IMG/VR virus record: IMGVR_UViG_3300020396_000025
Coordinates: 1 to 30,247 of that record
From: a virus
Strand: one strand, 5' to 3'
Length of the DNA: 30,247 bases
Made by a program: the position numbers and the translations under genes. Below the pieces are notes generated by a model. The model was given only the letters and a program-made list of their open reading frames with translations. It had not been told where the DNA came from and ran no database searches. Every line of letters begins with the position of its first letter. The first letter of the stretch is position 1. Positions 1 to 30,247 of the stretch are shown one piece after another.

Positions 1-443
1 CTAAACGTAGGCGCGTAGGTTGTATCATTGTAAAAGATACACAAGTTATATCAACTGGATATAACGGTACACCACATGGCTTTAATAACGATTGTGAAGA
101 AGATCAAATCAGAGAGATAGAAAACGAAAACCATAAGAAGGTATTAGAAGAAAAGGGCTATGAATGTGATGATGCTTGTTGTTCTAAAGAAGTAACAAGA
201 AGAGAAGTCTTACATGCAGAATCAAACGCATTAGCAAAAGTAAGTAAATCAACATTAAGTTCGCAAGGAGCTGATATGTATGTAACCACTTGCCCATGCT
301 TTGATTGTGCTAAATTAATTATTCAATCAGGTATTGCACGGATATTCTACTCAGAAGACTATAGAGATATGGCAGGAGTAGAACTACTTAAGAAGGCAGG
401 TATCGAAGTAACAGAAGTTATATGTTGGAACGCGGATCAGTAA
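1..443 (+). CDS. Deoxycytidylate (dCMP) deaminase, 5'-truncated
   Basis: The reading frame is open from the window edge (first complete codon at base 3), so the N-terminus is missing and 146 residues are visible. dCMP deaminases convert dCMP to dUMP in the cytoplasm and feed dTMP synthesis in phage-infected cells. The visible protein has the cytidine-deaminase zinc signature: a HAES element at about bases 219-230 (zinc-ligand His, catalytic Glu), then TTCPCFDC at about bases 285-308, whose two Cys are the other zinc ligands. Upstream are GYNGTPHGF and a Cys-rich insert (CDDACC), as in T4-type dCMP deaminases that bind a second zinc and are allosterically regulated. The insert is seen directly; allostery is inferred. 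The last 22 bases overlap the start of the helicase gene in another frame, so the two are probably cotranscribed. Another zinc deaminase of the same superfamily is possible but less likely. Confidence 0.9.
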   Translation, partial: KRRRVGCIIVKDTQVISTGYNGTPHGFNNDCEEDQIREIENENHKKVLEEKGYECDDACCSKEVTRREVLHAESNALAKVSKSTLSSQGADMYVTTCPCFDCAKLIIQSGIARIFYSEDYRDMAGVELLKKAGIEVTEVICWNADQ

Positions 444-2158
444 AAGACATCATAGATCAATCATTAAGCAAAGGTATATTTGGAGAAGGGTTTGAATTTA
501 GAACAGGCCAAAGAGAAGTTATTGAAGCTATCTGCGATCATTACATTAAAGATCCAGAAGGAACTATTATTTTAGATGCTCCAACTGGAAGTGGTAAATC
601 CTTAATTGCTATGTGGTCCGCGCACATCCTCAAAGAATTAGGTAAAAGAGGTTATTTAGTAACCTCTGATCTAATGCTACAAGATCAATATGAAGAAGAC
701 TTTAAAAGGCTAAAACTTAATTGGCCAAGTATAAGAGGAGTAGACAACTATAATTGTGATGTAAATGATCTTCCATTCTCTCTTGCTGATTGTAAGATGA
801 AAGGTATTGGGTATGAAGCTGCCGAGAAATTAAAATGCTGGGGAACTTGTGGCTATCTTCAAGGCCGCCGGCGCGCAAAGGAGCTACCTGTAGCTCTCTT
901 TAACTATTCATACTATCTAATACAAAGGAATTATGTAGAGGATAAGATGCAAGAACAAGATAGAGAGGTACCATTTCCTAAGAGAGACTTTGTATTCTTT
1001 GATGAGGCACATAAGGTAGACAGTATAGTGCAATCACACTTTAGTCCTAGAATAGACATAGGTACACCAAAGTTATTTAAAGAGGTAAACAGATTTATAC
1101 AGAAGCATGGCTTGGAAGCTGCCTGGGTATCTGAGAACAGAATAGAAGATATAGTCGACCGCTTAATGCGGGAAGACGATCACCAGGAGTTAATGAGGCA
1201 CATCAGCGAATTCAGAGGTATTGCCAAGGTTTACCGCAAGGCCAGATCAGCAGCCCTTAAGGTTAGCAAACTACAGTATCGAACTGGTAACGTTCCTAAA
1301 GAATGGCAGACTTTTTTTGGGCGAATGGATAGACTTAAAGATATATGGTGCAAATTTGATGACTATCACGATATTATTAAAGAACTCGGTATCGATGCTA
1401 TTGTTATTGATCGAAAAGAAACTGAAGTAAAATTCTTATGTTTGGAAGAGGCAATGATGATTGATAAATTCTTACAAAAGAAAAGTGGCTTTAAAGTCTT
1501 TATGTCAGCAACACTAGGTGATATTAAATCATTTGCGAAACATACTTCAATGGGTAATGCTAGGGTTATTAGAATGAACAATAATTTTGATTACAAAAAA
1601 TCCCCCATAATATTCGTTAATAGGCATAAATTATCTTTTAGAGAACGCGAGAAAAATCTCCCACATGTAATAAAGACCTTAGACAAAATCCTAGAGAAGC
1701 ACAAAGGACAAAGTGGAATTATTCACGCCGGTTCCTATCAGTTCATGAATGAAATTAATGCCAAATCAAAACATAGTTTTAACTTAATAAGCTATGACAT
1801 GGCTAAAGAAAGAAGTGGCGCGATTGATTTGTTTAACAGATCTGAAGGCAAGGTCTTAGTTGGACCTTCTCTTTTAGAAGGACTGGATTTAAAAGATAGT
1901 AAGTCTAGATTTCAGATCTTTTTTAAAGTACCTTATCCATCACTAGGCGATCCACTTGTAAAAGCAAAGATGAATACATTCCCGGGATGGTATGATTGGA
2001 AAACAGGCATTGCAATACAACAGGGAACTGGAAGATCAGTAAGATCTAAAGACGACTGGGCAGTTACATATATCCTGGATGCGTGCTTTAGAAGCTTGAT
2101 AAATAAACAGGGCATATTCCCACCTTCGTTTGAAGAAAGACTTAAAACAATAAACTAA
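422..2158 (+). CDS. DinG/XPD-type Fe-S superfamily 2 DNA helicase
   Basis: This 578-residue protein carries the superfamily 2 helicase motifs in order: FRTGQ (26-30), Walker A APTGSGKS (53-60), DEAH box FFDEAH (192-197), motif III MSATLGD (361-367), motif V GPSLLEGLDL (481-490) and motif VI QQGTGRSVRS (533-542). The segment FKVPYPSLGDP just before motif VI is typical of the XPD/DinG branch. Four cysteines (112, 124, 139, 143) lie between Walker A and the DEAH box, followed by LFNYSYYL. That is where XPD and DinG bind a 4Fe-4S cluster. The protein should therefore be a 5'-3' DNA helicase for replication, repair or recombination; polarity and pathway come from family knowledge. The ATG at 422 lies inside the dCMP deaminase gene, and no later Met precedes the first motif. 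Its stop overlaps the next ATG (TAATG). It differs from the usual T4 helicases (gp41, Dda, UvsW). Confidence 0.87.
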   Translation: MLERGSVKDIIDQSLSKGIFGEGFEFRTGQREVIEAICDHYIKDPEGTIILDAPTGSGKSLIAMWSAHILKELGKRGYLVTSDLMLQDQYEEDFKRLKLNWPSIRGVDNYNCDVNDLPFSLADCKMKGIGYEAAEKLKCWGTCGYLQGRRRAKELPVALFNYSYYLIQRNYVEDKMQEQDREVPFPKRDFVFFDEAHKVDSIVQSHFSPRIDIGTPKLFKEVNRFIQKHGLEAAWVSENRIEDIVDRLMREDDHQELMRHISEFRGIAKVYRKARSAALKVSKLQYRTGNVPKEWQTFFGRMDRLKDIWCKFDDYHDIIKELGIDAIVIDRKETEVKFLCLEEAMMIDKFLQKKSGFKVFMSATLGDIKSFAKHTSMGNARVIRMNNNFDYKKSPIIFVNRHKLSFREREKNLPHVIKTLDKILEKHKGQSGIIHAGSYQFMNEINAKSKHSFNLISYDMAKERSGAIDLFNRSEGKVLVGPSLLEGLDLKDSKSRFQIFFKVPYPSLGDPLVKAKMNTFPGWYDWKTGIAIQQGTGRSVRSKDDWAVTYILDACFRSLINKQGIFPPSFEERLKTIN

Positions 2159-2748
2159 TGGCATATAGCGTAATAATAATCGACGATTTTTACAATAACC
2201 CACTTGAAGTTAGAGAGTTTGCATTAAATGCAGAATATGATGTTGATGGTAATTATCCAGGAATAAGAACAAAATCATTTTTAACACAAAGTATTAAAGA
2301 TCATATAAACGATCACATGGAAACTTTGCATGGAAAGATAATATGGCCTGAGCCAGGTAAGGAAGGATATACTGGAGCCTTTCAATATTGCACATCTAGA
2401 GATAGAACTTGGATCCATGCTGATAGCTGGAATAAATGGGCTGGTGTTTGTTATTTAACACCGGATGCTCCGTTATCAGGCGGAACTGGTCTATTTAAAC
2501 ATAAAGAAACAGGATTAATAGCAGCTCCTAAATTGCCTAATGGTGAAACTAATCGTGATCTGCTAGATATAATAGGTAACGACGGACAAGATTATACTAA
2601 GTGGGAAAGAACTGATACAATCGCGAACGTCTTTAACAGATTAGTAATTTATAGAGGAGATCATTTTCACGCATCTTTAGATTACTTTGGAAAGGATATT
2701 AATGATGGAAGATTGTTTCAAACATTCTTCTTTGACACAGAAAAATAA
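2158..2748 (+). CDS. 2OG-Fe(II) oxygenase-like protein (DUF6445-like)
   Basis: This 196-residue protein starts on the stop codon of the helicase gene (TAATG), so it is translationally coupled. It has a plausible double-stranded beta-helix metal site: WIHADSW with an HxD pair (His87, Asp89), a distal His in GDHFHAS (169 or 171), and Arg185 in GRLFQTFFF, which would bind the 2-oxoglutarate carboxylate. The segment GGTGLFKHKETG between them resembles the DUF6445 group of oxygenase-like phage proteins as I remember it. If active, it would hydroxylate or oxidise an unknown substrate using O2, Fe(II) and 2-oxoglutarate. The substrate cannot be read from the sequence. Its position after a dCMP deaminase and a helicase suggests nucleic acid or nucleotide metabolism, but small 2OG oxygenases are also common in marine phages without a known role. 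Confidence 0.65.
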   Translation: MAYSVIIIDDFYNNPLEVREFALNAEYDVDGNYPGIRTKSFLTQSIKDHINDHMETLHGKIIWPEPGKEGYTGAFQYCTSRDRTWIHADSWNKWAGVCYLTPDAPLSGGTGLFKHKETGLIAAPKLPNGETNRDLLDIIGNDGQDYTKWERTDTIANVFNRLVIYRGDHFHASLDYFGKDINDGRLFQTFFFDTEK

Positions 2749-2753
2749 ACAAC

Positions 2754-2984
2754 ATGGGATTTAATAAAATGTTTCTACCAGAAGAACAAGAATTAAAAGA
2801 TTTTTTAACAGAATATGGAAGAGATAGATTTTACGATCGATGGGTTATACCCTTTAAAAAGCGAGATGCGATCATAGGTCCTAGTGAAAGTCATGAATTT
2901 ATTAAACAATTTATAGAAAGTGAGTATAATAATAGACCAGGCGATACGTTACACACTGGCATTGGTCAAAGGACTAATAAATAA
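2754..2984 (+). CDS. Hypothetical protein, 76 aa
   Basis: I do not recognise this small protein. It begins five bases after the preceding stop, behind an A-rich leader (ACAGAAAAATAAACAAC) of the kind seen before most genes here. The sequence is charged and mostly helical in character, with an acidic N-terminal half (PEEQELKDFLTEYGRD) and no Cys, signal peptide or membrane segment. The C-terminus (GDTLHTGIGQRTNK) looks flexible. Codon use and spacing match the neighbours, which is the main reason to accept it as a gene. No function is inferred. Confidence 0.6.
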   Translation: MGFNKMFLPEEQELKDFLTEYGRDRFYDRWVIPFKKRDAIIGPSESHEFIKQFIESEYNNRPGDTLHTGIGQRTNK

Positions 2985-2991
2985 AAAAAAG

Positions 2992-3585
2992 ATGAGTACA
3001 ACTGATACTAAAGAAAGGATTTTAGTTTGGACTAAAACCGAAAGAGCAGGTGACATTGTAACTATTGATAAAACAGAAGGTGATTTCACCCTGTTTACTG
3101 ATGGTTCAAAATGTTATACTAATATTATTGGAGAAGAATTCTTCATGGAAGCTAAAACAGAAGATCATGCTAAACAATTGGCAGTTCCTTTTAGAGGACC
3201 TAGTGATGTACCTGTTCCTTCTAAAGGACCTGACGGTCCAGCTGCTAAAGTAGAAACTGCAGCTAAAGAAGAATTTAATGTAATGTTAGAGATGCTAAAA
3301 AAGATTAGCGCTAAGAATACAATTACAATGCCATTAGAACTTAATGTTCCATCAACAGATGTTTACGATTTATTTAAAGATCAGATGGATATTACAAAAG
3401 CAGATCTAAATGAGCAAATATTGCTACTGGTACAGAGCCAGATAGATAACTTACAAGAACAATTAAAACCACAAGCAGAAGAATTCATTAAAAATTACTA
3501 TAATGGCAGAACAAGCAAACTTAACACCGGAACTAAATCCAAACCAGCCAAAGGCACAAACACAGCCCCAGGCATCGAGTACTAA
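2992..3585 (+). CDS. Hypothetical protein, 197 aa
   Basis: Unrecognised protein. The open frame extends upstream to an ATG at 2920, but that start would sit inside the previous gene. The ATG at 2992 follows its stop by seven bases and has a strong A-rich leader (ATAAATAAAAAAAAG), so I chose 2992. The N-terminal 70 residues look like a small beta-rich domain (RILVWTKTERAGDIVTIDKT). A Pro/Gly-rich linker at about 71-85 (GPSDVPVPSKGPDGPAA) follows, then a helical acidic half ending in a Lys/Thr/Gly-rich tail. Its last 83 bases overlap the first codons of the next gene in a different frame. It lies in a run of small unknown genes between the metabolic genes and the baseplate block. Confidence 0.65.
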   Translation: MSTTDTKERILVWTKTERAGDIVTIDKTEGDFTLFTDGSKCYTNIIGEEFFMEAKTEDHAKQLAVPFRGPSDVPVPSKGPDGPAAKVETAAKEEFNVMLEMLKKISAKNTITMPLELNVPSTDVYDLFKDQMDITKADLNEQILLLVQSQIDNLQEQLKPQAEEFIKNYYNGRTSKLNTGTKSKPAKGTNTAPGIEY

Positions 3586-3946
3586 TAGAAGACAGAGACG
3601 TCACATGATGAAGCAACAAGGTATACTTAAGTATGTCAGTCAGCTTCCATACATGGGTGAAATTAGAACTAAGCTTAGAGCGGCTAATCTTGAGAATGGT
3701 AAAAAGATCCACCAACAAAATATGGATCGTAATGATAAAATAAATGCTCAGTATTTAGAATCAGCATTAGAAAGATTAAAAGAAACTTGGGCAAGCCAAG
3801 GTTACAATGCAAAAGAAATTACAACTCTAGAAGAGGCTTGGTCTTTAACAGCAATTAAAGATAAAGAAAACTATAGAGCTGACAAAAAAGCTTCGAAAGC
3901 GTTATATAAGGAGGCAAATGCTTCTAGAGCTTCGAGACAAAAATAA
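3503..3946 (+). CDS. Hypothetical basic protein, 147 aa
   Basis: Unrecognised. The N-terminal 25 residues are Pro/Gln/Ala-rich and probably disordered, followed by a basic patch (NRRQRRHMMKQQG, residues 28-40) and a long helical, Lys- and Ala-rich remainder. That composition would suit an RNA-, DNA- or scaffold-binding protein, but nothing specific is visible. The start at 3503 overlaps the previous gene by 83 bases and has an A/T-rich leader (TTAAAAATTACTATA). A shorter version could begin at the tandem ATGs at 3605 and 3608, which would drop the overlap and the low-complexity arm. The coding frame itself is well supported by its length and by the tight gap to the next gene. Confidence 0.62.
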   Translation: MAEQANLTPELNPNQPKAQTQPQASSTNRRQRRHMMKQQGILKYVSQLPYMGEIRTKLRAANLENGKKIHQQNMDRNDKINAQYLESALERLKETWASQGYNAKEITTLEEAWSLTAIKDKENYRADKKASKALYKEANASRASRQK

Positions 3947-3955
3947 AGATACAGT

Positions 3956-4279
3956 ATGATTAGCATTCAAATAGAACCAGCGGATAACGGTGTGTTAAAG
4001 TTTTTACTAGACGATAACGTTAATGGCGGAGGAGAAGAATTTACTACTAGAACAGTATATGAATTCGAGGGCATAGCTGGTAAACAAAACCAAGTAAAGT
4101 TTCTAAAAGATCTAGTATTAGAATTAGGTCTAGTAACTGGTAACGAACTTGAGTCTAGTTGTTTGCGAATTCAAACTGGTTGGGGAACGCAGTATGTCCC
4201 AAACGATACTGAACTTAAAAATAAGATTTCAGCCACTGAAAAAGAATTAAAAAGGCTAAAATCTATGTTAAAGAAATGA
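3956..4279 (+). CDS. Hypothetical protein with C-terminal coiled coil, 107 aa
   Basis: Unrecognised small acidic protein. Residues 1-80 look like alternating strands (ISIQIEPADNGVLKFLLDD near the start) with no catalytic motif. Residues 83-107 have Leu/Ile heptad spacing and many Lys and Glu (ELKNKISATEKELKRLKSML), which predicts a short coiled coil and hence dimer or higher assembly. It begins nine bases after the preceding stop behind AAAAATAAAGATACAGT. Its stop overlaps the next start by four bases (ATGA), a usual sign of coupled translation. A role as a chaperone or small structural protein is possible because it lies before the baseplate genes, but this is only context. Confidence 0.6.
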   Translation: MISIQIEPADNGVLKFLLDDNVNGGGEEFTTRTVYEFEGIAGKQNQVKFLKDLVLELGLVTGNELESSCLRIQTGWGTQYVPNDTELKNKISATEKELKRLKSMLKK

Positions 4280-4683
4280 CACTACAAATAGAAGGTGTTT
4301 GGTGTAAAACTAGGACTGAGTTTGAAAAATTAGCAAAGTCTGGAGATTATGATTTGACTATATCCTATTTCGATATTGTGAATAGATTAGTTAAGAGTGA
4401 CCCTTATAGTGAGGAGCCATCAGATGTTATTGTCTCTCTTTATATTAGAAAGTTAATTAAGAAATTAATTACTGATAATACAGAGAAAGAGAATGAACAT
4501 GCTAAGTTACTTTATATGTTTAAAAACCTAGATGGTTCTGCCATCTTAAATTTTAAAGATTTTATTAGTGACTTAACTGGTGAACCATTCGATATAGATC
4601 TAGTTATTATCAACAGATGTGATTACCCTAAAAGGGGTGTACTCAGCAAGTTTGATAATGTTAGATTTATAGACCATGATTAA
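4276..4683 (+). CDS. Hypothetical protein, 135 aa
   Basis: Unrecognised. The start codon overlaps the stop of the previous gene (ATGA at 4276-4279), and its own 3' end overlaps the next gene by eight bases, so all three are likely cotranslated. The sequence is mixed alpha/beta with a helical centre (SLYIRKLIKKLITDN) and a C-terminal part with DIDLVIINRCDYPKRGV. There are two cysteines, no signal peptide and no membrane helix. It has no motif that I can tie to a family. In T4-like phages, small genes beside the baseplate cluster are often assembly helpers, but nothing in the protein proves this. Confidence 0.6.
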   Translation: MTLQIEGVWCKTRTEFEKLAKSGDYDLTISYFDIVNRLVKSDPYSEEPSDVIVSLYIRKLIKKLITDNTEKENEHAKLLYMFKNLDGSAILNFKDFISDLTGEPFDIDLVIINRCDYPKRGVLSKFDNVRFIDHD

Positions 4684-5272
4684 GCATAAAGTATTTACTA
4701 AAGGTGAATATGTACAGGCTTTATTATCTACTACACAAAACCCTAACGTACTAATTCCAGTTAGAGCCCTAATTTACGACGTTAAATTTGACGACGTGAA
4801 TCCTAGGTATCAACTTCGTATAAAAAAGTTCTATGATAATATAGTCTTTTTAAAGGCATACCTATTTGGTGGTAGATTCATCAGAGATTTTGAAGGTAAA
4901 GAAACTCGCATCAACTTAAAGAGGCAAGAATATAAAACCGTTAAAGCAGTAGAAGATAGAGTCTTCAATGGCGATAAATGGAAGCAATATCTTGTCACAG
5001 TCGATTCAGTATTCTGTGTAAAGACCAAGGTTGAACAAGACCGTCTATTTGATAAGATACAAGACTTTCAAATTGAAACCACTCTAAAAGAGCTATATGA
5101 GCTCACAAACCGATCTGTATATAACGGCCAATATAATTTTCATAGTAAAGGTGAATATGTAAAAGCTTTACAAAAGTTTTTAGGAGATAGATACCCTGAA
5201 GACGATGATTGGATAGATAAAGTACTATATCGACCAGATCATAATGAATTAGACCGCGGAGAGTGGGTTTAA
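4676..5272 (+). CDS. Hypothetical protein with duplicated KGEYVxAL motif, 198 aa
   Basis: Unrecognised. The same eight-residue motif occurs near each end: KGEYVQAL at 9-16 and KGEYVKAL at 158-165. Each is followed by a short segment and a run of charged residues. The DNA of the two copies is also nearly identical (see the repeat entries), which suggests an internal duplication or a conserved recognition element. The middle is basic and beta-rich (RYQLRIKKFYDN). The protein ends with an acidic, Trp-containing tail. It overlaps the upstream gene by eight bases and is the last gene before a 53-base gap that holds a promoter-like element, so it probably closes the small-gene operon. Confidence 0.6.
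   Translation: MIKHKVFTKGEYVQALLSTTQNPNVLIPVRALIYDVKFDDVNPRYQLRIKKFYDNIVFLKAYLFGGRFIRDFEGKETRINLKRQEYKTVKAVEDRVFNGDKWKQYLVTVDSVFCVKTKVEQDRLFDKIQDFQIETTLKELYELTNRSVYNGQYNFHSKGEYVKALQKFLGDRYPEDDDWIDKVLYRPDHNELDRGEWV
4700..4723 (+). repeat. Direct repeat copy 1 (KGEYVQAL codons)
   Basis: These 24 bases match 5147-5170 except at the codon for residue 14 (CAG here, AAA in copy 2). The first 15 bases (AAAGGTGAATATGTA) and the last six (GCTTTA) are identical. Both copies are in the same frame of the same gene, so the repeat encodes a repeated peptide. Confidence 0.7.
5147..5170 (+). repeat. Direct repeat copy 2 (KGEYVKAL codons)
   Basis: Second copy of the 24-base element at 4700-4723, 447 bases downstream and in the same frame. 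Synonymous positions are preserved over the first 15 bases. This suggests either a recent duplication or chance fixation of favoured codons in AT-rich DNA. Confidence 0.7.
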
Positions 5273-5296
5273 ATATATTATCCTGATATGTAGTCA

Positions 5297-5309
5297 GATA
5301 TATATAAAA
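5297..5309 (+). promoter_or_regulatory. Candidate late promoter (GATATATATAAAA)
   Basis: An AT-rich TATA element in the 53-base gap before the baseplate gene at 5326. It shares the core GATATATA with elements before 14442 and 15791 and resembles the one before 29517. T4 late promoters consist of a TATAAATA-like -10 box without a -35 box, so this is a reasonable candidate. In AT-rich DNA the evidence is modest. Confidence 0.35.
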
Positions 5310-5325
5310 AACAAATAGATTTTTA

Positions 5326-7152
5326 ATGGCTTTAAGTTTACGTACCGTCACACCAACAGCTCCACCGAAGTACATATACGAGGATGATGTAACTGGGAAG
5401 AGAACCGTTAGTAATGGTCAACTAAATGCTGATGGTACTCCATATTCTGAACCATCTTCTAATGAGGAGGCAGCAAGTAACGGGGAGAGTGCAGCTTTAG
5501 GTGCTGAACCTGAAGGAGCTGTAGAACCTATTAACTGGGGTACAACAAACGGAGATGCAGAAATTAGTTCTGGTGCCGGTGATGTTAATCCAGCTGGCCT
5601 TTATGGGAATAACCCGGATGGACTAAAATCTAGGGCTTATGAGATTAAAGATCCAGAAAAAACGATTGAAGGTGTATCTTCAGTTAGATCTAAATCTAAT
5701 TCATGGACATTATTAAATTATAGAAATTATGCTGGAGGAACTACTTATGGAGATCCTGATTATTCTCAATGGGGAACTGCAGTCGTAGGTACTGGTTCAT
5801 CAGCTGCTGATATATTAAACCCAACTGCGCATAGAATTGTTACTCATTGTGAAGAGAATGGCGGTGTAGGTTTTTCTTATGCATATAGAGATTTTATACA
5901 AACAGAACATTATGGCCAAATATCAAACGAATACCTAGTTACTTTAAGAAGGTTTTCTTTTCCAGTTGGAGATGATATTGTAAATGCTAGATCTTATGAT
6001 GAGGCAGGCCAAGAATTAGATATTTCAGAACCGGATTTAGCTAGAGCAATTACATGGTTATCTCCTAAATTAGGAAATGACCTAAAAGACATACTTTCAT
6101 TTGGTACTGGATTTGGATGGGAAGAAATTGAATCTTCTGTACAAACTGCATCAGGTGCTAGTACAGAAAAGAGAAGAGGTAGTATTGGTGCTTTAATTGA
6201 CGGCAGTCCTATTGCTAAAGCTGCAGAAGCAGGAGCTAATGGGCTTACTGCTGCAGAATCTGATCGTATTAATAGTAAAGGCCAACATGATGCTTTAGGA
6301 GACACATATCCAAATATGGTATATGGTCCTTACAATGCTATTAAAAAAGTATTAGCTAGAAATGATAAGGGTCTTCAATTTGATAATGAATTTAATCTTA
6401 ACTTTTATTATGACTTAAGAGGATTTGATAAGACATCGCCGAAGATAGTCTTTATGGATGTTATCTCGAATCTTCTAGCAATAACATATAACAATGCTCC
6501 TTTCTGGGGAGGTGCTGTTAGACATACCGGTGGGAACGGTTCTACTGGTAAGCCTTTCGGTGATTTTGATAAATTAAAAAATGGTGATTATTCTGGTTAT
6601 TTAGGATCAATAGTTACTCAATTAAAATCTACACTAGGTGCTGGGTTTGACGATTTAGGTAAAGCTGCATCTGGTTTAATGAATGGTAAAGGACTTAATG
6701 CATTAGGTGATTCTAAGATTTTAGATAACATGATTGGTGGAGCCTTAATGAAACATTTAGGTTCTCCTTCTGGTGGTGATATTATTAAAGCATTCTTAAC
6801 AGGAGATCCAACCGGGCAATGGCACTTAACAGTAGGTAATCCAATGAATCCAATGTTGGTTTGTGGTAACCTATGTTTAGAAACTGCTAAGTTTGAATTT
6901 GAAGGTCCTTTAAGTTATGAAGGCTTTCCTAGTAAATTAAAAATGACGGTGGCATTAAAACCAGGTAGACCTAGAGATAAATCAGAGATTGAGTCTATGT
7001 TTAACGCAGGTAGAGGTAGAATGTACTTACAACCGGAAGTATCGAAAATGGATGTTGACAAGGTATTAGATATGTCGGCATACGGAAATAAAGACAGAAG
7101 CAGGTTAACGCCAGATAGAGCGTTACGTAACTCTGACATGGCAGCAGGATAA
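5326..7152 (+). CDS. Baseplate/tail-tube junction protein (gp48/gp54-like), large
   Basis: A 608-residue virion protein. Residues 1-100 are an Asn/Gly/Ser/Glu-rich, probably flexible arm. Two blocks look like the tail-tube-type fold shared by T4 gp48, gp54 and gp19: residues 190-217 (FIQTEHYGQISNEYLVTLRR then FSFPVGDD) and 495-570 (PTGQWHLTVGNPMNPM, FEGPLSYEGFPSKLKMTVAL, GRPRDKSEIESMFNAGRGR). Between them is a long Gly/Ala/Lys-rich helical insert (about 250-480). In T4, gp48 and gp54 cap the hub and start tube polymerisation. It sits at the head of the baseplate block, right behind a promoter-like element, and is followed one base later by the gp53-like gene. The family assignment is my recollection of the motif pattern. 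A generic baseplate hub protein is the main alternative. Confidence 0.6.
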   Translation: MALSLRTVTPTAPPKYIYEDDVTGKRTVSNGQLNADGTPYSEPSSNEEAASNGESAALGAEPEGAVEPINWGTTNGDAEISSGAGDVNPAGLYGNNPDGLKSRAYEIKDPEKTIEGVSSVRSKSNSWTLLNYRNYAGGTTYGDPDYSQWGTAVVGTGSSAADILNPTAHRIVTHCEENGGVGFSYAYRDFIQTEHYGQISNEYLVTLRRFSFPVGDDIVNARSYDEAGQELDISEPDLARAITWLSPKLGNDLKDILSFGTGFGWEEIESSVQTASGASTEKRRGSIGALIDGSPIAKAAEAGANGLTAAESDRINSKGQHDALGDTYPNMVYGPYNAIKKVLARNDKGLQFDNEFNLNFYYDLRGFDKTSPKIVFMDVISNLLAITYNNAPFWGGAVRHTGGNGSTGKPFGDFDKLKNGDYSGYLGSIVTQLKSTLGAGFDDLGKAASGLMNGKGLNALGDSKILDNMIGGALMKHLGSPSGGDIIKAFLTGDPTGQWHLTVGNPMNPMLVCGNLCLETAKFEFEGPLSYEGFPSKLKMTVALKPGRPRDKSEIESMFNAGRGRMYLQPEVSKMDVDKVLDMSAYGNKDRSRLTPDRALRNSDMAAG

Positions 7153-7153
7153 T

Positions 7154-8083
7154 ATGAGACTTAGAACACTATTAAATAAAACACAAGGGGACGGCAAATA
7201 TATTTTTGCACAACCTACTATGATCTTTAGAAATAAAGATGATAATAGTAGCTCACGCTTACATGTCGTTAGAGAAGATGAGGTTACAAGACCTGACTTA
7301 ATTGCATTAGAGCATTATGGAGACCAAACTAAAACAGATTTAATCTTAAAATGGAATGGTATCTCTGATCCTTTTTCTTTACAACCTGGAGATGAATTAA
7401 TTATACCACCATCCGGTGTTGCATATAATAAATTAGAAAGACCGGCTGCTTCTGAAGACAATAAGATTAAAAATCAGTTCTTACAGAGTAAAAGGTTTAC
7501 TAAGAAAGATCAAAGAAGGTTAGATGCTTTAAAGAAGAAATATAATAAAGAAGTATTACTACCTCCTAATGTTATTCCAGTAGGTCAAAAGAACTATAAG
7601 TTTGATAAAGACGGTAATATTATATTTGGAGCACAAGCACAAAACGGAGAGGTTAACGGTTCAAGTAATACAAATGGTGGATTTGGATCTGGTGGAGGCT
7701 CGGGTAATGGTACTGGCTCCGGCGGTAGTGATGCTGTAGTTGACGCAATATTTGATGATCTAGGACAAGATTTAAGAGATAGTATTTTGGCAGCGCAAGG
7801 TAGTGGTGGATCAGGATCAGGATCTGGAGGCTCTGGAAACGGAAGTGGAAAGGACTTGACTGAGAATCAATTAGAGAATAATTTAAATAACGGTGTCGGT
7901 AAAGGTAGAGAAACAAATTCATCTGGAAAAGGTGCTGGAAACGGAAGTGGAAGTGGAAACGGAAGTGGAAGCGGTGGAGGTACTAACGCAAATTCGAACG
8001 GAACAAATAGTAATTCGAGCTCATCTCCTCAGGGTAGTAGTAATGCCGATGGTGTTGCTAATGATGGAGCTCCTTGTAATTAA
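7154..8083 (+). CDS. Baseplate wedge protein gp53-like with LysM-like domain and Gly/Ser-rich tail
   Basis: The first 95 residues match the gp53 pattern: RPDLIALEHYGDQTKTDLIL (46-65), then WNGISDPFSLQPGDELIIPP (67-86), a LysM-like ending. T4 gp53 has a LysM-like fold and clamps the inner baseplate ring around the hub, so this role is inferred here. Residues 100-135 are strongly basic. From about 167 to 309 the protein is a low-complexity Gly/Ser/Asn tail interrupted by a short helix (DAVVDAIFDDLGQDLRDSIL, 193-212), which is much longer than gp53 needs. It starts one base after the preceding stop and ends in APCN. The tail could be a flexible linker, an extension filling the baseplate, or an expanded repeat tract. 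Confidence 0.7.
   Translation: MRLRTLLNKTQGDGKYIFAQPTMIFRNKDDNSSSRLHVVREDEVTRPDLIALEHYGDQTKTDLILKWNGISDPFSLQPGDELIIPPSGVAYNKLERPAASEDNKIKNQFLQSKRFTKKDQRRLDALKKKYNKEVLLPPNVIPVGQKNYKFDKDGNIIFGAQAQNGEVNGSSNTNGGFGSGGGSGNGTGSGGSDAVVDAIFDDLGQDLRDSILAAQGSGGSGSGSGGSGNGSGKDLTENQLENNLNNGVGKGRETNSSGKGAGNGSGSGNGSGSGGGTNANSNGTNSNSSSSPQGSSNADGVANDGAPCN
7937..7972 (+). repeat. 18-base tandem repeat, two units, in Gly/Ser-rich tail
   Basis: Two adjacent 18-base units (GGAAACGGAAGTGGAAGT) differ only at the last base, and a third partial copy lies at 7835-7851. They encode GNGSGS repeats. Such tandem units expand and contract by slipped replication, so tail length may vary between relatives. Confidence 0.75.
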
Positions 8084-8092
8084 CACTAAAGG

Positions 8093-9607
8093 ATGGAATT
8101 AGAAAATCACATTTTAGCGGTTGTAGAACCGGCAATACTCCCAACAGAAATTAAGATGGATGCTCTGTCTGAAGAATCCGGTGATAATGTAGATAAACAA
8201 TCAAAAGAGGTTGGTGCATTTGAACCTTTTATATTATGTAATGGCGTCCAGGTTACATCCAATGAAATAGATTCATTAAATTTAGAATTAGATGGTAAAG
8301 TACCTAGATGTAATATATCTTTTAATGATGCACATGGAGCATTCAAGGTAGATTCAATGCCAAGGGATGGAGATTTCTTTACAATTCTCTTAAACTCAAA
8401 ACACCAAGAGACTTTTAAATCTATTCACATGGATTTTGATATTGTAGAAGTTCAAACTGAAGCAGATAATCCTAATACCCCAGGAGGTAGTTTAATTTCA
8501 TTAAATGGAGTTTGTAAAGTACCTAGGCTTTATGCTGAAGATTGTCAAATATTAGATTCTGATACGGCATTAAATCATTTAGAAACTGTGGCAAGAGAAT
8601 TAGAACTAGGCCTTGCAACTAATATTGACGCAACAGACGATGCTCAAGCTAGAATACAGGCTTATACTACATATTTTTCTTTTATTAAATCAATAGTGGA
8701 TGACTCTTATGTTTCAGACGATGCATTTGTAAAGTTTTATATAGATCAATATTATTACGTTAATTTTATAGACATTAATAAAATCTTTAATTCACCTAGC
8801 CCAAAGATAGATGAAGTTATGACAGTTTTAACTGGATTCGCAGAATCTGAAAGTAAGAAAAAAGGAAGAGAAGATGCTACAGATTCTGATAATATCGAAG
8901 TACCTTTATTATTAACTAACCATACAGATTTATCAGGCCTATCGTGTCATGTTGAATCTTATGAATTAATAAACAACTCAAATCAAATTAGCCTTGAAGG
9001 AGGCTATGCTAGAACATGTCAGATTTATGATAATAATTCTGAAGGTGGAGATAGATTTCAAGAGTTTACAATTGAGCCCTTAGTAACGGAAGAGTTATCT
9101 GAACTTGATGAACCTTTAAGAGGTAATAGAAAAGATGAGAGATATAAAGATCAGGTTAAGTTTAAATACATGGGTAGACAGAATGCTGGAGATGATGGAT
9201 TAGGTAATACACATTCAAATGCAATATTTACTAAACTACATGACGCACAAAATAACATGGAGATAGAAAAGATGAAGTTAAAAGTTAATGTAATTGGCTT
9301 TAATCCAGCAATCTATAAGTTTTGTAAAGTGCCAGTAATAATGTATCATTATGACGGAGTAAAGATCGAGGCTGAGCAAAAGGCGGATCAAAAGAGAGAA
9401 GAAGCTGGATTAACTGAAAGACCTATGAAAGCCGGTAAACCTAATGAAGATTTAAATGAAATTACTCAGATGATGGATAAATTTATATCAGGGTATTATA
9501 TAGTAGAAAATATTAATTACAGATACGATGCCGAATCGGCAATCACTACAGAACTAACTCTAATTAGAAGAGAGTGGCCAAGTAGATCTGCTAATTTAGC
9601 AGAATAA
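8093..9607 (+). CDS. Baseplate central hub protein (gp27/gpD-like)
   Basis: A 504-residue protein consistent with the hub of a contractile tail, which forms the trimeric ring between spike and tube. Residues about 42-145 look like the first hub barrel (PFILCNGVQVTSNEIDSLNL, then VPRCNISFNDAHG and a FDIVEVQT strand). The last part, ISGYYIVENINYRYDAESAI followed by LTLIRREWP (about 464-498), has the pattern that ends many gp27/gpD hub proteins. An acidic, helical insert (about 150-270) separates the barrels. The gene lies between gp53-like and tail-tube-junction genes and three genes upstream of the OB-fold spike, its expected partner. The start at 8093 is nine bases after the previous stop, with AAAGG close to the ATG. 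Exact homology to T4 gp27 would need structure-based comparison. Confidence 0.6.
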   Translation: MELENHILAVVEPAILPTEIKMDALSEESGDNVDKQSKEVGAFEPFILCNGVQVTSNEIDSLNLELDGKVPRCNISFNDAHGAFKVDSMPRDGDFFTILLNSKHQETFKSIHMDFDIVEVQTEADNPNTPGGSLISLNGVCKVPRLYAEDCQILDSDTALNHLETVARELELGLATNIDATDDAQARIQAYTTYFSFIKSIVDDSYVSDDAFVKFYIDQYYYVNFIDINKIFNSPSPKIDEVMTVLTGFAESESKKKGREDATDSDNIEVPLLLTNHTDLSGLSCHVESYELINNSNQISLEGGYARTCQIYDNNSEGGDRFQEFTIEPLVTEELSELDEPLRGNRKDERYKDQVKFKYMGRQNAGDDGLGNTHSNAIFTKLHDAQNNMEIEKMKLKVNVIGFNPAIYKFCKVPVIMYHYDGVKIEAEQKADQKREEAGLTERPMKAGKPNEDLNEITQMMDKFISGYYIVENINYRYDAESAITTELTLIRREWPSRSANLAE

Positions 9608-9630
9608 AATAAAAGCAGGATAAATAACTT

Positions 9631-11184
9631 ATGGCTGAAAGAGATAACGGTAGAAATGCATTTAGAAAAGGAGCGAGAACACGCAAGATCCATGAGGATC
9701 CTACGTACTTATCTTTTATGCTTCTATTTCATAGTGACGATAAGTCTGAGGTCGCACATTCTCCTTTAATGAATGGCGAGGCACTTAGTTATTTAAGAAA
9801 TGTTGTTAGAACAGACCTAGGTGACATATATGCTGAAAATTTAGAAAACTTTAAAAGAGTATTATTAAAGGTTAACAGAGAGATGCCTTGGTTTTGGCAA
9901 GGTCTAAAAGGTATTGAGACTGCAATGACTTATGGCGATATGAAAGAGCCGTGGAGAGGTGCTGAAAAACCTATGTTAGAAATTGAATGTTTAGAAGAGA
10001 ATGTAGAATTAACTGCAATCGGCCTTATGGAATTATATAGAAATTCCTGTTTTGATTTACAGAGATTTGTAGAAGTAGTTCCTAAAAACTTAAGAGAGTT
10101 TTCAATGGACATTTATTTGTCAGAGGTGAGAACTTTCCAAAAAGATACTGATGCTAGAAACTTAGGGATTACAGATAACCCAGATTCTAGGATTAATTCA
10201 ACTGGATCAGATGCTAAAACTGTAAAAGACATCCACCCTGTATTTAAATCAAATGATACAATGCCAGGTTCCAATTTAAAGGGTACTGCAGACTCTAGGC
10301 CATTCGTAGCATTAAGGTTTACACATTGTGAGTTTGATATGGACTCAGTTGCAGATTATTTTGCAGATATGAGTAAAAACCCAGAAATGAAAAGACCATC
10401 ACTTAAAATAAAGTGGGGGACTTGTGTACCTTTAGCCTCAAGATTAGGTCCTAATATGTTTAGTGATAACAGGGATGCGAATACTATTAACAGAACAGAG
10501 CCTGTAAATGCTGCGACAGATCCTAATCAAATGCCATTAAATACAGTCAATCCTAAAGCTCAACAAAATGTTAGCTCGATGGATTCATTAAGTAATGTAC
10601 ACGATGGAACTGATCCTAGAGCAGAATCGATAACAGATAGAAAGAAGATTGGACTTGGAGATTTAGCTAAAGATACTTTAGGTAGTATTGCAGATGATAT
10701 TAAAGATACTGCAGAAGGTTTAGTATCTGGAGTGACAAACGCAATTGATAGTTTTAGTTTACAACCAAATGGAATCGGTAACGTACATGGTACAAAAATC
10801 GGTGGATTTGCAGGCACTTTATTAGATAATGCTGTCGGAAACTTAACTGGTAAATTATTACTTGATAATGTACATGGAGCCGGAGGGCTAGGCAGTATAC
10901 AAGATGCTATAAACGGTGGTTTAATTAATGCCGTTGGTAATTTAATACAGGGACAACTTAATAGCGGTGGAAGTGCTGCAAGTGCGCTTGGCGGCGGAGG
11001 TTCTGGTATTGGTGATCAGGTCCATGATATAGGAGTTGATAGTTCACCAGATGGTAATCTAGGTAATGCTAAAGTACACGATCCAGTTACTCCAACACCA
11101 GAAGGTCCTTTAAATCAAAGAATTCACCCACCAGGAGTTGATTCTACTCCAGATGGAAACTTAAACAATAACGTACATGAATAA
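9631..11184 (+). CDS. Baseplate/tail-tube junction protein (gp54/gp48-like) with repeated [IV]H motif tail
   Basis: A 517-residue protein. Residues 20-270 fit a tail-tube-like domain: KIHEDPTYLSFMLLF (19-33), MPWFWQGLKGIETAMTYGD (85-103), then LEIECLEENVELTAIGLMEL (116-135), FDLQRFVEVVPKNLREFSMD (141-160) and IYLSEVR. Contractile-tail initiators such as gp48 and gp54 show this 'diagonal of hydrophobics, then FxMDIYLSEVR' pattern. After about 300 the protein becomes Asn/Gly/Asp-rich with amphipathic helices and at least seven [N/Q/K/R][V/I]H copies (323, 385, 414, 464, 482, 498, 515), two of them inside near-repeats of GVDSxPDGNL. The gene follows the hub gene by 23 bases (with a weak AGGA) and overlaps the spike gene by eight bases. 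The tail may contact the spike, tape measure or hub; this is inference. Confidence 0.58.
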   Translation: MAERDNGRNAFRKGARTRKIHEDPTYLSFMLLFHSDDKSEVAHSPLMNGEALSYLRNVVRTDLGDIYAENLENFKRVLLKVNREMPWFWQGLKGIETAMTYGDMKEPWRGAEKPMLEIECLEENVELTAIGLMELYRNSCFDLQRFVEVVPKNLREFSMDIYLSEVRTFQKDTDARNLGITDNPDSRINSTGSDAKTVKDIHPVFKSNDTMPGSNLKGTADSRPFVALRFTHCEFDMDSVADYFADMSKNPEMKRPSLKIKWGTCVPLASRLGPNMFSDNRDANTINRTEPVNAATDPNQMPLNTVNPKAQQNVSSMDSLSNVHDGTDPRAESITDRKKIGLGDLAKDTLGSIADDIKDTAEGLVSGVTNAIDSFSLQPNGIGNVHGTKIGGFAGTLLDNAVGNLTGKLLLDNVHGAGGLGSIQDAINGGLINAVGNLIQGQLNSGGSAASALGGGGSGIGDQVHDIGVDSSPDGNLGNAKVHDPVTPTPEGPLNQRIHPPGVDSTPDGNLNNNVHE

Positions 11185-11893
11185 TAATGAACTTTTTGCT
11201 GATAATTTACGAGAAACACACTGGCTCGGAGAAGTAGTTATTAATGAAGATCCACTTCTACAAGGTAGAGTGCGTGTAAAAGTTTTCGGTAAATTTGATA
11301 AATTAACAGATGATGCTATTCCATGGGCAACTCCTATGAATAGAGATCAAGTCGGTTCACATGCAGTTCCTAGAGTTGGAGATATTGTTGCAGTCCGTTT
11401 TGATAATGGTAACATCTATCACCCAGAATATTGGTTTCAAGTAGACCAAAATGATGATTTAAAAGGAGACATCTTAGAAGCATCTGATGCACCGCATGAT
11501 GTTATTTCATTAGTATATGATGCAGAAAGAAATGTAAGAATTTACCACTCACCAGAAGATGGCCTGGTCATTACAAGAGGCGAGGGTAAAAAAGAGAGAC
11601 CTATCATTCAATTAGACGAAGAAGGAATTATTAAGATTTCAACTGATAATAAGATCTTTATGGATTGTGGAGATATATTTGTATCTAATACAGGAGAAGG
11701 CGGAGCAGATGAAACTGAACCAGCTGTAAGAGGACAGTCTTTACAAGATTGGTTACAAGCCTTATTAGATGATTACAATGCACATATACATCCAACAGGA
11801 GTTGGACCATCAGGTCCACCAATGCCTCCTACGCCAGCAACTGTAGCAAAATTATCTAGTACACATATTAAGTATCAACAAAAGAATAAGTAA
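11177..11893 (+). CDS. Baseplate spike protein with OB-fold (gp5/gpV-like), no lysozyme domain
   Basis: A 238-residue spike protein. Residues 15-90 fit the OB-fold of gp5/gpV spikes: HWLGEVVINEDPLLQGRVRV, IPWATPM (48-54) and VPRVGDIVAVRFDNGNIYHP (64-83), ending in EYW. Residues 105-172 alternate short strands (VRIYHSPEDGLVITRG, PIIQLDEEGIIKISTD) as in a small triple-stranded beta stalk. The C-terminus has NAHIHPTGVGPSGPPMPP (201-218), a pattern that often ends these spikes. T4 gp5 carries a lysozyme domain; this protein is too short for one, so cell-wall digestion must come from elsewhere. It would sit under the hub as a trimer and pierce the outer membrane. It overlaps the upstream gene by eight bases. 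Confidence 0.8.
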   Translation: MNNNELFADNLRETHWLGEVVINEDPLLQGRVRVKVFGKFDKLTDDAIPWATPMNRDQVGSHAVPRVGDIVAVRFDNGNIYHPEYWFQVDQNDDLKGDILEASDAPHDVISLVYDAERNVRIYHSPEDGLVITRGEGKKERPIIQLDEEGIIKISTDNKIFMDCGDIFVSNTGEGGADETEPAVRGQSLQDWLQALLDDYNAHIHPTGVGPSGPPMPPTPATVAKLSSTHIKYQQKNK

Positions 11894-11895
11894 CT

Positions 11896-13818
11896 ATGCC
11901 TGCACTGTGGCCCAAATTTATTCCTGACCTAGCTAATACAATAATGAGCCAGCAGTTTACCAAACCTGGTGGAGCGATACTTTCTTATCCGCTACCAAAG
12001 GTTGGAACTGATCAAGTGCCTATCTTTCCCCCATCTGGAGATTTAATAAAATCTATTGCTCCTGGAAATCCTATTAATGCACAACTAACTACTAATCCTG
12101 CTGGAATGATAAATGCGATTAATCTTGCACCACTAAGCGGGCGTTATGATTTTGGTAAAGCAGTTGCTCAGCATTATATTGATGCAGTAAAAGGGGCTCC
12201 AAAAGCACAAACACCATTTGGTGCGTTTCATGAAAATAACGGTCTTGCTGAATTAATTTTAAAAGAGGGTTATGGTATTGCATTCGAAAGATTATTAAAA
12301 GAGGGAGACATACCCTTAATGGACCAGTACGATGAAGATGGTAATTTAACTGAGATGGGTAAAGAATCCCATCCAGCATACGCTGATTTCTGTCCAGATG
12401 TGGCAGCTCCGCCAACTGAAGAAGAACTTGAGGAGGAACGAAAAAAGAATGCATTAGCATTTAATAAATTCGTGGATGAACAAAAGTCTGAGTATAATTT
12501 ACGTAAATTTAAGTTTTATCAATTTCCATGTCTACTAGGCACAGAGACCCAAGAAGAATTAGAGATTATCTTTGCTACTAGAATTTTACTGGGATATGAG
12601 TTTATGAATACGAAAGCTAAGAGGTGGGATTACTTTACATGGGCATGTCATTTAGGAAAAGAGAGTTATGAACTGCGTTACAATGGAAATCAAAGATACC
12701 AAAATATTAGCCCTAGAGTTAGAACGGATATTACAAACGCAGGATATGATTGGAAGAAATTAGCTGATCAGGTTTCTAGATATGTAAAACGTGCGTTGTT
12801 AGAGGCACATCCAGCAAAAACCGGAATACTTGGAACGCCTGAAAATGATGGGTATATGTTTGGCTTTAATTCTGCAACAAAGAAAAGGTTTTATAGAGAC
12901 CCTACGAAACCAATTCAATATCCTACATTAAAGGATCGATCAGGTAAAGGAATATCTCCAGACTTTTGTCCTATTAATCAATATAAAATACAAGTACCTT
13001 ATGACTTTGAGGAAGATAGCCAAAGGCCTAAGATCCTAACATCTAATGTAGTGGCAACATTTACATATTATCCCAATAAAAGAACTGGTGGCCTCCCGTA
13101 TGTTGGCGATATTAATAAAGTTATATTTGGTCGAGGAAGTTTCGATACCGCCGGTGGTGGTGAAAATAAGTATATAAAGACTACAAGCTGGGTTAAAAAT
13201 AAATACGAAGAGTTTGAGTGGGAAAAACATTGGATAAAAGTACCTGAAGCAAAATTAAGAGCAGCCTCTACAAAACCAGACGCTCAAGCAGAATTCTTTA
13301 AGATCGATCCTAAACCAGAAGGTACTCTATTTAAATTTGAATTCTATAAAGCTAAATGTGCTAAAAATGCAGCAGCAGGATGTGAAGAGGATGCAGCAGT
13401 GGTTGATTTCCCATTTGCACCAAGTGGAACTACGCCTGGTGGTAAATCTTTTAGTGGAGATCCGTATGAGATGATGGCAAAGGTAACAATAGCATATTGG
13501 TATGCTTGTATTGTCAAACCATTCGGACCAATGCCTGCAGCTTTACCTGCAATGATTAACGCTCCATTAGGAGGTCTTTATATTCCGATCTATTATGGAA
13601 GTGCAAATAGACTTGCAAATCATTTAAGAAAGGCTTGGGCTACAGGTAAGACTTTTGATAAAGTGCCGATTACACAACCGCCAGCATTTGCAACAGCAAC
13701 AGCAGTTGCAGGAGCGTATGCCCTACATCTGCTTGAATTTAAACTATTATATCTTGGTGGTATTCCAACGCCAGTCGGTCCAATTCCGATGGTTGGTTTC
13801 GTACCAGTGGTATTTTAA
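11896..13818 (+). CDS. Unrecognised virion-associated protein, 640 aa
   Basis: I do not recognise this protein. It begins two bases after the spike stop and ends the plus-strand baseplate run, so a structural or spike-associated role is likely. The N-terminal 80 residues are Pro-rich (FTKPGGAILSYPLPKVGTD). An acidic helical patch follows at about 170-200 (PTEEELEEERKKNALAFN). The middle is mixed, with DFCP occurring twice (about 164 and 355) and several other Cys. Residues about 525-600 form a hydrophobic Ala/Pro/Gly region (APLGGLYIPIYYGS), and the last 25 residues are very hydrophobic and Pro/Gly-rich, ending in GFVPVVF. No catalytic motif is evident. Alternatives are a baseplate hub accessory, a spike-tip partner or a cell-envelope-acting factor. 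Confidence 0.6.
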   Translation: MPALWPKFIPDLANTIMSQQFTKPGGAILSYPLPKVGTDQVPIFPPSGDLIKSIAPGNPINAQLTTNPAGMINAINLAPLSGRYDFGKAVAQHYIDAVKGAPKAQTPFGAFHENNGLAELILKEGYGIAFERLLKEGDIPLMDQYDEDGNLTEMGKESHPAYADFCPDVAAPPTEEELEEERKKNALAFNKFVDEQKSEYNLRKFKFYQFPCLLGTETQEELEIIFATRILLGYEFMNTKAKRWDYFTWACHLGKESYELRYNGNQRYQNISPRVRTDITNAGYDWKKLADQVSRYVKRALLEAHPAKTGILGTPENDGYMFGFNSATKKRFYRDPTKPIQYPTLKDRSGKGISPDFCPINQYKIQVPYDFEEDSQRPKILTSNVVATFTYYPNKRTGGLPYVGDINKVIFGRGSFDTAGGGENKYIKTTSWVKNKYEEFEWEKHWIKVPEAKLRAASTKPDAQAEFFKIDPKPEGTLFKFEFYKAKCAKNAAAGCEEDAAVVDFPFAPSGTTPGGKSFSGDPYEMMAKVTIAYWYACIVKPFGPMPAALPAMINAPLGGLYIPIYYGSANRLANHLRKAWATGKTFDKVPITQPPAFATATAVAGAYALHLLEFKLLYLGGIPTPVGPIPMVGFVPVVF

Positions 13819-14234
13819 CCCCAGTCTTTTTCGAAGGTATACCAATGGTCTGCGGACGCACAGTCCCTAAGAGCATCTAATACCATATAAACCTTTTCTT
13901 CCATAGTTAACATCGGTAGAATGGCTCCTATGTGCATCTCGAGTAATTCACTGTTTGGCATATACTCTGCGGAATGTCTTGCAATTCCAGTGATAAGTCT
14001 ATAAGCATTATCTTCTACAGTTGAAAACCTAGTACCCGCATGGTAACCTAAAGATCCGTCTCTGCCAGTTTCTTTACTATGCTTAATCATCTTGTCCCAA
14101 AGTTTGTCGCCGAGTAGATCTCTAACGTCTTGGCAAATTTCTTGAATAGCGTCTTTGTGTTTAAGAACAGCCTGGTAGCCATGGCCACCAACACCATTAC
14201 ATTCTATATTTTTGTAGTTAAATTGATTTGTCAT
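13815..14234 (-). CDS. Orphan minus-strand hypothetical protein, 139 aa
   Basis: This is the only convincing gene on the minus strand. It reads from 14234 down to 13815, and its stop overlaps the stop of the 640-residue gene by three bases, so the two transcripts converge without space for a separate terminator. The protein is soluble and mostly helical (KHKDAIQEICQDVRDLLGDK, YRLITGIARHSAEYM, LRDCASADHWYTF), with a Gly/His-rich start (GVGGHGYQ). I cannot assign a family. The leader ATTAAAAATAAATAAAAT before the ATG matches other starts here. Its codons look somewhat richer in G and C than the neighbours, so it may be a later acquisition (a 'moron'-type gene). The opposite strand has no competing gene. 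Confidence 0.65.
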   Translation of the reverse strand: MTNQFNYKNIECNGVGGHGYQAVLKHKDAIQEICQDVRDLLGDKLWDKMIKHSKETGRDGSLGYHAGTRFSTVEDNAYRLITGIARHSAEYMPNSELLEMHIGAILPMLTMEEKVYMVLDALRDCASADHWYTFEKDWG

Positions 14235-14255
14235 ATTTTATTTATTTTTAATTAC

Positions 14256-14303
14256 AGTACTAATATACGAAAAATAATTGACATAAAAAAATTATTTAGT
14301 ACT
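14256..14303. repeat. Inverted repeat AGTACTAA ... TTAGTACT
   Basis: Perfect eight-base arms (14256-14263 and 14296-14303) are separated by 32 bases, with further ATAATT/AATTAT complementarity inside. It lies between two divergent genes and could be an operator or a hairpin. In such AT-rich DNA, chance is a real alternative. Confidence 0.35.
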
Positions 14304-14310
14304 TATTTTG
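14278..14310 (+). promoter_or_regulatory. Candidate host-type promoter (TTGACA ... TATTTTG)
   Basis: TTGACA at 14278-14283 is followed 20 bases later by TATTTTG (14304-14310). This approximates the Bacteroidota pattern of a TTG element near -33 and TAnnTTTG near -7, although the -7 box is one base short. It would give the S1-like gene a long leader of about 120 bases. The match is inexact. Confidence 0.3.
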
Positions 14311-14403
14311 TATAAAAAGCCAACTTTTTTGAGTTAGATAGATAACTTATATGAAACCTAAAAATTAGCCAGAACACACATGGATAAAAAGCAAGGTTAA
14401 GTA

Positions 14404-14413
14404 GATATATAAT
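14404..14413 (+). promoter_or_regulatory. Candidate late promoter (GATATATAAT)
   Basis: Shares the GATATATA core with elements at 5297 and 15755, and lies 28 bases before the ATG of the S1-like gene. The spacing is similar to the other two sites. It may be the phage late promoter for this gene. Confidence 0.38.
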
Positions 14414-14441
14414 ATGTTAATACCTTTTAAATAAAAAATAA

Positions 14442-15737
14442 ATGTCAGATAAAAAAAGACGAAGAATAAACACTTCAGCCCAAGAGGCAAACACAGTAGA
14501 ACTAGTTCAAGAAACAGCTCAAGCTGAAACTCCAATACAAGAAGTTACTAAAACTAAAGAAGATGACGGTAACGATTTTTCAGAATTTTATGATGAAGCA
14601 GGAGAATTCAAATGGGAAGCTTACGAAGCAACATGCGTAACAGCATCCCGAAAACCAAACCCACATATTAAAACACAGGACGGGGATCAAGTATTCTCTC
14701 GAGAGCCTTATGCTCAAGAGTTATATGACATCATGAAAGGTGCTATGGTGAATATTAAACCTCAATTGTTTATAGGTGAAATTCACGACGGTACAATACA
14801 TGGAGTAACCGAAGAATATATTACAATAGACATTAACTATAGAGAATTAGTTTATGTTAAAGCTAATAAAGAATCTGAAGAGGTTAGACAACTTCTACCT
14901 GGAGCGGAAACTGCAGTTTTAATTACAGAAACTAAAGGTACATTAACTGGTACTATTACTGGTGGTGTAAAACATAAAACATTCATGGATCTTAGAGCTG
15001 CAATCGACGAAGGCAATACTGCTTGGATCGGTACGGTAAATAACATGATTGAAAATGGTGGTTATATTGTAAAGGTACAAGGTGTAGATTGCTTTATGCC
15101 AGGATCACTTGCAGGTATTAATAAATTATCAGACTTTAGTTCTATCGTTGGAGAAGAATTATATGTTGTTCCAGTAAGTTTCTCACCAGATCGTGGTACA
15201 TTAGTGGTTTCACATAGAAAATATTTACAAGCTCTAATACCAACTTCAATTAATGAATTAAAAGAAACTCTTAATGAACCTAAATCAGGTTTAGTAACAG
15301 GTACAGCAAAATATGGAGTATTTGTTGAATTCAATAAATGTTTAACAGGTATGATCCATACAAATGAACTTGATGAAGAAACTTCAGTTAAATTTAAAGC
15401 TAGGGAGATTAAACCAGGCGAACCAATTAACTTCTTTGTAAAAGATATTATTACTAACAACAAGATTACATTAACTCAAAAGGAGACTACTACAGTAAAC
15501 CCTTGGATTAATATTTCTACAAGGTATTCAATACCATCGGTTGTTAAGGCTAAAATCAAGACCAAAAAAGAATATGGAGTGTTTGTAAACATCGAAGATG
15601 GTGTAACAGGATTACTACATATTAGTGAGTTGCCAGGTGATATATTAGATACCTATAGAGTTGGAGATGAGATCGAAGTACAAATTACTAGGATCGATGA
15701 AGACTCAATGAAGGTATTTCTTAAACTACCCCAATAA
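14442..15737 (+). CDS. Ribosomal protein S1-like protein with four S1 repeats
   Basis: A 431-residue protein with a basic start (KKRRR, 4-8), a disordered acidic stretch, then EFKWEAYE (55-62) and four S1-type OB-fold repeats at about 111-167, 192-260, 280-347 and 366-430. The last two are textbook: SGLVTGTAKYGVFVEF with GMIHTNEL, and AKIKTKKEYGVFVNI with GVTGLLHISEL. Repeat 2 keeps GGYIVKVQGVDCFMPGS and VVSHRKYL, as in S1 repeat 2. Bacterial S1 usually has six repeats; the first two dock on the ribosome and the rest bind mRNA. From memory, Bacteroidota S1 also has an FDWDAFE-like segment before repeat 1, so this looks like a shortened S1 rather than a nuclease with one S1 domain. It could bind 30S subunits or phage mRNA; that is inference. 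It has its own promoter-like elements and an A-rich leader. No RNase or helicase domain is present. Confidence 0.85.
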   Translation: MSDKKRRRINTSAQEANTVELVQETAQAETPIQEVTKTKEDDGNDFSEFYDEAGEFKWEAYEATCVTASRKPNPHIKTQDGDQVFSREPYAQELYDIMKGAMVNIKPQLFIGEIHDGTIHGVTEEYITIDINYRELVYVKANKESEEVRQLLPGAETAVLITETKGTLTGTITGGVKHKTFMDLRAAIDEGNTAWIGTVNNMIENGGYIVKVQGVDCFMPGSLAGINKLSDFSSIVGEELYVVPVSFSPDRGTLVVSHRKYLQALIPTSINELKETLNEPKSGLVTGTAKYGVFVEFNKCLTGMIHTNELDEETSVKFKAREIKPGEPINFFVKDIITNNKITLTQKETTTVNPWINISTRYSIPSVVKAKIKTKKEYGVFVNIEDGVTGLLHISELPGDILDTYRVGDEIEVQITRIDEDSMKVFLKLPQ

Positions 15738-15754
15738 CTATCGCCACAGAGTTT

Positions 15755-15764
15755 GATATATATT
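15755..15764 (+). promoter_or_regulatory. Candidate late promoter (GATATATATT)
   Basis: A third GATATATA element, 26 bases before the amidoligase-like ATG, in the 53-base gap after the S1-like gene. Position and sequence agree with those at 5297 and 14404. It suggests that this gene can be transcribed apart from its neighbour. Confidence 0.35.
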
Positions 15765-15790
15765 GAAAAGTAATATCATACTCTTAATTA

Positions 15791-17104
15791 ATGCAAAAGT
15801 TAAAAAGCAATTCAGTAAGGCAAGAAGTATTAGCTGCCAGCCAAATGGGTATCGAATTTGAGTTTTATTCTAATTTAGAACTAGAAGAGACTGTAAAGTC
15901 TGTGTCTAAACTATTAGATAGAAAAATTCAATTAGAAGAAAAGGCTCATTCAGATTTTGTACCATCAGCAGATGTGTTTAAGATGGAACCTGACATGTCA
16001 GGTGGAAAAGGATTAATTGAACTAGTAACTGGTCCAATGCCTTATAGAAACGCTAGGCTAGTTATTGTGAAAATGTTAGGATGGATTCGTGAAAACGGCT
16101 ACACATCAGATCGTGCATCTATTCACTTAAATATGTCATTTAATCCTGATTTTCTAGAAGATTCAAATATGATTCAGCACATGGACGTGTTGAAATTCAT
16201 ACTTGAGTTTGATGAAGATCGAGTATATAAGTATTTCCCGGATAGAGAGAATTCTACTTACGCAAAATCTATTAAGTGGATTATGCCTAAACATGAAGCA
16301 TTTTACTATAATGCCGATTTAATTAATAAGGATAACTTTACATTTGCAAATACTAAATATTACGGTATTAACTTTGAAAAGGCTCAAAGTAATTATTTAG
16401 AATTTAGGTATATTGGTGGTAAAAACTATGAAGATAGACAAGAAGATATTCTAACATTAGCAGATAGATTTATCATGGCTATTTGGAGGTCTTGTAGAGA
16501 TCCAAAGTTTAATTCTGCTAATAAAATAGAGTTGCAGCGTATTTTAAGAAAGAATGAACCTTTAATGAAGATGCTAAGAGACTATACCGCCGTAAATAAA
16601 TATTGGCCTAAGATAGATATATTAGTAGATTTACAAGATAATCCTACAGTAATTAATGTACAGTGGGATAGGTTTAAACATAAAGTATTAGAATTGTTAT
16701 CAACTGGCACAATGGAAGAAGGTATTATTAACTATGATTCAGATTATTCTACTGTTCAAGTTAAAGATGGTAAATTTAAAACAGCATATCTGCTAGATGG
16801 ATTTGAATTTATAGATTGTGAACTATCAGGTAATATAGAAAATAGTGAAATATATGGCGGCGAAATAAATGGAGCACAAATATTAAGATCACAAATATAT
16901 AAAGGGTGTCAAATCATAGATTCTAAAATAGAATCTTGTTTTGTACATGGCAGCGTAACTGTTAAAAACTGTTTTGTTTTTGGACGAGATGGTATTTTTA
17001 AAGGTAGAATGGAAGGTGGTATATTTAGAGAAGGTGGGGTTGGACCTCATGTTAGATTCTCAGATGAAACTGAAGTTGTGGTAAGTAAAAAAATAAAATC
17101 ATAA
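15791..17104 (+). CDS. Amidoligase-like enzyme (COOH-NH2 ligase) with C-terminal beta-helix-like repeats
   Basis: A 437-residue two-part protein. The N-terminal part has the landmarks of the glutamine-synthetase-like amidoligase family: MGIEFEF (19-25, GxExE metal-binding start), EPDMSGGKGLIELVTGPMPY (66-85, with Glu77), ASIHLNMSF (109-117, His112) and YYGINFEKAQSNYLEFRYIG (190-209, with ExR at 204-206). Such enzymes use ATP to join a carboxylate to an amine, as in peptide tagging or small-peptide synthesis; the substrate here is unknown. Residues about 335-420 are short repeats of polar and aliphatic residues (FEFIDCELSGNIENSEIYGG, QIIDSKIESCFVHGSV), which suggest a right-handed beta-helix or pentapeptide-like fold for binding or anchoring. 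It is flanked by S1-like and gp13-like genes and has its own promoter-like element. I am fairly sure of the family, not of activity. Confidence 0.68.
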   Translation: MQKLKSNSVRQEVLAASQMGIEFEFYSNLELEETVKSVSKLLDRKIQLEEKAHSDFVPSADVFKMEPDMSGGKGLIELVTGPMPYRNARLVIVKMLGWIRENGYTSDRASIHLNMSFNPDFLEDSNMIQHMDVLKFILEFDEDRVYKYFPDRENSTYAKSIKWIMPKHEAFYYNADLINKDNFTFANTKYYGINFEKAQSNYLEFRYIGGKNYEDRQEDILTLADRFIMAIWRSCRDPKFNSANKIELQRILRKNEPLMKMLRDYTAVNKYWPKIDILVDLQDNPTVINVQWDRFKHKVLELLSTGTMEEGIINYDSDYSTVQVKDGKFKTAYLLDGFEFIDCELSGNIENSEIYGGEINGAQILRSQIYKGCQIIDSKIESCFVHGSVTVKNCFVFGRDGIFKGRMEGGIFREGGVGPHVRFSDETEVVVSKKIKS

Positions 17105-17105
17105 A

Positions 17106-17978
17106 ATGAGTGAAATTAGAAGCGGTTATTTTGGAGAAGATCAACCAAATGAACATAACTTAAATACTGGAAGATTTAACGCCAGTAATAATACCAACTG
17201 TTTAAACGCATTTTTACAAGAGCTTGGTGATGAGCTAACTGGAGCATGTATGGTGCCAGTAAATTTACCACAAAGAGAAATAATTAATATAGTTAAAAGA
17301 GCTAAGAAATGGTTCTATAAGAACTATGAAGACTCTGTACTAGAAAACTATTACCATGTACCAAATGCTGTATTTAGTAGTGAATATTTTAAAAAGAATA
17401 GAACATTAAATTTACCAGGTGCTAATGCAGACGGATCTGGTTCAGTATTTTCAGTGTTTGGAGTACATGATATATCCTCAGGTTGGAATTCAACAGGTGG
17501 TGGATTAGATGTTAGATTCCAAAGCGGTGGAGACTTTGCAATAGAGAAGATGTTATTCAGAGGAATGTATGACGGATCTGGTGCAGCAGAATCTGCAGCT
17601 GAGTTAGAATATTACGTATTGAATCAATCTTTAGCAGATATGGCTAGACAGATTTTAGAAAACCCTATTTCTTTTCAATACGCTAGGCTGACTGGAGAAT
17701 TAAAGATTATGGGAGACACTCCGAAGGGAGATGTGATACTTGATGTGTACGAAACAATTCCGGATTGTGCACTATTTGATGACGAAATCTTTTTTAGATA
17801 TTGTTCTGCTAAGATTAAGCAATCACTAGGCGCTAAGCTTGGTATTTTTAAGTTTGCATTACCAGGTAATGTAGAATTCGACTACGACGCAATAAAAGAC
17901 ATGGGAGACACCGAATTAGAGTCAATTATTGAGGAGATAAAAGGAGACGAAGGAGTGGACTGGATGTTCCACTCATAA
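17106..17978 (+). CDS. Neck/head-completion protein (gp13-like)
   Basis: A 290-residue protein that begins one base after the amidoligase-like stop. Its layout parallels T4 gp13, which closes the head and joins it to the tail. The N-terminal part has LPQREIINIVKRAKKWFYKN (54-73), like the early gp13 helix. The middle has LTGELKIMGDTPKGDVILDV, like the LKVMG...DLIIVE segment of gp13. The C-terminus has LGIFKFALPGNVEFDYDAI then ELESIIEEIK, like the LPGGVTIDGQRL...ALREEL end. The remembered T4 sequence supports the assignment, but identity is low. Residues about 95-135 are Gly/Ser-rich. In T4, gene 13 lies away from 25 and 6, so placement beside the wedge genes is a rearranged order. A wedge component is the alternative. 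Confidence 0.58.
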   Translation: MSEIRSGYFGEDQPNEHNLNTGRFNASNNTNCLNAFLQELGDELTGACMVPVNLPQREIINIVKRAKKWFYKNYEDSVLENYYHVPNAVFSSEYFKKNRTLNLPGANADGSGSVFSVFGVHDISSGWNSTGGGLDVRFQSGGDFAIEKMLFRGMYDGSGAAESAAELEYYVLNQSLADMARQILENPISFQYARLTGELKIMGDTPKGDVILDVYETIPDCALFDDEIFFRYCSAKIKQSLGAKLGIFKFALPGNVEFDYDAIKDMGDTELESIIEEIKGDEGVDWMFHS

Positions 17979-17998
17979 AAAGTAGAATACATATATAA

Positions 17999-18355
17999 AT
18001 GGATTTTTATATAAAATACATAGGAGACCCTAATTATCAGACAGGAGTTGTTCAAAACGTAGGTGAAATTGAACAATTATTGACTCAGATAGAAACCGTT
18101 CTTTTCACAAGAAAGAGAGATGTTTTAGGTACTCCATCATTTGGTTGTAACTTAGAAGATATTGTATATAGTTTAGGTCAAAATGAATTCCAAATTAAAA
18201 ACGAGATACAGGGCCAATTGGCTAATTTCGTTCCCCTATCAGGAAAGTACAAAACCACGGTAAGCGTTAAGTTTATGAAGGGTGTTGCTAGGGATATGGC
18301 ATTTATTGACATTACTGTTAACAACGAGTACCAAATCAAAGTAAATTTAAGATAA
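17999..18355 (+). CDS. Baseplate wedge protein gp25-like
   Basis: A 118-residue protein of the GPW/gp25 family, the size usual for this protein. The diagnostic part is TRKRDVLGTPSFGCNLEDIV (37-56), which corresponds to the 'GTRxxxPxFGSxLxxxLF' signature of gp25 proteins. A helix (QFQIKNEIQG-like) and two closing strands follow. gp25 sits in the inner baseplate wedge and helps start sheath polymerisation through a handshake-like domain. It is followed eight bases later by the gp6-like gene, the order expected in T4-like and other contractile systems. The leader before the ATG is ATACATATATAA, which contains a TATA string close to the start; whether this is a promoter is unclear. Confidence 0.85.
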   Translation: MDFYIKYIGDPNYQTGVVQNVGEIEQLLTQIETVLFTRKRDVLGTPSFGCNLEDIVYSLGQNEFQIKNEIQGQLANFVPLSGKYKTTVSVKFMKGVARDMAFIDITVNNEYQIKVNLR

Positions 18356-18362
18356 ATAACTA

Positions 18363-20192
18363 ATGGCAGAATTAAAATTTTTAAGCACACTAAGAACATC
18401 GGCTAATCAAATTAAGACCGATGCTCGAACATATATCGCAAGAGTTTACAAGCGTGCGAATACTCTATTTACTGAAGCATCACCATTTGCTCAGATTATT
18501 TCTGTTATGGCTGAGTTAGGTGAATTAATTATGTTCTATGTAGAGGATTCTTTAGTAGAACAAAACATATACACTGCGCAACAACCAGAATCTATTTATG
18601 GTATATCAAGATTAACAGGACATGATGCTACAAGAGGTTTTGCTGCAACTGGTGAAATTGAATTTAAATGGGCAGTTGGATCAGATCTTGGTAAAATTGC
18701 AGGAACTGGATTAAATGTTGATGCAAGATCAGAATTAAAATGTGAATTAAATGGATTAGTTTATACTCTATTAACTTCACAAGATAAATTTAGATTAGAA
18801 AAGTCAAATAAGTACGCTATAAAATGCGCAATTGTTCAGGGTAAATTTGAATCTCAAAGGTTTACTGGAACTGGAGAGCCAATGCAATCATATAATGTAC
18901 AAACAAGTTCTTTAACAGATCATTCTAAAGTTAGCGTTTCAGTTAACGGTGAAAAGTGGACAAAACACGATTCAATGTATGACTTATTAAATAACGAAAA
19001 AGCATATATTCTTAAGACTGGTATTTCTGGTGGCCTTGATGTTTATTTTGGAACTGGTAACTTTGGTGCAATACCAAGTGCTGGTAATTCAATAGAGATT
19101 GAATACATTAAGCATGCAGGTTTCCAAGGTAACTTAGATGATGCACAAGATATTATACTTAAGTGGGATGCAGAAGGTTCTGATTCTAATGGTGATGAAT
19201 TTGATTTAAATGAATTCTTAGAACTTACAGTAACTTCATCTCCTAAGATGGGAGCTGATAAAGAGTCTGTTGAATTTACTAAGTTAATGGCACCCTTAGC
19301 GTCTAAATCATACGTTCTAGCGACTCCAGATAATTATGAGTATTTCCTATCTAGATATGGAATGTTCTCGTATGTGGATGCTTACAATACGACTGAGGAC
19401 CAGTATTTAGATGATGATAATGTGATTTACATTTTTGCAATTCCAGATGCTAGAAGAAAGTTATTAGCGGATCAAGATTATTTCTCGATTCCAGTAAATG
19501 AGATGTTCTTTGATCAGAATGAATATGATAAGATGTCGCAAGTTATTCAAGATAGTGGCCAACAAATGGTTACAACTGAAGTAGTATTTGTAAAACCACA
19601 AGTTAGAAAATATTCTATGGATATTAATATTAGATATTTTGAAGGACACACAAAACAAGAGATATTCGTTAATGTTAGAAGAGCTGTAAGTGATTACATG
19701 CTTAATATTACAAGAAGAGATAAACTACCTAAGTCTGATATTGTTTACATATTAGAAACTATTGAAGGTATTGATGCAGTTAATGTAAGATTTATATCTG
19801 AGACAGAAGAGACTGCAAGAAGATTAGGGTATTATTTGTCTAAGACTGTAACTGTAGTGCCACAAGAGCCTGTAGTTTTAGAAGACATAGGTAATGGTAA
19901 ACAAAAATATATTTTCTTTAAACAAATAGAAGAAGTTAAAACTGTAGATGTTGATGAAACAACTGCTATCCCATACGATGTAGCTGGACTAGATGAATGG
20001 GGAGATATTATTATGGATAAAGAAGAAGTTGCTGTTTTCAGAGGTGGTTGGCAAGATAGAGATGGTGATGAAATTGTTGACGATGCATTAATGAATGCTG
20101 AAGCTGCACTTTCAATTAACTTTGATGCAACACCAGTACCTAGAACTATTTACACTAGAGTGCAGGCTGGAAATAGAAAAGCTATAAAATAA
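18363..20192 (+). CDS. Baseplate wedge protein gp6-like (baseplate J family)
   Basis: A 609-residue protein that follows the gp25-like gene by seven bases, as gene 6 follows gene 25 in T4. Its N-terminal segment RVYKRANTLFTEASPFAQII and the following FYVEDSLVEQNIYTAQQPES, ISRLTGHDATRGFAATGEIE agree with gp6/J-type proteins. The middle contains YVDAYNTTEDQYLDDDNVIY, and the C-terminal part RKYSMDINIRYFEGHTKQEI then VRRAVSDYMLNITRRDKLPK and DIVYILETIEGIDAVNVRF is the J-type closing domain. gp6 dimers join wedges into the ring that controls baseplate opening. The length is close to T4 gp6 (about 660). The C-terminus adds an acidic segment. Its stop overlaps the next start by one base. Confidence 0.8.
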   Translation: MAELKFLSTLRTSANQIKTDARTYIARVYKRANTLFTEASPFAQIISVMAELGELIMFYVEDSLVEQNIYTAQQPESIYGISRLTGHDATRGFAATGEIEFKWAVGSDLGKIAGTGLNVDARSELKCELNGLVYTLLTSQDKFRLEKSNKYAIKCAIVQGKFESQRFTGTGEPMQSYNVQTSSLTDHSKVSVSVNGEKWTKHDSMYDLLNNEKAYILKTGISGGLDVYFGTGNFGAIPSAGNSIEIEYIKHAGFQGNLDDAQDIILKWDAEGSDSNGDEFDLNEFLELTVTSSPKMGADKESVEFTKLMAPLASKSYVLATPDNYEYFLSRYGMFSYVDAYNTTEDQYLDDDNVIYIFAIPDARRKLLADQDYFSIPVNEMFFDQNEYDKMSQVIQDSGQQMVTTEVVFVKPQVRKYSMDINIRYFEGHTKQEIFVNVRRAVSDYMLNITRRDKLPKSDIVYILETIEGIDAVNVRFISETEETARRLGYYLSKTVTVVPQEPVVLEDIGNGKQKYIFFKQIEEVKTVDVDETTAIPYDVAGLDEWGDIIMDKEEVAVFRGGWQDRDGDEIVDDALMNAEAALSINFDATPVPRTIYTRVQAGNRKAIK

Positions 20193-20464
20193 TGAGTCTA
20201 TTTAAAGATCTATTAGTATATAAACGTAAACGATTGTATAAGGTTTCCAAACATAGGAAAGATGACAATGTTAATGTTAAGTATGATTACAAGAAACATG
20301 GTTTAATTGATAAACAAGTTTCTCCTCATATTAGAAGAAATCAGACAATGAGAGAATTCCTTATATTTGTTAATGATTATTTTTTAGCATTATTAGATCA
20401 GGTTAGATCCTTAAAGAATTTTGGTAACTTTACGGTAGAAAAAGACGACGAAAGAACTAGATAA
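20192..20464 (+). CDS. Small basic hypothetical protein, 90 aa
   Basis: Unrecognised small protein between the gp6-like and gp7-like genes. The start shares one base with the gp6-like stop (TAATG), and the end is one base before the next ATG, so it is tightly embedded in the wedge operon. It is strongly basic at the N-terminus (VYKRKRLYKVSKHRKDD) and has a hydrophobic helix (FLIFVNDYFLALLDQVRSL, about 52-70) that could be buried in an assembly interface. It is not a convincing membrane segment because it carries charges. A role as a wedge accessory is suggested only by position. Confidence 0.7.
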   Translation: MSLFKDLLVYKRKRLYKVSKHRKDDNVNVKYDYKKHGLIDKQVSPHIRRNQTMREFLIFVNDYFLALLDQVRSLKNFGNFTVEKDDERTR

Positions 20465-20465
20465 T

Positions 20466-23264
20466 ATGTGGAATAATTTAAGATTCTTTAACGGTACGGA
20501 TTACGAGCTACAACTAGCTCAGGACGCAGACGGTATATGGGAAGGACAAGTATATCTTCCTGAGGTATCTACGAACCTGTATGAAACGGCAAACCTATTT
20601 ATTGTGGAAGAGTGTTTGTATAATGGCGATGCTGTTATTAATAAACCACTTTCTCCAGATAATACACTTACTGGATTAGATTTTAGTTGGGAAAACTTAA
20701 GACCTGACCAATCTAAAGATGTTATCATGTATGGTATGCGATATGATGGTGGTAAAGCTTATGTAAAAGAGCTTAGAACCCAATCATTTGGGTTTGGACC
20801 AGCAGAGACAGTCGATTCACAAGATGCTAATTACTTAAAGACTATTAATGCTAACCTAAATGTTGGTTTTCAAATTAATATTGCAGTATCCTCTGAAAAC
20901 GCTGGTATCCACAAGAGAATTTTACAAATTAAAGCTGGGGATTCAGTTGTTGCAAGAATAGAATTTTACGGTGAAGTTGAAGCTGAGGATGAAAGATTTA
21001 AAGTACTATTAGGTAACTTAGGTGCTTCATTAGAGGCTGAAGACTTTATGATATTTAAATCTCATGATATTTCTGAGATGCACCCTGATTATCAACTATT
21101 AAACCAAAAGAGAAAAGAGATGTTATTAGAGCTTAATAACATTAAACCTTTTATTGGAACATATAAAGCAATCTTAAATGCTATTGATTTCTTTGGATAT
21201 GATAAGATTACACTTAAAGAGTATTGGATTAATGTAGATAACGCGTCGAGAACTTTCGGTAAGCTACATGCTATCCCAGTGCCTAACTCATCTGTTAGAG
21301 GTGAGATGACTAGAAAGAGGTTAAGATTTAAAGTACCTTCTAAAACACAAAAGAAAACTAGTAGGTTCTCATTAGTTTATAGACTAAATGAACCAAACGG
21401 AACTTTCGATCAATGGGATTTTGCTAATGTTGATGAAGTCTTTGATTTCACACCAGAAGAAGTCCTAATCAAATTATACGGTTTAAAGAATAGATTACAA
21501 AGAGATTTTTTACCCCTCGAAGCTAAAATTGTAGATATTACAGGGGAAGGCGACTATTTCACACAGAAGAATATAAACATGTGGAAGATTCAAAATCCAA
21601 TTGGATTCTTTACAGAGGGACATAGGGTTAAGTTTGATGTATGGCCAAGAGATAGAGATCTTTTTATTGAAGATACTTCAATGGTTTTAAAATCTACATT
21701 AGACCAGAACGATGCAGCTAGTAGTTATGATACGTTCTTAAATCTAGAGGTTGGTAAAGAGGCTAGTTTAACAAATATTCAAAGATCTGAAGAAAAGAAT
21801 GTATTTGAAAGTTTTTATGATTCTTATCATGATAGATCAATGGAATCATATAATCAAAACTTTTCACAAACTAATATACCAATAGGTTGTCCTGTTATTC
21901 TAGATTCTACTGAGTCTTGGGATGATATTTGGGATGAGGCTACTTTTGTGTGGGATGATGCAGTTGATGCGAATCAAAACTTAAAAGTGACTTGGAACAA
22001 CTGGTATAAAAGATGGGTTTATGAAATTGAATGGATTATTGATGGACCAAATGAATTTCATCAAGAATACAGAGGTCCTGTTGATTACTTAGATGCTGAT
22101 GGAAATGTTGTCGACGACTACAAAAGATTACCAATTACACTACCATACGTTGGAAGCTATACTATAGAAATGAGAATGTATGATTTATTTGGACACATGT
22201 CTTACTATAAGAAGTCAGATCTTTTTGAAGTTAAATTAAAAGAATTAGAATTATACGGAGTTTACAAATGGTTAGAGACTGATGCAAAAGGTAATGCAAC
22301 TCCATGGAATCTTAAATCTTTAGACTGGAATAAGTCTGGAGGCTACTGGGATATGCCACAAGACAATACCCAAAAGGTAGAAGATACTATTGCAACTTTA
22401 TACCAAACGCTTGACAGAGCTAACTATATACATTTAGAAGAAGATCAAGGCGTTAGATTTTCTACGGTTAGAAGATTTGGTGATGTATTTTCAGATACCG
22501 GATATTCTGAAACAACCGGACCTTATCAATGGGATGAATGTGCTTTTAGATGGAAAGACACTGAACATAACTGGTGGGAAAACTTAAGAGTTGGACCAGA
22601 TTTGACAGCTTCATTTAAAATAGACTGGATTGAACAAGGCGATATATTAGCGATTACGCATAAGAATCCAACGACTAATGTAAATAGAGTAGGTTCTCAT
22701 ACTATTATGTCTCCAACACCAACTGGTGTTAACGATGTAGCTGGTTGGAAAGCAATCGCAGATGAATTAGAGGCATCGATAGATCCTGTAATTTCAAAAT
22801 TTAACTATAATCCTGTATTTAAAGATATAGACTCTGATGATGATATAGATACTAATGATCAGTTTTACTATATTATATGTACCGGACAAGAGTATTCAAA
22901 AACTTATGATTTTGAATCCGTTACAATAGATACAGAATCTCCTACTTCAGCAATAAGTGGAGAAGTCCATGTGGTTCACTATAACCCAACATGGGATAAC
23001 GTAAAAGTATTTAAAGACTATGCGATGGTCGAAAGATCAACGCATTTAACTATATCAACTGACATTTCTAAGTTTCCTGGTGCTAGAAAGCCAAAGTGGA
23101 CTATCACCAATATAACTAACCCAGAAATTAATGATATATACTATAATAATATGTGGCTTACTTACATTTTTCAGGAACCGGGTGAATACTCGATACAACT
23201 GGAAGCTGAAGACACGTATGGAAATAAGAACGTTGTAAAACGCAACATGTTAAAAGTAAAATAA
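20466..23264 (+). CDS. Baseplate wedge protein gp7-like with Ig/PKD-like domains
   Basis: A 932-residue protein, close to T4 gp7 in length (about 1030) and in the expected place after gp6. The region at about 235-255 (FIGTYKAILNAIDFFGYDKI) and KEYWINVDN look like wedge-type sequence, with a long helical and beta mixture to about 470. From about 477 onward there are Trp-rich strands (SWDDIWDEATFVWDDAVD). Two Ig/PKD-like modules end in PYVGSYTIEMRMYDLFGHMS (about 560-579) and EPGEYSIQLEAEDTYGNKN (near the C-terminus). These modules often mediate interactions on phage surfaces. gp7 connects gp6, gp8 and gp10 in T4; that role is inferred here. The C-terminus runs nearly to the next gene, seven bases away. 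Confidence 0.6.
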   Translation: MWNNLRFFNGTDYELQLAQDADGIWEGQVYLPEVSTNLYETANLFIVEECLYNGDAVINKPLSPDNTLTGLDFSWENLRPDQSKDVIMYGMRYDGGKAYVKELRTQSFGFGPAETVDSQDANYLKTINANLNVGFQINIAVSSENAGIHKRILQIKAGDSVVARIEFYGEVEAEDERFKVLLGNLGASLEAEDFMIFKSHDISEMHPDYQLLNQKRKEMLLELNNIKPFIGTYKAILNAIDFFGYDKITLKEYWINVDNASRTFGKLHAIPVPNSSVRGEMTRKRLRFKVPSKTQKKTSRFSLVYRLNEPNGTFDQWDFANVDEVFDFTPEEVLIKLYGLKNRLQRDFLPLEAKIVDITGEGDYFTQKNINMWKIQNPIGFFTEGHRVKFDVWPRDRDLFIEDTSMVLKSTLDQNDAASSYDTFLNLEVGKEASLTNIQRSEEKNVFESFYDSYHDRSMESYNQNFSQTNIPIGCPVILDSTESWDDIWDEATFVWDDAVDANQNLKVTWNNWYKRWVYEIEWIIDGPNEFHQEYRGPVDYLDADGNVVDDYKRLPITLPYVGSYTIEMRMYDLFGHMSYYKKSDLFEVKLKELELYGVYKWLETDAKGNATPWNLKSLDWNKSGGYWDMPQDNTQKVEDTIATLYQTLDRANYIHLEEDQGVRFSTVRRFGDVFSDTGYSETTGPYQWDECAFRWKDTEHNWWENLRVGPDLTASFKIDWIEQGDILAITHKNPTTNVNRVGSHTIMSPTPTGVNDVAGWKAIADELEASIDPVISKFNYNPVFKDIDSDDDIDTNDQFYYIICTGQEYSKTYDFESVTIDTESPTSAISGEVHVVHYNPTWDNVKVFKDYAMVERSTHLTISTDISKFPGARKPKWTITNITNPEINDIYYNNMWLTYIFQEPGEYSIQLEAEDTYGNKNVVKRNMLKVK

Positions 23265-23271
23265 ATATAAA

Positions 23272-23835
23272 ATGGCAAACATTACTGAAATTTTAGGTAC
23301 AGATTCGGTATCTTCTTCGAGACCAACTATTAATAGTAATTTCGAATTATTGAATGACGAATTAGCAAGTGTAACAGCTCTTTTAAACCCGGTGACTGGT
23401 GTCATGAGTGGTTTAACATCTGCTACATCACAACAACTAAGCATAGTAGATGGAACAACATTATTTGTTGTAAACACATCTGGTGCAACTGTTTCTACTG
23501 CTGCAACCTTCTCTAGCTCGATTAACCTTGGTGGTTCAATTATCAAGTCAGGTGTCGTTGGTACTGCAACTAGTGCAACTACTAATTTAGCACCGTCTAG
23601 TTTAGATAAAGGTACATACTTTATTGATGGTAACTTCGTGATTCCTGTAGGAGTCGATGGACAAGAAGTAACATTAATAAGTGTAGCATCAGCAAGTATA
23701 TCTTTAGGTGCAAATACTGGAGCTGCTTTACAAGCAACGAGTATTATATTGGACGCAGTTAACTCAACTATAACACTTAGATGTTTTAACACTAAGTGGT
23801 ATGTAGTAGCTTCTCACAAAGCAACGATAGTATAA
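23272..23835 (+). CDS. Fiber-like structural protein, 187 aa
   Basis: A 187-residue protein that appears to have a helical N-terminal anchor (ILGTDSVSSSRPTINSNFEL then LNDELASV, residues 7-36) and a Ser/Thr/Ala-rich beta-strand body ending in NSTITLRCFNTKWYVVAS. Similar N-termini occur in phage fibers and trimeric attachment proteins, and the closing 'ITL..xxWYV' pattern is typical of small beta-sandwich tips. It is probably a trimeric short fiber or wedge decoration at the baseplate edge; the exact role is not known. The leader GTAAAATAAATATAAA is A-rich. A long open frame on the opposite strand is a mirror of this gene's Ser/Thr/Ala codons and is not listed. Confidence 0.55.
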   Translation: MANITEILGTDSVSSSRPTINSNFELLNDELASVTALLNPVTGVMSGLTSATSQQLSIVDGTTLFVVNTSGATVSTAATFSSSINLGGSIIKSGVVGTATSATTNLAPSSLDKGTYFIDGNFVIPVGVDGQEVTLISVASASISLGANTGAALQATSIILDAVNSTITLRCFNTKWYVVASHKATIV

Positions 23836-23858
23836 ATTAAACAAAACCGAAACTGTAG

Positions 23859-25799
23859 ATGGCAACTCCGTTAGTTAGAATACCACAACCGCAAGGCGGC
23901 ACGATGTATGCATTTGCTTCATCGGCAAGAGATATTACCAGAGCATTTAATAGTGCTGACATCAATTTTGAATTTAGTAAATACGCTTTACTAGATTTAC
24001 CTGATTTCACACAATCTCAAAATGGCGCAAACGCAATTGATTTTAAATTAAATCTAAAGCAAGCATCCGGGCAATCGTATGTTGGAGCTAATATGCCGAA
24101 TGTGGATTTCGCACAGACATTCCAAAATTATGCATTAAATTTAGAAGAACTTCTTTTAAATGATGATGACTATGATCCGATCTTACTGCAATCAGATGCA
24201 GAGAAGATCTTTTTTAAATGGTTATCTTCTTTAGGAGCAATTGATTTTAGACCCTCAGATTCTAACGAATCTTCGACTGGTGATTATGCTGAGAATGACA
24301 ATGCGATTTTAGGTGGAGCAAACTATGAGAGAGTAGTAAAGTATTTAGGTAGCATCGACGCAGAGAATGACGTTGCATATCAGGGAAATACTTATCATGA
24401 AGTTTATATTAACGTACCAACATCGGTAGGTTTTACTCCTCAAGTATTGTTTAAGCCCACTGACTATAATACAACAGCAACTAAATTATATCCTAGTGAT
24501 GTAAATGCTGTAAATGTAGAAGGTAGAGAGGGACAAACACACCCAGATCCTAATATTGACTTATTGCCAATTGTAGATCAGTGGACTCTTAATTCAGGTC
24601 CGTATTATGATGTACAAACAAATGCTACAAATTCTGTACAAATTGATTTCGATACTGCCTCTTATGAGCAGATCCAAAATAATCCAGATGTTAAGTCATT
24701 ATTGGATTATGCAAAAACTGGACAACAGTTTAGATTTAATGCCGTTTTAGTATATTATGATTTATATAGCTCTTCTGTACCTGCTAATAGATCTACAAAC
24801 TTATATGGTATCTTAATCCTAGATGATATTACAGATTCTTATGGTCCTGGATCTAAGATTCATGAACAGATTAAATTTAAGCCTAATGAAGTAACTGGCT
24901 TAAATGGTAATGCATATTCTTTAAAGTTAAATCTTAAATTTAATTCATCTCTTGATAACGTAGGTGTTGAGACTAGTGTAAATGATTTCACTACATTCTC
25001 TATGGATTTATTCATGGACACCACTACAGCACTTGAGAATGCAACTGATCTACTATTACAAGCTAACAATAGATATGGAGCAATTGCTGAGAGATTAACT
25101 ACTTTAGAAAATATAATTTTAGGAACGGCTCAAGCAGCTCAACTAGAAACAAGAATAAAAGAATTAGAAGATGACTTTACAGCATCTTCATTACAGTTAC
25201 AAGATTCAGATGCACTATTAACTTTAATTAATAATGCACATGGAAAGATTAATCAATTAATAGATGGAACAATTCCAGTAGAATTACAATATAATACAGA
25301 TGTAATATTTGCAGGTAAAGGAACCACTGTTGATAAGTCAGTAGCTGGTAAAATTAAAGTTAATAATGAAGTTGAGGGCTATGTAGTTTCCGATTTATTT
25401 AAATGGGATATTGCATCAGGTATTACAACCGGAGCTTTAACATCAACTAACTTATTTGATAATTCAGCAGCTAATCAATACGGTGTATGGGCAAAGTTAA
25501 ATCTTTATACTAATAGATTAAGTCTGAATAACGTATTAAACAGCGAGTCGCTGAATAGTAGCCTAGATATATACATTGATGATTCTACCAACGGATGGAA
25601 GAAAGGTCAAGTATTTAAAATAGCGATAGATACTATTGATGTAAACGGTAACAACATAAAGGTTTTAACTAATAAATCTGGAGGTTGGATAAATATCGCT
25701 GACATCGACCCATCACAGTTAATAACGACTAAACCTTACATTGAGTTGGTTTGTATAGATCCAATCAACTATGTATTTGAAGTAGATATTTTAAGATAA
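23859..25799 (+). CDS. Large baseplate structural protein, 646 aa, with coiled coil
   Basis: Not assigned to a family with certainty. It begins 23 bases after the preceding stop and one base before the next gene's ATG. Residues about 1-340 are beta-rich with Asn, Asp and Tyr (INFEFSKYALLDLPDF, then STNLYGILILDDITDSYGPG and YSLKLNLKFNSSLD), in a style seen in wedge proteins such as gp8 of T4-like phages. A coiled coil at about 397-470 (NRYGAIAERLTTLENIILGT, LETRIKELEDDF) suggests a trimer or dimer. The C-terminal part is beta-rich, with KSGGWINIADIDPSQLIT. It may be a gp8- or gp10-like wedge component, or a fiber adaptor. Confidence 0.55.
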   Translation: MATPLVRIPQPQGGTMYAFASSARDITRAFNSADINFEFSKYALLDLPDFTQSQNGANAIDFKLNLKQASGQSYVGANMPNVDFAQTFQNYALNLEELLLNDDDYDPILLQSDAEKIFFKWLSSLGAIDFRPSDSNESSTGDYAENDNAILGGANYERVVKYLGSIDAENDVAYQGNTYHEVYINVPTSVGFTPQVLFKPTDYNTTATKLYPSDVNAVNVEGREGQTHPDPNIDLLPIVDQWTLNSGPYYDVQTNATNSVQIDFDTASYEQIQNNPDVKSLLDYAKTGQQFRFNAVLVYYDLYSSSVPANRSTNLYGILILDDITDSYGPGSKIHEQIKFKPNEVTGLNGNAYSLKLNLKFNSSLDNVGVETSVNDFTTFSMDLFMDTTTALENATDLLLQANNRYGAIAERLTTLENIILGTAQAAQLETRIKELEDDFTASSLQLQDSDALLTLINNAHGKINQLIDGTIPVELQYNTDVIFAGKGTTVDKSVAGKIKVNNEVEGYVVSDLFKWDIASGITTGALTSTNLFDNSAANQYGVWAKLNLYTNRLSLNNVLNSESLNSSLDIYIDDSTNGWKKGQVFKIAIDTIDVNGNNIKVLTNKSGGWINIADIDPSQLITTKPYIELVCIDPINYVFEVDILR

Positions 25800-25800
25800 T

Positions 25801-28800
25801 ATGAACACTAACAATTCCATATCTAATTCCTTAAAGAAGCTTTTAGAAATTAATACTAATTCTCTAAAAACATTTGAAAGAATCAACGAAGCAGTAACCA
25901 CTAATGCGAAATCTATTCCATTAGAAATACTGACAGACGAAGGTACTAAAATTGTATCTGTACCTGGGTTTGGGTATATGAAGCAAGAACTATTAAGGTT
26001 AGATAATAATCTTAAAGCATTGGCTGGATTAGGAAAAGGTAGTACTAAGGTTAAGTTGCCAGATGGTACTTTTCAAAACATTATCACAACGGCATTAAAG
26101 ACTCCTGCTAATGATATTACTATCTTAGCTAGACCAACTGCATTTGTATCTAAAGCAAACTATTTTGCAGAGGATTTCTTAAACCCAATGTTAACTACTT
26201 CGGTAGATGTAAGCGGTCAAATACCAAATGATACAGAAAGGATTCTTGTTAAAAGAATTTTATTCGATGGAACAAATCAAGTTGCTGTAGATTTCTTTAA
26301 CGAGAATTACAGAAACCAAGATGGCATCGATTACTTAACGGCAATTAGAGATATTGTCAATAATAATATAGCATATATTCTTGACGAAGAGATGAGAGAT
26401 ATGCCTTACAGAACTACACAATATACTGGAAAGTTTGATGTTCTATCAATTTCTAATTCTAAAAGAGAAGTTGTTGAGAATGGTGTAACTGTAAAACAGG
26501 CTATTAAATTATATACATTAGATAGTTTAACTTACTCAGATAACAATAAAGATCTAGACCAGACTGAATTACTACGCATAGGAGACGAGTTAATGGTCGC
26601 TGGCGGTTCTAAAAATACTAGATATGTAATTGACAAGCTGGATTCTTCAACTAGACAGGTTGAGCTTAGATTAGTTGAAGGGTATGAGGCTATTAAAATT
26701 GGCGGAAGTACTTTATCAATCTATAAATCTGAAGATAACAATTTAAATATTGATGTTCCAGTTGGATTTGATGAAAGAATATTAATGTTTGTGAAAGCAA
26801 TCGATCCGCAGTCAAAGATCTTAGCTGAGAAATGGTCTCCAGGTGTTGGATTCTATTCAAACGATTTAGAAGTATTACAAGAAGACGGTAGTATTATTTT
26901 ACTATCTTCTTTCTATAAAGATAATGTAGCAGATTTCGGTAAATTTATTACATCTATTAAAGAAGACAATATTCCTCCGGCAACGGTTGGTGTTACACCA
27001 GATGCTCCGGAATTAGATGGTCAAAATTTTAAAGTAATTCAAATCAATAAGCATTTAACTGAAAATGATGCTGCTGATAAAATTAAGAAATTATCTGCTG
27101 ATAAAATATCTGTACAAGAGGCTATTAAAAAACTAGATGATACTATCACTAAGAAGAGATCTGTTATTGCTAGTACTAAGTATGCATCTCAAGTACAAAA
27201 GGACAAAGATAAGAATGAGTTAATTGCACTAATTGAAGAAAGATCTTCTGAAGCAAAATTATATAACTCTATTGTAACTCAAATACAAGCCTTATCATCT
27301 TCGTCAAACGCACAAAATATTAACCCTAAATATAGAGTTAGAGGTTTCTGGAAAGTACCTGCTGCAAAACAAGTTGCTGATACATTAGATCAAGAGGTTG
27401 TACGATTTATTGTACAATATAGATACTTATCAACTTCAGGTAAAGCTGCAGAGGCTGCACAACTTAAGTTTACAGTTGATGGTAGAGAACAATCTGCTAT
27501 CTTTTCAAACTGGAATGAATATAGTGGTAAAGTTAGACAAAGAGCTAAAACTATTAATAGCGATGGAACTATCGAAAAGAAGTTTACATGGCAAGCTAGT
27601 AAAATTGAAGATGGTCAAGAGATCAACTTTAACCAATTAGATATTTCAATTAATCAAGGAGAACTAGTAGAAATTAGAGTTAAATCTGTTTCTGAGGCTG
27701 GATTCCCTGCTAATCCAATAATCTCTGATTGGTCAGAGCCAGTTACAATTAATTTCCCGGAAGAAGAAATTGATACAACGGATGTTGCTGCAGTAGTTCA
27801 AGTAAATACTGCTGAATTAGCAAAAGTACAAATTACTGAAGAATTAACTGGACAAGGAGTATTTACTCACGTTAGTGATTCATTTACTGCTAATGAAAAT
27901 TATTATGCTCACGTTGCAACTAATATCGCATCAGGATTCTTATCTCCAGAACAAAAGCCAATTTCTGTCTATGACAAAATAGCAGAACTTGAAGCTCAGA
28001 TAGCTGGACTTAAAGGAACTGTTGATGCTGAAGTTGGAGAACTTATGGTTAAGGTTGTTTCAGAAGATGGATCGGTTACTAATATTAATAAAGACACTAC
28101 AACTCAGTTATTTGCAGGGTATTATGTCGATGAGGTTGCTGATTTAACGGTAAGAAAAGGACATATTGTTACTAAAACGTTTAAACTACAATTAGAAAAT
28201 AGTAAATCTACTAAATTAGAATTAGTTTCTAGATTAATTGGTGATAGAACAAAACCGGTATATAGATCTATTAATGTAAATACCGAAGCAAACGCAAAAG
28301 GATTTGGTATTGCTAATGAATCTGGATCAGGAATTACTTCTGTAGATACAAAAGTTGAAAGAGATACTTATTATCAAGAAGAGGGTAATTATGATTTAGT
28401 ACCTATTCAATACCAGAATATAAACACTGCTAATTTTGATTTAACTTCAGAGGCTCCATATCAATCGGCGCAAAGAAGAGGCCAATTTATCTATAGTAGA
28501 TATATGGATATTGCAAATCAAAACCCACATTATATTACTAAACCAGTTGGAGACGCTGTAGTTTCGCCCGAAATATCGGATTATGAACATAAATTAGCAA
28601 CATACGGTTCTGGAGCTGGGTCTGGAGAATGGCCAAATCCTACAGCCGTGTCAGATAGTAATAATAACTTTATATGGTCTGGTTCATTTGTTAGCTATGC
28701 ATCAGGACAAGAGTGGAGTAAATCTCAAATTAATGTATCTCCTATTAGTTCTGTAAATATAACTCAATACAATTCTGGATTATTTGTTCATAAAGATCAC

Positions 28801-29448
28801 CCTAATTTAGCTAATATTTGGTCAGCTGCATTAGAAAGTAATGCGTTTAATATTAGTACTGTTGTGGATTCTATGATATTCTCAATGCCTAAAACAGCAA
28901 CATTAGCGACAGGAGCTACTTTATTTAGTATATTTGGTTCAAGTGCTGATACAGATAATCAAACTCAAGCTAAACAACAATTAGCGTACCACCAAGGTGA
29001 TAACTTATATTCACAAACCTCACAAGAGAGGCCTATGAAAATGTCGTTTGAAGCGAATGACCAGTATATGTTAGGTGGTAAATCATGCGGAGCATTCTTA
29101 TTTATGTCTCCAGTAAATGCTGATACACTAAAAGTAGGAGGTGAAACTAAAAGATCTTCTAGGGTAGTTAAAGCTAAAAAAGATAATGAATCTAACGCTA
29201 TTTCAGTAGATATAGTATTCCAATTTAGAATGACAGATTACTTTGGTAACGAAGATTCTATTGATACTGGTAGAGTTGGTGGATTTGCTAGACTTGCGTA
29301 TAACAACTTAACTTATACTAAGAAAATAGGTTTAGATATTTTTGACAAGTTTGGTGAGCAGTTCTCGTTTGATTTAGAAGTATTCGCGAAGTACGGTCCT
29401 AAAGGTAGAAATTTAAACTCTATTAAGGCTGCCAAGTTATTTAGATAA
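25801..29448 (+). CDS. Very large virion protein, 1215 aa, with coiled coil and fibronectin-like region
   Basis: The largest gene in the window. The N-terminus (LKKLLEINTNSLKTFERINE) is helical and suggests docking to a partner. Residues about 120-420 are mixed beta (DITILARPTAFVSKANYF and later strands). A coiled coil lies at about 423-500 (DKIKKLSADKISVQEAIKKL), and a fibronectin type III-like region at about 505-657 ends in VEIRVKSVSEAGFPANPIIS then DWSEPVTI. A second short coiled coil (YDKIAELEAQIAGLKGTV, about 722-740) precedes a beta-rich C-terminal half. Such length and modular layout fit an outer baseplate or fiber-holding protein like gp10 or a fiber adaptor. The homology is not established. 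It ends 68 bases before the fiber gene. Confidence 0.6.
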   Translation: MNTNNSISNSLKKLLEINTNSLKTFERINEAVTTNAKSIPLEILTDEGTKIVSVPGFGYMKQELLRLDNNLKALAGLGKGSTKVKLPDGTFQNIITTALKTPANDITILARPTAFVSKANYFAEDFLNPMLTTSVDVSGQIPNDTERILVKRILFDGTNQVAVDFFNENYRNQDGIDYLTAIRDIVNNNIAYILDEEMRDMPYRTTQYTGKFDVLSISNSKREVVENGVTVKQAIKLYTLDSLTYSDNNKDLDQTELLRIGDELMVAGGSKNTRYVIDKLDSSTRQVELRLVEGYEAIKIGGSTLSIYKSEDNNLNIDVPVGFDERILMFVKAIDPQSKILAEKWSPGVGFYSNDLEVLQEDGSIILLSSFYKDNVADFGKFITSIKEDNIPPATVGVTPDAPELDGQNFKVIQINKHLTENDAADKIKKLSADKISVQEAIKKLDDTITKKRSVIASTKYASQVQKDKDKNELIALIEERSSEAKLYNSIVTQIQALSSSSNAQNINPKYRVRGFWKVPAAKQVADTLDQEVVRFIVQYRYLSTSGKAAEAAQLKFTVDGREQSAIFSNWNEYSGKVRQRAKTINSDGTIEKKFTWQASKIEDGQEINFNQLDISINQGELVEIRVKSVSEAGFPANPIISDWSEPVTINFPEEEIDTTDVAAVVQVNTAELAKVQITEELTGQGVFTHVSDSFTANENYYAHVATNIASGFLSPEQKPISVYDKIAELEAQIAGLKGTVDAEVGELMVKVVSEDGSVTNINKDTTTQLFAGYYVDEVADLTVRKGHIVTKTFKLQLENSKSTKLELVSRLIGDRTKPVYRSINVNTEANAKGFGIANESGSGITSVDTKVERDTYYQEEGNYDLVPIQYQNINTANFDLTSEAPYQSAQRRGQFIYSRYMDIANQNPHYITKPVGDAVVSPEISDYEHKLATYGSGAGSGEWPNPTAVSDSNNNFIWSGSFVSYASGQEWSKSQINVSPISSVNITQYNSGLFVHKDHPNLANIWSAALESNAFNISTVVDSMIFSMPKTATLATGATLFSIFGSSADTDNQTQAKQQLAYHQGDNLYSQTSQERPMKMSFEANDQYMLGGKSCGAFLFMSPVNADTLKVGGETKRSSRVVKAKKDNESNAISVDIVFQFRMTDYFGNEDSIDTGRVGGFARLAYNNLTYTKKIGLDIFDKFGEQFSFDLEVFAKYGPKGRNLNSIKAAKLFR

Positions 29449-29467
29449 TATATAGCCTGAATAAGGT

Positions 29468-29480
29468 GAATATATAATAG
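29468..29480 (+). promoter_or_regulatory. Candidate late promoter (GAATATATAATAG)
   Basis: A GAATATATAA element in the 68-base gap before the last gene, similar to GATATATAAT at 14404. A second TATATA (29449-29454) lies just after the preceding stop. The element overlaps the start of a hairpin, so transcripts could begin with it. Confidence 0.33.
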
Positions 29481-29495
29481 AGGAGACATCCTCTA
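29478..29495 (+). terminator. Hairpin TAGAGGA-GACA-TCCTCTA
   Basis: A perfect seven-base stem with a four-base loop lies in the gap between the 1215-residue gene and the fiber gene. It is followed by GAAAATAG rather than a T-run, so it is not a classic intrinsic terminator. It may be a weak terminator, a 5' transcript stabiliser or an RNA processing site. Confidence 0.4.
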
Positions 29496-29516
29496 GAAAA
29501 TAGATATGAATAATTA

Positions 29517-30247
29517 ATGGCTACTATAACAGTAAATTTAAGAACACCGTATTACGACACTCTGCCGTTAGCAAGAGCTGAGATTCAAAATAATCCCACT
29601 TTTAACGGAACTACAACAGTCATATATTACAATGATTCAGGTTCAGGCCCGGGCCCTTCTCCGGGACAACCAGGGGGAGGTGTAGACGTGTTTACAGATG
29701 CTGGCCTCACGAATCCATTTAATGGGCAGAATAAGCATTGGATATGGGATGGAGGTAATAACTCCACATGGGGAAGTCCATACCCTTGGATTATACAGAT
29801 AAGCAGTAACGGTAGTGTAAGTACTTTAAACAACGGGATGGTAACATTCACTCCTACGCTTGCAGGCCTTAATATTCCAGGCGGTGCAGATGGTGACCTC
29901 GTAGCAGGTACTGTAAATTCTGGACTTACTATTGCTTCTTATGCTCCAACAAATTATTCAATTGGAAATAGCACTTACGGTGCATTTATTAATATACCTG
30001 CAGGGTATAATAATTCTAGCGATGGAACACTTAATGTTGTAATCCAAAATGTTACAGTTACTACAACAACACAAGCACTACCAGAATATAATTGTGCGGC
30101 AGCAGGCCCAACGATTCCTAATGGTAATGTCGGAGATACAATTTTAGCAACTTCAGTTACCTGGATACAGTCTCCTAGTAATATTGACTATGTAATAAAC
30201 CCGAGCGTATATACTTACGACGATAATGGTGATGGAACTACAACTTA
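29517..30247 (+). CDS. Probable tail fiber / adhesin, 3'-truncated
   Basis: An open frame of 243 codons that runs off the window. The ATG at 29517 follows TATGAATAATTA, in the A/T-rich style of the other starts. Residues 1-40 (ATITVNLRTPYYDTLPLARA and on) look like a short attachment domain. Residues 41-55 are a Gly/Pro/Ser hinge (SGSGPGPSPGQPGGG). After that comes an Asn/Gly/Thr/Ser-rich beta-strand region (NPFNGQNKHWIWDGG, NIPGGADGDLVAGTVNSG, DGTLNVVIQNVTVTTTTQ), a texture typical of phage fibers and surface adhesins. Placed after the baseplate block, it is likely host-binding. The sequence around the hinge is unusually rich in G and C. Receptor specificity cannot be read, and the C-terminus is missing. 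Confidence 0.6.
   Translation, partial: MATITVNLRTPYYDTLPLARAEIQNNPTFNGTTTVIYYNDSGSGPGPSPGQPGGGVDVFTDAGLTNPFNGQNKHWIWDGGNNSTWGSPYPWIIQISSNGSVSTLNNGMVTFTPTLAGLNIPGGADGDLVAGTVNSGLTIASYAPTNYSIGNSTYGAFINIPAGYNNSSDGTLNVVIQNVTVTTTTQALPEYNCAAAGPTIPNGNVGDTILATSVTWIQSPSNIDYVINPSVYTYDDNGDGTTT
29646..29655. repeat. GC-only palindrome GGCCCGGGCC
   Basis: A ten-base perfect palindrome made only of G and C in the hinge codons of the fiber gene. It stands out in this AT-rich sequence and may mark a recombination seam or simply Gly/Pro codons. Confidence 0.6.

Follow-up and report, generated by a model that had tools for sequence, protein, structure and literature searches.

A putative gp54-like tube initiator whose predicted disordered tail carries an array of candidate docking motifs

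The window, that is, the whole 30,247-nucleotide stretch of virus DNA analysed here, contains a block of baseplate-like genes in which a 517-residue protein is encoded between a putative hub gene and a spike gene:

7154..8083, + strand: LysM baseplate protein, candidate partner (Pfam LysM 2.6e-5; PHROG baseplate wedge subunit 2.3e-4)
8093..9607, + strand: putative hub protein, candidate partner (PHROG match of unknown function)
9631..11184, + strand: coding sequence of the tube-initiator-like protein (517 aa; 107 distinct complete relatives)
11177..11893, + strand: spike gene (Phage_base_V; Pfam PF04717 8e-9), downstream synteny partner

This position places the tube-initiator-like gene in the baseplate hub block, its surroundings comprising the LysM protein, the putative hub (so named from gene position only) and the Phage_base_V spike, with wedge proteins further along, at 17999–18355 and 18363–20192. 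The protein itself has no family match in Pfam or PHROGs, and the weak Pfam or PHROG matches of single relatives look like chance. Relatives were found in IMG/VR, from the best 80 of 183 loci (L019–L098) and the best 80 of 170 (L104–L183); exclusion of L121, whose locus has no stop codon, and of L181 (261 aa) reduced the 109 distinct proteins (64 + 45) to 107, with the homologues of the Lak phages, MaF61 and LR756502 read outside this set. The spike gene lies directly 3′ of the tube-initiator-like gene in 97 of the 106 relatives with enough sequence, seven having no spike match and two a spike elsewhere; one further relative had too little sequence to be counted.

Several neighbouring products have features of their own. 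The LysM protein (7154–8083, +) ends at its C-terminus in a long Gly/Ser/Asn-rich low-complexity tail, and the putative hub, ∼500 residues long in most relatives, reaches 630–740 residues in some (L061, L073–L075, L079–L092), which suggests an inserted domain in the longer forms. Directly after the spike gene, a 640-residue protein (11896–13818, +) is present in all 80 closer-family loci and has no match in Pfam or PHROG. A well-conserved 608-residue protein within the baseplate block (5326–7152, +), of which the window copy has no Pfam match, was considered as a gp48-type cap; neither profile comparison, which gave no link to gp48 or gp54, nor a PDB sequence search supported that assignment.

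Structure prediction divides the tube-initiator-like protein into two parts, AlphaFold2 (42 sequences) giving only residues ∼26–275 of the full-length protein as folded:

9706..10455, + strand: folded domain, residues 26–275, predicted tail-tube fold (AlphaFold2 models, structural matches)
10456..11181, + strand: predicted disordered C-terminal tail, residues 276–517, holding the motif array (pLDDT <50 nearly throughout)

A domain-only model (53 sequences; pLDDT 73, pTM 0.68) has its best structural match in 9f4a_BQ (Z 10.8, rmsd 3.7, 163 aligned), a KP1 relative of T4 gp54 by sequence (E 1.5e-129), followed by 5iv5_BG (Z 10.6, rmsd 4.7, 168 aligned); entry 5iv5 includes gp54, with chain BG a candidate for it. 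Lower Z scores were obtained for jumbo-phage tubes (8bfk_A, 9.7; 9xpf_G, 9.4) and for the T4 tube (5w5f_A, 9.1). Foldseek alone returned no PDB match for the protein at E ≤ 0.001, and PDB sequences searched with a profile yielded two weak matches only, to interaptin and keratin, which were taken as noise. Profile comparison with T4-type gp54 and gp48 detected no sequence homology; hhalign of A2, A3 and A7 against six gp54 gave probabilities below 1%, though divergence may hide homology. The protein is thus described as a gp54-like tube initiator by predicted fold and gene position rather than by membership of a sequence family, and it is very probably a tube-fold baseplate protein. The label of tail-junction protein under which it was originally predicted agrees with the tail-tube fold, the gp54 structural matches and the gene position alike.

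T4 gp54 is present in six copies at the baseplate–tube junction (PMC3004832). The likeness of the window protein to T4 gp54 and its KP1 relative lies in the predicted fold, the best structural Z scores and the baseplate gene block; in contrast, its gene neighbour is the spike gene, where that of T4 gp54 is gp48, no sequence homology with T4 gp54 was detected, and a motif-bearing tail is absent from all six T4-type gp54 examined.

The motif in question was originally proposed as a repeated [polar][VI]H element, listed as nine tetrapeptides, and all nine are present as claimed. Nine of the 12 His residues in the protein are preceded by Val or Ile (mean 1.3, maximum 7 in 20,000 protein shuffles), as are all seven within residues 301–517 (shuffles: mean 0.95, maximum 5). 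The pattern [NRKQD][VI][HY][EDGPN] occurs nine times in the 517 residues against 0.22 expected, and zero times or once per ORF in the 24 other window ORFs tested. The copies, together with the two GVDS[ST]PDGNL repeats that had also been noted and are likewise present, are as follows, residue counts referring to 59 aligned closer relatives:

9685..9696, + strand: KIHE (19–22), no conserved copy; His column N 26, S 13, H 12, D 7, gap 1
10228..10239, + strand: DIHP (200–203), no conserved copy; His column H 22, N 17, V 15, D 4, T 1
10594..10605, + strand: NVHD (322–325), copy in nearest relatives only; gap in 41/59, His in 8
10780..10791, + strand: NVHG (384–387), copy; ring position Y 27, H 18, F 13, N 1
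10867..10878, + strand: NVHG (413–416), after the LLL[GD] segment, most conserved copy; N 59, V 58/I 1, H 58/Y 1, G 59
11017..11028, + strand: QVHD (463–466), copy; ring position Y 27, H 23, G 7, L 1, F 1
11032..11061, + strand: linker GVDSSPDGNL (468–477), in the ∼17-residue unit; unit consensus
11071..11082, + strand: KVHD (481–484), copy; ring position Y 37, H 19, N 2, F 1
11119..11130, + strand: RIHP (497–500), copy; ring position H 21, Y 18, V 1, gap 19
11134..11163, + strand: linker GVDSTPDGNL (502–511), in the ∼17-residue unit; unit consensus
11170..11181, + strand: NVHE (514–517), C-terminal copy; H 50/Y 9

On alignment of the relatives, seven of the nine sites belong to one element, and KIHE(19) and DIHP(200) do not. 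The former directly precedes a conserved EDPTYLS segment and the latter lies in a low-confidence loop of the predicted model; both are probably coincidence, since their His columns are mixed. The tail sites mostly exchange His for Tyr or Phe: His is mixed with Tyr (or Phe) at five of the seven, the copies at 413 and 322 departing from this pattern through near-constancy and frequent absence, respectively. The His spacing, described as irregular, proves to be so only in part, the last four copies being 18, 16 and 17 residues apart, with 16, 17, 18 and 20 the commonest short spacings in closer relatives.

Copies were counted in the closer family from the LLL[GD]NVHG anchor to the C-terminus, in 53 of 59 proteins (the six without an anchor match were dropped), yielding 233 copies, mainly N/K/R-[VI]-[HY]-G/E/D/P. 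Within these 53 tails, Val or Ile stands before His in 156 of 159 cases and before Tyr in 77 of 88. Distant relatives also use Phe at the ring position (for example GNVFD, GNIFE, alongside GNVYG), such that the element is kept as N/R/K-[VI]-[H/Y/F]-(G/E/D/P) across the 107 distinct relatives, with a tail copy number of 0–8 and at least 34 changes on the folded-domain tree. Alignment of homologues had been suggested as the check on whether the motif persists while its number varies, and this is what was found; together with the predicted disorder of the tail and the excess above chance, it favours the short-linear-motif reading first put forward. In pairwise comparison of close relatives, identity in the motif triplets does not exceed that in the linkers for five of six pairs (0.67–0.76 vs 0.75–0.83), since the motif tolerates H/Y, V/I and N/R/K exchanges; for the most distant pair the motif is better kept (0.71 vs 0.54). 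Among 1,314 ORFs of at least 100 residues in 88 loci, motif enrichment was confined to family members, and the motif thus gave no pointer to a partner. When two tail peptides were used to search the phage collection, the first matched only PTm1/PTm5 and the second had no match.

From these computed features (the motif, its conservation and copy-number change, the predicted disorder and fold, and the gene order), we infer ring formation, docking, multivalency and a partner as follows. The folded domain (26–275) would form the ring from which the tube grows, and the disordered tail would present several copies of the docking element N/R/K-[VI]-[H/Y/F]-(G/E/D/P). The Val/Ile and ring side chains of each copy would enter a pocket of a multi-copy neighbour, of which the hub, the LysM protein or the wedges would be likeliest, and several weak contacts per subunit, multiplied by six if the protein is a hexamer like gp54, would fasten the tube initiator to the baseplate. 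The reading as a whole, of a gp54-like tube initiator with a multivalent linear-motif tether, probably from hub to wedges, is given a probability of roughly 0.6; that the tail is an array of docking motifs is itself probable, while the hub, LysM protein or wedges as partner are proposed tentatively, by analogy.

The analogy is with tube initiators of other contractile tails, from which the motif tail is placed at the hub–wedge joint. In Mu gp43, E217, Pam3 and XM1, a region beyond the tube domain, on its C-terminal side, connects hub with wedge (PMC11915804), and in phage A-1(L) the tube initiator is paired with a LysM protein (PMC10966104). In Mu gp43, E217, Pam3 and XM1 this region is folded as a domain, whereas the tail of the window protein is predicted to be disordered and carries a repeated motif.

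An alternative account of the tail is drawn from the linkers. In the closer family, 66 cases conform to a 17-residue unit, R-[IV]-[HY]-E/P-P-G-V-D-S-[ST]-P-D-G-N-L-N-x, and because the linker GVDS[ST]PDGNLN is conserved too, the whole ∼17 residues may be the functional unit. PDG may make a tight turn, and strand, PDG turn and strand could give short beta-hairpins that together build a small fibre or collar rich in beta structure once the hexamer is assembled, instead of separate docking peptides; strong conservation of the linker alongside the motif is in keeping with this, as are the 16 successive 14-residue units of the Lak relatives. Against it, AlphaFold2 predicts the tail without strands and at pLDDT <50, although as a monomer prediction it could miss a fold adopted only in the hexamer, and the NVHG copies at 384 and 413 fall outside the 17-residue unit. 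The hairpin account is, on balance, unlikely. Less likely still is that the motifs bind the tape-measure protein within the hub lumen at tail initiation: T4 genes 29, 48 and 54 are adjacent, yet no gene of the window was recognised as coding for a tape measure, and in two known tails the C-terminus of the tape-measure protein touches spike and hub (PMC10966104 and PMC11915804).

The terminal copy calls for separate treatment, as the His codon (CAT) of NVHE(514–517) provides the ATG of the spike gene (11177) in the window. An N[VI][HYF] sequence lies within six residues of the C-terminus in 84 of 107 relatives, against 0.3% of shuffled tails; N[VI]N ends occur in 11 and neither form in 12. The terminal His or Tyr codon doubles as the next gene's ATG in 45 of the 107, the window protein included; conservation of the terminal copy in these is accordingly in part a coding constraint, which makes that copy weaker evidence. 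Retention solely for the spike start codon is nevertheless highly improbable: among the 62 relatives without codon overlap, 39 keep N[VI][HYF], another 11 end in N[VI]N and 12 show neither form, and the internal copies counted, whose ring codons are CAT (110), CAC (46), TAT (83) and TAC (24), are free of that constraint. The start codon is refuted as a full account and remains a partial cause.

Metal binding, the other function originally offered for the motif, was suggested by the many His residues in a constant local context; it has very little probability, given that Tyr or Phe replaces His at most sites and across whole lineages, and that the terminal-array sites are separated by ∼16–20 residues in a tail predicted to be disordered. 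Equally improbable is processing by a phage protease, for although a maturation protease could conceivably use a short motif repeated in flexible linkers, no protease was linked to the motif, and one of its two most constant positions is the extreme C-terminus, where cleavage would be pointless.

Relatives are also found in PAU, PTm1/PTm5, pT24, MA9V-1/-2, MaF61, the Lak megaphages and large metagenomic phages, the hosts of those named being mostly Bacteroidota, with Sphingomonas the recorded host of PAU. Host information is indirect, as a scan of genome contigs found no relative of the tube-initiator-like protein; with the LR756500 homologue as query, one locus alone was recovered, 100% identical. 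PAU gp255, PTm1 ORF-235 and MA9V-1 ORF111 are true relatives by tblastn and carry an N[VI]Y copy near the C-terminus; they differ from the window protein in having two to four tail matches, Tyr at the terminal ring position and no 17-residue units. The tail of pT24, a true relative, is without the motif, the MaF61 homologue has no such array and that of LR756502 has one weak copy.

Tube initiators are a known kind of protein, and the open-licence literature searched yielded no description of a motif-array tail. If the tether reading is true, a flexible multivalent joint sits inside a rigid contractile machine, with a number of binding points that varies between relatives, in contrast to the folded linkers described in the model phages considered here; the motif would also give a sequence handle by which to name the tube initiator in many mostly unannotated jumbo phages. 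A broader generalisation, in which the hub–wedge joint of these jumbo phages is a modular linear-motif tether whose valency evolves freely, up to tens of repeats in Lak megaphages, is speculative and rather doubtful.

By its domain, the Prevotella Lak megaphage homologue is related to PTm1 ORF-235, and its tail is a long run of tandem repeats. In Lak-A1, with TAG read as Gln, the domain is followed by the 16 successive 14-residue units, like NYVEPEFNLDKSDQ, a tail in the style of that in the window, much expanded, its link to the N[VI][HY] array being one of analogy only. Beyond the 14-residue repeats, Lak-A1 and Lak-C1 (L101 and L102) carry degenerate repeats rich in MDMT-like words.
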